From Saccharospirillum mangrovi (GTDB lineage: Bacteria; Pseudomonadota; Gammaproteobacteria; Pseudomonadales; Natronospirillaceae): 64,000 nucleotides of DNA. This document shows positions 1 to 64,000 of the stretch, piece by piece. Made by a program: the position numbers and the translations under genes. The stretch covers positions 2,416,001-2,480,000 of the forward strand of contig NZ_CP031415.1 of the NCBI RefSeq assembly GCF_003367315.1, written 5' to 3'. Below the pieces are notes generated by a model. That model did no database searches. It was not told the origin of the DNA and saw nothing but the letters and a program-made list of their open reading frames with translations. Every line of letters begins with the position of its first letter. The stretch's first letter is position 1.

Positions 1-144
1 CAATTCAACAAACTGCTCATGGGTGTAGCCATTGAAAACGAGCTTGGCTCCATCGGTGTGAAAGCGAACTTCCAACACACCGCTTGCCGAGCGGTTCAGG
101 TACGCATTGGGAAAAGCGTTTTGATAATCTGCAAAACGGGACAT
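1..144 (-). CDS. Enoyl-CoA hydratase/isomerase family protein, N-terminal 48 residues only (cut by window edge)
   Basis: The first 48 codons are visible; the gene runs off the left edge. The peptide starts MSRFADYQNAFPNAYL and continues with GVLEVRFHTDG and LVFNGYTHEQF. This resembles the start of crotonase-fold enoyl-CoA hydratase/isomerase proteins, where a short strand-rich segment precedes the oxyanion-hole region. A GAGGAG Shine-Dalgarno sequence lies a few bases upstream of the ATG, which fixes the start. No catalytic residues are in view, so the reaction cannot be assigned. It lies in the same direction as the downstream half of the GST gene at 232-867, about 90 bp away. Confidence 0.5.
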   Translation of the reverse strand, partial: MSRFADYQNAFPNAYLNRSASGVLEVRFHTDGAKLVFNGYTHEQFVEL

Positions 145-231
145 GATTTTCTCCTCAATTATTTCGTCTGATTTTGGTCTGTTATTTGGTTTGCTATTTG
201 AAACTGATGGCAAAGCAATCAGTTGCGCGGA

Positions 232-867
232 TCAGCTTTTTGGAATCAGTGCCTCGACTCGGGCAATGGCTCGAACCACCGCCGGGCGCGTTGCGATTTC
301 GTCATACCAGCGCGACAGGTTGGGCTTGTCGTCCAACGTCACCTCGGCAAAGGCGCGTCGCCACAGCCAACCGAAGTGAACGATGTCGGCGATAGTAAAG
401 TTGTCACCGGCGACGAACGGCTGTGTTGCCAGCCGGCCATCGAGCAACGTCAGCAGGCGTTCGGCTTCGCCGGAAAAACGCGCTTCGGCAATCGGCTGTG
501 GTTCGGCGGCATAACGTTTGAAAAAGCCGGCATTACCCAGCGCCGGACTTAAGCCAGAGGCGTGAAAAAACAGTTGCTCGAAAACCGGGGCTCGCGCGGG
601 GTAATCCTTCGGCAGCAACTGCCCGGTTTTCTCCGCGAGATAAACCAGAATGGCGGCACTTTCAGTAACGACTAACGGAGCATCGTCAGCCTCCCGATCC
701 ACCAACACCGGCACCTTGCCATTGGGGTTGAGCGCCAGAAACGACGCCTGTTGCTGTTCGTTGTTGCGGACATTGACCGGTTTCAGGTCGTAGGCCAGGC
801 CCATCTCTTCCAACGCAATCGGAACCTTGACGCTGTTCGGGGTGGCAAATGCGTAGACTTCAATCAT
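232..867 (-). CDS. Glutathione S-transferase family protein
   Basis: This 211-residue protein has the usual two-domain GST plan. The N-terminal thioredoxin fold (about residues 1-83) carries the ATPNSVKV active-site turn, the NPNGKVPVLVD segment with the cis-proline, and the ESAAILVYL glutathione-binding turn. The all-helical C-terminal domain includes FTIADI, the N-capping box region typical of GSTs. Such cytosolic enzymes conjugate or reduce electrophiles with glutathione; the substrate cannot be read from sequence. It is transcribed divergently from the LysR gene at 987, which is the obvious candidate regulator. The length is normal for the family. Confidence 0.85.
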   Translation of the reverse strand: MIEVYAFATPNSVKVPIALEEMGLAYDLKPVNVRNNEQQQASFLALNPNGKVPVLVDREADDAPLVVTESAAILVYLAEKTGQLLPKDYPARAPVFEQLFFHASGLSPALGNAGFFKRYAAEPQPIAEARFSGEAERLLTLLDGRLATQPFVAGDNFTIADIVHFGWLWRRAFAEVTLDDKPNLSRWYDEIATRPAVVRAIARVEALIPKS

Positions 868-968
868 CTGTGAACTCCTTCGACATCACTGTCTGGGTTG
901 TTTGTAAGCGGGGACAGTTATATCCATTCCTCAGAAGTCATGGCAGACTGGAAAAAGCAATATTGGTT

Positions 969-983
969 ATTCCATAAAGGAAT
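969..983. promoter_or_regulatory. Candidate LysR-type operator (perfect 15-bp palindrome, T-N11-A)
   Basis: The sequence ATTCCATAAAGGAAT is a perfect 5-5-5 inverted repeat and fits the T-N11-A rule for LysR-type sites. It lies in the divergent GST/LysR interval and overlaps the AAAGGA ribosome-binding region of the LysR gene, whose ATG is at 987. This placement suggests autoregulation. Binding is inferred from shape only. Confidence 0.4.
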
Positions 984-986
984 GAT

Positions 987-1877
987 ATGGACAGATTTCA
1001 GGCAATGAATGTGTTTGTACGGGTGGTAGAAACGGGATCTTTTTCAGGAGCGGCTCGTCAAATCGGAGTTGGTCAGCCCGCTGTTTCCAAAACCATCGCG
1101 CAATTGGAAGACCGGTTGCAGGTGCGTTTGCTGGTTCGTTCGACACACGGACTGACACCGACCGATGCCGGCTTGCGTTTCTATGAAAGGGCACGGGCGG
1201 CCATTCGTGAAGCCGACGACGCAGAAGAAGCGGCCCGGGGGGAAGGTGCGGGGCTTTTGGGGCGCCTCAGAATTTCGGCGACAACAACGTTCACACGCCT
1301 GCTGATCATCCCCCACCTGCCGGAATTTTTGGCACTGCACCCGGAACTGAGCATTGATGTGGTTATGGATGACCGGGTAATTGACTTGGTGGCAGAAGGC
1401 ATCGACATAGCATTGCGCATCGGTAAGCTTGCCGATTCCAGCGCTGTGGCGCGGCGTCTTGCACGCGGCAAACGGTCGGTTATCGCCACACCCAGCTATC
1501 TGTCACAGGCAGGCATACCAAGAACGCCGGCCGACCTTGCCAGCCACGAAGCGGTTATCTACAACCAACTGACCAACCACTGGACCTTCAACCGCAATGG
1601 CACGGAAACATCGATTACCGTTAACGGCCGGGTGCGCCTCGGCGCCGCCGAGGGTATTCGTGCGGCAGTGCTGGCTCACATAGGGCTGACGATCAATTCC
1701 GACTGGATGTTTGCACCCGAACTTGCCAACGGCACCGTTGTTCGTGTGCTAGAAGACTGGTCACTTGCTCCCATTGATCTCTGGGCAGTATTTCCCACCG
1801 GCAGGCTTGCCAGCACCAAGGCGCGGGCCTTCGCCGATTTTGTCGAAAAACTGCTGAAACGGGAGACGGAACAATAA
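987..1877 (+). CDS. LysR family transcriptional regulator
   Basis: This 296-residue protein has an N-terminal winged helix-turn-helix: FVRVVETGSFSGAARQIGV, followed by QPAVSKTIAQLEDRL (residues about 5-60). A long linker helix and a periplasmic-binding-like effector domain follow (about 90-290). The domain plan and length are those of LysR-type regulators close to the DNA-binding consensus of the CrgA/DmlR subgroup. It diverges from the GST gene, so that gene and its own promoter are likely targets. A T-N11-A palindrome sits just upstream of the start. The effector is unknown. Confidence 0.88.
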   Translation: MDRFQAMNVFVRVVETGSFSGAARQIGVGQPAVSKTIAQLEDRLQVRLLVRSTHGLTPTDAGLRFYERARAAIREADDAEEAARGEGAGLLGRLRISATTTFTRLLIIPHLPEFLALHPELSIDVVMDDRVIDLVAEGIDIALRIGKLADSSAVARRLARGKRSVIATPSYLSQAGIPRTPADLASHEAVIYNQLTNHWTFNRNGTETSITVNGRVRLGAAEGIRAAVLAHIGLTINSDWMFAPELANGTVVRVLEDWSLAPIDLWAVFPTGRLASTKARAFADFVEKLLKRETEQ

Positions 1878-1954
1878 GCCAGAGGTTGTATCGACGGAGG
1901 AAAATATTCGCAGTTGCGGTGGTGGAAATACTGCCAACAATCAGGCGATGTTAA

Positions 1955-1973
1955 GGGCGGCGTTGCACCGCCC
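1955..1973. terminator. Weak GC hairpin between convergent LysR and guaA
   Basis: GGGCGG and CCGCCC arms (6 bp) enclose a 7-nt loop in the 104-bp convergent gap. Only a short T stretch (GTTT on the plus strand) follows, so it may act as a shared weak terminator. Nothing else is apparent in this gap. Confidence 0.35.
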
Positions 1974-1981
1974 GTTTCACC

Positions 1982-3571
1982 TTATTCCCACTCAATCGTC
2001 GCCGGCGGCTTGCCGGAAATATCGTAGGTAACGCGCGACACGCCGCTGATCTCATTGATGATGCGGCTCGATACACGGCCCAGTAATTCATACGGCAGAT
2101 GCGCCCAGCGGGCGGTCATAAAGTCGATGGTTTCGACCGCGCGTACCGCTATCACCCATTCGTAACGGCGGCCATCGCCGACCACGCCGACCGAACGCAC
2201 CGGCAGGAATACCGCGAACGCCTGGGAGACTTTGTGGTACCAGTCGGCCTTGTGCAGTTCTTCGATAAAGATAGCGTCGGCTTCACGCAGCAGGTCGGCG
2301 TATTCCTTTTTCACTTCGCCGAGAATGCGCACGCCCAAACCCGGACCGGGGAACGGATGGCGGTAAACCATGTCGAAAGGCAAGCCGAGTTCGAGGCCGA
2401 TTTTGCGCACTTCGTCTTTGAACAATTCGCGCAATGGTTCGACCAGTTCCAGCTTCATATCATCCGGCAAACCACCGACATTATGGTGCGATTTAATGAC
2501 GTGTGCCTTGCCGGTTTTGGACGCGGCGGATTCGATGACGTCTGGGTAAATGGTGCCCTGAGCAAGGAAGTCGACATCTTGCAATTTAGTCGCTTCTTCA
2601 TCGAAGACTTCAATAAATTGATGGCCGATAATTTTGCGTTTTTTCTCCGGGTCTGCTTCACCTTTGAGCGCATTTAAAAAGCGCTCTTCGGCGTTGGCGC
2701 GGATGACTTTGACGCCCATGTGTTCAGCAAAGGTATCCATTACTTGGTCGCCTTCGCCTTTGCGCAACAAACCGTTATCGACGAACACACACACCAACTG
2801 GTCGCCAACGGCTTGATGCAACAGCGCAGCCACCACTGACGAATCGACACCACCCGACAAACCCAACAGAACTTTGCGGTTACCGACTTGTTCGCGTACG
2901 CGCGCGGTCATGTCTTCGATGATGTTGGCGGCTGTCCAAAGGGCGTCGCAGCCACAGATGGTGCGAGTAAAACGCTCCAGAATTTCCAGACCTTTTAACG
3001 TATGAGTCACTTCCGGGTGGAACTGGATGCCGTAAAAACGACGGCTGTCATCCGACATGGCGGCGATGGGGCACGACGGCGTGGACGCCATCAATTGGAA
3101 GCCTTCGGGCATGGCACTGACTTTATCGCCGTGGCTCATCCAGACATCGAGAATTGCCTTGCCGTCACTCTTACCATCAAGATTGCGGTCGCTGAAACCG
3201 TCGAGCAGTTTGCCAGCGTTATCGATCTGCACTTCGGCGTAGCCGAATTCCTGTTCTTTCGAACCGATGACCGAGCCGCCCAACTGTTCGGCCATGGTTT
3301 GCATGCCGTAGCAGATGCCCAATACCGGAACGCCGAAATCGAATACCCGTTGTGGCGCGCGCGGTGAATTCTCAGCATGAACCGACTCAGGACCGCCGGA
3401 CAAAATAATGCCGTGCGGATTGAATGCGTCGATCTCGTCGGCGGTCATTTCGTAGGTGTGAATTTCACAGTAAACGCCAATTTCGCGCACACGACGCGCA
3501 ATCAATTGGGTGTATTGCGAACCGAAGTCGAGGATCAGAATCTTCTGGGCGTGAATATCAAGTTGAGTCAT
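1982..3571 (-). CDS. guaA: GMP synthase (glutamine-hydrolysing)
   Basis: GuaA converts XMP to GMP using ATP and glutamine in the last step of guanine nucleotide synthesis. The 529-residue protein carries a class I glutamine amidotransferase domain (about 8-205) with nucleophile Cys87 in GICYGM and the His185/Glu187 pair in FHPEV. An ATP-pyrophosphatase domain follows with the PP-loop SGGVDS at 239-244, then the C-terminal dimerisation domain ending in PPATIEWE, the normal family terminus. It lies downstream of guaB on the same strand, giving the classic guaBA order, but a hairpin separates the two genes. Confidence 0.97.
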
Positions 3572-3667
3572 GGCGGCGTTCCAGCAGTCAGACGAATAAA
3601 ACGGTTGTGTCGGCGCGGGTGTTTTCGCTCCGACTGACGATTCGGTCGGCCACCATCACGGCGCCGA

Positions 3668-3698
3668 TAAAACAAAGACACCGGCCGCAGCCGGTGTC
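3668..3698 (-). terminator. Hairpin with T-rich tail between guaB and guaA
   Basis: On the minus strand a 9-bp stem (GACACCGGC with GCCGGTGTC, 4-nt loop) is followed by TTTGTTTTATC. It lies 20 bp after the guaB stop codon and about 100 bp before guaA. It looks like an intrinsic terminator or attenuator that would reduce read-through from guaB into guaA. Confidence 0.6.
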
Positions 3699-3716
3699 GG
3701 ATAACGCTCAACCATC

Positions 3717-5186
3717 TTAGGCCAGACGGTAGTTGGGCGCTTCCTTGGTAATCTGCACATCGTGCACGTGGCTTTCTTTTATGCCCGCAGCGGTGATCTG
3801 CACAAATTCCGGTTTGGTGCGCATCTCTTCAATGGTGCGGCAGCCGGTGTAACCCATCGATGCGCGCAGGCCGCCCATCAATTGATGCACCACTGCATGC
3901 AGCGGGCCTTTCACGTTGATGCGACCTTCAATGCCTTCCGGCACCAGTTTTTCGACGCCGCTTTCCACAGTCTGGAAGTAACGGTCGGACGAACCCTGAG
4001 TCTGACCCATGGCACCGAGCGAACCCATGCCGCGATAGCTCTTGTAGGCACGGCCCTGGAACAATTCAACTTCGCCCGGCGACTCATCGGTACCGGCAAA
4101 CATGGAACCGGCCATGATGACTGACGCACCGGCAACGATGGCTTTGGCGATGTCGCCAGAGAACCGAATGCCGCCGTCGGCGATCACCGGAATGCCTTTG
4201 TCGGCCAGTGCGCCAGCCACATCGGCCACCGCCGAAATTTGCGGCACACCAACACCGGCGACGATGCGGGTGGTGCAAATCGAACCTGGGCCAATACCGA
4301 CTTTTACGCCGTCGGCACCGGCTTCGGCCAGGTCCAACGCCGCCGCCGCGGTGGCGATGTTTCCGCCGATCACATCGACCTGCGGGTAATTCTGTTTCAC
4401 CCAGCGCACCCGATCGACCACACCTTTGGAATGGCCGTGAGCGGTGTCGACAACGATGACATCGACGCCGGCGCGCACCAGCGCATCCACACGGTCCGGC
4501 GTTTCCGGGCCGGTACCGACGGCGGCGCCAACGCGCAGGCGGCCATCACTGTCTTTGCAGGCGCTCGGATAGGCCTGGGCTTTGTTAATGTCTTTGACAG
4601 TCATCAGACCGCGCAGGCGGAAGCTGTCGTCAACGACCAGAACTTTTTCGATGCGGTGAACGTGCAGCAGATCGCGCACTTCTTCCGGTGCGACACCTTC
4701 TTTAACGGTGACCAGCTTGTCGCGGCCGGTCATCACGGTTTCGATCAGCGCATCCAGATTTTTCTCAAAGCGCACGTCGCGGCTGGTGACGATGCCGACC
4801 AGATCGTCGCCGTCCATCACTGGCACACCGGAAATGTTGTTTTCGCGGGTCAACATCAGCAGTTCGCGCACCGTGGCGGATTTCTGAATAGTGATCGGAT
4901 CACGCACTACGCCCGCTTCGAATTTCTTCACCAGCCGCACCTGTTGCGCCTGCTGTTCGATGCCCATGCTTTTGTGAATGATGCCGATGCCGCCTTCCTG
5001 CGCCATGGCGATGGCAAGGCGAGCTTCGGTCACGGTGTCCATGGCGGCGGACATCAACGGAATGTTCAGGGCAATGTGTCGGGTCAGTTGGGTCTTGAGT
5101 GTGACGTCTTTGGGCAGGACTTCGGAATAGCCAGGCACAAGCAAGACATCATCAAAGGTGAGAGCGTTCTGGGCGATGCGCAACAT
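3717..5186 (-). CDS. guaB: IMP dehydrogenase
   Basis: GuaB oxidises IMP to XMP with NAD+, the committed step to GMP. The start is set at [16 protein letters not shown] (489 residues): this is the conserved N-terminus, and GGAGGG lies just upstream; a longer reading frame upstream is non-conserved. The TIM barrel is interrupted by two CBS domains (about 95-210, including [20 protein letters not shown]). The catalytic loop [15 protein letters not shown] holds the nucleophilic Cys, and the active-site flap MGSLGAM is present. It is followed by guaA and diverges from xseA, a common gammaproteobacterial arrangement. Confidence 0.97.
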
Positions 5187-5253
5187 GGACTTCCCTCCGG
5201 GAAAAGTGGGAAAGAGGTGACCGCAAAGAGGCGATAACCTGAGTTGGCGCGGC

Positions 5254-5282
5254 ATTATAACCAGTTTTGACTTCGAGCAAAG
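5254..5282 (-). promoter_or_regulatory. Probable guaB promoter with GC-rich discriminator
   Basis: A perfect TATAAT -10 box (minus strand, 5259-5254) lies about 70 bp upstream of the guaB ATG. A poor TTTGCT-like -35 sits 16 bp further up. The bases immediately after the -10, GCCGCGCC, form a GC-rich discriminator, a known hallmark of stringently controlled promoters such as E. coli guaB. The rest of the 280-bp guaB/xseA interval shows no further clear feature. Confidence 0.5.
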
Positions 5283-5466
5283 TTTTATGCTCAAATCGCG
5301 CGTTTATATACGCTGCCCTTTTGCGGGCCACGCAAATGTAACGGCAGCCGTTTCCTTGGCCCATCCGGGCAAGTGCCACCTGGGCCGGTTCGGTGTTTGA
5401 ACGAGAGTTTGATCGAGAGTTCAATCAAGAGCCCCATCCAGACACTGATCCCAGGCACTGTATTAG

Positions 5467-6819
5467 ATGGCAATTTCAGACCCTCAAAGCCCCCTCACCG
5501 TCAGCCAATTAAACCGTCAGGTTAAGTTTCTGCTGGAACATCAGTATCCGGCGGTGCCGGTGTCGGGTGAGCTGTCGAACGTGGCGCGGCCGGCGTCCGG
5601 CCATCTGTATTTCACCTTGAAAGACGGCAACGCTCAGGTGCGTTGCGCCATGTTCCGTTCCAGCCTTGAACGTTCCAGCTATCGGCCGAAAGAAGGCGAT
5701 CAGGTGATTGTGCGTGGCCGGGTCAGCCTGTACGAAGGCCGCGGCGACTATCAGATCATCGTCTCGTCGATGCAGCCGGACGGCGAAGGTGCACTGCAAC
5801 AGGCGTTCTTTCAGCTTAAAGAACGGCTGGAAAAAGAAGGCCTGTTCGCCCCGGAACACAAGCAGCCGCTGCCAGAACACATCCGCACCGTCGGCGTGGT
5901 GACTTCCCGCACCGGCGCCGCCTTGCACGACATTTTAACGGTGCTCAAACGCCGCTTCCCGGCCATGGCCGTGATCCTCTATCCGGTCGCTGTTCAAGGC
6001 GACGAAGCGCCGGGGCAGATTGTGACGGCCATCGAAACCGCCAACCGACTGAACCAGGTCGATGCGCTGATCGTCGGTCGTGGCGGCGGTTCGCTGGAAG
6101 ATTTGTGGTCGTTCAATGAAGAAGCCGTGGCGCGAGCGATTTTTGCGTCGCGGCTGCCGATTGTCTCGGCCGTCGGTCACGAAGTGGATGTATCGATCAG
6201 CGATTTTGTCGCCGATGTGCGCGCCGCCACGCCGTCGCAAGCGGCCGAACTGATCAGCCCGGATCAGAATGATATTCGCCGTTTATTGATCAACCAACGC
6301 GCGCGTTTGGCACGCGGACTGGACCAACGCCTGCAAGCCGACCGCCGCCGTCTGCTGCACGCCCGCCAGCGACTACGCGACCCCGGTGGCTTGCTGCGCG
6401 AATGGCAACAACGGCTCGATGAACGTGCCGGTCGCTTGCTGCGCGCTTTGAAAGCCAGCCAGCACAGCCGTAACCAGAATTTCCAGACGTTAACCGCTCG
6501 CTTGCGTCGCGCCAGCCCGATTGCCCAGCTCAACAGCGACCGGCGTCGATTGGAACAACTCGATAAACAACTGCGTCGTCTGGCGCAACAACAACTGCCG
6601 CCGCGCCGTCAGCAGCTCGGCTCCCTCGCCCGCCGTCTCAACGCCTTGTCGCCGTTGAATACACTGGAGCGCGGCTACAGCATCACCCGCGACGAACACA
6701 ACACCGTGGTGCAACGCGCCGACGATGTCAGCGCCGGGCAACGCATCACCACCTTGTTGCGCTCGGGCAAAATCGTCAGTCGGGTAGAACAGATTGAAGC
6801 GGCGGATAAAGACGACTGA
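5467..6819 (+). CDS. xseA: Exodeoxyribonuclease VII large subunit
   Basis: XseA forms, with several XseB subunits, a nuclease that degrades single-stranded DNA into oligonucleotides. The 450-residue protein has the N-terminal OB-fold (about 10-105, LTVSQLNRQVKFLLE and GELSN), the catalytic core with VGVVTSRTGAALHDI, GRGGGSLEDLWSFN and VGHEVDVSISDFVADVRAATPS, and a long Arg/Gln-rich helical C-terminal region that bridges to XseB. No xseB is in the window. The ATG has only a weak Shine-Dalgarno. It diverges from guaB, as in many gammaproteobacteria. Confidence 0.96.
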   Translation: MAISDPQSPLTVSQLNRQVKFLLEHQYPAVPVSGELSNVARPASGHLYFTLKDGNAQVRCAMFRSSLERSSYRPKEGDQVIVRGRVSLYEGRGDYQIIVSSMQPDGEGALQQAFFQLKERLEKEGLFAPEHKQPLPEHIRTVGVVTSRTGAALHDILTVLKRRFPAMAVILYPVAVQGDEAPGQIVTAIETANRLNQVDALIVGRGGGSLEDLWSFNEEAVARAIFASRLPIVSAVGHEVDVSISDFVADVRAATPSQAAELISPDQNDIRRLLINQRARLARGLDQRLQADRRRLLHARQRLRDPGGLLREWQQRLDERAGRLLRALKASQHSRNQNFQTLTARLRRASPIAQLNSDRRRLEQLDKQLRRLAQQQLPPRRQQLGSLARRLNALSPLNTLERGYSITRDEHNTVVQRADDVSAGQRITTLLRSGKIVSRVEQIEAADKDD

Positions 6820-6829
6820 CGTCGTTCGA

Positions 6830-7702
6830 TTAAACCAGCGGTAAAAAGACGTCGGTCTGCTGCTCGGTTTCGGGCAGGTCGGGGAATAAACTCAGGCGCT
6901 CAAAAAAGATCGGAAAATTCCGCACCTCTTCGCCACTGTTCGGCAGCCATTCACCATACAGAAAACGCACCGTATCGATCAGATTATCGGTCGAACCGTG
7001 ATGTCTCAGTACGGCGCAACGACCCGCAGGCAGCTCGCTGGCAACGACGCCGGCGTCGTTGTCCGCCACCGGGCCTTTGATCGAGGCCGCCAGATCCATG
7101 CGGTAGTCTTCCGGCGGAATCAAAGCCGGGTCTTCATAAACGATGTTAAAGGTCCGGCTGACGCTCGGCGTCACGCCATGGGCTTTACGCCATTCAATAA
7201 AACGACGAATGCTGAGATGCAGATCCGGTTCCGGACCGCGATGTGTTAACACGGCAATGGGTGTGGCCGGAAAATCAATGACACGAACATCGGCATGGTG
7301 TTGTCCCAGTTTCATAGGGCGAGTCCTCGACAAAGTTTGGAGTTGTCGCCAGGTGGTTCCATTGGGCGCGGCGCGAAAGTCACTCGGGCTTTGTTCAAAG
7401 CAGCGTTTAAAAGCGCGCGAAAACGCTTCGGCACTGCCAAATCCTGCCTCCAAGGCAATGTCCAGAATCGAGCGGTCGGTGCGATACACCAGTTGGAAAC
7501 TGGCGCGGCGCAAGCGCAACCACTGCACAAACTGATACAGGCTGATGCCGTAGTAGTATGCAAACTGGCGTTGGAAGTGGAATTTGGAACAGCAGGCGAC
7601 ATCGCTCAGTCGGTTCAAGTCGAGTGGCTCGTCGAGATGGCTGTCGATGTAATCCAGAACGCGTTGAAATCGCTCGTCGTAACGTTGCCGCACTTGGCTC
7701 AT
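6830..7702 (-). CDS. AraC family regulator with GyrI-like effector domain
   Basis: The 290-residue protein begins MSQVRQRYDERFQRVLDYI, with a GGGGGAG ribosome-binding site upstream; an upstream in-frame extension is low-complexity and rejected. Residues 1-110 form the double helix-turn-helix of AraC/XylS proteins (CSKFHFQRQFAYYYG and GFGSAEAFSRAFKRCFEQSP). Residues about 130-290 form a GyrI-like/SbmC small-molecule-binding domain (FPATPIAVLTHRG, LPAGRCAVLRHHGS, WLPNSGEEVRN). Proteins of this build (Rob- or SoxS-like DNA-binding fused to GyrI-like) usually sense drugs or amphipathic ligands. It converges on xseA. The ligand and targets are unknown. Confidence 0.88.
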   Translation of the reverse strand: MSQVRQRYDERFQRVLDYIDSHLDEPLDLNRLSDVACCSKFHFQRQFAYYYGISLYQFVQWLRLRRASFQLVYRTDRSILDIALEAGFGSAEAFSRAFKRCFEQSPSDFRAAPNGTTWRQLQTLSRTRPMKLGQHHADVRVIDFPATPIAVLTHRGPEPDLHLSIRRFIEWRKAHGVTPSVSRTFNIVYEDPALIPPEDYRMDLAASIKGPVADNDAGVVASELPAGRCAVLRHHGSTDNLIDTVRFLYGEWLPNSGEEVRNFPIFFERLSLFPDLPETEQQTDVFLPLV

Positions 7703-7782
7703 TTGGAATCTCCCCCTGGCGATAGCCACTGTACGGCCCTGGCCCCAGCTCAGCTTGATCCAAGTTGCGCTTTTTGCGCGCG

Positions 7783-7812
7783 AAAAAAAGCCGTCACAGT
7801 GACGGCTTTTTT
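7783..7812. terminator. Bidirectional intrinsic terminator downstream of der
   Basis: GCCGTCA and TGACGGC arms with a 3-nt loop are flanked by seven A on one side and seven T on the other, so it can end transcription on both strands. It starts directly after the der stop codon and isolates the der operon from the AraC-type gene. Confidence 0.85.
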
Positions 7813-7814
7813 GT

Positions 7815-9218
7815 TCAACGACGGCGTTGCGGCCCTCGCCCTTTGGCGGCGTGTTCGCGACTCTTACGCACACCCGGACGCGCGTTCGCCTTGTTGGCGT
7901 AGGGGTTTTCACCGACAACAAACTCAAACCGAATCGGCGTGCCGCGAACTTTTAACGCCTTGCGGAAGGCGTTTTCCAGATAGCGTTTGTAGCTGCCCGG
8001 CAATTCGTTGAGCTGATTGCCGTGCACCACAATCACCGGTGGGTTGGACCCGCCCTGGTGTGCATAACGCGGCTTGATGCGGCGGCCGCGCACCATCGGC
8101 GGCTGATGCAGTTCGGTGACACCCTTGAGAATGTTGGTCAGCTGATTGGTGCTCCACTTGCCCCGCGCCGAGGCATAGGCCTGGTTCACCGACTGATACA
8201 GATGGCCGACGTTGGTGCCGTGCAGCGCCGAAATAAAATGAATGTCGGCCCAATCCAGAAACGGCAAGCGACGTTCAATGCTTTCCTTAACTTTCTCTTT
8301 TTGCTCCTGACCAAGACCGTCCCACTTGTTGATGGCGACGACCAAAGCACGGCCCGATTCCAGCACGAACCCAAGCATGTGCATGTCTTGCTCGACCAGA
8401 CCATCGCGCGCGTCGATCACCAGAATGACGACATTGGCGTCCTGAATCGCTTGCAGGGTTTTGACGATGGAGAACTTTTCCACCGCTTCGGAAATGCTTT
8501 TACGGCGACGCACTCCGGCGGTGTCGATCAGTGTGTAAGCCTGATCGTCGCGCTCATAAGGAATGTAGATCGAATCCATGGTCGTGCCGGGGTGGTCGTA
8601 CACCACCACGCGCTCTTCGCCGAGCATGCGGTTGACCAGTGTCGATTTGCCGACGTTCGGTCGGCCAACAATCGCCAGACGGATGTTGTCATCCGTGTCT
8701 TCGTTCGCCAGCGGATCGTCGTCTTCGGGGAATTCCGCCAGCACGTCTTCGAGCAGTGAGCGCACGCCACGGTTGTGCGCGGCGGCAATCGGTCGCGGCT
8801 CAACACCCAGACCGAGTTCGTGGAAATCGCCAATAACGACGTCGGTATCCAGGCCGTCGGTCTTGTTGACCACCAGATGCACCGGCTTGCCGGTTTTACG
8901 CAGATGCTGAGCGATGTGGTTGTCGGCCGCCGTTACGCCCGCCTGGGCGTCGGTGATAAACAACACCACATCGGCTTCGTCGATGGCCGCCAGACTTTGC
9001 TTGGCCATCTGTTCGTCCAGGCCTTCTTCGAAACCGCTGATGCCGCCGGTGTCGATGACGATAAACGACCGATCATCCAGTTTGCCGTCACCGTATTTGC
9101 GGTCACGGGTCAGACCGGCCCAGTCGGCAACCAACGCATCGCGCGAGCGGGTGAAGCGGTTGAACAAGGTCGATTTGCCCACGTTGGGGCGACCGACCAG
9201 AGCGATAACCGGGATCAT
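7815..9218 (-). CDS. der: Ribosome biogenesis GTPase Der (EngA)
   Basis: Der is the tandem-GTPase assembly factor for the 50S ribosomal subunit. The 467-residue protein has two G domains, each with a [10 protein letters not shown]-loop (residues about 8-16 and again near 180), DTGG and DTAG switch II motifs, NKTD and NKWD specificity motifs, and a C-terminal KH-like domain ending in a basic [17 protein letters not shown] tail. It is the last gene of the ispG-hisS-yfgM-bamB-der series; its start codon overlaps the bamB stop by one base. The length is typical. Confidence 0.97.
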
Positions 9219-10384
9219 TAACGGGCCTCAGCGATGCGGCGGAACGACAGCCGCTTGATTCGCGACGAATTGCCTTGCTGCAAAATGTAGTCGTCGCCGA
9301 GCGCAACGGGTGCGGTGCTAGCACCGGTCCAGTCGACGCCGCGCGTCGCCAGCCATTCGCCAGTTTCAGCGTCGAGCAGATGAACATAGCCGGCGGCATC
9401 GGACACCGCCAAGGTGTCTTTCCACGGCAACACCTGGCTCAGACGGCGATAGGTGAATTGTTCCTGCGTCCAGACCACCGCCAGACTGCGCGGGTCGAGC
9501 GCCAGTACATGGCTTTGATCGTCCACGGCGTACCAGTAATGCTCACCCGCCACGATGGCGCGATAGGTCGACAGCGGCTGGTTGGCCAACACCTGACCAG
9601 AGGCGGCGTCGAGTACCAGCATGTCGCCCTGATAACCGGCCGCCAGCAAATAGTCGCCGACGCGCGTAACGCTGGCATCGACATCAACCAGTCGGCTGAC
9701 GTCGGTTTTGCCTTGCGCACGGGCGATGCGGTATTCCCAGGCGGGCGAGCCATCGTTCAGGCTCAGACCGACCAGCTTGCCATTCGCCAGGCCGGTGACG
9801 ACGAGGTCGTTCACCAACATTGGCCGGGCGGTGCCGGTGATGGTCAGTTCCGGTTCGGCGTCCTGATAGACCCACAACGGCCGGCCGGTGTTACGCTCCA
9901 GCGCCATCACACGGCCATCCATGGTTTGCAGAATCAGCCGGTCTTCGAGCAGCAACGGCGCTTCGGTTGCCAGCGATGCGATGCTGGTGGACCAGATTTC
10001 GCGGCCGTTCCAATCGAACAGTTTCAATTCGCCGTTGCCGGTGACAATCGCCATGTGGCGTTCGTCGGCCGCCAGCGGCGCGGTGATCTGTTCTGCCAAT
10101 TGACGTCGCCAGACGAACTTGCCGGATTCATTCAACAACGCCACTTCGCCCAATGCCGAGGCGGTCAAAATACCGCGTTCGGTCACTACCGGCGCGATGC
10201 GACTGAACGGCATCTCGGTGTAGTTATCTTCCAGCATTTGCCACCAGTCGATGCGCAGATCGGCCAGGTGCGGTATTTCTTCCGGCAGCGGTGCCGGGGC
10301 TTCGCGCAAGGTACCACCGGCGCAGCCAGTCAGCAGACCAACCAGCGCCACAACGATGGCGGCCTTTTGCCAAACAGTGGTCAT
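9218..10384 (-). CDS. bamB: Outer membrane protein assembly factor BamB
   Basis: BamB is a lipoprotein of the BAM complex that assists beta-barrel insertion into the outer membrane. The 388-residue product starts with a lipoprotein signal peptide whose lipobox LTGC places the lipidated Cys at about residue 21. The rest is a repeated beta-propeller with PQQ-like blades, seen as recurring segments such as [17 protein letters not shown] and GEWLATRG. It overlaps yfgM by one base upstream and der by one base downstream, so the three genes are translationally coupled. Confidence 0.94.
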
Positions 10385-11019
10385 CAGCCTGCGTCCGTTT
10401 CGATCGCCAGATCGTTCAGTTTCATTTCCAGATACGGCGAGTTGACGCCTTGCTGGCCGGCTTCTTCAAACGCCGCTTCGTACGCTGCGCGAGCAGCATC
10501 GGCATCGCCCTGGGCCAGCAGAATATCGCCACGCAGTTCCAGGCTGGGTACTTCAAAACCGTCTTGATCGATGGCGTCCAACTGCGCCAGCGCCGCCTCG
10601 TAATTCGACGCCGCTACGTGCACGCGCGCCAGACGCAGACGCACCACCGGCACCAGGCTGTCGTCGGCGTTATCCAGCGCCCACTCCAGTTCCTGCGCAG
10701 CGGTTACCAGATCGCCGCCATCGACGGCCTGCTTGGCCGCTTGCAAGCCGGCGTAGACGCCGTAAACGGTGTCGCTGTAATCGCTCTTCAGGTTGTCGAT
10801 GCGGGCGTTGACGGTATCAATGTCGTCGTTTTCGACAGCACTCATCAGGTCGTCATACAGCGCAGACGCCGCTTCGAGTTTGGACTGCACCGCATTCTTG
10901 TAGAAGGTCCAGCTGAAAAAGGCCACCAGGGCCACCAGAACACCGCCAATCAGGTAGTTGCCGTACAACGACCACCACTTTTTGATCGCTTCAATCTGTT
11001 CCTGTTCTGTGTCGTACAC
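10384..11019 (-). CDS. yfgM: YfgM family ancillary SecYEG translocon protein
   Basis: The 211-residue protein has a short cytoplasmic N-terminus (EQIEAIKKWWSLYGN), one membrane helix (about residues 22-41, GGVLVALVAFFSWTFY), and a periplasmic helical TPR-like region rich in Ala and Asp. In E. coli YfgM binds the SecYEG translocon together with the chaperone PpiD. Position between hisS and bamB is the conserved gammaproteobacterial location. The 76-bp gap upstream to hisS holds nothing obvious. Confidence 0.88.
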   Translation of the reverse strand: MYDTEQEQIEAIKKWWSLYGNYLIGGVLVALVAFFSWTFYKNAVQSKLEAASALYDDLMSAVENDDIDTVNARIDNLKSDYSDTVYGVYAGLQAAKQAVDGGDLVTAAQELEWALDNADDSLVPVVRLRLARVHVAASNYEAALAQLDAIDQDGFEVPSLELRGDILLAQGDADAARAAYEAAFEEAGQQGVNSPYLEMKLNDLAIETDAG

Positions 11020-11095
11020 CTTGTCACTCCTGCTGTCAGAGGCGTCCTTCGATCATGGCCGAAGGCTTTCTTGTCATGGAAAAGTTATGGACTAT

Positions 11096-12376
11096 TCAGC
11101 CAGCCAGCAAAGTGCGCAGCTGACTGGTTGCGGCATCAAAACCGCATTGAACTTGTTCGCGATCATCGCGCAGCGGTTTGATCGTCAATTGCTGTTGCGC
11201 TACTTCGTCGTCACCCAGAATCAACGCCAGGGGCGCGCCGGATTTGTCGGCTTTCTTCATCTGGCTCTTAAACGAGCCGCCACCGCAATTCAATTGCAGA
11301 CGCAAACCCGGAATCTCGCTGCGCAGTCGCTCGGCCAGCTTGAAGCCTTCGCGCGTGGCCGAATCGCCGGCCAGAATAAAGTAGGCATCCAGGGTTGCAA
11401 AGACGCTCGACGGAATCTTTTCAAGCGTTTCCAGCAACAGAATCAGTCGTTCGACGCCCAAGGCGAAACCAGCCGCCGGGGTTTCCTTGCCGCCCAATTG
11501 CGGCACCAGACCGTCGTAGCGACCACCGCCGCAGACAGTGCCCTGCGCACCCAGGCTGTCGGTGATCCATTCGAAGACGGTGCGCGAGTAATAATCGAGA
11601 CCGCGTACCAGGCGCGGATTGATCACGTAACTCACACCGGCGCCATCGAGCAAGGCGCACAATTGCTGGAAATGCTCACGCGATTCGGCGTCGAGGAAGT
11701 CGTCGAACACCGGCGCGTCGTTGAGCAATTGCTGGGTGGTGTCACTTTTCGAATCAAGAATGCGCAACGGATTCGTATGCAGACGCTTTTTGCTGTCTTC
11801 ATCGAGCTGATCGGCCACGCCTTCCAGATACGCCACCAGCGCATTGCGATATTCGGCGCGCGCTTCACTGCTGCCGAGCGTATTCAGATGCAAGGTGACG
11901 TGCTCACTCAAACCCAGGTTGCTGAGCAGACGCGCCGTCAAAACGATCAATTCGGCGTCGATGTCGGCACTCGCCATACCAAAGGTTTCGGCACCGATTT
12001 GGTGGAACTGGCGATAGCGACCTTTTTGCGGCCGCTCGTAACGGAACATCGGACCGGCGTACCACAGCCGCTGTACCTGATTGTGCAGCAGGCCGTGTTG
12101 CATGGCGGCACGCACGCAGCCGGCAGTGCCTTCCGGGCGCAGCGTCAGGCTGTCGCCGCCGCGATCTTCGAAGGTGTACATTTCTTTTTCAACGATGTCG
12201 GTGTGTTCACCAACACCGCGTTTGAACAGAGCCGTCGGTTCCACCACCGGCATGCGGATTTCGCGGTAACCGTATTGATCCAGCACCGCGCGCACCTGCG
12301 CTTCCAGATACTGCCAGACGGGACTGGCGTCCGGCAGGATGTCGTTCATGCCTCGAATGGCTTGCAGTGTCGACAA
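11096..12376 (-). CDS. hisS: Histidyl-tRNA synthetase
   Basis: This class II aminoacyl-tRNA synthetase charges tRNA-His. The 426-residue protein shows IRGMNDILP at the N-terminus, motif 2 ([21 protein letters not shown]), the histidine-specific [15 protein letters not shown] loop, motif 3 ([14 protein letters not shown]), and a C-terminal anticodon-binding domain. It is a normal-length housekeeping gene between ispG and yfgM. Confidence 0.97.
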
Positions 12377-12414
12377 CTCATAGTCTCCTAATCAAAAACA
12401 GCGCGCCGGATGCA

Positions 12415-13542
12415 TCAATCCTTGGCGATTAAATTCGCTTCGAGCGCTTCTTTTTCCGCCACTTTTTTGCGGATCAGTTGTTCGTAATGATCGACCAGAT
12501 TGTCATGGCCGACCTTGTGGTCTTTTTCGCCATCGACGTAGATCAAATGCTGCGGCGTGCCACCGGTCAGACCAATATCGGCTTCTTTGGCTTCGCCCGG
12601 GCCGTTCACAATGCAACCGATCACCGCCACATCGAGCGGTGTGGTGATGTCATCCAGACGCGATTCCAACGCGTTCATCGTGCCGATCACATCGAAGTTC
12701 TGGCGCGAACAGGACGGGCAAGCGATGAAGTTAATGCCTTTGGAACGCAGCCGCAGGCTCTTCAGAATATCGAAGCCGACTTTCACTTCTTCCACCGGAT
12801 CGGCCGCCAGCGAAATGCGCAGCGTATCGCCGATGCCATCCATCAACAGCATGCCCAGACCAACCGCCGATTTGACGGTACCGGAACGCAAACCGCCCGC
12901 TTCGGTGATGCCCAAATGCAACGGTTGTTCGATCTGATTGGCGATCAACCGATAAGCCGCGACGGCCATGAAAACGTCGGACGCTTTCAGGCTCAATTTG
13001 AATTCGTGGAAATCCAGTCGATCCAAAATATCGATATTGGTCAGCGCTGATTCGACCAGCGCTTCCGGCGTCGGCTCGCCGTATTTGCGTTGCAGATCTT
13101 TGCTCAGTGAGCCGGCATTAACGCCGATGCGAATCGGGATGCCTTTGTCTTTGGCCGACTGCACCACAGCGCGTACGCGGTCTTCGCGACCGATGTTGCC
13201 GGGGTTAATGCGCAAGCAATCGACGCCAAGTTCAGCCACGCGCAATGCAATTTTGTAATCAAAATGGATGTCGGCGACCAAAGGCACGTTGACGCGCTGA
13301 CGAATTTTGCCGAAGGCTTCGGCGGCATCCATCGACGGCACGGACACGCGCACGATGTCGGCACCGGCGGCGACAATGCGTTCAATCTGCGCAACGGTGG
13401 CATCGACATCGCGGGTTTCGGTGTTGGTCATGCTCTGCACCGAGATCGGCGCATCGCCACCGACCGGCACCGAGCCGACCCAAATCTTGCGTGAGACGCG
13501 ACGCTTGATCGGGCTTTGATGGCGTTTGTTCATGTCACTCAT
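12415..13542 (-). CDS. ispG: (E)-4-hydroxy-3-methylbut-2-enyl-diphosphate synthase (flavodoxin)
   Basis: IspG (GcpE) is the [4Fe-4S] enzyme that reductively opens the cyclic intermediate MEcPP to HMBPP in the MEP isoprenoid pathway. The start is placed at [15 protein letters not shown] (375 residues), which gives a 4-base ATGA overlap with the pilW stop codon and a GGGAGGAAG ribosome-binding site. The TIM barrel shows [15 protein letters not shown] and [11 protein letters not shown]; the C-terminal cluster ligands are in CPSCSRQ and [10 protein letters not shown]. It depends on Fe-S assembly by the nearby suf genes. Confidence 0.96.
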
Positions 13543-14312
13543 GCTTCCTCCCGCCAGCTCAAAAAGCGCTGGTATTCCTCGCTGTCGGCGAACTTCTGTT
13601 GCAACTGAGCGGCCAGAGCCTGGCGCCAATCGTCGTACCCGCAGGCATCGGCGATGCGAATGCCCAGCCACAAACTGTAGGGTCCGTATTGTGCCTGATC
13701 GGTCGCCACCAAGTCCGCAAAACCTTGGTACGCCTGCCAGGCCGCAGCGGCATTGCCCTGTTCAAACTGCAGGTCGGCCAGCGCCAGATGGGCGTTTACC
13801 AAACGCTCGTCCAATGTGACGGCACGCTGATAGGCGTTGATGGCGGCGTCAATATGATCAAGACGGCGTTCGCTGACGGCCAGGTATTCGAAACTCCGGG
13901 CGCGGCGCTGATAGAAAGCGTCGTCGGTGGCGTCGGCAAAGCGATTTCGGGCAGCGCGGTAATCGCCTTCGTTGTACAGAAACACGCCGTATTGAAAGAC
14001 CGCTTCGGTGCCGCCGTCGTAACGAATGGCGCGTTGAAAATGCGCATCCGCCAATTCAATTTCCTGTTCGGCTTCGAACACCCGAGCCAAACCCAAGTGC
14101 GCGCCGGCGGCTTTGTCGTCCAGCGCCAGCGCTTCGTTCAACGCCTGCTTGGCTTCGAAAAGGTTGTTGTTGGCGAAGTGGCGATAGCCGATTTGGATGT
14201 AGGTCTGCACCGCCTGATCGAGATCGCGTTGATCGTCAAAGCGGCTGGTCGTGGTGGTGACACAGGCCGACAATAACAGGCTGATCAAAACGGCAAAGCC
14301 GGGACGAATCAC
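13539..14312 (-). CDS. pilW: Type IV pilus biogenesis/stability lipoprotein PilW (PilF)
   Basis: This 257-residue TPR lipoprotein has a signal peptide with lipobox LLSAC (lipidated Cys about residue 17). About six tetratricopeptide repeats follow, for example [20 protein letters not shown] and [19 protein letters not shown]. In Pseudomonas and Neisseria the homologue (PilF/PilW) is the pilotin that brings the secretin PilQ to the outer membrane. It sits between rlmN (4-base overlap) and ispG (4-base overlap). In many relatives rodZ lies between pilW and ispG, but not here. Confidence 0.85.
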
Positions 14313-15484
14313 AGCGCGCCTCGCTGTCCCCGATTGGCGGCGATGTCGGCCGCAGTCCGGCCCAGTTCCACCGCTTCGATAAAGCGTTCCGAGCGCCGGG
14401 TTTTGTCGCTCACCTGACCGACCAACTGACCGCAGGCGGCGTCGATATCATCGCCACGCGTCTTGCGAATGGTGACGTTGTAGTGCGCCGCCAGCAGGAT
14501 GTCGCGGAAGCGATGCATGCGGTTATTGCTTGGCCGCTCGTAACCGGAATTGGGGAACGGATTGAACGGAATCAAATTGATTTTGCACGGCGTGTTGCGC
14601 AGCAATTCGGCCAGTTCGTGGGCGTGCTGCGGCTCGTCGTTAACGCCGTTAATCAGAGTGTATTCGATGGTGGTAACGCGCTTTTCACTGAACCGCGCCA
14701 TGTAGTGATTGCACGCATCGAGCGTCGCCTGAACGCCGTATTTCTTGTTCAGCGGCACCAGCGTATTGCGCAATTCATCGTTCGGTGCGTGCAGCGACAA
14801 CGCCAGGGCAACATCGGTAACTTTGGCTAATTCGTAAATTGCCGGAACAACGCCGGAGGTGCTCAGCGTGACGCGACGTTTGGACAGACCGTAAGCGTTG
14901 TCGTCCATCATCAGTCCCATGGCCTCGACCACGTTGTCGAAATTCAACAGCGGTTCGCCCATGCCCATCATCACCACGTTGGTGATGCGGCGTTCTTTAA
15001 CAGACGACTGACCGTCTTCACCAACCTCGAAGGATTTCGCCGCCACCCAGACCTGGGCAATGATTTCGGCAGAACTCAGATCGCGGTTGAAACCCTGCTT
15101 GCCAGTGGAGCAAAACGAGCAATCCAAGGCGCAACCAATCTGCGACGACACACACAGGGTGCCGCGACCTTCTTCGGGAATAAAGACGGTTTCAACGGCA
15201 CTGCCGCCGGGCATTTTCATGACCCATTTGCGCGTGCCGTCTTTGGAATCTTTGCAGTAGGTGACCTCGGGCGTGACGATTTCCGCCACTTCCTTGAGCT
15301 TGGTGCGCAAGGCCTTGCTGACGTCGGTCATGGCGTCGAAGTCATCAACGCGGCGCTGGTGAATCCACTTCAGCACCTGAGTGGCGCGGAATTTCTTCTC
15401 GCCCAGTTCGTTGACGAAGAAGTCTTCCAGGGCGGGCAAACCCATGCCGAGGAGATTGACTTTGGTGGACGCTTGTTGAGTCAT
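14309..15484 (-). CDS. rlmN: Dual-specificity 23S rRNA/tRNA adenine-C2 methyltransferase RlmN
   Basis: RlmN is a radical SAM enzyme that methylates C2 of A2503 in 23S rRNA and A37 in some tRNAs. The 391-residue protein has the radical SAM motif CALDCSFC with cluster Cys at 118, 122 and 125, the GMGEPL SAM-binding motif, and the C-terminal catalytic Cys in DIDAACGQL. It overlaps pilW by 4 bases. The order rlmN-pilW-ispG-hisS is typical of gammaproteobacteria. Confidence 0.96.
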
Positions 15485-15507
15485 TTGTGTTCCCGATGGT
15501 CACGGAA

Positions 15508-15571
15508 GACGCTTAACGGGAGATGCTTGACGCTAGCTTGGTTTGGCGTCTCCCGTCTCCCGTCAAGCGTT
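15508..15571. repeat. Long imperfect inverted repeat between rlmN and ndk
   Basis: Arms at 15508-15523 (GACGCTTAACGGGAGA) and 15556-15571 (TCTCCCGTCAAGCGTTT region) pair with G-U tolerance. An alternative inner pair, GCTTGACG (15525-15532) with CGTCAAGC (15561-15568), is perfect. The short unit TCTCCCG is also tandemly repeated inside. It fills most of the 92-bp gap and has no clear T tract. It could be a REP-like extragenic element or an RNA-stabilising hairpin downstream of ndk. Confidence 0.5.
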
Positions 15572-15576
15572 TAGCT

Positions 15577-16002
15577 TTAACGAGCGCAGATTTCGCTCTC
15601 ATTGAAAAAATAGGCAATTTCGCGCTCGGCAGATGCCGGTGCATCAGAGCCGTGTACCGCGTTGGCGTCGATGCTGGATGCGTAGTCGTGACGCAGTGTG
15701 CCGGCCGCGGCTTCCGCCGGGTTGGTGGCACCCATGATTTCACGGTTTTTGGTGATGGCGTTGTCGCCTTCCAATACCTGAACCACGACCGGACCTGAGG
15801 TCATGAATTCGACCAGGGCGCCGAAGAACGGACGCTCTTTGTGCTCGGCGTAGAAGCCCTCGGCCTGTTCCTGGCTCAAGCGCAGCATTTTAGAGGCGAC
15901 GATGGTCAGACCGGCCGACTCAAAACGGCTGTAGATGGCGCCGATCAAGTTCTTGGCAACGGCGTCGGGCTTGATGATGGACAGGGTACGTTCTTTCGCC
16001 AT
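15577..16002 (-). CDS. ndk: Nucleoside diphosphate kinase
   Basis: Ndk transfers the gamma phosphate of ATP to nucleoside diphosphates. The start is [18 protein letters not shown] (141 residues), the conserved N-terminus; a longer upstream frame is not conserved. The catalytic His is in [19 protein letters not shown]. In pseudomonads ndk follows the isc operon and precedes rlmN; here it follows the hybrid suf operon, and rlmN is next, so synteny is kept. Confidence 0.97.
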
Positions 16003-16157
16003 GGGCTTTTTTCTCCAAAGGGGGTCAATAGTCGGCGGCGGATTATACGTGGCTGTACAGCCCGTTACCATGGCCGCACCCGCTTTGCATCCCAATTTAC
16101 CGCTGCATTCGTTGTAACAGCGGTCGAAAACGTCCGGAGTATCGTTTAAGAAGCCGT

Positions 16158-16586
16158 TTAAGCAGCCGTTTGAGCGGCGATATCGCGAATGCGACCGACC
16201 ATGGCGCGCAGACCGTTGCCCCGCGTCGGACTCAGGTGGCGCACCAGATCAAGCCGGTTGAAATAGTCTTCCACGTCAAATTCCAGAATCGCCTGACTGG
16301 ACCGACCGTTGTAAGCCGCCAGCACCACCGCAAGCAGACCGCGCACGATGTGGGCATCGGAGTCGGCCTGGAAATACAGCCGTTCGTTATCGACGCTGTG
16401 CGCCAGCCAGACCTGGCTTTGGCAACCGCGCACAATGCGCTCGTCGGTTTTCAGGCTGTCGTCCATCGCCGGCAGCTCCTTGCCCAGATCGATGATGTAG
16501 CGATAGCGATCTTCCCAGCTATCGAAAAACGACAGGGTTTCCAGGATGTCGTCGGGGGTAATGTCGACGCCGAATTGGCTGCTCAT
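16158..16586 (-). CDS. sufE: Cysteine desulfuration protein SufE
   Basis: SufE accepts the persulfide from SufS and passes sulfur to the SufBCD scaffold. The 142-residue protein has the acceptor Cys55 in [11 protein letters not shown] and the conserved C-terminal [18 protein letters not shown]. It is separated from sufT by a 91-bp gap that holds the sufT terminator, so it may be expressed by read-through or from its own promoter. The stop codon lies within a 12-bp tandem duplication (TTAAACGGCTGC-type units), so a second in-frame-looking TAA follows directly. Confidence 0.92.
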
Positions 16587-16677
16587 GCTAAAAGTCCCTT
16601 ATGACGATTCGTAGAAGGTGACGGTTCACGGACGTGATGGTTCATGCAATGTGACGATGCAAAAATGGCGGGCCGGA

Positions 16678-17208
16678 TTAAAAAAACAGCCCGGTCTCTA
16701 ACCGGGCTGCTTCGCTCATGCGCTCCCGGTTCCAGGGCGGGTCGAACACCAGTTCGACCGCAACGCTGTCGATGCCCGGCACTCGCGCCACCCGATACTT
16801 AACGTCATCAACCAACACCGGGCCCATGCCACAACCCGGCGCAGTCAACGTCATCTCGATGTGTGCGGTATGGCCGTCAATGCGCACGCCATACACCAGA
16901 CCGAGATCGACAATGTTGACCGGAATTTCCGGGTCGTAAACCGTCGCCAGGGCTTGCCATAAATGCGCTTCGTCCGGCTGGCCGTCGACGCTGGCTGCAA
17001 ATTCCAATACCTGCGGCGTCATGCCGATGGCGTCGGCATCAAGGCCGTCAATGCGCGCCATATTGCCGTTGTGGATGACGGTGTAATTACCACCGAGCGA
17101 CTGCGTTAAAGTAATAAAGCTGTCGGCCGGAATGGTGATGGGCGTACCCACTGGCACCAGCCGCGCCGGCACATCGCGCTGGGTGACCACCATACGTCGT
17201 TCGGTCAT
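16678..17208 (-). CDS. sufT: Fe-S cluster assembly/maturation protein SufT (DUF59)
   Basis: The 176-residue protein has a small N-terminal beta region (about 1-70, including ITIPADSFITLTQSLGGNYT) and the DUF59/MIP18-like domain with DPEIPVNIVDLGLVYGV and the conserved Cys in TLTAPGCGMG. SufT proteins help mature Fe-S clusters; in Staphylococcus the homologue is needed under high Fe-S demand. It directly follows the A-type carrier gene (10-bp gap). Its last codons (GCAGCC...CTGTTTTTTTAA) themselves form the operon terminator. A paralogous domain occurs in the protein at 58070-58918. Confidence 0.9.
   Translation of the reverse strand: MTERRMVVTQRDVPARLVPVGTPITIPADSFITLTQSLGGNYTVIHNGNMARIDGLDADAIGMTPQVLEFAASVDGQPDEAHLWQALATVYDPEIPVNIVDLGLVYGVRIDGHTAHIEMTLTAPGCGMGPVLVDDVKYRVARVPGIDSVAVELVFDPPWNRERMSEAARLETGLFF
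16679..16709 (-). terminator. Intrinsic terminator embedded in the 3' coding end of sufT
   Basis: On the minus strand an 8-bp stem (CAGCCCGG with CCGGGCTG, 7-nt loop TTAGAGA) is followed by seven T that include the stop codon. The hairpin is translated as part of the conserved ARLETGLFF terminus, so codons and terminator share the same bases. Confidence 0.75.
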
Positions 17209-17218
17209 CAGACTGCGC

Positions 17219-17596
17219 TCACACCGCCTCTTCGTCGATGATGAAGCTTTCCCCGCAGCCGCATTCGGCGCTGACGTTGGGGTTGTTGAACTTGATCACC
17301 CGGTTGACGCCTTCGGCGCCAAAATCGATTTCGGTACCGCGCACAATCGGAATGGCGGTTTTCTGCACGTAGAGCGTCACATCGTCGGCCACAGCGAACG
17401 ACACATCGCTGGCGTCGGCCTCGGCGACAAAATCGACCACGTACATATAGCCCGAACAACCGCTTTCCTTAACGCCCAGACGAATACCGGACGCGCCCGC
17501 CTGCCGAATCTGCCGACGGGCGTGTTCAATAGCAGCCGCCGTCATGGTGACAGCCGGCGCAGCTTGCTGGGTTGGATCGAAGGATTCCACACTCAT
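17219..17596 (-). CDS. A-type Fe-S carrier protein (SufA/IscA/ErpA family)
   Basis: The 125-residue protein carries the HesB/IscA fold with the three conserved cysteines in KESGCSGYMY and AECGCGESF. It would accept clusters from SufBCD and deliver them to apoproteins. The ATG at 17596 has GGAGGGG about 7 bases upstream; a GTG 15 bases earlier is less likely. Position within the suf operon suggests SufA function, though sequence alone cannot separate SufA from ErpA. The N-terminal 20 residues (FDPTQQAAPAV) are extra relative to E. coli IscA. Confidence 0.85.
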   Translation of the reverse strand: MSVESFDPTQQAAPAVTMTAAAIEHARRQIRQAGASGIRLGVKESGCSGYMYVVDFVAEADASDVSFAVADDVTLYVQKTAIPIVRGTEIDFGAEGVNRVIKFNNPNVSAECGCGESFIIDEEAV

Positions 17597-17623
17597 GAGC
17601 GTCCCCTCCACTGACCTCTCAGG

Positions 17624-18844
17624 TCACAATAAAAAGGTTTTAACCTTGTCGAGACCGGCGAACAAAGCGTCCACATCGTCCCGTCCATTATAGAGCGCAA
17701 AGCTGGCGCGCACCGTGCCAGTAATGCCATAGCGCTGCATGATCGGCATGGCGCAGTGGTTGCCAGTGCGCACCGCTATGCCTTGCTGATCGAGCAACAT
17801 GCCGACGTCGGCCGGGTGGCCGCCATCGAGCAGAAAACTCAACACGCCCGCGCGGTGATCCGCTTCACCGATCAAGCGCAGGCCTTCGTATTGATGCGCA
17901 CGCTCAACCGCGTAATTCAGTACATCGGCTTCGTGTTCGGCCAACGCCTTGCGATCAAAACTCTCCAGAAACTCGACCGCTGCGCCCATACCAATGGCAC
18001 CGGCAATATTGGGGGTGCCGGGTTCGAATTTATAGGGCAAGGCGTTGTAAGTCGTGCCGGCGAACGACACCGTCTCAATCATCTCGCCACCGCCCATAAA
18101 AGGCGGCATGGCCTGCAACAATTCACGTTTGCCGTAGAGCGCGCCCATGCCCGTTGGGCCGTACATTTTATGCGCGGAAAAACTGTAGAAATCGCAATCC
18201 AACGCCTGCACGTCGAGCGGCCAATGCGCAACCGCCTGGGCGCCATCGATCAATACTTTGGCGCCAACAGCGTGGGCTTTTTCAATAATCGCCTCGACCG
18301 GGTTCACAGTGCCAAGCGCGTTAGAGACATGCACCACCGACACCAGCTTCACCCGTTCATCGAGCAGATCGTCGAGCGCTGCCAAATCAATCTGACCGCG
18401 ATCGTCCACCGGCATCGGCACCAGTTCGCAACCGGTCTGGCCGGCCAGCAACTGCCAGGGCACGATGTTGGCGTGGTGTTCCATCGTAGACACCAGCACC
18501 CGGTCGCCCTGGCGCAGGTTGTCGCGACCCCAACTGAACGCCACCAGGTTGATGCCTTCGGTGGTGCCTTTGGTCCAGATAATTTCTTCGCGATGACCGG
18601 CGTTGATAAAACGCCGCACCGATTCACGTGCCCCTTCGAATTTGGCCGTAGCGCGATCACTTAACGCATGCGCACCGCGATGTACGTTGGCGTTGTCGTG
18701 ACGGTAATAATCACAAATGGCATCGATGACGACGTTCGGCTTTTGCGTGGTCGCACCGTTATCCAGATAGACCAACGGCTTGCCGTTCACCTGCTGCGAC
18801 AAAATTGGAAACTGCGCACGAATGGCCGCCAGATCGAAACTCAT
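17624..18844 (-). CDS. sufS: Cysteine desulfurase SufS (class II)
   Basis: SufS is a PLP enzyme that removes sulfur from cysteine and hands it to SufE. The 406-residue protein shows YLDNGATTQKP, the PLP-binding Lys in SFSAHKMYGPTGMG, and the active-site Cys in RTGNHCAMP, the class II pattern that requires SufE activation. It overlaps sufD by 4 bases (ATGA). This is the second cysteine desulfurase of the operon; the IscS-type enzyme is at 22413-23582. Confidence 0.95.
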   Translation of the reverse strand: MSFDLAAIRAQFPILSQQVNGKPLVYLDNGATTQKPNVVIDAICDYYRHDNANVHRGAHALSDRATAKFEGARESVRRFINAGHREEIIWTKGTTEGINLVAFSWGRDNLRQGDRVLVSTMEHHANIVPWQLLAGQTGCELVPMPVDDRGQIDLAALDDLLDERVKLVSVVHVSNALGTVNPVEAIIEKAHAVGAKVLIDGAQAVAHWPLDVQALDCDFYSFSAHKMYGPTGMGALYGKRELLQAMPPFMGGGEMIETVSFAGTTYNALPYKFEPGTPNIAGAIGMGAAVEFLESFDRKALAEHEADVLNYAVERAHQYEGLRLIGEADHRAGVLSFLLDGGHPADVGMLLDQQGIAVRTGNHCAMPIMQRYGITGTVRASFALYNGRDDVDALFAGLDKVKTFLL

Positions 18845-20121
18845 GCCAGTGACTCCAACGATTCACCACGCGCAAAACGCGCGCGCAATAACGGTTGCAG
18901 CAAATCGCGCACCGCATCATCGGCCAAACCGTCAAGCAATTCGTTAATGAACGCAAAGTTCAACATCACTTCCGCTTCGGCCTTGCTGATGCCGCGCGCC
19001 AGGAAATAAAACAGCGCGCTGTCGTCACGCTGCGCCACAGTGGCACCGTGCGCGCACTTAACGTCGTCGGCGTAGATTTCCAATTCCGGTTTGGTATCGA
19101 CTTCGGCCTGATGGCTGGTCAGCAAATTCTTATTGCTCAATTCCGCCAAGGTTTTTTGCGCATCTTTATGAATGTGAATACGACCGTTAAACACCGCCTT
19201 GGCTTTGTCGGCGATGATGCCGCGGAACACTTCCTGCGAGGTGCAATGCGGCACGCAATGTTCGAGCGTGGTGTGGTAGTCGATGTGTTCCTGACCGCGT
19301 GGCAGATAAACGCCATTCAGAGTCAATTCCGCACCGCTGCCGTTGTGTTCCACCACGATGTCTTTGCGCTTCAACGTGCCACCGAGCGCCATGTGAAAAC
19401 TGTCGAGACTGGCGTAACCGCCGAGCGACGCATGCACCGAACCGAGGTGACGCACATCGCCTTCTTCGAGCAACAAATGGTAGTGACGCAAGCGGGCATT
19501 TCCGGCCAATTGAAGCTCGGTAACCGGGTTAGTAAAGACGGCACCCGTCGCTTCATTGGTGAAGGTTTCCACCAAGGTCGCTTCAGCACGCTCGCCCAGA
19601 TCGCACAACACCCGCACCGGAATCATGCGTTCGGCAGCGGCGCTGGAAATCACCTGATTCAGATGCAACGGCTTTTCCAATACCGTGCCCGGCGCAACTT
19701 CAATCCAGACCGCTTCGGTTAGCATGGCCTGATTGAAGACGTTAAACAGTTGGCGTTCGCCGGCTAAGGTTTGCGTCAGCCGTTGCTCAAACTGTGCACG
19801 CGCTTGAGCGTCGGCTTGAGACAACAACCGAACCGACACACCAGCCGGCAAGGCATCTTGTGCAACCACTTGGCCGTTAACCAGCGTCAGAGTAGTCGGT
19901 GACCAATCGCCAAATTCAACACCTTGAGCATTGGTTTTTTCCGACGCTAATTGCCAATCGGTTTCGGTTAACGAACGCAGCGGCGTGTATTTCCAGTCTT
20001 CGGTTTTACGCGTCGGCCAGGGTGTGTTGCTGAATTGTTCCCAGCCACGCGCGCGCCAGTCCGACAGCCAGGGCCAATCGGACGCCGCCTGAATTTGCTG
20101 ATAGGCGTTGTGCGCCTGCAT
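18841..20121 (-). CDS. sufD: Fe-S cluster scaffold component SufD
   Basis: SufD is the right-handed beta-helix partner of SufB in the SufBC2D scaffold. The product (426 residues from ATG 20121) shows PTRKTEDWKYTPLRSL near the N-terminus and the family signature region HNGSGAELTLNGVYL to CAHGATVAQRDDSALFYFLARG. A GTG at 20136, in frame and 8 bases after GGAGGT at the sufC 3' end, is an equally good start that would add five residues (VAAVP) and couple translation to sufC. Further upstream sequence in frame overlaps sufC and is not conserved. Confidence 0.93.
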   Translation of the reverse strand: MQAHNAYQQIQAASDWPWLSDWRARGWEQFSNTPWPTRKTEDWKYTPLRSLTETDWQLASEKTNAQGVEFGDWSPTTLTLVNGQVVAQDALPAGVSVRLLSQADAQARAQFEQRLTQTLAGERQLFNVFNQAMLTEAVWIEVAPGTVLEKPLHLNQVISSAAAERMIPVRVLCDLGERAEATLVETFTNEATGAVFTNPVTELQLAGNARLRHYHLLLEEGDVRHLGSVHASLGGYASLDSFHMALGGTLKRKDIVVEHNGSGAELTLNGVYLPRGQEHIDYHTTLEHCVPHCTSQEVFRGIIADKAKAVFNGRIHIHKDAQKTLAELSNKNLLTSHQAEVDTKPELEIYADDVKCAHGATVAQRDDSALFYFLARGISKAEAEVMLNFAFINELLDGLADDAVRDLLQPLLRARFARGESLESLA

Positions 20122-20137
20122 CGGTACCGCCGCCACC

Positions 20138-20887
20138 TCAGGCCACCTCCTCGTCGATCCAGCTGTAGCCGTGTTTTTCCAGCTCCAGCGCCAGTTCACG
20201 ACCACCGGATTTAACGATCTTGCCTTTGGCGAGCACGTGCACGTAGTCGGGCACGATGTAATCGAGCAGACGTTGGTAGTGAGTAACAACGATCATGGCG
20301 CGGTCCGGACTGCGCAACGCATTAACGCCGTTGGCGACGACCTGCAACGCATCAATGTCCAGGCCGGAATCGGTTTCATCGAGAATGCACAGCTTGGGTT
20401 CCAGCAACATCATTTGCAGCAATTCGTTGCGCTTTTTCTCGCCGCCGGAAAAGCCTTCGTTGACGCCACGCTTAAGAAAATCTTGCGGCAGATTCACTGC
20501 CTGACATTTTTCCCGTGCGAGCTTAATAAAGTCCATCGAACTCAGCGCTTCCTGACCACGCGATGCACGAACCGCATCGACACTGGCTTTCAAAAATTCC
20601 ATGTTAGACACACCGGGAATTTCCACCGGGTATTGGAACGCCAGAAACAAACCCGCTTGCGCACGTTCTTCGGCTTCCAGATCGAACAACGACTGGCCGT
20701 CGAAGCTGGCTGAACCGCCGGTTACTTCATAGCCAGCGCGACCGGCCAGTACATGGCCGAGTGTGCTTTTGCCAGCACCGTTCGGGCCCATGATGGCGTG
20801 CACTTCACCGGCATTCACTTCCAGATTCAGGCCGCGCAAAATGGTCTTGTCTTCGACTTGTGCGGTGAGGTTTTCAATCTTCAACAT
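20138..20887 (-). CDS. sufC: Fe-S assembly ATPase SufC
   Basis: SufC is the ABC-type ATPase that drives conformational change in the SufB-SufD scaffold. The 249-residue protein has Walker A GPNGAGKST, the signature GFSGGEKKRNE, and Walker B KLCILDETDSGLD. It has no membrane partner, as expected for SufC. The order sufB-sufC-sufD-sufS is standard. A 75-bp gap separates it from sufB, with no feature recognised there. Confidence 0.96.
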   Translation of the reverse strand: MLKIENLTAQVEDKTILRGLNLEVNAGEVHAIMGPNGAGKSTLGHVLAGRAGYEVTGGSASFDGQSLFDLEAEERAQAGLFLAFQYPVEIPGVSNMEFLKASVDAVRASRGQEALSSMDFIKLAREKCQAVNLPQDFLKRGVNEGFSGGEKKRNELLQMMLLEPKLCILDETDSGLDIDALQVVANGVNALRSPDRAMIVVTHYQRLLDYIVPDYVHVLAKGKIVKSGGRELALELEKHGYSWIDEEVA

Positions 20888-20962
20888 GGCGTTGGTATCC
20901 GTCGTTTAACTCTGTACAACTGCGCACCCAATTTCACGGTTCGGGCGCACAAAAAATTGGTT

Positions 20963-22399
20963 TTAACCCACTGCGCCTTCGAGGCTGACTTCGAGCAATT
21001 TACCCGCTTCCACCGCGAATTCCATCGGTAGTTCTTTGAACACTTCCTTGCAGAAACCGTTGACGATCATCGACACGGCTTTTTCCGGATCAATGCCGCG
21101 CTGCTGGCACAAAAACAATTGATCGTCGCTGACTTTGGAGGTCGTCGCTTCGTGCTCGATCACCGCCGTCGGGTTTTTCGATTCGATGTACGGGAAGGTG
21201 TGCGCACCGCACTGATCGCCGATCAACAGTGAATCGCACTGGGTATAGTTGCGCGCGCCTTCGGCACCGGGGTTCATGCGCACCAGGCCGCGATAGGAAT
21301 TTTCCGAACGCTTGGCGCTGATGCCTTTGGAGATGATTGTCGAGCGGGTGTTTTTGCCCAGATGAATCATCTTGGTGCCGGTATCCGCCTGCTGATAATT
21401 CGACGTCAAGGCGACGGAATAAAATTCACCAATGCTGTCGTCGCCTTTCAAAATGCAGGACGGGTATTTCCAGGTAACGGCCGATCCGGTTTCAACTTGC
21501 GTCCAGGAAATTTTGGCGCGGTTGTGTGCGATGCCGCGCTTGGTGACGAAGTTGTAAATGCCGCCCTCGCCTTTTTCGTTGCCTGGGTACCAATTCTGCA
21601 CCGTCGAGTATTTGATTTCGGCGTCATCCAGCGCCACCAATTCCACCACGGCAGCGTGCAGCTGGTTCTCATCGCGCATCGGCGCGGTGCAGCCTTCCAG
21701 ATAGCTGACGTGGCTGCCTTCATCGGCGATCAACAGCGTGCGCTCGAACTGGCCGGTTTTGGCTTCGTTAATACGGAAATAGGTCGACAGTTCCATCGGG
21801 CAACGTACGCCCTTCGGGATATAAACAAAGCTGCCGTCAGAAAACACGGCGGAATTCAGCGCGGCGTAAAAATTGTCTTTTTGCGGAACAACCGAACCCA
21901 AATATTTTTTGACCAGTTCCGGATATTCGCGAATGGCTTCTGAAATCGAGCAGAAAATAACGCCAGCGTCTTTCAGTTTTTCGCGGAAAGTTGTGCCCAC
22001 GGAAACCGAGTCGAACACCATGTCTACAGCGACACCGGCCAACACTTCCTGTTCGTGCACCGGTATGCCGAGTTTTTCATAAGTGCGCAGTAATTCCGGA
22101 TCGACTTCATCGAGCGACTGCGGTCGATCTTCCATGCTCTTGGGCGAGGAATAATAGGACAGCGCCTGAAAATCCGGCCGTGGGTATTTAACGTGTGCCC
22201 AGTTCGGCTCGGTCATTTCCAGCCAGGCGCGAAAGGCTTGCAGTCGCCATTCCAGCATCCATTCCGGCTCGTCTTTTTTGGCCGAAATCAGGCGGATCAC
22301 ATCTTCGTTCAGACCGGGCGGAATGGTCAGCGACTCGACGTCGGTCGTCCAGCCTGCGGCGTATTCGTTCTTTAAATACTGGTCGATGTTTTCACTCAT
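20963..22399 (-). CDS. sufB: Fe-S cluster scaffold component SufB
   Basis: SufB is the main scaffold subunit on which the nascent cluster is built. The 478-residue protein shows YKYGFTT-like and [12 protein letters not shown]-type N-terminal segments, then [23 protein letters not shown] and the C-terminal block [34 protein letters not shown]. It is preceded by iscS (13-bp gap), which is unusual because sufB normally follows sufA or a suf regulator. Confidence 0.96.
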
Positions 22400-22412
22400 G
22401 ATCTTCTACCTG

Positions 22413-23582
22413 TTAGGACGCCACCGACGACTGCTTGCGCAGTGCCGGTACCGCTTCTCGAATGCTGGCGATGGCCTGATCCACATCGCTTTGGGTGGTG
22501 TAACGGCCGAGACTGAAACGTAGTGATCCATGCGCGACACTGTCGGCCAGACCCATAGCTTTCAACACGTGCGAAGGTTCCACGCTGGCGGACGTACAAG
22601 CCGAACCGGTGCTGACCGCCAAGTTGCGCAGCGCCATCATCAAGGCTTCGCCATCGATGCCGCCAAAGGCGACGTTTAAATGCCCTGGCGTGCGCGGTGC
22701 GCCGGCGCCATTAATGCGGATATCGCCCAGATCTTCGATGCCGGACCAGAGTCGATCGCGCAGCGTTTGAATGCGTGCCGCTTCGTCAGCCATCTCTGTT
22801 TTGGCGATGTTGGCAGCTGCGCCAATGGCGACCAATTGATGCGTCGCCAGGGTGCCAGAACGCATGCCGCGTTCGTGGCCGCCGCCGTGAATTTGCGCTC
22901 TTAATTCCAGCGTCGAACGGCGCCGAACGTAAAGCGCACCAACACCTTTCGGTGCGTAAAATTTATGACCGGAAATCGACAGTAACGTCGCCTGCCATTC
23001 ATTCACATCGACCGGAATTTTTCCCACCGCTTGTGCTGCATCGATATGAAACCAGACGCCGCGTTCAGCCAATAAAGCACCGATTTTTGCTACGGGATTG
23101 AGCACGCCGGTTTCGTTGTTGGCGGCCATTAAACTGACCAATCGCGTGTTCGGTTGCAGCGCATTTTTGACGGCATCGACGCTGATTACGCCGTCGCTGT
23201 CGGGCTTCAAAATGGTCAGGCCGTAGCCGCGTTTTTGCAGATACAATGCCGGGTCGAGCACGGCTTTGTGTTCAGTGGCGCTAACGATTAAGTGGCAATC
23301 GTCAGGTGCGAAATTTTCCGCGACGCCTTTCAACGCCAGGTTGTTGCTTTCGGTGGCGCCGCTGGTCCAGACAATTTCGCGGTTGTCGGCACCGATTAAA
23401 TCGGCAATCTCGTTGCGCGCGTCTTCAACCGCTTCTTCAGCCAACCAACCCAGCAAGTGCGAGCGCGACGCCGGGTTGCCGTACTGCCCCTCGCGGGTCA
23501 GAAACTGCACCATTTTTGCCGCGACGCGCTCGTCGACCGGCGTGGTGGCGGCGTAATCGAAATAGATCGGCGACTGGCTCAT
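22413..23582 (-). CDS. iscS: Cysteine desulfurase IscS (class I)
   Basis: IscS provides persulfide sulfur for Fe-S clusters, tRNA thiolation and other cofactors. The protein is read from [20 protein letters not shown] (389 residues), overlapping the iscR stop by 4 bases. It shows the PLP Lys in [15 protein letters not shown] and the mobile active-site loop [17 protein letters not shown] of class I enzymes. No iscU, iscA, hscBA or fdx follows; instead sufB is next. In this operon it may also serve tRNA modification. Confidence 0.94.
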
Positions 23583-24067
23583 AACTGACTCGCGGCGATT
23601 TTTTCTTCGCCCATAAAGGTGCTGTCTTGCAGGTAACGATTCTGGCGTTTGCTGACCGCCTGAATGTCGCGCCGGGCGACCAGATCGCCCAGGGAAATAT
23701 CGCTGAGGAAATCGTGAATCTGGGCGCTTAAGTCTTGCCACAGGTGATGCGTCAAACACACCTCACCTTGTTGGCAACCGGCTTTGCCCTGGCACTTGGT
23801 GGCGTCCAGACTTTCGCTGACGGCATCGACCACATCGGCAACACTGATGCCATGGCCGTCGCGACCCAGGCGATAGCCACCGCCGGGTCCACGCACCGAG
23901 GTCACCAGGCCTTGACGGCGCAACTTGGAAAACAACTGCTCCAGATACGACAGCGAGATGCCCTGGCGTTCGGAAATATCCGATAGGCTGATCGGGCCGG
24001 CGTCCTGATTCAGCGCCAGATCCAGCATGGCGGTGACGGCGTAGCGGCCTTTGGTGGTTAATCTCAT
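23579..24067 (-). CDS. iscR: Fe-S responsive transcriptional regulator IscR
   Basis: This 162-residue Rrf2-family protein has an N-terminal winged helix ([45 protein letters not shown]). The cluster ligands match E. coli IscR exactly in position: Cys92, Cys98, Cys104 and His107 in [17 protein letters not shown]. Holo-IscR represses at type 1 sites when Fe-S supply is sufficient. It heads the operon, and a near-perfect type 1 site overlaps its promoter, so autorepression of the full iscR-iscS-suf operon is expected. Confidence 0.96.
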
Positions 24068-24110
24068 CTCGTGGCTCCCGTTCGGGTCCCAGACTCTTCA
24101 GGTGGCGCGA

Positions 24111-24142
24111 ATTATAAATACCCGAGTAAAACAGTCAACTAT
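24111..24142 (-). promoter_or_regulatory. iscR promoter overlapped by an IscR type 1 operator
   Basis: On the minus strand TTGACT (24138-24133) and TATAAT (24116-24111) are spaced by 16 bp. The 25-bp segment 24118-24142 matches the E. coli IscR type 1 consensus (ATASYYGACTRWWWYAGTCRRSTAT) at 24 of 25 positions by my alignment; the one mismatch is G for C at position 9. It covers the -35 box and spacer, as expected for repression. Confidence 0.85.
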
Positions 24143-24294
24143 TGATACCGCTCTAATTCAGGGCTCTGCGGGCGTTTTCAAGGCCGTCTGCGCAAACAGA
24201 CGGTGGTCGAATGATGATCGTCACGATCAAAAGGTTTTGCTTTACCTGAAGTCGATGGCCGCTATTCTCGCGGGTCGCCTTTGAGGACCTGCCG

Positions 24295-24942
24295 TTGAAC
24301 CTGGACACCGCCGCCCCACCCCTGTGGGATTACGATCTTATTGCCGACCGTTTGCGCGGCCCAGGCTGGGCGTTTTTGCCAAACGGTCTGGACACCGCTC
24401 TGGCGCTTGATCTGTTGCAGGACTTACACCAACTGCCGGACGACCAGTGGCGCCAGGCCGGCATTGGCCGCCGCCAGGACCACCACACCAACGATCTTAT
24501 TCGCCGCGACGCCATTTGCTGGCTGGACGGTCGCAGCAGCGCCCAACAGCGCTATCTGGCAACCACCGACGCCCTGCGTCTGGAACTGAACCGCCGTTTG
24601 TTGCTCGGCCTGTTCGATTACGAATGCCACTACGCGCGTTACGGCAGCGGTGCCTTCTATCGCAAGCACCTGGATGCCTTTCGCGGCCGCTCCAATAGGG
24701 TGTTAACCACTGTGACTTACCTGAATCCAGACTGGCAGCCCGATAACGGCGGCGAATTGCTGATTTACGATCTCGACGACACCGAACTCGCCCGAGTTCA
24801 ACCCAGCCTCGGCGCCATGGTGATTTTCCTCAGCGAAGATTTCCCGCACGAAGTGCTGGCTGCCAACCGCAACCGCTTTTCCATCGCCGGCTGGTTTCGA
24901 CGCAATAACAGCACTGCGGACTGGGTTGATCCGGCGCGCTGA
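24295..24942 (+). CDS. 2-oxoglutarate/Fe(II)-dependent oxygenase
   Basis: The 215-residue protein has the double-stranded beta-helix iron site HxD...H with His125 and Asp127 (RKHLDAF) and His185 (FPHEVL), plus Arg194 (NRFSIAGWFR) to bind the 2-oxoglutarate carboxylate. This fits prolyl 4-hydroxylase-like (P4Hc) single-domain enzymes. The start is a TTG 7 bases after GAGGA; no better ATG is present. It faces away from iscR across a 227-bp gap that holds the iscR operator and no other recognised feature. The substrate is unknown. Confidence 0.85.
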   Translation: MNLDTAAPPLWDYDLIADRLRGPGWAFLPNGLDTALALDLLQDLHQLPDDQWRQAGIGRRQDHHTNDLIRRDAICWLDGRSSAQQRYLATTDALRLELNRRLLLGLFDYECHYARYGSGAFYRKHLDAFRGRSNRVLTTVTYLNPDWQPDNGGELLIYDLDDTELARVQPSLGAMVIFLSEDFPHEVLAANRNRFSIAGWFRRNNSTADWVDPAR

Positions 24943-25020
24943 GTCTTTTGTCTCAGATCAAAGAAAGGCGTCCGACATTTTCTTAAGCTCAGTTGTGTCT
25001 TTCCGGTCGGAATCACTCCA

Positions 25021-25896
25021 ATGTCACAACTGCTCTCTCAAATCATCCTGCCTGCTGTTCTGGCCTTCATCATGTTGGCGATGGGGCTGGGGTTATCGCC
25101 ACGTCATTTCTCTGCGGTATTGCGTGCACCGGCAATGCCGTTATTGGGTTTGGTGTTGCAGCTTTTGTTGTTACCGGCACTGGCGCTGGTGGTGATCGCC
25201 ATCCTGGGGTTGGATGGGCCGACGGCTGCCGGCTTGTTTTTGTTGTCACTGTGCCCTGGCGGCGCGACATCCAATTTATTTGCCTATCTCGCCAATGGTC
25301 AGGTGGCGCTAAGCATCGCTTTAACAGCGATCAGCAGTTTGTTAGTGCCGTTCACCTTGCCGTTGTTATTCGGTTTGTATCTTGCGCAAAGCGGCTCCGA
25401 TGCAACGGCATTGCAATTGCCCATCGGACCGACCATCAACCAATTGTTGATCGTCACTTTCGTGCCCGTGTTGGTTGGCATGGCGATCCGGCATTGGGCC
25501 AGCGCCTGGGCTGACCGACTCGAACCCTGGAGCAAACGTTTGGGTACCGGTTTGATGTTGATCGTCGTGCTGGGTTTGATCGTCACCAACTGGCCGTTGC
25601 TGCAAGATCCGATCAAAGCCCTGGCGGTATTGATGCTGTCGTGCACCGCCATGTTGTTGTCCGGCTGGATAGCCTTTCGCGCCAGTCGCGACGCGGCCAT
25701 CGCTCGCACACTGGCGGTGGAAGTGGGTATTCAAAACGCCGGTACCGCCTTGCTGGTGGCGATCAGTCTGATGCATCAACCGGCGCTGGCGGTGGTGCCG
25801 TTGATCTACGGCGTGCTGATGAATGTACCCGGTTTTGGTTTTGTGGCCTGGGTGCGTTACCGCGATGGTCGCGCATCAGCGGTAAGCGCAACTTAA
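25021..25896 (+). CDS. Bile acid:sodium symporter (BASS) family transporter
   Basis: The 291-residue protein is highly hydrophobic with about nine to ten membrane helices. It shows FIMLAMGLGLSPRHF near the N-terminus, LCPGGATSNLFAYLANG (a sodium-site motif of the BASS family) and EVGIQNAGTALLVA in the second half. BASS proteins carry organic anions such as pantoate, pyruvate-like acids or taurocholate with sodium. The substrate is not deducible here. It is followed convergently by the DUF2750 gene. Confidence 0.87.
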   Translation: MSQLLSQIILPAVLAFIMLAMGLGLSPRHFSAVLRAPAMPLLGLVLQLLLLPALALVVIAILGLDGPTAAGLFLLSLCPGGATSNLFAYLANGQVALSIALTAISSLLVPFTLPLLFGLYLAQSGSDATALQLPIGPTINQLLIVTFVPVLVGMAIRHWASAWADRLEPWSKRLGTGLMLIVVLGLIVTNWPLLQDPIKALAVLMLSCTAMLLSGWIAFRASRDAAIARTLAVEVGIQNAGTALLVAISLMHQPALAVVPLIYGVLMNVPGFGFVAWVRYRDGRASAVSAT

Positions 25897-25902
25897 CACC
25901 AG

Positions 25903-25932
25903 AAAATCTCAGTCCTGGCTGCCTGCCAGGAC
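25903..25932 (-). terminator. Hairpin at the 3' end of the DUF2750 gene
   Basis: A perfect 8-bp stem (GTCCTGGC with GCCAGGAC, 5-nt loop) covers the last codons and is followed on the minus strand by the TGA stop and GATTTTC. The T run is short, so termination is probable rather than certain. Confidence 0.4.
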
Positions 25933-26292
25933 GTCGAGAAATTCGAGCGGCTCCAGCACCACACCTTCTTCTTTCTTGCCGGGGAAAACCGCCAGGGCGA
26001 CACCGTCTTCCTGCAAACCCGGCAGCCAACGTTCCATCCAGGCCGCCAGATCAATCGCCAGCGGTTCGCAGTCGGCCCAGTCGCCACTGATCCATTGGCG
26101 GGCAAATTCGGCGTGCGGCCAGATGGGCAGGCAGTCGTCGCCATCACACGACATCAAGACGGTGCCGGCGTCACCGCGCAGTGTCCAAACCTGTTCATTG
26201 TCGAGCACGGACCGCACCAAAAAATCAAACCGGGCTTCCGCTGGCAAGCCGGGCAATGTATCGAGTTGTTGAACGCTGGGAGACTGAGACAT
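25909..26292 (-). CDS. DUF2750 domain-containing protein
   Basis: The 127-residue acidic protein (from ATG 26292, AAGGAA upstream) shows ARFDFLVRSVLDNEQVWTL, CLPIWPHAEFARQW and AVFPGKKEEGVVLEPLEF, which match the DUF2750 family of small cytosolic proteins. No catalytic motif is evident. The function is unknown. It converges on the BASS transporter gene. Confidence 0.8.
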   Translation of the reverse strand: MSQSPSVQQLDTLPGLPAEARFDFLVRSVLDNEQVWTLRGDAGTVLMSCDGDDCLPIWPHAEFARQWISGDWADCEPLAIDLAAWMERWLPGLQEDGVALAVFPGKKEEGVVLEPLEFLDVLAGSQD

Positions 26293-26355
26293 AAAAAATT
26301 CCTTCAAAAAAACGCTGTGGAAAATAACTGAGAGTTGCTTCGTTGCCGACTCGAA

Positions 26356-27120
26356 TTACGGTGTAAAAAGATACGGTGTGGTCATCGCCACCGGCACAAA
26401 ACCGTGGCGCGCAACAATGGGTTGGCTCATCGGCGAGGCATCAATAATGACGTACTCTTTGCCGCGCGCTTTGGCATCGAGCAACCGACGCTGCAACAAG
26501 GCCGAGTAACAACCACGGCCACGATACTCTGCCAAAGTGCCGCCGCCCCAGATGCCGGCGAACGGGCTGGCACCGTTAAATTCCACCCGCGACGACGACA
26601 CCGCCTTGCCATCAAGATAGACCACATAAACCGCCAGATTATCCGGCTCGGCCGCCAATGCCTGACGCAAATACGCCAACTGTTCGCTCAGGTCTTCCTG
26701 CCAGACCTGCTGCTGCACCTCAATGGCATCGACCAGCCCCGCGTCGTCCTGCACCCGGGTAACCACCGGCCCCGACATCGCGTCTGCATCCAGTTTTGCC
26801 AGGTCGAGCGCCATAAAAGTTTCGGCTTCGCCCGCGACAAAACCCTGTCGCAGCAGACGTTCGGCCATGTCGGCCGGTTGGTCGTAGTCGTACAGCTTCC
26901 ATTCGAACGCCTGACCGCGTTCGCGAAAAAACGCGATCTCGGTTTCGATCAACGCATCGGCATCGTTAGCGCTGACGTCGAAATAACTGATAAAGCTGCC
27001 ATGGCGGTCGGCCGACAGCAGACGCACGCGCTGGTCGTTGTGAAACCGCTGGTAACCCGGCAGTTGCAAATCGATGCGTTCGACCTGGTTGTAACGTTGA
27101 ATCAGTCGCGGTAAATCCAT
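26356..27120 (-). CDS. GNAT family N-acetyltransferase
   Basis: The 254-residue protein from MDLPRLIQRYNQVERI has a C-terminal GNAT fold (about 140-254) with strand AVYVVYLDGKAVSSSRV and the acetyl-CoA-binding segment TLAEYRGRGCYSALLQRR, followed by YVIIDASPMSQPIVARHGF. The first half is a divergent GNAT-like or family-specific region. The substrate is unknown. An upstream in-frame extension crosses the divergent menA promoter region and lacks conserved features. Confidence 0.8.
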   Translation of the reverse strand: MDLPRLIQRYNQVERIDLQLPGYQRFHNDQRVRLLSADRHGSFISYFDVSANDADALIETEIAFFRERGQAFEWKLYDYDQPADMAERLLRQGFVAGEAETFMALDLAKLDADAMSGPVVTRVQDDAGLVDAIEVQQQVWQEDLSEQLAYLRQALAAEPDNLAVYVVYLDGKAVSSSRVEFNGASPFAGIWGGGTLAEYRGRGCYSALLQRRLLDAKARGKEYVIIDASPMSQPIVARHGFVPVAMTTPYLFTP

Positions 27121-27251
27121 AAAAAATCTCGCTGACACCACAACAATGCCGTGGCGCTTAACCTCAAAGACAGAGTGCTTGAGCCAGGTCAGATGCTGGT
27201 GGTTATTTTCGCGTATCATCACACCAACGCTGGTAAAAACGAGACCCTGGC

Positions 27252-28157
27252 ATGACCGCTCAAGCCGAACGACGCTCCAACCCCTGGCTGCTGGCAGCGC
27301 GTCCGCGTACCCTGCCCGCCGCCGTGGCACCCATCATCGCGGCCGTGGCGCTGGCATTTTATCACGGTTTTTTCAACGCCACGCTGGCGGTGTTGGCGCT
27401 GCTGTGCGCACTGGGTTTGCAGATTATGGTGAACCTCGCCAACGACCTGTTCGACGCCGAACGCGGTATCGATGGCGCCGACCGACTGGGCCCGACCCGC
27501 GTCACCCAAAGCGGCTTGATCTCGCCAGCCAACATGCGCCGCGCACTCTGGCTGACGCTGCTGTTCTGCCTGCTGACCGGCTTGCCGTTGGTGTACGTCG
27601 GCGGCTGGCCGCTGACGCTGGCGGGCATGGCGTCCATCCTCGCGGCGCTGGCTTATTCCGCAGGTCCCTGGCCTTTGGCCAATCACGGTTTGGGCGAAGT
27701 GGCGGTGCTGATTTTCTTCGGGCTGGTCGCCGTCATCGGCTGCTATTGGTTGCAAAGTGCGCACTGGCACATCGCCAGTTTGTGGGTTGGGTTGATGGTC
27801 GGTTTACCGTGCTGCGCGATCTTAATGGTGAACAACATTCGCGACATCGAATCCGACCGCCGCAGCGGCAAACGCACCCTGGCGGTCCGCTTCGGTCGCA
27901 CCTGGGCCAATCGACTGTATCGCGCGGCGTTATTCAGCCCCTTCGTTTTATCCATTGTCGCTGCCAGTCTCGGTCATCTGCCGGCGTTATTGGTATTGGC
28001 GATGGTACCGAGCCTGTTCTGGGCATGGCGACTGGACCAGCAAGTGCGGCAGTTTCAGGGCCGGGAACTCAATGCCTTGTTGGCACGCACCGCCCTGTAT
28101 GAACTCAGAGTCAGTTTGCTGATCGCCATTGCATTGCTTGGCTTAGGTTTGTTTTGA
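27252..28157 (+). CDS. menA: 1,4-dihydroxy-2-naphthoate polyprenyltransferase
   Basis: MenA attaches the isoprenoid chain to DHNA to give demethylmenaquinone. This 301-residue UbiA-family membrane protein has about eight to nine helices, ARPRTLPAAVAPI at the start, the first Asp-rich motif NLANDLFDAERGID and the second NNIRDIESDRRSGKRTLAVRFG. Length and motifs fit MenA better than UbiA. No other men genes are in the window. The gene stands alone between divergent GNAT and convergent MFS genes. Confidence 0.9.
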   Translation: MTAQAERRSNPWLLAARPRTLPAAVAPIIAAVALAFYHGFFNATLAVLALLCALGLQIMVNLANDLFDAERGIDGADRLGPTRVTQSGLISPANMRRALWLTLLFCLLTGLPLVYVGGWPLTLAGMASILAALAYSAGPWPLANHGLGEVAVLIFFGLVAVIGCYWLQSAHWHIASLWVGLMVGLPCCAILMVNNIRDIESDRRSGKRTLAVRFGRTWANRLYRAALFSPFVLSIVAASLGHLPALLVLAMVPSLFWAWRLDQQVRQFQGRELNALLARTALYELRVSLLIAIALLGLGLF

Positions 28158-28203
28158 ACAATACTTTTTTAAACGACATTTGTTTTAAGCGATAAGAGTC
28201 CGT

Positions 28204-29451
28204 TCAGGTTTGGTCAGCCGCACGGTGCAGCGAAACGTCTTTGAGTAACGACGCCACCGCCAGTAACACAATCGACAAATAAAAGAAGGCGTGCAACAAG
28301 GGCGTTAAATAGCGCCCGTCGGCCATCGACATGGCGACCACAAAAACGATGCCGGAGATCTGCCCGATCCACAGCAACATACCTTGCGACGCCGACTCAG
28401 GCGCCGGCACCGTGCGTTCGGCAGCGTACTGAAACCCCACCGGGCCAATGCCCATGATAAAAAACCCGACCAGAAATCCGCACACCAGCAGCACAGAAAA
28501 ACGCGCAGTCGGATCGGCCAGCAAAACATCGGCATAAACAAACCCGAAAACCGCCGGAATCAAACCGATCATCGCCAACAAAATCACCGGTTTACGTTTG
28601 CCCAATCGATCCGACAACGTCGACAGCACCAGGCTGCCCACCATGCCACCAATCAACACCAACCCGCCAATGGCACCGCCGACATTGCCCAATGCCATCT
28701 TATGCACAATGGCATCGATCAAACTGGTCACCGCATTAACGATGCCCAAACCCACGGCAAACAACAGCAACAAAAACAACATGTCGCGACTGTGCACCAG
28801 CAGTTTTAAACCTTCGCTGAAACGAACACTGTCGGGATGCGCAATGGGGCTGTGCACCTTGGGATTCGGGTACAACAAAATCACACCCAAACCGCTGACC
28901 ACACCAATGACGGCGTATATCCAAAGCGACAAGGAAAAACCGGCAGCATTGCCATAAGCGGCCACGATCAACGGTGAAATAATCATCGCCGCCAACATGC
29001 CAAAATACTGCGCGAACACCGCCAGGCCGGCCGCCAGTGCGCGTTCTTTTTCCGGGAACCAATGCATGGTCATAGCCGTGATGGCGTTAAGCAAAAAGGG
29101 TTGGGCAACAGCCAGACCGGTTTGCGCCAGCAACACCATCAACAACGAGCCGGAGCCGATTGCTTTGATCACACTGAACAGTGCCAGCAAACCGCCACCA
29201 ATGAACAAGCCAGTGCGCAAACCAAAGGTATCGATCACATAAGAAGCCGGGAAACTGAGCAGCAAAAACACCAGCATGTATACCACCGCCAGCAAGTCGA
29301 TATTCAACCAACTCGATGCCGCTAACTGGATGGCGTAAAACTCGTTCGCCTGAGTGGCAACTGCTGCATGCGATAACCACTGAACCTGAGAAGCAAGTAG
29401 CGCCAACATAAAGGTCGCTAAAATAACAAAGCGATATTTATTCACCTGCAT
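28204..29451 (-). CDS. MFS transporter (FLVCR-like)
   Basis: The 415-residue protein has about twelve predicted membrane helices and a central cytoplasmic loop near residue 205 (NPKVHSPIAHPDSVRF). The segment QPFLLNAITAMTMHWFPEKERALAAG resembles the FLVCR-like branch of the major facilitator superfamily, whose animal members export haem or choline. The substrate cannot be called. It is the last of five same-strand genes (SCP2-like, aminotransferase, TetR, SDR, MFS) and lies 33 bp after the SDR gene. Confidence 0.82.
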   Translation of the reverse strand: MQVNKYRFVILATFMLALLASQVQWLSHAAVATQANEFYAIQLAASSWLNIDLLAVVYMLVFLLLSFPASYVIDTFGLRTGLFIGGGLLALFSVIKAIGSGSLLMVLLAQTGLAVAQPFLLNAITAMTMHWFPEKERALAAGLAVFAQYFGMLAAMIISPLIVAAYGNAAGFSLSLWIYAVIGVVSGLGVILLYPNPKVHSPIAHPDSVRFSEGLKLLVHSRDMLFLLLLFAVGLGIVNAVTSLIDAIVHKMALGNVGGAIGGLVLIGGMVGSLVLSTLSDRLGKRKPVILLAMIGLIPAVFGFVYADVLLADPTARFSVLLVCGFLVGFFIMGIGPVGFQYAAERTVPAPESASQGMLLWIGQISGIVFVVAMSMADGRYLTPLLHAFFYLSIVLLAVASLLKDVSLHRAADQT

Positions 29452-29484
29452 AATTGAATGCCCCCGATGTCAAAAACGCGACAA

Positions 29485-30330
29485 TTATTGTTGACGTTGA
29501 TTCCGTGAAAAAATCCGTAACACAATCCAGCTGTAGATATGAATGCCCAACAAGCCGCGCAAAAACGTCACCGACTTGGATTCAAAAGTGGTGCGGTAAA
29601 TCCAGCGCGGCCGACGCGCCAGCCCAGCATGAACCATGGCATTCACCGTGCTTTCCATACCGGGCGATTTAGCGTAGCTGTCGGCCATGTAGGTGCGGAA
29701 GGCACCGATCAACGGCCGGTAGTCGTCACTGACGTCCAGTTTGTCTAGCTTTTCAAACGCCACTGTTCCAAAGCCGGTATTCACCGGCCCCGGTTCAATC
29801 TGCACCACCTGAATGCCCAGGTTGGACACTTCCAATCGCAACGCTTCACACAACGCCCGCACCGCATATTTCGTCGCGCCGTACCAGCCAGTGCCCGGCG
29901 CTACTATGTAGCTGGAGTTGGATGCGGTTACGATAATGCGCCCAGAACGCTGCCGACGCAGGATCGGCAACACCGCCGCATTTACCCGCGCCAGGCCAAA
30001 AACATTCACCTCAAACTGATAACGCGCTTCATCGAGGCTGACACTTTCCACCGGACCAAAAGCACCATAGCCAGCGTTGTTGTACACCAGATCCAACTGG
30101 CCGGTTTCACGCACAATCTGTTCAACTCCGGCCTGTACCGAAGCGTCATCGCACACATCCATCGACAGCAAAATTGCGCCCGCCTGCTGTAACGGCGACA
30201 TCGGTTCCAGCCGCCGCGCCGCGGCATACACCACGACTCCGCGCGACAACAATGCCTGCACCAGATGCAAGCCAAAACCCGATGACGCGCCGGTTACCAA
30301 GGCTACTTTTTTATTGTTGTTCACAGGCAC
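29485..30330 (-). CDS. SDR family NAD(P)-dependent oxidoreductase
   Basis: The 281-residue protein has the classical short-chain dehydrogenase pattern: TGASSGFGL nucleotide-binding motif (about 14-22), NNAGYGAFG, the catalytic Ser in SNSSYIVAPG and YxxxK as YGATKYAV. The C-terminal extension (WIYRTTFESKSVTFLRGLLG) is weakly hydrophobic and could be membrane-associated. The TetR gene is 13 bp upstream. The substrate is unknown. Confidence 0.88.
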   Translation of the reverse strand: MPVNNNKKVALVTGASSGFGLHLVQALLSRGVVVYAAARRLEPMSPLQQAGAILLSMDVCDDASVQAGVEQIVRETGQLDLVYNNAGYGAFGPVESVSLDEARYQFEVNVFGLARVNAAVLPILRRQRSGRIIVTASNSSYIVAPGTGWYGATKYAVRALCEALRLEVSNLGIQVVQIEPGPVNTGFGTVAFEKLDKLDVSDDYRPLIGAFRTYMADSYAKSPGMESTVNAMVHAGLARRPRWIYRTTFESKSVTFLRGLLGIHIYSWIVLRIFSRNQRQQ

Positions 30331-30343
30331 GTCCTTCGAGTTT

Positions 30344-30994
30344 TCACTGAGTTTGTTGATGAATAAATCGCATGATGTCGTCGACTAACTGTTCGCCGTC
30401 TGCCACGCGCTCGTCACCCAGAAACAAGCGCATCCGCTCGCGGTAATAATCCGAAGAAAATGAAAACTGAAACATGATCAATAAATTGTCGATGCAGAAA
30501 GCAAGCATGCGTACATCGGTATCCTGCGGAATTTCCTGACGTGCTTTGGCGCTTTCAATCGCCGCCAATAAAAAATTCAGCACATCGGCTTCAAACTGAT
30601 TGGACAGTTTGTTTGCCACTCCCGCCATCGACTGGGTGGTGATGTTATGAAAAATCTGACTCAGCCCCCGGTACTCCTGTGTTTTAACCATGACCTGGCG
30701 AAACAACTCGCGGATCACCTGATCAAAGGATTGCTGAACATCAATGGCGTTTAACGTATCCGTCAGCACGGTAAATTGCTGACTGACGATGGTCAGGAAC
30801 AAAGCTTCCTTGGACGTGAAATAGCTGTACATGGCACCAATGCTGATACCGGCTTCGTCGGCAATAACATTGATGTTGGTTCCTGCAAAACCTTTCTCGG
30901 CGAACTCCCGAACCGCCACATCCAATACCCGCTTGCGCCGCTGTTCTGAGGTTTTGGCAAAGGCCTCTTTGTAAAAAATCACGGGTTCCGTCAT
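30344..30994 (-). CDS. TetR/AcrR family transcriptional regulator
   Basis: The 216-residue protein has an N-terminal TetR helix-turn-helix (RKRVLDVAVREFAEKGFAG, NINVIADEAGISIGAMYSYF). The helical ligand domain follows and resembles the YcdC/C-terminal class with DTDVRMLAFCIDNLL. It lies in the middle of a five-gene same-strand set and is the likely local regulator. A 13-bp inverted repeat CGTTATTTTAACG (31027-31039) just upstream of its start is a candidate operator. Confidence 0.88.
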   Translation of the reverse strand: MTEPVIFYKEAFAKTSEQRRKRVLDVAVREFAEKGFAGTNINVIADEAGISIGAMYSYFTSKEALFLTIVSQQFTVLTDTLNAIDVQQSFDQVIRELFRQVMVKTQEYRGLSQIFHNITTQSMAGVANKLSNQFEADVLNFLLAAIESAKARQEIPQDTDVRMLAFCIDNLLIMFQFSFSSDYYRERMRLFLGDERVADGEQLVDDIMRFIHQQTQ

Positions 30995-31026
30995 GTTCGC
31001 TCCCTTGGTCAGTCCATTAACTGGCG

Positions 31027-31039
31027 CGTTATTTTAACG
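31027..31039. promoter_or_regulatory. Candidate operator upstream of the TetR gene
   Basis: CGTTA-TTT-TAACG is a perfect 5-3-5 inverted repeat in the 60-bp gap between the aminotransferase and TetR genes. It is the only symmetric element in this gap. Binding by the TetR protein is a guess from position. Confidence 0.25.
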
Positions 31040-31054
31040 GTCTATTTAAATGAA

Positions 31055-32311
31055 CTATTTCAATAACAATGCAGGATTGTTGGCGGCCACCACTTGGAAG
31101 GCGTCGTTTGCCACATCCAGGGTGAACTGAATGTCGTCGTCCGTGATTGCACAATTCATAAAAAGGTTGTGATGGTTGGCAAAAAAGACGCCGCGTTTCA
31201 CGCACTCGGCAACCCATTGCTGGTGCAACATCAGGTTGTCGTCATTGGTAATGCGCATGTACCACATCGATGGCTCGCCGCTGATGCGCAAGTCGAAACC
31301 GTGTTGCCGGCCAACCTCGTGCAAGCCTGTAGTCAGTTTCCGACCCATCGACAACACTTGTTGATCGCCTTCAATGGCGCGCAGTTTGTTGATGGTGGCA
31401 ATCCCCGCCGCAAAGGGTTGCGACGCCAGCCAGTAACTGCCGGTGTAAAAGACGCTGGAAACGGCATCTTTCATCGCATCGGTACCGCACAGCGCTGAAA
31501 AGTTATAGCCGTTGCCGATGGCTTTGCAGAAACAGATCAGGTCCGCTTCAAAGCCGTAATAATGATCGGAGCCTTTCAGGTCGAGCCGGAAACCACAACG
31601 TACGTCATCGATGGCTAAAACAATGCCGTTTTCGGTGCACAGTTTTCGCACTTCCTGCCAGTAATTTTCGGCCGGCAATGCGTTGTCTTCGAACGCCGGA
31701 TGCCAATACGGAGTGGAAATAAAGCAGGCGATTTCACCTTTGTTATCGGCAATGGTCTGCTTCAGTTGTTCGAGGTTATTCCATTCAACGTAGAGATTAT
31801 TGGTAACGTCTTCCTCGACTACGCCCGGATATCCAGCCTTCTGTGTCCAGGGTGCCACACCGTGGTAATTGCCTTTAACCATGATGGTTTTTTTACGGCC
31901 AGTCGCCGCCTTGGCGGTCATCAACGCCAGGCTGGTAACGTCGCCTCCGTTCTTGGCAAAGAACGCCCAATCGGCCGAAGCCACGGTATCAACCAACAGC
32001 TCCGCCATATCAATCATGGTGGTGAACGGCACCGATGCGCAGTCACCTTTGCGCATCTGCTCCATGACGGCGCGGTCTACGTCGGCATCGGCGTAGCCCA
32101 AAATATTCGGGCCGTAAGCACACATGTAATCAATAAAGCGATTGCCATCGAGATCCCAGAAATAGGTGCCTTCTGATCTGGCGGCGAATTTGGGAAAGGC
32201 ATCGACTGGAATCGCACAGCCGGCCACCGGACCCAAATGGCCGTGAATGCCGGTCGGGATCACTTTCAGAGCGCGTTCGAATTCACTGGCAGATTGTTTA
32301 AACATCGTCAT
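31055..32311 (-). CDS. Class III PLP-dependent aminotransferase (glutamate-1-semialdehyde aminomutase-like)
   Basis: The 418-residue protein shows GTYFWDLDGNRFIDYMCAYGPNILGY, typical of GSA aminomutase-like class III enzymes. The acidic PLP-ring partner is in GIVLAIDDVRCGFRLD and the Schiff-base Lys in LICFCKAIGNGYNFSALCG. The SYWLASQPFAAG phosphate-contact region is present. It is unlikely to be HemL itself: motifs differ and hemL is usually solitary. Its partner genes (SCP2-like 11 bp upstream, TetR, SDR and MFS downstream) suggest transamination of a lipid-like or hydrophobic keto or aldehyde compound, which is inference. Confidence 0.82.
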   Translation of the reverse strand: MTMFKQSASEFERALKVIPTGIHGHLGPVAGCAIPVDAFPKFAARSEGTYFWDLDGNRFIDYMCAYGPNILGYADADVDRAVMEQMRKGDCASVPFTTMIDMAELLVDTVASADWAFFAKNGGDVTSLALMTAKAATGRKKTIMVKGNYHGVAPWTQKAGYPGVVEEDVTNNLYVEWNNLEQLKQTIADNKGEIACFISTPYWHPAFEDNALPAENYWQEVRKLCTENGIVLAIDDVRCGFRLDLKGSDHYYGFEADLICFCKAIGNGYNFSALCGTDAMKDAVSSVFYTGSYWLASQPFAAGIATINKLRAIEGDQQVLSMGRKLTTGLHEVGRQHGFDLRISGEPSMWYMRITNDDNLMLHQQWVAECVKRGVFFANHHNLFMNCAITDDDIQFTLDVANDAFQVVAANNPALLLK

Positions 32312-32322
32312 CGCGGCGCCCC

Positions 32323-33078
32323 TTAATTCAGGTACTGATTTACTTTGAACAAAAATTTATCGAAGTTATCCAGCAGCGGAATGTAGCCGGCCAATTGCAG
32401 CCGGCCAGCGGCGATGCTGGAGAATGAATCCCGACGACCGTTGAGCAAATCGCAGGCGGCATCCATGTCGGCAAATGTCATGGTTGCGCGTGGTTCTGTG
32501 GGCAGTTCGGGCAACGCTTGCACCTGATTCGGCGCAATGCCAATGCCTTGCGCCGGCCCGCCGTTCACGCGAAACAAGATGTCGCCGCGCGGTAGCCCTT
32601 TGCGAATTTGCGCCAGTTCCGGGTCGAGGTTCGCCACCTGAATGGACGCATTCAGCGCCACTGAAATCAGCAAGGCGGTGTTGGTGCGGCGGTAATCGGG
32701 CTGTACCAGACGTTCATCCGTCGGGCGCAGAAAAAATTCCAAGCGTTTGCTTAATTGGTCGAACGGTCCGGTCAAAAAACCCAGACGGGTAAAGCCCCAC
32801 AACGGAATCGGATTTGCCTGTCCGTCCATTAAGGCATTGAAGTGATCGTAAGACCGGAAAAACAGCTGCACCTGCCCATTACCGACTCCCGGTAACGCCC
32901 GGCATTCGCCGTCTTTAAACACCAGCGTCAGCCGTGGGCCTTTGCGAATCCGAAAGGTCACGGATTGGTTTTTACCCCGAATCAGTGCTTTGGCTTCGTC
33001 ATCCACTGCACACAAAGTGCTGAGGCTGGCCAATACCCCAAACAGATTGATATGAGCCAGAGTTTTAGCGTCTTTCAT
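32323..33078 (-). CDS. SCP2-like lipid-binding domain protein (tentative)
   Basis: The 251-residue soluble protein contains VTFRIRKGPRLTLVFKDGECRAL, LFFRSYDHFNALMDGQ and a C-terminal PRATMTFADMDAACDLLNG with AAGRLQLAGYIPLLDNFD. The last part resembles the sterol carrier protein 2 fold, where the chain strand-helix carries a hydrophobic ligand. No catalytic motif is seen. It is the first gene of the aminotransferase set, preceded by a 190-bp region with a palindrome. The assignment is tentative; no closer family is recognised. Confidence 0.5.
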   Translation of the reverse strand: MKDAKTLAHINLFGVLASLSTLCAVDDEAKALIRGKNQSVTFRIRKGPRLTLVFKDGECRALPGVGNGQVQLFFRSYDHFNALMDGQANPIPLWGFTRLGFLTGPFDQLSKRLEFFLRPTDERLVQPDYRRTNTALLISVALNASIQVANLDPELAQIRKGLPRGDILFRVNGGPAQGIGIAPNQVQALPELPTEPRATMTFADMDAACDLLNGRRDSFSSIAAGRLQLAGYIPLLDNFDKFLFKVNQYLN

Positions 33079-33105
33079 AGCAATCCAACCGCAGGTTCAA
33101 GTTAC

Positions 33106-33119
33106 CGAGCGAGTGCTCG
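33106..33119. promoter_or_regulatory. Palindrome upstream of the SCP2-like gene, candidate TetR operator
   Basis: CGAGC-GAGT-GCTCG is a perfect 5-4-5 inverted repeat about 30 bp upstream of the first gene of the SCP2/aminotransferase set. A TTGACA (minus strand, 33163-33158) lies upstream without a good -10. The remainder of the 190-bp gap to 33268 shows nothing else clear. Confidence 0.3.
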
Positions 33120-33268
33120 TTCTATTGATTTAAACAATTAAACCTCTGGTTTTACGCTGTCAAACGTTAAATGAAGGCATTAAAGAAAGGTGTCGGAAAC
33201 AGGCAGATCGCCAGGGATTTCGCGATAATTAGCGGTGATTTCAGCGGCAATTGCGCTTTGGCGTGCTG

Positions 33269-33826
33269 TTACTTGTCCGAAAAGGAACGGATCGTTAACC
33301 CCGGCCAGCGTGTTTTCCACTCTTTGCCGACCAGGCGCTGCTGAAAATCGTCTGGCTTGGGTCGTTTAGGGTTCAGCGTCAGCTCACCGGCCAACAACGA
33401 CGCCAACCCCAACGGCGCACAAAACGCCAAGGCACCGTCTGCATTCAGACGAACCCCGACAGCGGTCTCCACTTCCACCCAATAACTCATTGCATCGGCG
33501 GTGGAACGGTAAGGCGCGTCGCCATTGCGGCGATGCATCCGCGCCTGATTTTTTACCGACCAGGGCGCCGGCCATTGCTCAGATAACGCCCGTTCCAGTG
33601 CCCGATCACGGCTGGCGTCGCAATCGTCGGCATCGAAATACACCACATCCAGATCCTGCAAGGGCGTCGTCTGGCGGTAACCGTGCAGCCGGTCCCACAC
33701 CAGATTGCGCACAAAACCGGCGGCCAGATAGGCATCGGGTAAATTGAATGCAGCAAGCGTCGTCAGTGCGGCCATGCGATCGGCCTCGGCCAACAACCAT
33801 TCGGCCAGCAATCGTTCAGGGTTCAT
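33269..33826 (-). CDS. Nucleotidyltransferase family protein (NTP_transf_6 type)
   Basis: The 185-residue protein shows LAAGFVRNLVWDRLHGY and PLQDLDVVYFDADD, where the paired Asp of LDVVYFD matches the metal-binding strand of pol-beta-like nucleotidyltransferases. The later segment LGLASLLAGELTLNPKRPKPDDFQQRLVGKEWKTRWPGL matches the widespread small family of this name. It lies 9 bp after the RDD-protein gene on the same strand. Substrate unknown. Confidence 0.8.
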   Translation of the reverse strand: MNPERLLAEWLLAEADRMAALTTLAAFNLPDAYLAAGFVRNLVWDRLHGYRQTTPLQDLDVVYFDADDCDASRDRALERALSEQWPAPWSVKNQARMHRRNGDAPYRSTADAMSYWVEVETAVGVRLNADGALAFCAPLGLASLLAGELTLNPKRPKPDDFQQRLVGKEWKTRWPGLTIRSFSDK

Positions 33827-33835
33827 CCAATTCGG

Positions 33836-34777
33836 TTACTCAGGCTGCAATTCTTCTGGCTTGAATGGGAACGACTGATGCCGCCAGAACGAGGCAAAGC
33901 CAATGTCGTAGCCGTAACTCAACACCACCGAAATAGCCTGCACCTGAGTAACGGATTCATCCGCTGCCATCGCCCGCAGTGCCAACCGTTTTGCCAACTC
34001 CGGATCATCGATTGTCTTGGTATCGATCACCGCCTGAATGGTCAGGTAGCTGTCGGTAATAGTCGCCTGTTTCAGCGTTGGGAAATTAATCGACACCCGG
34101 GTATAATCCACGCCTTCTTCCTGGCTGACCATTTCTTGAATGGCGTGGAGCGGTGCCAATTGATCCGAATACCGGCTCAACTGCTGAGTAAAGGCATACC
34201 CGCCCATTAGCACAACAATCGCCAGCACCAACAACGCCCAATAATGTCCCCGCCAAACACCCGCAACCGGTTGCGGTTCGAGGTCGGCTTTCACCACCAC
34301 AGAGCCGACCAACAGATCGTAAGGTGCTTGCCGGGTTAATCGGTTGAAGATCAGCAAATAAGCGTACGACAACAGGCCACCCAAGATGACCAGCAACAGC
34401 CCGTAACGCAGCCAGCTCAGCAAAATCCATTCAGGCACTTGCGCGCCGTTGAGCGACACCGGTAACGCAAACACCGCCGCACGAAGCAAGCTCTGCCACA
34501 ACGGCAAATAGCCACCATCCGTCTTCCGCACCGCCACGTTCAATAGCCGTTTGCCGAGCGTCTGACCACGCGCAAGACCACTTTCCTGCACGCCGAAATA
34601 GACAACCGTGATAACAAACCCTAACGCACGCCCCCAAGGGCCAAGCTGGACCAACTGCGTGCTGGCAATCAGCCCTAACAACACGCCGACCAAGCCAAGC
34701 ACAATCACATCGATGGCAAAGGCGGCGAAGCGGCGCCAGAAACCGACAATCCATACCGGGCTTTCAATCTCGCTCAT
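33836..34777 (-). CDS. RDD family membrane protein
   Basis: The 313-residue protein opens with WIVGFWRRFAAFAIDVIVLGLVG, the RDD signature (Arg and Asp residues in the first membrane helix). Five membrane helices are suggested (about 18-38, 45-65, 100-120, 135-160 and 195-215), with GQTLGKRLLNVAVR between helices two and three. The C-terminal ~100 residues are soluble and may face the periplasm. RDD proteins include Na+(Li+)/H+ antiporters, but most are uncharacterised. It diverges from the bacterioferritin genes. Confidence 0.8.
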   Translation of the reverse strand: MSEIESPVWIVGFWRRFAAFAIDVIVLGLVGVLLGLIASTQLVQLGPWGRALGFVITVVYFGVQESGLARGQTLGKRLLNVAVRKTDGGYLPLWQSLLRAAVFALPVSLNGAQVPEWILLSWLRYGLLLVILGGLLSYAYLLIFNRLTRQAPYDLLVGSVVVKADLEPQPVAGVWRGHYWALLVLAIVVLMGGYAFTQQLSRYSDQLAPLHAIQEMVSQEEGVDYTRVSINFPTLKQATITDSYLTIQAVIDTKTIDDPELAKRLALRAMAADESVTQVQAISVVLSYGYDIGFASFWRHQSFPFKPEELQPE

Positions 34778-34972
34778 GCGGTGTTCCCTGTTCCGTTTTC
34801 CAATTTGTCATCACTGTTACTGTGCCCGACGGCGGGCATGCAAGCGACTTTCTGACGCAAATCCAATTGCGAACCGACCTTGCTTCCCTTCGCAACGGCT
34901 AGCATTTCCCATCGGTAACAAAATGTAAAAACTTTTCACCGCAAGAGGCATCAAAACGCCGGTCGACACCGC

Positions 34973-34978
34973 TATAAT
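34973..34978 (+). promoter_or_regulatory. Probable -10 box for the bacterioferritin operon
   Basis: A perfect TATAAT lies 32 bp before the GTG start of the first bacterioferritin gene. No matching -35 box is seen, so an activator may be needed. No clear Fur box is visible in the 233-bp RDD/bfr interval. Confidence 0.4.
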
Positions 34979-35010
34979 GCCGCGAACTTCCACAGACGGA
35001 GGCGACGCCC

Positions 35011-35487
35011 GTGAAAGGGGACAGCCGCATCATCGAACAATTAAACAAGGTATTGACCACCGAACTGACGGCGATCAATCACTATTTCCTGCACGCCCGC
35101 ATGTACAAAAACTGGGGTCTGGAGCGGCTGAACGAAGTCAATTACAAAAAGTCGATCAAAGACATGAAACAGGCGGACGAATTGATCGAACGCATTTTGT
35201 TTCTGGAAGGTTTGCCCAACCTGCAAAAACTCAATCGTCTGATGATTGGCGAACACACTGTCGAGATGTTGCAGGCCGATCACGATTTTCAAATTGAAGC
35301 CATCGCGCAGTTGCGTGAAGCGATTGAAGTCTGCGAGCAAAATCAGGAATTCGTCAGCCGCGATCTGTTGACGGAAATACTCGAAGACGAAGAAGAACAT
35401 TTGGATTGGGTGGAAACCCAGCAGTATCAAATCGGTGCCATGGGCATCGAACATTATCTGCAAGCACAGATAACCGACGAGGACTGA
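35011..35487 (+). CDS. Bacterioferritin, haem-binding type with degenerate ferroxidase site
   Basis: This 158-residue ferritin-like protein aligns without gaps to E. coli Bfr. The axial haem ligand Met52 is kept (KDMKQAD). Of the six ferroxidase ligands, Glu18, Glu127 and His130 are kept but Glu51 is Asp, His54 is Gln and Glu94 is Gln. It should therefore bind haem at subunit interfaces but oxidise iron poorly. It starts at GTG with GGAGG upstream. The second subunit gene begins 2 bp after it, and the pair probably co-assembles, as proposed for other two-gene bacterioferritins. Confidence 0.92.
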   Translation: MKGDSRIIEQLNKVLTTELTAINHYFLHARMYKNWGLERLNEVNYKKSIKDMKQADELIERILFLEGLPNLQKLNRLMIGEHTVEMLQADHDFQIEAIAQLREAIEVCEQNQEFVSRDLLTEILEDEEEHLDWVETQQYQIGAMGIEHYLQAQITDED

Positions 35488-35489
35488 TC

Positions 35490-35957
35490 ATGAAAGGCAA
35501 CGCAAAAATCATCGACGCCCTGAACATGCTGCTGTCGAATGAACTGGCGGCCATGGACCAGTATTTTCTGCATTCGCAGATGTACCGCGATTGGGGACTG
35601 AACAAATTGTATGAACGCATCGATCATGAATTCGATGACGAACGCGGCCACGCCACCAAATTGATCGAACGCATGCTGTTTCTCGAAGGCAAACCGGACA
35701 TGAAAACCCGCGCCGCCATTCGCATCGGCAAAGACGTTCCGGAAATGTTGCAAGCCGATCTCGACTTGGAAATTGAAGTCAAAGACGCGCTCAAAGACAC
35801 CATTAAATTGTGCGAAGCCGAACAGGATTATGTGACACGCGACATGCTGGTCACGCTGCTCGACGACACCGAAATGGACCACGCCTATTTCCTGGAGCAA
35901 CAACTGCGACTGATCAAGATGATCGGCGTAGAACGTTACTTGCAATCCCAGCTGTAA
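35490..35957 (+). CDS. Bacterioferritin, ferroxidase-competent subunit lacking the haem Met
   Basis: The 155-residue protein keeps the ferroxidase ligands Glu18, Glu51, His54 and Glu94; the Glu/His pair near the C-terminus (TEMDH, residues 128 and 131) is shifted by a one-residue insertion. The haem-ligand position 52 is Arg instead of Met. It thus complements the upstream subunit, which has the opposite defects. Ferritin cages of this type store iron as ferric mineral in the cytoplasm. A terminator follows 19 bp after the stop. Confidence 0.92.
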   Translation: MKGNAKIIDALNMLLSNELAAMDQYFLHSQMYRDWGLNKLYERIDHEFDDERGHATKLIERMLFLEGKPDMKTRAAIRIGKDVPEMLQADLDLEIEVKDALKDTIKLCEAEQDYVTRDMLVTLLDDTEMDHAYFLEQQLRLIKMIGVERYLQSQL

Positions 35958-35975
35958 CATCCCACCAGAATAATC

Positions 35976-36010
35976 TGGCCGGCAAAGGGGCAACCCTGGC
36001 CGGCTTTTTT
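35976..36010 (+). terminator. Intrinsic terminator after the bacterioferritin pair
   Basis: GCCGGC arms and an inner GGG/CCC pairing are followed by seven T. It separates the bfr pair from the convergent nitrilase cluster. Confidence 0.7.
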
Positions 36011-36045
36011 ATCGCCGCTTTTTATAATCGCCTTCTTGTAGCCGT

Positions 36046-37317
36046 TTAAGCCGCACCCGATGCCAGTAATTGTTCACCTTGCACATAGGCCGAAATAACC
36101 TGTAGCAAGAAACGCGCGTCTTCGTCGATCCCAGAAAAACGCCCCGAACCCCAGGTGTGCAACCAGGGCAAACCGAGGAAATACAAACCCGGTTGCGGGC
36201 TTATGCCGCGTTCAAATTGCGGATAACCCTGGCCGTTAAATACCGGCGCATCCAGCCAGCTGTAATCGGGCCGGTATCCGATGCACCACAAAATGGTGGT
36301 GATGCCCATCTCACTCAATGTCACTTCGGTGCGTTCATAATCTGGTTGCCACAGCGGCTCATAACGCGACGGCCCGATTTCGGTGTCGATGTCTGCCTGT
36401 TCAATCCAGGCATCAATGCGCGCATTGATGTTGTTGTAGGTGGCGTCGGCCTTGTCTAAATTCTCGGCCAGGTTGGCGCGAAAACGGAACACGCCCTGAG
36501 CGAAATCGTCGAGCGTGCCATAGAGCTGCATGCCTTCACTGGCGAAGCGGCGCAGGTCGACATCGCGACCACCATCACGACCGGTCACGTAATGGTTGGT
36601 GTTGGAACGAACGTTTCGGCCGAGCGGATGTTCGTTCACCGACTGACGGTAATAACCCATGTCATCGAGCCATTCGACCACATCTTTACCGCGATAAAAC
36701 CGCGCCACTCGCGGCGCGTTACCCGTCGCTAAATGCACTTGCCGTCCTGCCAGATGCAAGTCTTCGGCGATCTGCGCACCGGACTGCCCCGAGCCCACCA
36801 CCAGGACGCCGCCTTCGGGTAACTGGTCGGCATTTTTGTAATCGGCCGAGTGAATCTGGGTCAATTCCGCCGGCAGGCGTTCGGCCATGCGCGGCACCAC
36901 CGGCAAATGGTAGGCGCCACTGGCAACGACCACTTGATCGGCACTGAACTCGCCCTGGTCGGTACGAATCTGATAACGGCCGTTGGCGTCGCTGGTCACC
37001 CACTCAACCGTCACGCCTTCACGCACCGGTGCTTTAACTTTGTCGGCAAAACGCTGTAGATACGCGATGATTTCCTCTCGGTTCATAAACCCCTGAGGAT
37101 CGTTACCGTCGTAGGGATGGCCCGGCAAATCGCATTGCCAGTTGGGCGTCACCAGCGTGAACGAATCCCAACGTTCGTATTTCCAACTGTGCATGACGGT
37201 TTTCTTTTCCAGCACACAGTGATCGATCCGTGCTTGCGTCAGGTAATAACTGATGCTCAAACCTGCCTGACCACCGCCAATAACGATGACCGGATAATGC
37301 GTTGTTGCAGTACTCAT
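36046..37317 (-). CDS. MSMEG_0569-family FAD-dependent oxidoreductase (Nit1C cluster, NitH-like)
   Basis: The 423-residue flavoprotein has an N-terminal FAD-binding GGGQAGLSISYYL (about 13-25), a second dinucleotide site VVGSGQSGAQIAEDL (about 171-185) and a C-terminal GLYFLGLPWLHTWGSGRF region, a flavin-containing monooxygenase-like plan. This family is a constant member of the Nit1C nitrilase clusters, last in this operon. The substrate has not been established; in this context oxidation of a nitrile, cyanide-derived or related nitrogen compound is plausible. Confidence 0.85.
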   Translation of the reverse strand: MSTATTHYPVIVIGGGQAGLSISYYLTQARIDHCVLEKKTVMHSWKYERWDSFTLVTPNWQCDLPGHPYDGNDPQGFMNREEIIAYLQRFADKVKAPVREGVTVEWVTSDANGRYQIRTDQGEFSADQVVVASGAYHLPVVPRMAERLPAELTQIHSADYKNADQLPEGGVLVVGSGQSGAQIAEDLHLAGRQVHLATGNAPRVARFYRGKDVVEWLDDMGYYRQSVNEHPLGRNVRSNTNHYVTGRDGGRDVDLRRFASEGMQLYGTLDDFAQGVFRFRANLAENLDKADATYNNINARIDAWIEQADIDTEIGPSRYEPLWQPDYERTEVTLSEMGITTILWCIGYRPDYSWLDAPVFNGQGYPQFERGISPQPGLYFLGLPWLHTWGSGRFSGIDEDARFLLQVISAYVQGEQLLASGAA

Positions 37318-37343
37318 GATGACTCCAAATCAATAACAAAAAA

Positions 37344-37628
37344 TCAGCTTAATTCGAGGATGGTGACCTGGGCGCTGTCCCAGTCGTCAAAGCCCGCCGC
37401 GCGCAACCGAATCTTGCCGAGTTGATCAAGTGCGCTGGAGCAGTAATAACCAAATTTTTGCTCCACCCGATTGCTGGCTTCTGCTAACGATTGTTCAGCG
37501 CGCTGCACAAAATCGGTCAGCGACATAGCATCGCCGGCCTTAAAATGTTGGTGCACGATGGTCGAGGGTGAATAACATTTTTCCTGCTCGCCATCGGGCC
37601 ATTGCACGGTGAAATAGACGGCTGGCAT
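37344..37628 (-). CDS. MSMEG_0570-family nitrogen starvation response protein (Nit1C cluster, NitG-like)
   Basis: The 94-residue protein shows MPAVYFTVQWPDGEQEKCYSPS and LTDFVQRAEQSLAEASNRVEQKFG, the small conserved Nit1C member of unknown function. It starts 1 bp after the AIR-synthase-like gene ends, so translation is coupled. The CYSPSTIV segment contains a conserved-looking Cys; no known cofactor motif. Confidence 0.8.
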   Translation of the reverse strand: MPAVYFTVQWPDGEQEKCYSPSTIVHQHFKAGDAMSLTDFVQRAEQSLAEASNRVEQKFGYYCSSALDQLGKIRLRAAGFDDWDSAQVTILELS

Positions 37629-37629
37629 C

Positions 37630-38622
37630 TTAGCTCTCCATCAGAATGGCGGCCGGGTTGGCCGGTAATTTAAAACCCATCAGGGGCGTTTTTTTCAGAT
37701 CGCGAAATACCTGGCTTTGATGACCGTATTGCACGGTTAATTGATGTCCGGTCTGGCATTGGCCTATGCAGGCTGCGGCAATATCACGCTGGTGAAATTG
37801 CGCCAGAACCCTATCCAGATGAACTTCGTCACAGCTGAGCAAATAGCCGTAACTGGGAAAGGCGCACAACCATTCCAACCAGTCTTCATCGTCTGGTTTG
37901 GGCAAGGCTTGCAGATCGATGGTGGCGGCTACGCCTGAACATTCGAGCAGCATCAGCAGGGTGCCCAAAATGCCCGCCTGGCTGATGTCTTTGGCGGCGC
38001 TGACCCAACCCTTTTCCGCTAAAGCAGGCAGCAATTCCAGATCGGCGCGCAAACGATGAGCCGGCGCTTCGGTGGCGCAATTCCAGTTCAAAAACGGCCG
38101 CCGGAACGCACCGCGCAAATCAATGGCGGCAATCAAAACCTGGCCGGATCTGGCCTGGTAACTGCTCAATAATTTTTTGGCCTGGCCCAACACCGCGACC
38201 GCTAATTGCGACTGCGGCGTCGATAAATTGGTGTGCCCGCCAACGATGGGAACATCGAACGTTTGTGCCGCAGCGATCATGCCCGCCATGATCTGATTGG
38301 CGTGTTCAGCCTGACTGTCCCAAAGCGCGTTGACCACCGCCACCGGTCGGCCACCCATGGCGGCAATATCACTGAGGTTGACCATGACGCCGCACCAGCC
38401 AGCGAACCAAGGGTCCTGATCGACAAAGCGATTAATAAAACCTTCGATGGCCAGCAGTTGGTAGCCGTCGCCATTGGGAATGGCGGCGGTGTCGTCACCG
38501 TTGGCGTGCCAGCCAAACGGCAGATCCGGCAAGTCGGCGGTGACCTGAGCGATGTCTGCCTTGGCGTTCAAGCCGCTGCGTTCGGCCACGGCGGCCAACA
38601 GAGCGGGTAAGTCGAGGCTCAT
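37630..38622 (-). CDS. AIR synthase-related protein, Sll0787 family (Nit1C cluster, NitF-like)
   Basis: The 330-residue protein belongs to the PurM/SelD/ThiL-like superfamily: N-terminal ATP-loop region with HANGDDTAAIPNGDGYQLLAIEGF and GWCGVMVNLSDIAAMGGRPVAVVNALW, then PIVGGHTNLSTPQSQLAVAVLG and the glycine-rich C-terminal domain (AKDISQAGILGTLLMLLE). Such enzymes activate a carbonyl, selenide or amide oxygen with ATP. It overlaps the upstream GNAT gene by 4 bases. The reaction in Nit1C clusters is unknown. Confidence 0.85.
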   Translation of the reverse strand: MSLDLPALLAAVAERSGLNAKADIAQVTADLPDLPFGWHANGDDTAAIPNGDGYQLLAIEGFINRFVDQDPWFAGWCGVMVNLSDIAAMGGRPVAVVNALWDSQAEHANQIMAGMIAAAQTFDVPIVGGHTNLSTPQSQLAVAVLGQAKKLLSSYQARSGQVLIAAIDLRGAFRRPFLNWNCATEAPAHRLRADLELLPALAEKGWVSAAKDISQAGILGTLLMLLECSGVAATIDLQALPKPDDEDWLEWLCAFPSYGYLLSCDEVHLDRVLAQFHQRDIAAACIGQCQTGHQLTVQYGHQSQVFRDLKKTPLMGFKLPANPAAILMES

Positions 38623-39230
38623 GCGCTCAACCTCTGCTCAACCGCTGGCAGTTCCAACCAGGCGTGTCCGATCGATGGCATTTTCGGCGCGCGTGAACGC
38701 GCCACAAAACCGCTGTAGGGCGTGGCACACGGCGGGTAATAATTCAGGTCGGCTTCCATCACCAGATGCGGCTGGCCGTGAATCATGATGTCGCCTTGAG
38801 TGGACCAGTGCAGACGCTGAAACAAGGTTTCATTCTGCTGTTGGACGTGCGCAAAAAAGCGCTGGCAACCCAGAGCGTGCGCGCTGCTGACGGCCAGCCG
38901 AATCAGCGTGCTGCCGATCTGACCCTGACGGCGAAAATGCTGATCAACCGCCAACCGTGATCCCCACCAAACACCCGCCTCCGGCTGATGAATTCGCACT
39001 GTGCCGACCAATTGATCGTGCCAACCCGCCAAATCTCCCAGTGCCACCAACAGTTGCGCCTGATCGTCGATGGCGTCGCGATCATCGTGTTCAAACAACG
39101 CCTGTTCCTGACAGAAAACCCGACGTCGCAGGGCGTGGGCCTGCTCAATTTCCCACGGCAGGTCAGCCCATTTGACGGTGTAGCCCGAATAAAAAACCGC
39201 GTCGCCCGAATAAACCTGTTTGATAGTCAT
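38619..39230 (-). CDS. MSMEG_0567/Sll0786-family GNAT acetyltransferase-like protein (Nit1C cluster, NitE-like)
   Basis: The 203-residue protein shows ALRRRVFCQEQALFEHDDRD and the acetyl-CoA-binding region GSRLAVDQHFRRQGQIGSTLIRL, followed by FFAHVQQQNETLFQRLHW; then a family-specific C-terminal tail. It overlaps the radical SAM gene by 4 bases and the AIR-synthase-like gene by 4 bases. Autoinducer-synthase-like N-terminal features make the acceptor uncertain. Confidence 0.83.
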   Translation of the reverse strand: MTIKQVYSGDAVFYSGYTVKWADLPWEIEQAHALRRRVFCQEQALFEHDDRDAIDDQAQLLVALGDLAGWHDQLVGTVRIHQPEAGVWWGSRLAVDQHFRRQGQIGSTLIRLAVSSAHALGCQRFFAHVQQQNETLFQRLHWSTQGDIMIHGQPHLVMEADLNYYPPCATPYSGFVARSRAPKMPSIGHAWLELPAVEQRLSA

Positions 39231-40348
39231 AGCGCCACCGACTCTTCGCGTTCGTAACCGGCCAGCGTTGAACAGGCGCCGCAGCGACCGCAGCCGGCTT
39301 TGATGTCGATGGACAACAAGTCCGCCTGGCGCAGTTGCCGACCCAGCGGCGCCAGGATCGATTCCATAAAGGCTGCGTCCGGTGCCGGGTGATCTTCCAA
39401 CGGCGTGCCAGTAATTGGCACAAACGGCACCACAAACGGGTAGACGCCGATGTCGATCAATTGATCACAGAGTTCAAGAATGGTTTGCGGCGTGTCGCCC
39501 AGTCCGGCCAGGATGTAAGTACTCACCTGACCGCGTCCGAACACAGCCACTGCTTCGGCAAAAGCGCTGAGATAGGTCGGCACATTGATACTGGCTTTAC
39601 CCGGCATCAGTTTTTGGCGCAGCTCTTCGGTCACCACTTCCAGATGCATGCCCAGTGAATCGATACCGGCATCCTTCATGCGCTGATACCAGGCGGGATC
39701 GTCCGGTGGTTCGCACTGTGCCTGGATCGGTAAATCCACCGCGGCGCGAATGGCGCGGGCGCTGTCGCACAATACAGCCGCGCCCCGGTCGGATGTCGCT
39801 GGTGTGCCCGTGGTCATCACCATGTGTTTGACGCCATCCAACTCGACCGCCGCCTTCGCCACCTCAGCCAATTGTTCGGGCGTTTTGTGGGCGATGGTGC
39901 GGCCGGCGCGCAATGACTGACCGATGGAACAGAAATGGCACGCCTTGCGCCGACTTTCATAGCGAATGCAGGTTTGCAACACCGTGGTCGCCAACACATC
40001 GCGGCTGTGCAGGGTGGCGATGTGCGAATAGGGAATGCCGTCGGCCGTGCTGAGGTCGTAAAACTTCGGCTGACTGGCGAAGGTGATGTCGGTTAATGGA
40101 ATGCTGTCGGCGGCCAGGCGCGTCTGATCGTCATCCTGTTCGACGGTGAACGGCGAGCGCCAGGCCGACTGGGTGTAGATGGGCACCATCAACGTAGTGC
40201 CGTCGATGGTCACCGCCTGATGATCCGACGGACCGGCACCGCCACGGCGGCTGACAAACTGATGATTCACATCTTGCAGACGCAGACCCCGGGTCTGCAA
40301 TTCAGTCATCAAGCTCTGACGCGACTGACTGCGATTGATCGTGGTCAT
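39227..40348 (-). CDS. MSMEG_0568-family radical SAM protein (Nit1C cluster, NitD-like)
   Basis: The 373-residue protein has an expanded radical SAM motif: Cys127, Cys137 and Cys140 (C-x9-C-x2-C) in [18 protein letters not shown], unlike the usual C-x3-C-x2-C. A second cysteine triad lies at the C-terminus: Cys353, 356, 359 in [10 protein letters not shown], suggesting an auxiliary cluster. The barrel shows the TTGTPA and QAQCEPP segments. The first ATG at 40348 has AAGGAT upstream and overlaps the nitrilase 3' end by 47 bp; ATG 40309 is an alternative. Confidence 0.85.
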
Positions 40349-41309
40349 GGGCTAATCCTTGGTCGTTATCGATGGCGGGCGTCATCGGTCGATGCGTCCG
40401 GGCTGGCTGATCGTTGATCGCCAGACTGAGTAATTCCGGCCGGGCGTAGTGGCCGACCGAATCCATCATGCGTTTGCGTTTGTCGATCAGCGCGAAATCC
40501 AAGTCGGCAATCACCAGGCCTTCGCCCTGGCGCAACGGCTCGGCCAGGTGCTTGCCTTCGGGCGAGATGATGGCGGTGTTGCAACCGTCGCGCAGTGCGC
40601 GCTGCAATTTTTCATCGGGCGTGATGGATTCAATTTGCGCGTCGGTGAGCCAGCCAGTGGCGTTGACCACAAAGCAACCGGCTTCCAGCGCATGGTGCCG
40701 GATGGTGGCTTCAATCTGGTCGGCAAACACCGGGCCCACCAGGGAGCCGGGAAACTGACTGCAATGAATCTGTTCGTGCTGCGTCATCAGCGCATAGCGC
40801 GCCAGCGGGTTGTAGTGCTCCCAGCACGCCAAAGCGCCAACACGGCCGACGCGGGTTTCCACGACTTTCAATCCCGACGCATCGCCCTGCCCCCAAATCA
40901 TGCGTTCGTGATAGGTCGGGGTGATCTTGCGACGTTGCAGCAACAGGCGGCCATCGGCGTCGAAGATCAACTGGGTGTTGTACAGACTGCCGTGGTCGCG
41001 CTCGTTCACGCCCAGCACCACCACCAATTGCAAGCGGCGCGCGTATTCGGCCACCGCTTCGGTGATCGGCCCGGGCACCACCACCGCCTGCTCGTACAGC
41101 CGCAGATGCTCCGCGCCTGCTGCCACTGGCGGATAAACAAAGGAAAAATAGGGGTAGTAAGGCACGAAGGTTTCCGGAAAAACCACCAGCTCCGCGCCTT
41201 TGGCGGCTGCCTCTTCCATCGCACCGAGCACCTTGGACAAGGTGGCTTCTGCGGTATGCAGATCCGGTGCGATTTGAACGGCAGCGGCCCGTACCATCGA
41301 AGTGGTCAT
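40302..41309 (-). CDS. nitC: Nit1-type nitrilase (Nit1C cluster)
   Basis: The 335-residue carbon-nitrogen hydrolase has the catalytic triad Glu46 (FPETF), Lys128 ([11 protein letters not shown]) and Cys162 ([15 protein letters not shown]), a canonical nitrilase arrangement. It hydrolyses a nitrile or cyanide to the acid or amide and ammonia. The Nit1C branch has been linked to cyanide assimilation and nitrogen starvation; gene naming follows that cluster. It lies 14 bp after the MSMEG_0572-like gene, with AAGGAG upstream of its ATG. Confidence 0.92.
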
Positions 41310-41323
41310 CGCCGCTGCGCTCC

Positions 41324-41806
41324 TTAAAGAGTCCAGGTATCCAAGATGACGGCGTTGTCGCGCAGGTGCATCAGTTTGAGATCGAGCACGTCGAGCGGGT
41401 TGATCGGGACAATGCCTTCCACCAAAGCCGGTTCGCCGTGTCCGTATAGCGCTTGCAAGGCAAAACGACAGGCGTACACCTTGCCGCCTTCGGCCATGAA
41501 TTTGGTCAGTTGGTTGGCGTAATTCTGGTGGCCGGGAAATGCTTCGTCGCCCAGCGTCGGAAAGCCGCGCTGAATGCCCAGCGTCACACCCGGGCCGTAC
41601 AGCAGGATGGAGGTTTCATAACCTTTGCGCAGCAAACGGGTGGCTTGCAGCATGTTGACCAAGCCGATGGAGCCTTCGAAGGCAACGGTATGGAAGGTCA
41701 CCAGAGCTTTTTCACCCGGATTGGCTTTGATGTCGTCAAAGACCTTTTCTTCATAATCCACGAAAAAATCGCCGGCCTGATGTTTTGCTTGAGTAACGGT
41801 TGGCAT
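41324..41806 (-). CDS. MSMEG_0572/Sll0783-family nitrogen starvation response protein (Nit1C cluster, NitB-like)
   Basis: The 160-residue protein from [15 protein letters not shown] shows [35 protein letters not shown] and [24 protein letters not shown], the signature of the Sll0783 family, which resembles a DsrE-like fold. It is the first gene of the Nit1C operon. The cyanobacterial homologue is induced under nitrogen starvation. A sigma-54-type promoter is found about 60 bp upstream. Confidence 0.87.
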
Positions 41807-41866
41807 GTCTGACTCCGCTTGTGGGTTGGCTGAATGCCGCAGTGCGCGGCGATGCAATCAGCCTTG

Positions 41867-41883
41867 AGCAACCGATATGCCAA
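41867..41883 (-). promoter_or_regulatory. Sigma-54-type (-24/-12) promoter of the nit operon
   Basis: The minus strand reads TTGGCATATCGGTTGCT. The GG and GC dinucleotides are 10 bp apart, as required for RpoN promoters, and TTGGCA and TTGCT match the consensus. The -12 element is about 60 bp upstream of the first nit ATG. A nitrogen-scavenging operon is a typical RpoN target. The 328-bp interval to the MocR gene contains this promoter and the two sites at 41901 and 42106. Confidence 0.6.
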
Positions 41884-41900
41884 TTGATATCAGGCAAAAT

Positions 41901-41920
41901 GCAATCAATATTCGATCAAT
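41901..41920. promoter_or_regulatory. MocR-type operator candidate, site 1 (direct repeats, 11-bp period)
   Basis: GCAATCAATATTCGATCAAT contains CAATCAAT and CGATCAAT 11 bp apart, about one helical turn. Seventeen of 20 bases match the reverse complement of site 2. It lies upstream of the sigma-54-type promoter of the nit operon. Confidence 0.5.
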
Positions 41921-42080
41921 TTGACATCACTAACGCTGGCGATCCGAAAATATTTTTGTCATATAAGTTAGCCCGCCATCACCACCCGATTGACAGATGA
42001 CAGCAATGAACCAGGATAGTGCGCGCCATTTCGGCCTGCGCTTATTTGGAACCCGCCCTGGGTCTATCTATCGCGCCCGC

Positions 42081-42086
42081 TATAAT
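42081..42086 (+). promoter_or_regulatory. Probable -10 box of the MocR-type regulator gene
   Basis: A perfect TATAAT lies 49 bp before the MocR ATG. A good -35 is not visible. Site 2 (42106-42125) is just downstream of it. Confidence 0.35.
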
Positions 42087-42105
42087 GATTCGATATATTA
42101 GACGC

Positions 42106-42125
42106 ATTGATTGCATATTGATTGG
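42106..42125. promoter_or_regulatory. MocR-type operator candidate, site 2 (direct repeats, 11-bp period)
   Basis: On the minus strand CCAATCAATATGCAATCAAT holds two perfect CAATCAAT copies 11 bp apart. It sits between the -10 box and ATG of the MocR-type gene, where binding would block transcription or translation initiation, consistent with autorepression. Confidence 0.5.
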
Positions 42126-42134
42126 ATACCTGCC

Positions 42135-43532
42135 ATGACGAATCCGGATTTAAAGCGCTGGTTCAGCCGACTGCAAAACAGCCAGGGAGTACCGGCTTAC
42201 CGCCTGATTGCCGACCTGATCAGTGAAGACATCGATTCCGGCCGGCTGGCTGCACGCGACCGCCTGCCGCCATTGCGCGACCTGGCCGCAGCGCTCGACA
42301 TCAACTACACCACGGCGGCGCGCGCCTACAGCGAAGCGCGCAAGCGCGGCCTGATCGATTCCCATCCCGGTTCCGGCAGTTACATCAAAGGCCATACCGC
42401 TCGGGTGCAGCCCAGCCACGGCACCTATGAAATGACCATGAACCTGATCATCGAGCCGTCGATCCCGACCCTGATCGAACAGGTGCGCGACAGCGCTATC
42501 TCGGTGATGGCACAGCAAGACCTCTATTCCCTGCTGCGCTATCAGGCTTTTGGCGGCAGTCAGACCGACCGCGAAGCGGCCTTGCTGTGGCTCGATCAAC
42601 GCATCGACGCTCAGTTTGAACAGACGCTGGTCTGCCCCGGCATTCACAGCGCCTTGCTGGGGTTGATCACTCATCTGGTAGAGCCGGGCCAGGTTATCTG
42701 CGTGGAAAGTCTGGCCTACCCCGGCATCAAGGCAATTGCCGCCCAGCTTGGTCTGCATCTGCATTCACTGGAGCGCGATGCCGATGGCCCGCTGGTGACT
42801 CCGTTTGAAGACGCCTGCAAGGCCGGCAATGTGGCCGTGCTCTACCTCAACCCAACCATTCACAACCCGACCACCACCACCATTCCCATCGGGCGGCGTG
42901 AAGCGCTGGCAGACGTGGCGCTGCGCTACAGCATTCCGATCATCGAAGACGACGCCTACACTCTGCTCAGCGAATCTGCCGTGACGCCGATGGCCGCGCT
43001 GGCACCGGATCTGACCTACTACATCATGGGCACGTCCAAATGCTTTGGCCCCGGTCTGCGTTCGGCCTTTTTGCACGCACCCAGCAAGCGTCAGGCGCAG
43101 CGCGTGGCCGGAGCGATGCGGGCGCTGTCGGTCATGTCGAGCCCGCTGGTCAATGCGCTGGTCAGCAACTGGATTAAGGACGGCACCGCCGAGGCCATGC
43201 GCCGTGCGGTACGAATGGAAGCCAAGGCACGGCTGAAACTGGCCGAGCAGCATCTGGGCCGACAGCGGGTGTTCAGTGCGCCGGGCGCTTTTCATCTGTG
43301 GTTGAAATTGCCGAAGTCATCAAACTGGAATCCGTCGGAACTGGCGGTGCAGTTGCGCCAGCTTGGCGTCAGCGCGGTCTCGAGTGCGGTGTTCAGTACC
43401 GACAATAACCCGCCGGACGCGTTGCGCCTGTGCTTTGGTGGCCCGATCAGCCGCGGCGACTGGGAAGAAGGGGTGCAGCACGTGGCAGATTTAATCGACC
43501 AGCCGGCCTATTTATCGTCTTTAAGCAGTTAA
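42135..43532 (+). CDS. MocR-type (GntR/aminotransferase) transcriptional regulator
   Basis: The 465-residue protein has an N-terminal GntR winged helix (about 18-88, PAYRLIADLISEDIDSGRL, RDRLPPLRDLAAALDINY, GLIDSHPGSGSYI) and a class I aminotransferase-like domain (about 115-460) with PLP-site features IPIIEDDAYTLL and the Lys in MGTSKCFGPGLRSAFL. MocR proteins bind PLP or amino compounds and often DNA direct repeats. It diverges from the Nit1C operon and is the likely local regulator, although typical Nit1C clusters have other regulators. A weak GGATA Shine-Dalgarno precedes ATG 42135. Confidence 0.9.
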   Translation: MTNPDLKRWFSRLQNSQGVPAYRLIADLISEDIDSGRLAARDRLPPLRDLAAALDINYTTAARAYSEARKRGLIDSHPGSGSYIKGHTARVQPSHGTYEMTMNLIIEPSIPTLIEQVRDSAISVMAQQDLYSLLRYQAFGGSQTDREAALLWLDQRIDAQFEQTLVCPGIHSALLGLITHLVEPGQVICVESLAYPGIKAIAAQLGLHLHSLERDADGPLVTPFEDACKAGNVAVLYLNPTIHNPTTTTIPIGRREALADVALRYSIPIIEDDAYTLLSESAVTPMAALAPDLTYYIMGTSKCFGPGLRSAFLHAPSKRQAQRVAGAMRALSVMSSPLVNALVSNWIKDGTAEAMRRAVRMEAKARLKLAEQHLGRQRVFSAPGAFHLWLKLPKSSNWNPSELAVQLRQLGVSAVSSAVFSTDNNPPDALRLCFGGPISRGDWEEGVQHVADLIDQPAYLSSLSS

Positions 43533-43558
43533 GTGCGTTATCAAACCATGTTCAAAAC

Positions 43559-43584
43559 GCAGCAAACGCAATAAGGTTTGCTGC
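43559..43584. repeat. Perfect 9-bp inverted repeat between the MocR and DJ-1 genes
   Basis: GCAGCAAAC and GTTTGCTGC are separated by 8 bp (GCAATAAG). No T tract follows on the plus strand, so a simple terminator is unlikely; a regulator site or RNA hairpin is possible. It ends 22 bp before the DJ-1/PfpI start codon. Confidence 0.55.
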
Positions 43585-43606
43585 CGATCGGTGGAGAGGT
43601 ATCAGC

Positions 43607-44197
43607 ATGAGCATTGGCATCTTTATTTATGACCAGGCCGAAGTATTGGATTTTTCCGGCCCCTTTGAGGTGTTTTCCACCGCCATTCGATTGGGTGGTG
43701 ACGCCAACCGGTTAACGCCGTATCTGATCAGCGAAGACAGTAAGCCGGTCACGGCACGCGCCGGTTTTCGCGTGCAACCGAATTTCACGCTGGATCAGCA
43801 CCCGGCGCTCGACGCCCTGCTGGTGGTTGGCGGCGTTCATACCGAGGTGATGCATCGTCAGCCGGTATTGGATTGGTTAATCGAACAAGCCGATGAAGTA
43901 TCGATCCTGGCGTCAGTATGCACCGGGGCATTTGTGTTGGCGCAGGCGGGCTTGCTTGATGGTCGTCGTGTAACAACGCATTGGGAAGATCAGACCGATC
44001 TGCAACGGCAATTCCCGTCGTTGACGGTGGTCGATAAGGTGCGTTGGATTGATGCCGGCGACCGCCTGACGTCCGGCGGAATTTCCGCCGGCATCGACAT
44101 GAGTTTGCATTTGGTGGAGCGTTTGGCTGGCCGTGATCTGGCCGAACGAACTGCCCGGCAAATGGAGTTTCACTGGTTGGAAAACCCCACCGGTTAA
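43607..44197 (+). CDS. DJ-1/PfpI family protein, isonitrile hydratase-like
   Basis: The 196-residue protein has the DJ-1 fold with the acid residue Asp15 (VLDFSGPFEVF) and nucleophile Cys105 on the elbow (SVCTGAFVLAQAGLLDGRRVTTHW). The LDxxGPxEVF and SVCTGS/A pattern is shared with isonitrile hydratase InhA and with the sensor domains of AraC-type FtrA/GATase regulators. A DNA-binding domain is absent, so an enzyme is more likely. Next to a nitrilase cluster, isonitrile or cyanide-related chemistry is an attractive inference. ATG 43607 has GGAGAGG upstream. Confidence 0.75.
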   Translation: MSIGIFIYDQAEVLDFSGPFEVFSTAIRLGGDANRLTPYLISEDSKPVTARAGFRVQPNFTLDQHPALDALLVVGGVHTEVMHRQPVLDWLIEQADEVSILASVCTGAFVLAQAGLLDGRRVTTHWEDQTDLQRQFPSLTVVDKVRWIDAGDRLTSGGISAGIDMSLHLVERLAGRDLAERTARQMEFHWLENPTG

Positions 44198-44243
44198 TTC
44201 GAATTTTTAACCCGTAAATTTAACCCCTAAAAAGGAGCGCAAC

Positions 44244-44423
44244 ATGTCTGATCGTCAACCCACCGAAGTGACCGTCACCAACATTCGCATGCCTTTTTTA
44301 TCGATGGTGGTGTTTATGGTGAAGTGGGCCATTGCCGCCATACCGGCGCTGTTTATTCTGGCGATGATCGGTGCCGGCATCAGCTTTTTACTCGGCAGCG
44401 GCGGCTTTGAATACCACGGTTGA
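44244..44423 (+). CDS. Small membrane protein, 59 residues, unknown function
   Basis: An open reading frame with AAAGGAG six bases before the ATG encodes MSDRQPTEVTVTNIRMPFLS, then a single membrane helix (about residues 21-53, VVFMVKWAIAAIPALFILAM and GAGISFLLGS) and a short tail FEYHG. The stop lies immediately beside the convergent DUF502 stop. It follows the DJ-1 gene by 46 bp. The good ribosome-binding site and clean hydrophobic pattern support a real gene. No family is recognised with certainty. Confidence 0.7.
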   Translation: MSDRQPTEVTVTNIRMPFLSMVVFMVKWAIAAIPALFILAMIGAGISFLLGSGGFEYHG

Positions 44424-45014
44424 TCATTCGGTGCCGGATCGATTAATGCCCGCTGTCACCATAAAGGCCAGCGCTTCATCGAACGACCAATCCACTTCAA
44501 TCAGGTCCGAACGTCGCGCCAGCACTGTTAACCCGGCCACCTGATAACTGATCTGAATCAGCACCGGCACCCAGGGGTCGTCATCGCTTGCCGGCATCGC
44601 ATTTGCCAGCGGTCCGGGCAGGCGATCACTGGTGACAAAGCCAACGGTGTAGCCGTTGCCTTGCCTGACCAGAACCGTCTGCCGCCGGCCCGGTTCGTCA
44701 TCGTTCTGGCTGATCAGCGTCGCCACATCTTTGACCGCACCGTACACGGTTTTCAGCACCGGAAACCGCAACAGCTGACGTTCAAACTGACGGAACAGCC
44801 AATGGAACGGCCGCACACTCAACGCCATACCTACCGTCAGAATCATCGCCACGATCAGGACGAATCCGCTTCCTGCCCAAGGCAAGTTAAGACCGACCAA
44901 TTCGAGCAGCGTGCGCCCCAAATTATCGAGCGTGACGGCGATCGACCAGAACAACCAGATGGAAATCACCAGCGGCAACATGCTCAGCGTGCCGCGCAAC
45001 AGAATGCGCTTCAT
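44424..45014 (-). CDS. DUF502 family membrane protein
   Basis: The 196-residue protein from MKRILLRGTLSMLPLVI (GGAG upstream) has two N-terminal membrane helices (about 10-32 and 50-70), then FRQFERQLLRFPVLKTVYGAVKDVATLI and VGFVTSDRLPG, the DUF502 core, and a soluble C-terminal domain. Function unknown. Homologues are widespread in proteobacteria and plants. It starts 60 bp after the DUF1127 gene on the same strand. Confidence 0.85.
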   Translation of the reverse strand: MKRILLRGTLSMLPLVISIWLFWSIAVTLDNLGRTLLELVGLNLPWAGSGFVLIVAMILTVGMALSVRPFHWLFRQFERQLLRFPVLKTVYGAVKDVATLISQNDDEPGRRQTVLVRQGNGYTVGFVTSDRLPGPLANAMPASDDDPWVPVLIQISYQVAGLTVLARRSDLIEVDWSFDEALAFMVTAGINRSGTE

Positions 45015-45074
45015 TGCGAACTCCAAAGACCCAAACGGCGGTCAGTGTCGCACAGGGATTTCATCGGCCGAAAC

Positions 45075-45341
45075 TCAACCGGTGCGGCGGCGCTCCTCTT
45101 TACGCTGCTGCAACAGCGCCTCGGCTTCGGCTCGGGTCGGCACGGCCATGGCGTCCGTCAGATCAATGCGGCGATAGCCCATATCGGCCAGTAAATGATC
45201 GTCGTAACTCAACAGCCGGGCGAGACGGCGACGGTTCAGCCAGGCATCGCGCCAGGTAGACAGACGTTCCAACCAGGCCGGGCGATCCAAATGATCGGCG
45301 TGCGGCTCCAAGCGGGTGTTGCATACGGAATTCATCGACAT
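45075..45341 (-). CDS. DUF1127 domain-containing small protein
   Basis: The 88-residue protein carries the DUF1127 signature RLARLLSYDDHLLADMGYRRIDLTDAM. Related short arginine-rich proteins act in RNA or phosphate/carbon regulation in alphaproteobacteria. The ATG at 45341 has AGAGAGG five bases upstream. It is divergent from a LysR gene. Confidence 0.85.
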   Translation of the reverse strand: MSMNSVCNTRLEPHADHLDRPAWLERLSTWRDAWLNRRRLARLLSYDDHLLADMGYRRIDLTDAMAVPTRAEAEALLQQRKEERRRTG

Positions 45342-45421
45342 AGCGACCTCTCTTGCTGGCATTCAGCCAGACGGTTCAGCGTTTGAGTTCGGTGGGTCGC
45401 GACCACGAAGAGGAGGATGGC

Positions 45422-45450
45422 TTGACAGTGGCATTCAGACAAACTAAAAA
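45422..45450 (+). promoter_or_regulatory. Probable promoter of the LysR gene at 45482
   Basis: TTGACA (45422-45427) and TAAAAA (45445-45450) are spaced by 17 bp, with transcription toward the LysR start. The -10 matches the consensus at 4 of 6 bases. Confidence 0.45.
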
Positions 45451-45464
45451 AACTGCACACTTGT

Positions 45465-45479
45465 TTTAGAAAATCTAAA
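45465..45479. promoter_or_regulatory. Candidate LysR-type operator (perfect 15-bp palindrome)
   Basis: TTTAGAAAATCTAAA is a perfect 6-3-6 inverted repeat with T-N11-A geometry, ending 2 bp before the LysR ATG. It occupies the place of a Shine-Dalgarno sequence, which is absent. Confidence 0.4.
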
Positions 45480-45481
45480 CG

Positions 45482-46384
45482 ATGACCAGCCGCCAATCCC
45501 CAGAATCACCGCTCAAGCCCCTGCCATTGCTGGATACCGATCTGGTGCGCAGCTTTGTTGCCATCGCCGAAACCGGCAGTTTTACCCGCGCGGCCCGTCA
45601 GGTTTTCCGAACGCCCGGTGCGTTGAGCATGCAGATAAAGCGCCTGGAGGGAACGCTGGGCCAGGCATTGTTCGTGCGCGATGCGCGTCAGGTTCGACTC
45701 ACGCCAGAGGGCGAAGTGCTGCTCAGCTTCGGCCGTCGGTTACTGAAATTGAATGAAGAGACGGTGACGCAATTTCTCGCCCCTCGCCTGGAAGGCCGGG
45801 TACGTTTCGGCACGCCCGACGACGTCGGTACGCGGTTGTTGCCTGGCGTGCTGGCGCAGTTTGCGCGTTCACACCCGGCGGTGCAGGTCGATGTCATTGT
45901 CGGTGGCAGCCGTTCCATGCTGGAGAAGCTCGACAACGGTGAGCTGGATGTCGTCTTGATCACCAATGGCAACGAAGGCCAGGACCCCAGCCGCGGCGAG
46001 GTGGTACACACCGACACCCTGGTTTGGGCCGGACGCGATGGCGGTGATGCGCTGCGTCGTTCGCCGTTGCCGCTGGCACTGGCGAATCACGGCTGCGCCT
46101 GGCGCGCCATGGCATTGAGTGCCCTGGATGCCGCCGGCATTGCCTATCGCGTGGCCTACACCTGCGAGAATTGCGCCGGTCAGGAAGCGGCCCTGCTGGC
46201 CGACCTGGCCGTGGCACCCATACCGCGCAAGCTGGTACGAGCGCCGCTGCGGGTGCTCGGTGAAGAATCCGGTCTGCCCTCTCCGGGCAGCTATCAATTG
46301 TTAATGGTGCGCCGCGAAGGTCGCGGACCGGCGAGCGATGCCTTAGCCGGTTATGTGCTCGAACAATTGCACAGCCCTTATTAG
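45482..46384 (+). CDS. LysR family transcriptional regulator
   Basis: The 300-residue protein has a LysR winged helix (residues about 19-75: LVRSFVAIAETGSFTRAARQ, TPGALSMQIKRLEGTL) and an effector domain with DDVGTRLLPGVLAQFARSHPAVQVDV. A Cys pair CENCAGQE at about 225 might be redox- or ligand-responsive. It diverges from the DUF1127 gene, a common pairing; that gene is a probable target. Confidence 0.88.
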   Translation: MTSRQSPESPLKPLPLLDTDLVRSFVAIAETGSFTRAARQVFRTPGALSMQIKRLEGTLGQALFVRDARQVRLTPEGEVLLSFGRRLLKLNEETVTQFLAPRLEGRVRFGTPDDVGTRLLPGVLAQFARSHPAVQVDVIVGGSRSMLEKLDNGELDVVLITNGNEGQDPSRGEVVHTDTLVWAGRDGGDALRRSPLPLALANHGCAWRAMALSALDAAGIAYRVAYTCENCAGQEAALLADLAVAPIPRKLVRAPLRVLGEESGLPSPGSYQLLMVRREGRGPASDALAGYVLEQLHSPY

Positions 46385-46441
46385 CCAGCCACGGCGCGCT
46401 TCACTACAATCCCGCTCTCCTTTACGGATTGGGAAACGCCC

Positions 46442-46825
46442 ATGTCGTTCTACTGGTTTTGCCTGTTCACCGTCGCCAATGCCCTGTTGCTGCTGGTGTT
46501 GGCACTCAACGTTTCGCTGGTGCGTCGGCGCCATAACATCGCCAACGGCGACGGTGACGAACCGGCGGTGCGTCGCGCCATTCGCGCGCACGCCAATGGC
46601 ATCGAATACACCCCGATCTTTGCGTTGCTGGTGTTGGCGCTGTCGCTGCAATTAACGGCGGATTGGTGGCTGGGCGTGCTGGTCTTGGGCTTTACGCTGG
46701 GCCGCGTCATGCACGCTTTGGGCATGCTCGGCCCGAACCGGCTGCTGCGCTTCTGGGGCGCTGCCGTCACTTACCTGTGGACGGCAGCGGCCATCGGCGT
46801 ATTGGGTTGGGAGTTGCTGATCTGA
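46442..46825 (+). CDS. MAPEG family membrane protein
   Basis: The 127-residue protein has four predicted membrane helices and the MAPEG motif RAIRAHANGIEYTPIFALLV, with the conserved Arg, His, Asn and Glu that contact glutathione in relatives, then LGRVMHALGM. MAPEG members include membrane glutathione transferases. The substrate here is unknown. It converges on the secreted-protein gene at a 4-bp gap. Confidence 0.87.
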   Translation: MSFYWFCLFTVANALLLLVLALNVSLVRRRHNIANGDGDEPAVRRAIRAHANGIEYTPIFALLVLALSLQLTADWWLGVLVLGFTLGRVMHALGMLGPNRLLRFWGAAVTYLWTAAAIGVLGWELLI

Positions 46826-46829
46826 TCAA

Positions 46830-47516
46830 TCAGCGCAGGTACAACTCACCGCTTTGATAGAGCATGCGGCAGTCGTTAGCGTCGTGGTATCGGTCACTGG
46901 CGTTGTTGCCAGCGGCCGCGCCAGGGCCGGCGAAACGCGGATCATCGCACTCGCCATCGTTAGCCCACTCGCTGGTGTTGTCGCCCCACTCGATATCGTC
47001 GGCACTGCTGACACTGCTGGACGACGATTCCCAAGCCGGCGGCAGCTCAGAAATTTTCAGCACCGCCGACGGCAATTCACCCACCTCGTAAGTACCAATC
47101 CAGATGTTGTAGTTGCCTGACGACGGGTTGGTCAGCACCAGACCTGGATTGGTGCCGGCGGCGTCGCTGGCGTAATCGTCGCTGCAATGCCAGTTGCCAT
47201 CGGCGTCGTACACCACCAGGGTGGTATCGGCGTCGGACTCGACATAAATCGACAACGATTCATTGCCCGCGTCGTAATTCAGATCCACATCCGGGGCGTC
47301 GCTGATGTAGCCGGAACAACTGGAATGCGCTTCGCTGGCGGAGTCGCTGCCGCCGGCGGTCAAAGAAATCACATAGGGGTCCGGCAAAAAGCCAACGTCC
47401 AGATTGACGGTGCCGTAGGTCGGTTCTTCCGACCAATCCACAGCGTGCGCAATCCCAGTCACACTCGCCGACAACAACACGCCCAAGGCGGTCTGGCAAA
47501 CGGTCCACTTCATCAC
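46830..47516 (-). CDS. Secreted protein with pre-peptidase-like domain and Cys-rich WANDGECDD motif
   Basis: The 228-residue protein has a Sec signal peptide (cleavage after GIAHA, about residue 25). Residues about 30-155 form a domain with CSGYISDAPDVDLNYDAG and NYNIWIGTYEVGE, like pre-peptidase C-terminal beta-sandwich domains. After a Ser-rich linker (SSSSSVSS), the C-terminus has DNTSEWANDGECDDPRFAG and a second Cys (DANDCRMLY), a small motif often appended to secreted proteins in marine gammaproteobacteria. No enzyme domain is present. Function unknown; perhaps surface binding. Confidence 0.7.
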   Translation of the reverse strand: MMKWTVCQTALGVLLSASVTGIAHAVDWSEEPTYGTVNLDVGFLPDPYVISLTAGGSDSASEAHSSCSGYISDAPDVDLNYDAGNESLSIYVESDADTTLVVYDADGNWHCSDDYASDAAGTNPGLVLTNPSSGNYNIWIGTYEVGELPSAVLKISELPPAWESSSSSVSSADDIEWGDNTSEWANDGECDDPRFAGPGAAAGNNASDRYHDANDCRMLYQSGELYLR

Positions 47517-47587
47517 TCATTCCCTTTCGGTTTTAACAGGTGCCGGACACTATAGCCCATTCAATTTGGACCGACACTTGCAAATGG

Positions 47588-49282
47588 CTAATACATCGTC
47601 GGGTCTAAAATACCGATACCGTACACCGCCAAAACGGTGATTACGCCGGTCGCGGCCAGGTAATAAAGCGTCGGCAAAATGGTCAACCGCAAGGTTCGCC
47701 CTTCCTGTCCCAACAAGCCGACAGTGGCCGAGGCTGCCACCACATTGTGAATCGCGATCATGTTACCCGCTGCCGCCCCAACTGCCTGGCTCGCCACCAA
47801 CATGGCGCCAGACACGCCCAGCAATTGCGCGGTGTTGAATTGGAAATCCGACAACATCAGATTCGACAACGTATTCGAACCGGCGATAAAGGCACCGAGC
47901 GCGCCAACGGTCGCGGTAAAGAACGGATAAACCGCCCCGACCGACATCTCCACCAGCTCAGCCATGGCGCGTGGCATCGACGGCAAATCGGCAGCATTAA
48001 CGCCGGAGTTGATCAGAATCCGCACCATCGGAATGGTGAATACCAATACAAAGCCTGCGCCCATCAACGTATGAGTGGATTCGCCCAACGCGGTGCGTAA
48101 TTCACCCGGTTTGATGCGTTGCACCAGCGCGGTAAACAACACCACCAACACCATAATGCCGCCGGGTAAATACAAGGGTTCGATGTAACCGCTGACGCCC
48201 ACCTGGCCGAGAATGTCGTTCCAGTGAATCGACAAAAACTGAATGCAGAAATCCTTGATCGGCGCAAAGGCGCGAGTCACCACCAAGGCCAATGCCAGTG
48301 CCAGATACGGCACCCAGGCGAGCAACAGCGGCATGGGTTTGTGGTGAGTCAGATCGTCGAGATTGATGTTGACGGTGCCGAACCAGGTGGCCGGCCATTG
48401 CTCAGCGGGCGCGAAATCCCAGTTGTCTTTGGGCATTAAAAAGCCGCGTTGTGCTGCCGGCACCACAATCGCCAAACCCACTAAGGCGCCGATCATGGAC
48501 GGAAATTCCGGGCCCAGAAATACACCCGCCAACATATAAGGCACGGTGAACGCCGCACCGGCGAACAACGCAAACGGCGCTACCGCCAACCCTTCGCGCC
48601 AGGATTTACGGGCGCCGAAAAAGCGGGTCAGCATCAGGCACATCAACAGCGGCATCAGCGTGCCGATAATGCCGTGCGTGATTGCCACTTCCGATACCAG
48701 CAGCCGATAAAATTCCGTCCAACTGCTGCCGTTCGCCACCAGCATTTCGCTGATACCAGCTTTATCCAGACCGCCGCTCACACCCACCACCAAAGGCGTG
48801 CCGACGGCACCGAACGACACCGGCGTGGATTGAATCATCATGCCCATCACCACCGCCGCCAACGCCGGAAAACCGAGCGCCACCATCAAGGGCGCAGCAA
48901 TCGCAGCGGTGGTGCCAAAGCCCGACGCGCCTTCAAGAAAACAACCGAACAGCCAGGCGACGATGATCACCTGAATGCGTCGGTCCGGGCTGATGTGTGA
49001 AAAGCCGGCGCGAATGGCGGTGAGTGCGCCGGAGACTTTTAAAGTGTTCAACAACAGGAGCGCGCCGAAAATGATCCACAAAATACCGGCGGTCAGCATC
49101 AAGCCTTGCAGCATTGACGCCAGCACCCGAATGGCTGGCATCTGCCAGGCCAGCAACGCCATAACGATGGCGACAATCAGCACCACCGGCATCGCCCGCG
49201 AAGCCGGCCAGTGAAACCCGACCAATAAAATACCCGCGAGTAAAATGGGCAGAAAAGCGAGACCGTAGAGTAAGGTGTCCAT
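47588..49282 (-). CDS. L-lactate permease (LctP family)
   Basis: The 564-residue protein has about 12-14 membrane helices. It shows the LctP family segments [32 protein letters not shown] and VGTPLVVGV, and near the C-terminus [17 protein letters not shown] and [20 protein letters not shown]. LctP/LldP proteins import lactate or glycolate with protons. No lactate dehydrogenase is nearby. AAGGAA precedes the ATG. Confidence 0.9.
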
Positions 49283-49429
49283 CGTTGGTTCCTTCCAAAA
49301 ATCAACTGAATTTGACTTACCTTAATGTGCGTCGAAGGTTGGCGACTTGCCACAGGTCAATAGCAAGATCGAAACGCCCAATCTGATATACTGCCGCGCC
49401 GTTTCCACTGGATGACAAGGATCATCGCC

Positions 49430-50293
49430 ATGCGCCTTTCCAACCTTTTATCAGGGCTTCTACTCTGTGCTGTAGCCGGTGTTGCCCACGCCGACCGCTT
49501 TGTGTTTACCGCCATTCCCGATCAGGACGAGCGCCGTCTGACCGAACGCTTCGGCCAGATTGCCGACTATTTACAGGCCGAACTCGGCGTCGAGGTTGAA
49601 TACATTCCGGTGAAAAGTTACGAAGCAGCCGTGTCGGCGTTTCGCAACGATCAGGTGCAACTGGCCTGGTTTGGTGGTCTGACCGGCGTGCAGGCGCGGC
49701 GCCTGGTACCGGGCAGCCAGGCCATTGCGCAAGGCGCAGAAGACACCGCCTTTAAAAGTTATCTGATTGCACACACCAGCACCGGCCTGGCACCGATGAC
49801 CGAACTGAATGATTCGCTGCGCGGTCTGAGTTTCACCTTCGGCTCCAAAGGCTCCACGTCCGGACGCCTGATGCCGGAATATTATTTGCGCAACGCCTTC
49901 GGTACCGCGCCGGAATCTGTTTTTGAACGCGTCGGTTTTTCCGGCGATCACTCGCGCACCATCGCGCTGGTGGAATCCGGCGCTTACCAAATCGGCGCAT
50001 TGAATTACGCCGTTTGGGATGCCGAAGTCGCGGCCGGCAATGTCGACACCGACGCCGTTCAGGTGATTTGGGAAAGCCCGACTTACCCGGATTATCAATG
50101 GACCATTCGCGGCGATGTCGATGCCCGCTTTGGCGCCGGCTTCACCGAACGCGTGCAACAAGCGCTGCTGAACATGACCGACCCGACGCTGCTGGCCGCC
50201 TTCCCGCGCTCCGGTTTCGTACCGGCCACCAACGCCGATTACGCGCCGATTGAAGACACCGCCGTCAGCATCGGCCTGATGGACGCCCAGTGA
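49430..50293 (+). CDS. ABC transporter substrate-binding protein, putative selenate/phosphonate type
   Basis: The 287-residue PhnD-like protein has a signal peptide (MRLSNLLSGLLLCAVAGVAHA) and the segments FTAIPDQDERRLTERFGQIADYLQ, VSAFRNDQVQLAWFGGLTGVQARRL and GSKGSTSGRLMPEYYLR. These match the family annotated as putative selenate ABC binding proteins rather than classical PhnD. The ATG 49430 has AAGGAT upstream; an ATG six codons earlier is less supported. It overlaps the ATPase gene by 4 bases. The real ligand has not been shown. Confidence 0.75.
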   Translation: MRLSNLLSGLLLCAVAGVAHADRFVFTAIPDQDERRLTERFGQIADYLQAELGVEVEYIPVKSYEAAVSAFRNDQVQLAWFGGLTGVQARRLVPGSQAIAQGAEDTAFKSYLIAHTSTGLAPMTELNDSLRGLSFTFGSKGSTSGRLMPEYYLRNAFGTAPESVFERVGFSGDHSRTIALVESGAYQIGALNYAVWDAEVAAGNVDTDAVQVIWESPTYPDYQWTIRGDVDARFGAGFTERVQQALLNMTDPTLLAAFPRSGFVPATNADYAPIEDTAVSIGLMDAQ

Positions 50294-50961
50294 ATTCGAC
50301 GCCGTTGTTCGCCATCGAACAAGCGGAGCTCGGCGTTGAGGGTCGCGTGATTTTGCGCGACCTCAAACTGCACATTGCCGCAGGCGAAACCGTGGCGCTG
50401 CTCGGTGAATCCGGCAGCGGCAAAACCACCTTGCTGCGCGCCCTGCGTCAGCAGCGTCCCGATCAGGTTGCCTGGTGTCCGCAGCAAACCGGGCTGGTGC
50501 CGTTGCTGTCGGTGTTTCACAACCTCTATATGGGCCGGCTGGATCGTTATTCGACGCTGTACAACCTGCGCAATTTAATCTGGCCGGCGCCGCAGCGGCG
50601 CGCAGAACTGACAACCCTGGCGCAACGATTGGGGTTGGATGGCCGGCTGTTGCAATCGGTCGATCGACTGTCGGGCGGGCAACAAAGCCGCGTTAATCTG
50701 GGCCGCGCTTTGTATCAACAACGGCCGGTGTTTATTGGCGACGAACCGGTGTCGGCGGTCGATGAACATCAGGCCGACGATCTGTTGCGGCTGATCATCG
50801 AACAACACGAAACTGTGGTGTTGGCGTTGCACAACATCGACCAGGCGTTGACGCACTGCACCCGCATCATCGGCTTGAAAGACGGCCGGATTATTCTCGA
50901 TGCCCCGGCGGCGCAATTGCAGTCCGCCGACCTCGCCCACCTTTACCCCAGCGCTGCATGA
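50290..50961 (+). CDS. ABC transporter ATP-binding protein (selenate/phosphonate-type)
   Basis: The 223-residue ATPase has Walker A GESGSGKTT (39-47), signature LSGGQQSRVNLGRAL and Walker B PVFIGDEPVSAVD with the H-loop His (LALHNID). It lacks the usual C-terminal extension. It overlaps the binding-protein gene and the permease gene by 4 bases each. Confidence 0.9.
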   Translation: MNSTPLFAIEQAELGVEGRVILRDLKLHIAAGETVALLGESGSGKTTLLRALRQQRPDQVAWCPQQTGLVPLLSVFHNLYMGRLDRYSTLYNLRNLIWPAPQRRAELTTLAQRLGLDGRLLQSVDRLSGGQQSRVNLGRALYQQRPVFIGDEPVSAVDEHQADDLLRLIIEQHETVVLALHNIDQALTHCTRIIGLKDGRIILDAPAAQLQSADLAHLYPSAA

Positions 50962-52445
50962 ACGACATCCGCCCGATCCGTTCCGCGCATGCCATGTTGC
51001 GCACCACCGGCTTGATCGTGCTGTTGGCAGCGCTGTGTTTGCCCTGGGCCGATTTCAGCATCGAAACACTGAACCCCGGCCACGAATTGGCGCAACTGGC
51101 GCTCGGTTTATTACAACCAACCTGGCCCGATAACCACACCCTGCTAACCGCCATGCTCAACACCCTCGCCTTCGCGTTCGAGGGCGTTGCCTTGGGTGCC
51201 GTGCTGGGTTTTGCGTTGGCGTTGGTGTATCGCTGGCGCGCCGTGCGCGTATTCGCTGCTTCCGTCCGCGCTGTGCACGAACTGTTTTGGGCGTTGTTGT
51301 TTATTCAATTATTCGGCCTCAGCACGCCCGCCGGTGTGCTCGCCATCGCCGTGCCTTACGCCGGTATTTTCGCCAAAGTCTATGGCGAATTATTCGAAGA
51401 AGTGGACCCGACACCGGGCCAGACTTTGCCGGAAAAAACATCAGTATTATCGCGGCTGTTGTTTACAACCTTGCCGCAGGCCTGGCCGAATTTGGCGGCC
51501 TATACGCGCTATCGACTGGAGTGCGGTTTGCGCTCGTCGGCGGTGCTGGGCTTTATCGGTTTGCCGACGCTGGGTTATCACCTGGAGTCGTTATTGCGGC
51601 AGGGTTTTTACGCCGAAGGCGCGGTGTATTTTTACGCCCTGCTGTTGTTGATCGCGACGTTGCCGCTGTGGTGCCGCCGTCGCGCCCTGCCGGTTTTTCT
51701 GATCGGTTCATTGTTCTGGCTGCCGCCAGTGACGACGATTAATCCGGCTTTAATGACGCGGTTTTTAACCCACGATATTGTGCCGGCGCCGTTGCGTAAC
51801 GGTCACCCGGAAGAATTTATTCCCTGGTTACATCAGCTCTGGTCTGATCAGATTGCACCCGGCGTCGGCAACACCCTGGTGTTATCCATGCTGGCGCTGG
51901 TGTTGATGGGCGTGATTGGGTTGATCAGTTTTCCCGCCGTTTCCACGCTGTTTGGCAACCGCGTCAGTCGTCTGGCCGGGCACGGCGTATTGGTGGTGTT
52001 GCGCTCGTTGCCGGAATATCTGCTGGCCTTTATGGCGCTGATGTTATTAGGCCCGTCGATGCTGCCGGCGGTGCTGGCGCTGGGCTTGCACAACGGCGCC
52101 ATCGTCGGGCATCTGGTTGGGCAATACAGCAACACACTGACGTTACGGCTCGATGCCGCCCGTGGTTTGAATAGATATTTCTTTGAAGTCTTGCCGCGTC
52201 AGTACCGGTTGTTTTTGGCGTTCACGCTGTACCGTTTTGAAACGGTGATTCGCGAAACCGCCATCCTTGGCATGCTCGGTATTCCGACGCTGGGCTTTTT
52301 TATCGACTCGGCGTTTTCCGAGTTTCGGTTTGATCGCGCTATGGTGTTGTTGATCGCAACCGCTTTGCTGAATATCGGCGTTGACGCCGCGGCGCGCTCG
52401 CTGCGTCAACGCCTGCATTTAAAACAGCAACTGGTGCTGTGTTAA
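50958..52445 (+). CDS. ABC transporter permease with two tandem membrane domains
   Basis: The 495-residue protein holds two PhnE-type permease halves in one chain: the first (about 1-240) has AVHELFWALLFIQLFGLSTPAGVLAIAVPYAGIFAKVYGE and the second (about 290-495) has RSLPEYLLAFMALMLLGPSMLPAVLALGLHNGAIVGHL. Each has the EAA-like loop for ATPase contact (RLECGLRSSAVLGFIG, ETVIRETAILGMLGIPTLG). The fused form replaces the usual homodimer or heterodimer. Confidence 0.87.
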   Translation: MNDIRPIRSAHAMLRTTGLIVLLAALCLPWADFSIETLNPGHELAQLALGLLQPTWPDNHTLLTAMLNTLAFAFEGVALGAVLGFALALVYRWRAVRVFAASVRAVHELFWALLFIQLFGLSTPAGVLAIAVPYAGIFAKVYGELFEEVDPTPGQTLPEKTSVLSRLLFTTLPQAWPNLAAYTRYRLECGLRSSAVLGFIGLPTLGYHLESLLRQGFYAEGAVYFYALLLLIATLPLWCRRRALPVFLIGSLFWLPPVTTINPALMTRFLTHDIVPAPLRNGHPEEFIPWLHQLWSDQIAPGVGNTLVLSMLALVLMGVIGLISFPAVSTLFGNRVSRLAGHGVLVVLRSLPEYLLAFMALMLLGPSMLPAVLALGLHNGAIVGHLVGQYSNTLTLRLDAARGLNRYFFEVLPRQYRLFLAFTLYRFETVIRETAILGMLGIPTLGFFIDSAFSEFRFDRAMVLLIATALLNIGVDAAARSLRQRLHLKQQLVLC

Positions 52446-52455
52446 AAAAACCGCC

Positions 52456-53346
52456 TTAGTTTTTCAACACATCGCGCCACGAATGTTGCGGTGCAAAACC
52501 CAACAATCGTTTGGCTTTGGCGTTGCTGTAAAAAGTTTCCCACTCGCCCATTTCGCGCTTGACCGGCACGCCGGAATAAAAGCGTTCAATTACTTCCGGG
52601 TTGCTGATGCCAACCGACAGATCGTCGTTGGATACGTTAAACACTTCGTAGCCTAAGCCATCGGTTTGCAAACAGCACTCCACCATCTGCCCCAAATCAC
52701 GCGCGTCGATGTAGGCGAAAATATTGCGCCGACGCAGCTCAGGGTTCGTCATGTAAGCCGGAAAATTCTGCGCGTATTCGTGCGGTTCAATGACGTTGTT
52801 GATGCGCAAGCCGTAGATGTCGATGCCGCTGCGCGCCTGGAATGAACGAGCGGTGACTTCGTTGACGACTTTGCTCATGGCGTAGCTGTCTTGTGGCACG
52901 GTGGGGTGTTCTTCGTCGACCGGCAAATAGTCCGGTTGTTTTAAACCATCGGCAAAGCAGACGCCGTAGGTCGTCTCACTCGAGGCGAAAATAACTTTGC
53001 GAATGCCCAGCTTCGTAGCGGCGTCGAGCACGTTGTAGGTGCTCAATGTATTGATGCGGAAGGTTTCGTTGTCGGGCCGAAACAGAATGGCGGGAATGGC
53101 GGCAAAATGGACGATGGCGTCGTAACGCGGTACGCCAGTGCCGGGTTCCAGTTCGTCGAAATCGGCGTAGGCGCTACAGGCGTTGAACACCTGGCCGGCG
53201 TCGGTTAAATCGATCTTCAATGTTTTGATGCCGGGCACGTCGGAATCGGCCCAATCAAGATTGGTGATACGGTGGCCCTGATCGCGTAAATAGGCCGTGG
53301 CGTGACGTCCGGCCTTGCCGCTGCCGCCGGTAAACAGGATGCGCAT
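52456..53346 (-). CDS. NAD(P)-dependent epimerase/dehydratase-like oxidoreductase
   Basis: The 296-residue extended SDR has the N-terminal TGGSGKAGRHATAYL nucleotide-binding motif, HFAAIPAILFRPDNETFRINTLSTYN and the catalytic YxxxK as YAMSKVVNE (about 160). The ATG 53346 is preceded by GGACAC, a weak site; the longer upstream frame has no conserved features. It probably acts on a sugar or sugar-acid such as in uronate metabolism; substrate unknown. Confidence 0.8.
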   Translation of the reverse strand: MRILFTGGSGKAGRHATAYLRDQGHRITNLDWADSDVPGIKTLKIDLTDAGQVFNACSAYADFDELEPGTGVPRYDAIVHFAAIPAILFRPDNETFRINTLSTYNVLDAATKLGIRKVIFASSETTYGVCFADGLKQPDYLPVDEEHPTVPQDSYAMSKVVNEVTARSFQARSGIDIYGLRINNVIEPHEYAQNFPAYMTNPELRRRNIFAYIDARDLGQMVECCLQTDGLGYEVFNVSNDDLSVGISNPEVIERFYSGVPVKREMGEWETFYSNAKAKRLLGFAPQHSWRDVLKN

Positions 53347-53520
53347 GGGGTGTCCTCGTGTTGTTCGATTCAGTGACGGCGGCCATGCTAACAGAAAGCG
53401 GCGCGGTGCATTTTTCTTGTGTTTCCTATTGGAAACTTTTTGTTTGGAATGGCCGTCGCTTTGTTGCATCATCCGGCCCACTATTCAGCTCAACATTGCA
53501 GCTCGCCCACGGAGAACCCC

Positions 53521-54648
53521 ATGACTGCCAGCCCGGACAATCTGAACACCACGCCTCTGACCGACCTGCACATTGAACTGGGCGCGCGCATGGTGCCGTT
53601 CGCCGGTTACTCCATGCCGGTGCAATATCCGTTGGGCGTTAAAGGTGAGCACTTGCACACCCGCGCCAAGGCGGGTTTGTTCGATGTGTCGCACATGGGG
53701 CAAGTGCGTTTAGCCGGTCCGAATGTGGCGGCTGCGTTGGAAGCGCTGGTGCCGGTCGATGTGATTGATCTGCCCGAAGGCCGCCAGCGTTATGCGTTAT
53801 TCACCAACGAATCCGGCGGTATTCTCGACGATCTGATGATCACCAATCAGGGCGATGCGCTCTATCTGGTGGTGAACGCTGCCTGCAAAGCCGACGACAT
53901 CGCGCATTTGCGCCGCCATCTGCCGGCCGACATCACGCTGACCGAATTAACCGACCGCGCTTTGATTGCGCTGCAAGGCCCGCTGGCGGTTGAGGTACTG
54001 GCGCGCTTGCAACCGGCGGTGCGCGATCTGGTGTTTATGGACAACCAGCAACTCGACATCGACGGTCAGCTCTGCTTTGTCTCACGCAGCGGCTACACCG
54101 GCGAAGACGGCGTTGAAATCTCCGTCCCGGCCGAAGCCGCTGAAGCACTGGTGCGCAAACTGCTGGCGGAGCCGGAAGTCGAAGCCATTGGCCTGGGCGC
54201 GCGCGATTCGCTGCGTCTGGAAGGCGGTTTGTGCCTGTACGGACACGACATCGACACCGGCACCACACCGGCCGAAGCCAGCCTGATCTGGGCGATTTCC
54301 AAAGCCCGTCGCAGCGACGGCGAACGCGCCGGTGGTTTCCCCGGTGCCGAGGTAATTCTGGGTCAGATCGATCGCAAAGACGCCGGCCGTAAACGCGTCG
54401 GCCTGATCGGCGAAGACCGCGCGCCGGTACGCGAAGGCACCGAACTGTTCAACGCCGACGGCCAGAAAATCGGCGTTGTCACCAGCGGCACCTTCGGCCC
54501 GAGCGTCGAAGCGCCGGTCGCCATGGGTTACGTCGATGCCGCTTACAGCGCACTCGACACCGCTGTGTTCGCCGAAGTGCGTGGCAAGCAACTGCCGATG
54601 ACGGTCAGTAAAATGCCGTTCGTCACGCCCGGTTACGTGCGCGGCTGA
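53521..54648 (+). CDS. gcvT: Glycine cleavage system T protein (aminomethyltransferase)
   Basis: GcvT transfers the methylene group from the aminomethyl-lipoyl H-protein to tetrahydrofolate and releases ammonia. The 375-residue protein shows ELGARMVPFAGYSMPVQYPLGV, DVSHMGQVRL, SGYTGEDGVEISVPAE and ARDSLRLEGGLCLYG, all family marks. The ATG has GGAGA upstream. No gcvH, gcvP or glycine riboswitch is in the window; the gene appears alone. Confidence 0.95.
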   Translation: MTASPDNLNTTPLTDLHIELGARMVPFAGYSMPVQYPLGVKGEHLHTRAKAGLFDVSHMGQVRLAGPNVAAALEALVPVDVIDLPEGRQRYALFTNESGGILDDLMITNQGDALYLVVNAACKADDIAHLRRHLPADITLTELTDRALIALQGPLAVEVLARLQPAVRDLVFMDNQQLDIDGQLCFVSRSGYTGEDGVEISVPAEAAEALVRKLLAEPEVEAIGLGARDSLRLEGGLCLYGHDIDTGTTPAEASLIWAISKARRSDGERAGGFPGAEVILGQIDRKDAGRKRVGLIGEDRAPVREGTELFNADGQKIGVVTSGTFGPSVEAPVAMGYVDAAYSALDTAVFAEVRGKQLPMTVSKMPFVTPGYVRG

Positions 54649-54664
54649 CGCTTAATCCGCGAAC

Positions 54665-55900
54665 TTAATCCGCAAACAGGCCGTCGAACAGCCACAGCGT
54701 CACCGTCTCGCCCGGTTCCACCGGGCCGCGATCCTGTTCCAGCGCGATGTAGCAATTGGCTTCGGTCATCGAACCGAGAATGTGCGAAGCCTGCTGCGTT
54801 CGGCTAGACCGCACTTCCACCCCGTGTTCGGTTTGGCGCCAGACGCCGCGTTGGAAATCCATGCGGCCCGGCGTTTTGTGGAGCGCATCGGTGGTGACGG
54901 CGGTCAGTTGCGCCAGGGGTTGATCGGGCTGGCCTTGCAGACGCCGAATGGCGCGCGCGGCGACCAGATGAAAGGTCACCAGCGATGACACCGGGTTGCC
55001 CGGCAAACCAATGAACCAACTGCGATTCAGCCGACCAAAGGCCAGCGGCTTGCCGGGTTTAATCGCCAGTTTCCACAGTTCAATCTCGCCCAACTCGCCC
55101 AATACCTGACGGGTGTAATCCGCCTCGCCGACGCTAACGCCGCCGCTGGTGATGATCAGATCGCAGCTGGCATCGGCCTGTTGCAACACCTCGCGCAAGG
55201 CATCGGGGTCGTCCGCTACAACGCCGAAGTCGTGCACCTGAACGCCGAGCCGTTCCAGCAAGGCGTAGAGAGCGGGCCGGTTTGAATCGTACAGATCGCC
55301 AACGTTTAAGGCCTCTCCGGGCTGCCGCAGTTCATCGCCCGTTGCCAGCAACGCCACTTTCAAACGCGGCCGCACGCTGACCTCGGCGCAACCGACGCTC
55401 GCCAGCAGCGCCAGATCCTGCGGCCGGATGCGATGGCCTTCGGGCAGCAAACGATCGCCCACCCGGCAATCGTCACCGGCGTGACGGATGTTGTTGCCCT
55501 CTTCCGGCACTTTGTGAAACACCACACCGTCATCGCTGACCTCGGCTTCTTCCTGCATCACCACGGCATCACACCCGGCCGGCAAGACGGCACCCGTCAT
55601 CACCCGGACGCAATAGCCCGGTTTCAGCGGTTCGGTATAGGGTTGACCGGCCAGCGAACGGCCCTGAATGGGCAGCGGCTTGTCGGCCAGAAGGTCGGCT
55701 CGGCGCAGGGCGTAGCCGTCCATCGCTGAATTGTCCCAGGCCGGAACCGGCGTTTCAGCGCGCACCGCCTTGGCGGTAATGCGGCCCAGGCTGTTGGTCA
55801 GCGCCACGGTTTCGCTGCCTTCTAGCGGCGTGATGCGCGTCAGTAACTGGTCCAGGCCGGCATCCAGCGGCTGCAGACCGGGTTTATCGGAACATCCCAT
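54665..55900 (-). CDS. moeA: Molybdopterin molybdotransferase
   Basis: MoeA inserts molybdate into adenylylated molybdopterin. The 411-residue protein has DNSAMDGYALRRADL, MTGAVLPAGCDAVVMQEE, the MPT/Mo site SGGVSVGEADYTRQVLGELG and IKPGKPLAFGRL and GLPGNPVSSLVTFHL. It converges on gcvT with a 16-bp gap. Other mo genes are not in view. Confidence 0.95.
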   Translation of the reverse strand: MGCSDKPGLQPLDAGLDQLLTRITPLEGSETVALTNSLGRITAKAVRAETPVPAWDNSAMDGYALRRADLLADKPLPIQGRSLAGQPYTEPLKPGYCVRVMTGAVLPAGCDAVVMQEEAEVSDDGVVFHKVPEEGNNIRHAGDDCRVGDRLLPEGHRIRPQDLALLASVGCAEVSVRPRLKVALLATGDELRQPGEALNVGDLYDSNRPALYALLERLGVQVHDFGVVADDPDALREVLQQADASCDLIITSGGVSVGEADYTRQVLGELGEIELWKLAIKPGKPLAFGRLNRSWFIGLPGNPVSSLVTFHLVAARAIRRLQGQPDQPLAQLTAVTTDALHKTPGRMDFQRGVWRQTEHGVEVRSSRTQQASHILGSMTEANCYIALEQDRGPVEPGETVTLWLFDGLFAD

Positions 55901-56034
55901 ACATCCGTCTCCCTCAAGCTCCCCCTCAGATCGCCCGCCATTTTGACCAATGGATCTGACACTGACCAGCCGATCCGCACGCCAGGTGCCCTGCTTTACC
56001 TTGGAGGATTTTCCTTAACCCCCTGTGCATCTGT

Positions 56035-56053
56035 AACGTTAATTATTATCATT
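56035..56053. promoter_or_regulatory. Fur-box-like sequence upstream of tonB
   Basis: On the minus strand AATGATAATAATTAACGTT matches the inverted Fur pattern (AATGATAATAATTATCATT) at 17 of 19 positions by my alignment. It lies 126 bp upstream of the tonB start, in the 278-bp moeA/tonB interval. Iron-dependent repression of tonB-exbB-exbD is the natural reading. The rest of the interval shows no clear -35/-10 pair. Confidence 0.55.
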
Positions 56054-56178
56054 TGGCTCCATTACACCCGGGCACCTGGATTCGTTGTTGCAGCATTGGC
56101 GCAATTGAACGCCCACCCAGACAGCCCAACACCGCCATTTGGACGTTATGAACAACCGCCTGTTGCCATCGAGTTTTC

Positions 56179-56922
56179 ATGTTCGACCTGTCTGACACGC
56201 CCCTGAGCTGGCGCCGTCTCGCTCTGCCGTTTGCACTGCTGGTTGCCGTTGTCAGCCTGCACGCAGCGGTATTGGGCGCGCTGTATTTCGCCGGGCCGGA
56301 ACCGCAACATCGTGCCAAACCGCCCACCATCAGCGGCGTGTTAATCGAAGCACCGCCCGCCGAAACCTTGCAGGCACCGACATCGGCCTCGGCACCGCCG
56401 CAACCGAAACCAGAACCGCCACCACCGGAGCCGGAACCCACGCCGACACCGGAACCCGAACCGATGCCGGAACCGGCGCCAGTGCCCGAGCCTAAGCCGG
56501 AACCCATACCGGAACCGGAACCCGAGCCGGAATCCGCTCCTGAACCTGAGCCGGAACTGGCTGAGTCTGCCCCGTCGGACATCATCAACGAGGCGCCGTT
56601 GGATTTGGACATGGAACCTGCCGACAGCGCCGGCGCGCCGATTGTCGAGCCGAATTCAGACGCCGCTTATCTCAACAACGCCAGACCGATCTATCCCAAC
56701 CGTTCATTGCGCATGAAAGAAGAAGGGATAGTGACGTTGACCGTGTACGTTTACGCCGACGGCTCGGTGGGCGACATCACCCTGGCCGAATCCAGCGGTT
56801 CGCGCCGCCTGGATGCCGCCGCTATCGAGGCGGTCCGGCACTGGCGTTACGAACCGGCCAGACAGAACGGCGAACCGATTGATTACGTCTACGAACAGCA
56901 CCTGCGTTTTAATCTGAATTGA
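56179..56922 (+). CDS. TonB family energy transducer
   Basis: TonB couples the proton gradient to outer-membrane TonB-dependent receptors. The 247-residue protein has an N-terminal membrane anchor (about 15-37, [20 protein letters not shown]), a long Pro/Glu-rich spacer (about 70-130, PEPEP-type repeats) and a C-terminal TonB fold (about 160-247, [40 protein letters not shown]). exbB follows 18 bp later. A Fur-like box lies upstream. Confidence 0.93.
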
Positions 56923-56940
56923 ACAGCCTAGGAGACAGAT

Positions 56941-57642
56941 ATGAACAACCCTTACGGCCTGGAAGCCTTATGGACCCAGGGCGACGCCATCATCAAGGGT
57001 GTGGCCGTTGTGCTGCTGCTGATGTCGATCGCCAGTTGGCTGGTGATCCTGGCGCGGGCGCTGCATTTGTGGCAATTGCGCCACCAGGCCAAGGCATTGA
57101 ATGCCTTTTGGCAAGCGCACAATTTCGATGAAGGCCTGCAACGGTTGCAGCCGGAAAACGCGCAAAACCCCTATCGCTTGCTGGCCGAAACCGGCCGCGA
57201 TGCACTGACTTATCACCGCACGCACGGCAACGATCTGAACGGCCAATTACCGCTGACCGAATGGTTGACCACCGCCATCGGCAGCGCGCTGGATGAAAGC
57301 CGTGAGCGGCTGCAACGCGGCCTGGCGATTCTGGCATCGGTCGGTTCCACCGCGCCGTTCGTCGGTTTGTTTGGCACCGTCTGGGGCATTTATCACGCTC
57401 TGGTTGGCATTGGCGTCTCGGGCCAGGCAAGCATCGATAAAGTCGCCGGCCCGGTCGGCGAAGCGCTGATCATGACGGCTTTTGGTCTGGCCGTGGCGAT
57501 TCCGGCCGTGCTCGGTTACAACGCCATCACCCGTGGCAACAAGGGCGTATTGGGTCGGTTGGATCGGTTCGCGCGGCAGTTGCACGCCTACCTGATTACC
57601 GGCACACCGACGGTTAACCCAACCGACAAAGGAGCGCGTTGA
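56941..57642 (+). CDS. exbB: MotA/TolQ/ExbB proton channel family protein (ExbB)
   Basis: The 233-residue protein has three predicted membrane helices (about 18-40, 120-145 and 165-190) and ExbB/TolQ segments: LAILASVGSTAPFVGLFGTVWGIYHALVG and VAGPVGEALIMTAFGLAVAIPAVLGYN, which line the proton path. With ExbD it energises TonB. It is bounded by tonB (18 bp) and exbD (1 bp), so one operon is clear. Confidence 0.93.
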   Translation: MNNPYGLEALWTQGDAIIKGVAVVLLLMSIASWLVILARALHLWQLRHQAKALNAFWQAHNFDEGLQRLQPENAQNPYRLLAETGRDALTYHRTHGNDLNGQLPLTEWLTTAIGSALDESRERLQRGLAILASVGSTAPFVGLFGTVWGIYHALVGIGVSGQASIDKVAGPVGEALIMTAFGLAVAIPAVLGYNAITRGNKGVLGRLDRFARQLHAYLITGTPTVNPTDKGAR

Positions 57643-57643
57643 G

Positions 57644-58054
<411 letters not shown>

Positions 58055-58069
58055 CGCAGCACGAAACGC

Positions 58070-58918
58070 TTAGAAAAACAGTCCGGTCTCAAGCCGGGCT
58101 TCTTCGCTCATCATGTGTTGTTGCCAGGGCGGATCAAACACCAGCGCGACCTGGGTGTTTTGCACAAACGGCACCCGACCGACGCGGAATTTCACGTCGC
58201 CAACCAGCACGTCGCCCATGCCGCAGCCGGGCGCGGTGAGCGTCATTTCAACCGCGACCGTCTTGGTGTCCTGATCGATCTCCAGCTTGTAGACCAAACC
58301 CAGATTGACGATATCGACCGGAATTTCCGGGTCGAACACCGTCGACAGTGCCTGCCAGACTTGCTCTTCGCTGATGCGGCCATCGGCCGGCGGTTCGAAC
58401 GTCAGGCCGCTGGGTTCCAGCCCGAGCGCATCGGCATCGCTGCCGTCGACGCGCACCAGATTGCCGCCGTACATCAAGGTATAACTGCCGCCCAGCGACT
58501 GCGTAATGCGCACCTCAGCGCCTTCCGGCAAAGTCGTCGGCGCACCGGATGGCACCTGCCGCGCGGCGCAGTCGCGTTGCAGAATGCGGGTGTCGCCCGC
58601 GCTGCCCGGCGTTTTGGCGTGCGGCGCTTTGATCGTTAACCGCTGGCCGCGTTCGTCTTCCTGCAAGCCCATTTCGAGGTCTTTCAAAAACGGCAGACTG
58701 GCTTTTTCCAGGTACAGCACCAAGCCTTCGCCGACGTCGAGACGCGTATCGGTTGGCTGTTCCTCGCCGGGGCGGCAATAGGCCAGACAGGTTTCCGCCC
58801 GCGGTGTGCCGGGGTCGCTGACAAAAAGCCGGGCGGCCATGCCGTCCACCTTCTGGCGCGCCAGCAACTGGATCAAAAAATCGCGCGCGGCGGTGGAAAT
58901 GTTCAGGCTGGATTCCAT
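58070..58918 (-). CDS. Chimeric Fe-S protein: NfuA-like A-type domain fused to SufT (DUF59)
   Basis: The 282-residue protein has two parts. Residues 1-102 match the N-terminal degenerate A-type domain of NfuA (SDPGTPRAETCLAYCRPG, ASLPFLKDLEMGLQED, GQRLTIKAPHAK; Cys44 and Cys48), lacking the C-terminal Nfu CxxC domain. Residues about 110-282 are a SufT paralogue of the 16678 gene, with DPEIPVDIVNLGLVYKL, TLTAPGCGMGDVLV and the same ARLETGLFF end. ATG 58918 has GAGGT upstream. The A-type domain would recruit clients and SufT act in maturation; this function is inference. The 3' end forms a weak hairpin with a T run like that of sufT. Confidence 0.85.
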   Translation of the reverse strand: MESSLNISTAARDFLIQLLARQKVDGMAARLFVSDPGTPRAETCLAYCRPGEEQPTDTRLDVGEGLVLYLEKASLPFLKDLEMGLQEDERGQRLTIKAPHAKTPGSAGDTRILQRDCAARQVPSGAPTTLPEGAEVRITQSLGGSYTLMYGGNLVRVDGSDADALGLEPSGLTFEPPADGRISEEQVWQALSTVFDPEIPVDIVNLGLVYKLEIDQDTKTVAVEMTLTAPGCGMGDVLVGDVKFRVGRVPFVQNTQVALVFDPPWQQHMMSEEARLETGLFF

Positions 58919-59021
58919 GCGGACCTCGATTCGGCAGGGCATATTCGTGGCGCTAAACCTGAGTGCAATGGTCAAGTATTTCAAGGCCGAACGCGCGGAA
59001 AGCCCGTGTTAATATGCCGCC

Positions 59022-59597
59022 ATGACCGACGCCCTCATCGACCGCGTACGGGCGTGCCGTCTGTGCGCCGACCACCTGCCCGAATCGCCACGCCCCATCC
59101 TTCAGTTTGATCGCCGCGCCCGCCTGCTGATTGCCGGCCAGGCGCCGGGCATTCGCGCGCATCAGGCCGGTGTGCCGTTCCAGGATGCCAGCGGCAACCG
59201 GCTGCGCGACTGGCTCGGTTTGGACAACGACACCTTTTACGACCCGGCGCAAATCGCCATTATCCCGATGGGTTTCTGCTACCCCGGCCACGCCGCCAGC
59301 GGCGATGCGCCACCGCGACCGGAATGCGCACCGGCGTGGAGAAACGCCTTGCTGGCGCAATTGTCACAGCTGCAACTGACGTTAATCATCGGCCGCCACG
59401 CGCTCGACTGGCATTGGCCCGAGGCGGCCGATTTAACCAGCGCCGTGCGCGCCGGTCTGAACGAAAAACGCCAGGCGCTGCCCCACCCCAGCCCGCGCAA
59501 CAACGGCTGGCTGAAACGGCATCCCTGGTTTGAAACCGACACTCTGCCGTCGCTGCGCGCGGCGGTCGCTCAGGCTTTAGGAGGCCAACGAAGATGA
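59022..59597 (+). CDS. Uracil-DNA glycosylase family protein
   Basis: The 191-residue protein starts TDALIDRVRACRLCADHLP, with the Cys pair common in this superfamily, then LLIAGQAPGIRAHQAGVPFQDASGNRLRDWL (uracil-recognition loop), and HPSPRNNGWLKRHPWF near the C-terminus, matching the leucine-loop HPSP motif. It removes or senses uracil-type lesions; activity is unproven, as many relatives lack it. It overlaps the SDR gene by 4 bases. Confidence 0.87.
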   Translation: MTDALIDRVRACRLCADHLPESPRPILQFDRRARLLIAGQAPGIRAHQAGVPFQDASGNRLRDWLGLDNDTFYDPAQIAIIPMGFCYPGHAASGDAPPRPECAPAWRNALLAQLSQLQLTLIIGRHALDWHWPEAADLTSAVRAGLNEKRQALPHPSPRNNGWLKRHPWFETDTLPSLRAAVAQALGGQRR

Positions 59598-60319
59598 CCA
59601 AAAAACTGTGTTTGATTACCGGCGGTTCACGCGGTCTGGGCGCGGAACTGGTGACGCAATATCTGGCCGACGGCTGGACGGTGCGCGAATTCTCCCGCTC
59701 CGGTTCGGGCGAGACTCACATTGCGGCCGATTTCAGCCGTCGCGAAAACGCCATCGATACCATCGACGCCCAGTTTCGTGCGTTCGCCGCGCAAGACTGG
59801 ACTGAGATCGTGCTGATCATCAACGCCGCGCAAATCGGTCCCATCGGACCGCTGTCGGCGAGTGTGCCGCGCGATTGGTGGCAAAGTCTGGATGTGAATT
59901 TAACGCTGAACATTTCCGCCATCGGTTTGTTCCAACAACATTTTCAAACCATGGCGGCACGCAAAGTGGTCGCCGTTATTTCCTCCGGCGCGGCGCAAGC
60001 GGGCATGGGTGGCTGGGGTTTGTATTGCCTGGCGAAATCCGGCTTGGAACGTCTGGCTGAAGCCATGGCCGAAGAACAGCAAAACCAGCCGCAACCGATA
60101 CAGACGTTGAACATCAGCCCGGGTTTGATCGACACCGACATGCAAGCGCAAATTCGCGCCGCCGATACCGATCAGTTTGCCGATGTCGAACAATTTCGCA
60201 GTTACAAAGACAGCGGCCAATTGGTCGCGCCCGCACGCGTCGCCGGTGCCGTTCGTCAATTAATTGCCGGGCCATTTCGCAGCGGAGAATTAAAAACGGT
60301 GCGCGAGGTGTTGTCGTGA
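59594..60319 (+). CDS. SDR family oxidoreductase (benzil reductase-like)
   Basis: The 241-residue protein has TGGSRGLGAELVTQYL (6-21), the NAA strand (IINAAQIGPIG), the catalytic Ser in VISSGAAQAGMGGWG and YCLAKSG as YxxxK. PGLIDTDMQ near the C-terminal loop is typical. It resembles (S)-benzoin-forming benzil reductases. It overlaps both neighbours by 4 bases, giving a UDG-SDR-GNAT operon. Confidence 0.87.
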   Translation: MTKKLCLITGGSRGLGAELVTQYLADGWTVREFSRSGSGETHIAADFSRRENAIDTIDAQFRAFAAQDWTEIVLIINAAQIGPIGPLSASVPRDWWQSLDVNLTLNISAIGLFQQHFQTMAARKVVAVISSGAAQAGMGGWGLYCLAKSGLERLAEAMAEEQQNQPQPIQTLNISPGLIDTDMQAQIRAADTDQFADVEQFRSYKDSGQLVAPARVAGAVRQLIAGPFRSGELKTVREVLS

Positions 60320-60747
60320 CAATTGACATCAGCACCGATAAAAGCCGCCTCGACATCGATGTTATTCACGGCTTTTTAGCGCAGTCGTATTGGAGCCCGG
60401 GCATCACGCGCGACAAAGTGGAACTCGCCATCGAACATTCGCTGTGCTGGGGTTTGTATTGCGACGGCCAACAATTGGGTTTCGCCCGCGTGTTAAGCGA
60501 TCAGGTGCATTTCGCCTATCTGGCCGATGTGTTTATCGTGCCCGAGGCGCAAGGCGAAGGGCTGGGAAAAATGCTGGTGGAAACAATTCTGGCTGACCCG
60601 CGGCTGCAAAATCTGCGGCGTTTTATGCTGGCAACCCGAACGGCCGCCAGCCTGTATCAACGTTACGGTTTTGAGCCGGTAACCGAGCCCAATTTTTTGA
60701 TGGCGCGCGTCGCTCAGCCTTCCGGCCAGGCCTCAACGTCGTCTTGA
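60316..60747 (+). CDS. GNAT family N-acetyltransferase
   Basis: The 143-residue protein shows the short N-terminal DVIHGFLAQSYWSPGITRDKV and the acetyl-CoA motif YLADVFIVPEAQGEGLGKMLVETIL, followed by LATRTAASLYQRYGFEPV. It belongs to the compact YjgM-like GNATs; the substrate is unknown. Its 3' end overlaps the convergent YchJ gene by 34 bp, so one of the two coding ends runs inside the other. Confidence 0.87.
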   Translation: MTIDISTDKSRLDIDVIHGFLAQSYWSPGITRDKVELAIEHSLCWGLYCDGQQLGFARVLSDQVHFAYLADVFIVPEAQGEGLGKMLVETILADPRLQNLRRFMLATRTAASLYQRYGFEPVTEPNFLMARVAQPSGQASTSS

Positions 60748-61100
60748 TACACCCAACGTTTTTTGTGCTGCGCGAAACGCGAAATGTCATGCAATTCCTG
60801 CTCAACGCCGTTGTCATCGCGATAGCGCGCACGAAATTCGACGAAGCCTTTTTTAAATCCGGTTTTGGCGCGCAGCACTTCTAAACCAAGCCAGACGGTT
60901 CCTTCCAGATCGCCCGCTTGCAGATCCGGTCGTGTGGTCGGGTGCCAGCTGTTCAGCAAATAATTCAGGTCTTTGCGCACAAAGGCGGTGTAACGACTGC
61001 GCATCAAAGTTTCGCAATCAGGCACCGTCGCGCCTTGCTCCAGATAGCGGCCGCAGCATTGCAAATAATCGGCCGGACGACCGCATGGACAAGCGCTCAT
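60714..61100 (-). CDS. YchJ family metal-binding protein (UPF0225)
   Basis: The 128-residue protein opens with the Cys-rich SEC-C-like motif SACPCGRPADYLQCCGRYLEQG and has the YchJ core LMRSRYTAFVRKDLNYLLNSWHPTTRP and FKKGFVEFRARY. The two Cys pairs likely bind zinc. Function is unknown. It overlaps the GNAT gene tail by 34 bp on the opposite strand. Confidence 0.88.
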   Translation of the reverse strand: MSACPCGRPADYLQCCGRYLEQGATVPDCETLMRSRYTAFVRKDLNYLLNSWHPTTRPDLQAGDLEGTVWLGLEVLRAKTGFKKGFVEFRARYRDDNGVEQELHDISRFAQHKKRWVYQDDVEAWPEG

Positions 61101-61133
61101 ACACTCTTCCTTTTTTGATTTTTTTATTCGGGT

Positions 61134-62153
61134 TTATTGCACCGAACGTGCGGAATTAATTAAGCCACCGATGGCCCGCGCCAGCGTTTCCGAGCGGTTC
61201 GGATGGCGCAATACTTTCATCACCAAACCCGATAAACCCGGCTGCAACGCCAGGCCCTGAACGACGCGATTAAAGCCATCCTGATCGGCCAGATGCGCCA
61301 GACGATCCAGCGCCACCAGGCTCAATTCTGTGTCATCGAGCAAGTGCGGATGACGGCTCAAAATAGCCAGCACAACGTCCAACGAATCGCTTTGCCGATT
61401 CAGCACACGACTGATAAAAGCGCGCACCAGACCGACGGCATCGCTTTGCGACAGCGCACGCAACGCCGCAGCATCCAGCGCCGCGTCCGCTTGTCGGTCG
61501 GCCATCGCCATAATCGCCTCGGCCAATGTCAGGTTCGGTTGCTGATGTTCGAGCAATTGCAAAATTTGCTGACGCGGCTCAATGGGCAACAGCGGCAAGC
61601 GATTGGCGAGGCGTTTTTGTTCGGCATCGTTGGCCGCTTCCAACACCTCGGCGATGCCTTGCAATCCCAGTTGTTGCCAACTCATGGGATCGGCGTCGCT
61701 CAGACAATAATCGCGCGCCGCCGCATAAAACTGACTGACCGGCGCGCCGAGAATGCGGCCAGCCCGCGCATGCAAGGCGGCCATTTTGGCGTCGTCGGGT
61801 TTGAATTGATACGGATGATCGGTGAGCAAACGCTGGCGCTCGGTTTCGTCGGCCGTTGCCAGCGCTTTCATAAATCGATTGAGTACGTCGGTGGCAATCG
61901 GCGCGGGCAAGGCCGCCTGTTCGTCCAACGGCAATTTCATAAACCAGATGGCGTGTTGCTCGCGGTTGTCCGGGTGCCACAACAGCAACACCAGCCAGGC
62001 GTGATTCATATGCGGATAGGGATAGGCGCCGCCGCGATCAAAGCGCTGCCAATCGTCGCGCGAAACACGACGCAACTGGCTGCCCAAATCAAACACCCGA
62101 TAACGGGCACCGCTGTGTTCTAAAAATTCGCCAAGGCTGGTGGGGTTCTGCAT
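61134..62153 (-). CDS. DUF3549 family protein
   Basis: The 339-residue protein from MQNPTSLGEFLEHSGARYRVFDLGSQLRRV matches DUF3549, seen in pseudomonads and relatives. It is mostly helical with HAIWFMKLPLDEQAALPAP and HEAT-like Leu-rich repeats toward the C-terminus (ALDRLAHLADQDGFNRVVQGL). No catalytic motif is seen. A longer in-frame reading upstream of 62153 overlaps the YqcC promoter and is not conserved. It diverges from YqcC. Confidence 0.82.
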   Translation of the reverse strand: MQNPTSLGEFLEHSGARYRVFDLGSQLRRVSRDDWQRFDRGGAYPYPHMNHAWLVLLLWHPDNREQHAIWFMKLPLDEQAALPAPIATDVLNRFMKALATADETERQRLLTDHPYQFKPDDAKMAALHARAGRILGAPVSQFYAAARDYCLSDADPMSWQQLGLQGIAEVLEAANDAEQKRLANRLPLLPIEPRQQILQLLEHQQPNLTLAEAIMAMADRQADAALDAAALRALSQSDAVGLVRAFISRVLNRQSDSLDVVLAILSRHPHLLDDTELSLVALDRLAHLADQDGFNRVVQGLALQPGLSGLVMKVLRHPNRSETLARAIGGLINSARSVQ

Positions 62154-62269
62154 AACGGTCTGATTGCGGTAAAAAAACGGCGACGATTTTACACCCTTGG
62201 CGGCTTGCCTGACAGATCGGCCAACAGCGACTAGAATGCAGCGCGGACCCATTATGCCGTGGAGACACA

Positions 62270-62608
62270 GTGGCGAACCTTGCATCCTTGTTGGACACCC
62301 TGGAAACCGAATTGCGTCGGCTGAGTTTGTGGAGCGATGTACCACCCAGCCCCGAAGCCCTGGCCAGCACCGCGCCGTTCGCGGTCGATCAGCTGACACT
62401 GCCGCAATGGTTGCAATGGATCTATATTCAGCGGCTGCGGGCGTTGCTTGATGCCGACAGACCACTGCCGCACGGCGCGCTCGTCAAACCCTATGCCGAT
62501 CAGTATTTTGATCAGCAACCGCAGCTGGCCGCTCAGAAGTTGCTCGAAGTGATTGATCGGATTGATGCGTTTCTCGGCCGCCCGGCCCAATACGCCCAGG
62601 GCGCCTGA
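62270..62608 (+). CDS. YqcC family protein
   Basis: The 112-residue protein starts at GTG (GGAGA upstream) and shows LETELRRLSLWSD, PFAVDQLTLPQWLQWIYIQRL and LLEVIDRIDAFLG, the YqcC family pattern. It is a small helical cytosolic protein of unknown function, often near tRNA pseudouridine synthase truC; that gene is not in this window. Confidence 0.85.
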   Translation: MANLASLLDTLETELRRLSLWSDVPPSPEALASTAPFAVDQLTLPQWLQWIYIQRLRALLDADRPLPHGALVKPYADQYFDQQPQLAAQKLLEVIDRIDAFLGRPAQYAQGA

Positions 62609-62614
62609 CAACGT

Positions 62615-63820
62615 TCAGATGTATTCCGCCAGGCGCACGCCTTCTTTGATCGGGTCCAGCGCCCGGCGGATGCCGTCCTGACATCCCGGTGTCGATAAAT
62701 CCAGCACCCGCAAGGCAATGGATTGCTGGGTTTTGCGGTTGTGGAACAGACGCACCGTCGGCGTCATCTGATCGTGCTCGTTGATTTCAATCACCACGCC
62801 CATCAAACCGCTGCGCATTTCCACCAGCGAGCCAACCGGGAAAATCCCCATGCACTGGATAAAAATATCGACCAGCTTGCGGTCGAGGTGATGGTCACTC
62901 CATTCCAGTAATTTTTTCATTGCCGCCGTCGGCGGAATGCCACGGTGGTAGACACGGTCGGCGGTGATGGCGTCATAAACATCGACGATGGCCGTCATGC
63001 GGCCGTACTCGCTGATCTGTTCGCCCTTGAGGCCCATCGGGTAACCGCTGCCATCCATTTTTTCGTGATGCTGAGCCGCCACTTGAATGGTTAATTCAGA
63101 GACGCCTTCGGTCTGCTCCAGAATTTCTTTGCTGTACAGCGCATGCCGTTTGATGATTTCAAATTCTTCGTCGTTGAGCCGGTCCGGCTTGTGCAGCACG
63201 TTGTCGGGAATCATCGTTTTGCCGATGTCGTGCAACAGCGCCCCAACCATAATCTGGTGCAGCACGTCGTAGGGTAATTTTCGATAGCGGCCGTACACCG
63301 ACATCAATACCGACAGATTCACCGAGTGCTCCATCAGGTACGAATCCTTGTGGCGAATCCGGCCCAGACAGGTCAAGGCGTTGTGGTTGCGGAACACCGA
63401 TTCGAGCAAGCCTTCCGCCACTTCATTGACCGAACCCATGTCGATGGAACGGCCCAGTTTGACGTCTTTCATCAGGGTGTTGATCAGCGTCTTGGCTTCG
63501 CCGTGCAGCGCATCGGCGTGTTCGCGTTCGATAGCCAATTCCACTTGCGGTCGGTTGTACGGCGTTTGCTCGCCGACTTTCATCAGCTCGGCGTGGTTCT
63601 CGCGGTCAACGTCTTCCAATGGAATGCCATCGGGCGAATCAATGCCTTTGACGGTATCGATGTAGAGTTCCTGAACGCCCAGTTTGCGGATTTTTTCGAT
63701 AACAGCATCAGAGCCAATCTTGCCCTGTCGGCTGTAGTTGTAGTGCGGAATCCAATCGGTATTCATGTCGGAGATGTACATTCCGACTTTGAGACTATTA
63801 ATAGGAATACGCTTAATCAT
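62615..63820 (-). CDS. HD-GYP domain protein with N-terminal DUF3391, probable c-di-GMP phosphodiesterase
   Basis: The 401-residue protein has DUF3391 (about 3-130; IPINSLKVGMYISDMNTDWI) and an HD-GYP domain (about 145-340). The metal ligands are in LLHDIGK (His197, Asp198), and HHEKMDGSGYP (251-261) carries the GYP motif that marks c-di-GMP hydrolysis to pGpG or GMP. The C-terminal part may be a PilZ-like or regulatory tail. It converges on YqcC. Output targets are unknown. Confidence 0.9.
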   Translation of the reverse strand: MIKRIPINSLKVGMYISDMNTDWIPHYNYSRQGKIGSDAVIEKIRKLGVQELYIDTVKGIDSPDGIPLEDVDRENHAELMKVGEQTPYNRPQVELAIEREHADALHGEAKTLINTLMKDVKLGRSIDMGSVNEVAEGLLESVFRNHNALTCLGRIRHKDSYLMEHSVNLSVLMSVYGRYRKLPYDVLHQIMVGALLHDIGKTMIPDNVLHKPDRLNDEEFEIIKRHALYSKEILEQTEGVSELTIQVAAQHHEKMDGSGYPMGLKGEQISEYGRMTAIVDVYDAITADRVYHRGIPPTAAMKKLLEWSDHHLDRKLVDIFIQCMGIFPVGSLVEMRSGLMGVVIEINEHDQMTPTVRLFHNRKTQQSIALRVLDLSTPGCQDGIRRALDPIKEGVRLAEYI

Positions 63821-63865
63821 GCTAGACCTTAGGTCGGGAATTCCATTTTCCGATTCAGTCTAGAC

Positions 63866-63895
63866 GAAAAAAAACGGCCCGCTAGGCCGCTTTTT
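63866..63895 (-). terminator. Intrinsic terminator downstream of glnS
   Basis: CGGCC and GGCCG arms with a 5-nt loop are flanked by an A tract on the left and T tract on the right, so it could work in both directions. It lies 21 bp after the glnS stop on the minus strand and before the HD-GYP gene. Confidence 0.7.
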
Positions 63896-63916
63896 CAAGA
63901 ATTTCCATTCAGTTTC

Positions 63917-64000
63917 TCAGACCTTCCGTGTCCAGGTTTCTTTCAGGCCGATGGTCTTGTTAAACACCAGCCGGCCGTCGCCGCCATCCTGGCGATCGAG
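63917..64000 (-). CDS. glnS: Glutaminyl-tRNA synthetase, C-terminal 27 residues only (cut by window edge)
   Basis: The visible 3' end encodes LDRQDGGDGRLVFNKTIGLK followed by ETWTRKV and a TGA stop, the typical terminus of bacterial GlnS (compare VFNRTVGLRDTWAK in E. coli). The enzyme charges tRNA-Gln. The gene enters from the right edge on the minus strand and ends before the terminator. Confidence 0.8.
   Translation of the reverse strand, partial: LDRQDGGDGRLVFNKTIGLKETWTRKV

Follow-up and report, generated by a model that had tools for sequence, protein, structure and literature searches.

A candidate inducible accessory factor of Fe-S maturation: an NfuA-type A domain joined to a long SufT in Saccharospirillum mangrovi and its relatives

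The two domains of NfuA have separate tasks, the A-type one targeting apo-proteins and the Nfu one carrying the cluster (PMC8593673), which raises the question of what purpose is served by a protein in which the first of these domains is followed by a SufT. Such a protein, of 282 amino acids, is encoded at positions 58070–58918 (reverse strand, stop codon included) of the window, i.e., the stretch of 64,000 nucleotides of S. mangrovi analysed here, as defined by the list of open reading frames and by domain profiles. An earlier sequence-only reading proposed that SufT had replaced Nfu as the working domain. The frame begins with ATG and has no internal stop. It can be extended upstream to a TTG, which is probably not used as the start because an operator-like site lies inside the extension and the ATG is the start held in common with Saccharospirillum sp. 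MSK14-1.

Residues 1–104 (58607–58918, reverse strand) form a degenerate A-type domain without the CGC ligands, recognized by a partial match to NfuA and by IscA/SufA folds. Residues 5–102 align with positions 2–96 of the 190 in the NCBIfam profile of NfuA (TIGR03341; E value 1.5e-26), in agreement with the NfuA-type A domain first read in this half; the score of 93 bits lies below the full-length cut-off of 269 because only half of NfuA is present. The Pfam searches suggested at that time gave a mixed outcome. The match of the N-terminal part to PF01521 is weak (22 bits, and 19.2 bits for the whole protein, against a cut-off of 26.3), and the domain does not count as an A-type carrier, defined by PF01521 above cut-off plus the C...CGC ligands. 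PF01883, the DUF59/MIP18-type domain, was found at residues 184–257 (58148–58369, reverse strand) with 60.6 bits against a cut-off of 23.5, and DUF59 structures were matched there by both sequence and fold. The long SufT part as a whole comprises residues 112–282 (58073–58585, reverse strand), of which residues 112–280 cover positions 2–174 of the 174 in TIGR03406 with 240.9 bits (cut-off, 202.6). The conserved SufT cysteine, Cys232 in APGCGMG (codon at 58223–58225, reverse strand), is present as the CGMG cysteine, together with the DPE motif, at all 37 fusion loci, so that the reading of a SufT with its cysteine behind the A domain was sound. A structure model built from four aligned sequences has a mean pLDDT of 63, at which the relative placement of the domains is unusable; a fold search with this model returned DUF59 and IscA/SufA structures. 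A profile search of the PDB by sequence gave DUF59 and A-type groups, the latter weakly (E value 0.0015–0.014).

The Nfu CxxC domain is indeed absent. There is no CxxC in the proteins called at any of the 37 loci, and neither Pfam nor NCBIfam yields a NifU/Nfu match for the fusion protein. Moreover, no CGC occurs within the first 125 residues at the 37 loci, two copies there being without the full N-domain. From these two absences, the A part probably holds no cluster. Of its two cysteines, Cys44 and Cys48, one fusion of the window's genus (genome G019) has neither and another (G016) is without Cys48; thus they look dispensable, which agrees with the report that the C43,47S variant of P. aeruginosa NfuA still complements growth (PMC6084964).

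The same gene of 282 amino acids, with 88% identity, is present in the independent assembly of MSK14-1, the nearest named relative, and the survey proposed with the sequence-only reading recovered full-length fusions in 35 genomes belonging to three families of one order. These copies rule out an assembly or sequencing error that joined two neighbouring genes, the objection raised from the start. We use G for a genome and L for a fusion locus, with G000 for the window's own genome (3.69 Mb, one contig) and f1 for its family. Full-length fusions were found in 4 of 22 genomes of f1, all four among the six of its genus, in 23 of 163 genomes of family f19, and in 8 of 120 sampled genomes of family f15. 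Family f19 presumably resembles the Marinobacter group. In wider samples the counts are 9/293 for the order, 1/369 for the class (own genome only), and 3/398 for the phylum (all in this order), the last two at strict thresholds under which distant fusions could be missed. Among plasmid and phage records with matches, 0/245 and 0/17, respectively, cover 80% of the fusion query. Two partial carriers stand outside the 35: L064 is cut by a contig edge, and L065 (3399–4007; G765, a less complete genome) has a copy without the N-domain, by loss or an assembly break. The genes of relatives come from a simple ORF caller, some of whose calls are wrong (e.g., an antisense call over the qNOR gene in L071), and counts across fusion loci are not independent because the genomes and loci are related.

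Three pairwise comparisons gave dN/dS values of 0.07–0.21 for the A part and 0.05–0.08 for the SufT part, several of the dS values being close to 1 or higher; between G000 and its closest relative, G017, they are about 0.07 and 0.06. By these ratios, both halves are under purifying selection. The narrow spread, 9/293 in the order sample, is the one point in favour of a chance or erroneous fusion without function. Against the 35 full-length copies, the selection on both halves, and the operator-like sites described below, such an origin is very improbable.

Does the fusion substitute for NfuA? The search for a separate nfuA proposed with the sequence-only reading gave a complete NfuA, above cut-off, in the same genome (G000:C1:1970601, reverse strand; 298 bits). 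The window itself contains an operon that reads iscR-iscS-sufBCDSATE, in which IscS is a best match below cut-off and sufB, sufC, sufD, sufS, and sufE were labelled by eye. Its iscR (23579–24067, reverse strand) scores 215.1 bits with TIGR02010 (cut-off, 207.55), although it falls below the cut-off of the stricter NF008110. The stand-alone long sufT of this operon (16678–17208, reverse strand) scores 243.5 bits with TIGR03406, above cut-off, and adjoins sufA (17219–17611, reverse strand), an A-type carrier with ECGCG whose best-scoring family, SufA, gives 115 bits against a cut-off of 161. As the genome retains both NfuA in full and a SufT of its own, the proposal that SufT replaced Nfu is not supported for this organism, and the fusion is an added paralogue, not a substitute. 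NfuA is likewise kept in all four f1 carriers, and SufT in all nine carriers of the order sample, which weakens the case for a non-redundant role of the fusion. The targeting role proposed for the A part remains a fair inference, because the A-type part of NfuA has that role (PMC8593673).

When a tree is built from the SufT part, the 37 fusion copies (two partial) separate with a branch support of 100/100 from 29 stand-alone SufTs, taken from this order and one further family, the root not being fixed. The fusion group lies on a long branch, and the copies found in suf operons are nested within those of f19. In a tree of the A domain, the fusions group with NfuA and away from SufA (100/97); NfuA, drawn from one family only, falls among them in this alignment of 113 columns, so that the fusions do not make up one side of a branch. 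This tree omits two NifU-type genes near suf-type loci, and its six sufA rows include one that is ErpA-like by eye. The SufT tree fits a single fusion event, after which the gene would have passed on by descent and perhaps also laterally. A joining of sufA to sufT within the suf operon was considered as the source and rejected, the N-domain being NfuA-like rather than SufA-like in both TIGR03341 and the tree; the sufA-sufT gene order explains matches that run through a stop.

At 31 of the 37 loci the fusion lies outside the suf operon. In six f19 genomes (L047 in G789, L048 in G750, L049 in G778, L051 in G757, L052 in G732, and L053 in G709) it occupies the sufT slot after sufBCD, with sufA between in five, and no sufS, sufE, or stand-alone sufT was seen in the surrounding stretches. 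Nine other long loci have the order sufBCDSATE, i.e., S-A-T-E where the fusion sits in these six. A few kb from two of the suf-type fusions there is a gene of the Nfu type whose N-terminal part is different (L048:12797–13441 and L049:65–616). The occupied slot, with none of the three genes around it, would suit a general isoform of SufT whose A domain serves only folding or dimer formation and whose clients are those of the stand-alone protein. We regard this as unlikely, since nine carriers have both genes, the SufT parts of the fusions group apart from the stand-alone SufTs at the end of a long branch, and the fusions outside the suf operon have operator-like sites of their own.

Scanned with the IscR type-1 consensus as printed in the available text of PMC6599224, the window has only two sites that score at least 21/25. 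One (24118–24142, reverse strand; 24/25) is upstream of iscR, and the other (58955–58979, reverse strand; 21/25) starts 61 bases before the ATG of the fusion gene; in ten random windows, scanned on one strand, no score exceeded 19. Sites of at least 21/25 (range 21–25) precede 10 of 36 fusions, namely three of four in f1, seven of eight usable loci in f15, and none of 24 in f19, which amounts to 10 of the 12 fusion genes of f1 and f15. The corresponding figures are 0 of 389 for other genes in the fusion loci and about 0.01% for shuffled sequences. The nfuA genes of f1 served as the positive control; 11 of the 12 score 20–24 and one scores 18. In the first scans, for IscR at most loci, gene starts were used as called, some of them too long, and L064 was left out for want of upstream sequence (n = 36). 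The scans were therefore repeated from conserved starts, which also drops L065 (n = 35); IscR-like sites then precede 10 of 35 fusions against 0.06% of random sequences.

The f19 fusions have a different kind of site. The NsrR motif scored was gATGyAT-N5-ATrCATc (PMC1274295), which was found with at least 11/14 before 15 of 36 fusions against 3.0% of shuffled sequences. Other genes in the fusion loci reach this score as well (34 of 389, or 8.7%), as can be expected from the NO genes close by. From conserved starts, 15 of 35 fusions reach this score: 12 of 17 non-suf and one of six suf-type loci in f19, two of eight in f15, and none of four in f1. In most f19 loci the site is about 206–217 bases upstream of the fusion start. 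Often the fusion and a divergently transcribed neighbour flank the site, which may then serve the neighbour instead. The fusion gene of the window itself scores 8/14, which is chance level, and that of G019 has neither an IscR-like nor an NsrR-like site. Dnr/FNR boxes were also sought upstream of the fusions and were not above chance.

Genes for nitrate respiration, NO, or UbiTUV occur within about 8 kb at 25 of 37 fusion loci, or 25 of the 31 non-suf loci, as against none of 40 stretches drawn at random from the carrier genomes, a comparison that is partly circular because the reference genes were picked from fusion loci. With references from other families at 30% identity, the counts are 2/4 in f1, 7/9 in f15, 7/24 in f19, and 0/40 in the controls; at 40% identity they are 1/4, 7/9, 0/24, and 0/40, respectively. 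Neighbours above family cut-offs include YtfE/RIC (L072), NarL, UbiT, UbiU, and UbiV, and qNOR (PF22085 plus PF00115) and NnrS were identified by family matches. The RIC-like protein of L041 is below cut-off, as are the NsrR neighbours, for which NsrR is the best specific match, and the NirK labels are weak because multicopper oxidase families score equally or better. One to three representatives of each neighbour family were profiled and the remaining loci were assigned by similarity. A RIC-like gene is directly divergent from the fusion at 9 of 24 f19 loci. In the window's own genus, the fusions of G016 and G019 lie near qNOR, NsrR, and NnrS or near RIC, NsrR, and NnrS. Furthermore, cNOR, called at an E value below 1e-100 with shorter or weaker matches excluded (83 of 163 f19 genomes), is present in 24 of 24 f19 carriers (one partial) and in 59 of 139 non-carriers, a difference uncorrected for kinship.

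Three further arrangements were observed around the fusions. A same-strand gene of the hemerythrin-GGDEF type directly follows the fusion in L038, L039, L041, L042, and L068 and lies further downstream in L046 and L057; its hemerythrin, GGDEF, and EAL domains were confirmed in L038 only, and it may be a cyclic-di-GMP partner that senses NO or oxygen. In f15, the fusion repeatedly has qNOR and an adjoining gene for glutamate dehydrogenase close to it (L058, L059, L060, L061, and L064, with L063 nearby), the glutamate dehydrogenase family match having been made for L058. In the window, a TonB/ExbB/ExbD (TolQR)-like trio (56179–58054) is convergent with the fusion gene, and ExbD-like plus TonB-like clusters beside the fusion recur among the 37 loci only in G017.

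Taken together, the nitrate and NO neighbours, the NsrR-like sites, the divergent RIC-like genes, the cNOR of all f19 carriers, and the surroundings in G016 and G019 speak for a factor that repairs Fe-S clusters specifically after NO damage, together with RIC, in denitrifiers, and that was inherited or is inert in the window's species after loss of the NO genes. Four non-suf loci (L039, L056, L062, and L066) and those of G000 and G017 have none of the nitrate/NO reference genes nearby. In G000 and G017, matches to quinol NO reductase, RIC, or NsrR were absent at the thresholds used; NsrR had no match in G000 at an E value of 1e-20, and none passed the curated cut-off in any f1 genome, which makes the absence of NsrR a soft result. 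A role in NO metabolism is thus unsupported in the window's own genome. Both genomes retain the gene under the low dN/dS ratios given above and have an IscR-like site upstream of it, and six f19 genomes carry the fusion in the suf operon. An exclusive role in NO repair is, on balance, a possibility to which we give rather less than even odds.

The reading that we prefer, with a probability of about 0.6, is that the fusion is an inducible accessory factor of Fe-S maturation in which a docking domain is tied to SufT and which is under IscR- or NsrR-type control according to lineage. The degenerate A-type domain would dock onto apo-client proteins, as in NfuA, and the covalently attached, complete SufT would aid the delivery of clusters from the SUF machinery by way of its conserved cysteine. 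In f1 and f15, IscR would repress the gene when clusters are plentiful and release it on shortage, as with nfuA. In f19, the gene appears to be under NsrR-like control beside genes for nitrate respiration, NO reduction, and RIC-like proteins, from which the fusion would be likely to re-mature respiratory Fe-S enzymes in denitrification. The operator-like sites point to use of the fusion when clusters are short or damaged, and, for a large share of f15 and f19, the neighbours suggest a link with NO or with the anaerobic respiration of nitrate. There, nitrate reductase is a likely client class by analogy, NfuA of P. aeruginosa being required for nitrate reductase activity and anaerobic growth on nitrate (PMC6084964). 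In S. aureus, moreover, SufT and Nfu overlap (PMC4982691).

A more far-reaching version is tentative and, in our view, somewhat more doubtful than not. It holds that the fusion is a cluster-targeting device in one protein, that its control switched between IscR and NsrR as lineages acquired denitrification, that together with RIC it formed a nitrosative branch of SUF for respiratory Fe-S enzymes, and that it once displaced sufT in the suf operon. Cluster binding by SufT "remains elusive" (PMC8593673). The natural fusion of SufT to a docking domain, downstream of an operator-like site of the kind read by a repressor that senses Fe-S clusters, speaks for a role of SufT in handing clusters to clients, and the fusion is a single protein on which this step can be tested. 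It is also a candidate addition to the factors for Fe-S upkeep under nitric oxide.

Among known systems, NfuA (TIGR03341) is close to the fusion in its first half, the degenerate A-type domain being 45% identical to NfuA of the same genome over residues 2–113, and in its IscR type-1-like operator, which is shared with 11 of 12 nfuA genes of f1; it differs in having a C-terminal Nfu CxxC domain where the fusion has a full SufT. NfuA is described in PMC2682760 as an A-type domain extended by a further domain, and the available text of that paper names no SufT form. In comparison with the long SufT (TIGR03406), the SufT of the fusion is complete, above cut-off, and retains the Cys and DPE, but it has an additional A-type domain of about 104 residues and is separate from the 29 stand-alone SufTs. 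Alphaproteobacterial Nfu has an N-domain different from the A-type. A fusion of an Nfu N-terminus to SufT, OCA5_c02770 of Oligotropha carboxidovorans, is already in print (PMC4982691) and was compared by description only. The architectures S2–S9 of the same paper, as available, likewise join SufT to Fe-S scaffold or carrier domains; however, S5 has a U-type scaffold and no A-type N-domain is listed for S1–S9 (PMC4982691). No earlier report of a SufT preceded by an NfuA-type A domain was found in the open-access literature, as far as its text was available, and this form appears to be new. The eukaryotic CIA2/CIAO2B (MIP18) proteins share DUF59 with the fusion, for which searches by sequence and by fold both gave weak hits to galla-2/CIAO2B. 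They differ in being without an A-type domain, and their targeting partners are separate proteins. An accessory role in Fe-S maturation (PMC8593673) would be a further point in common.
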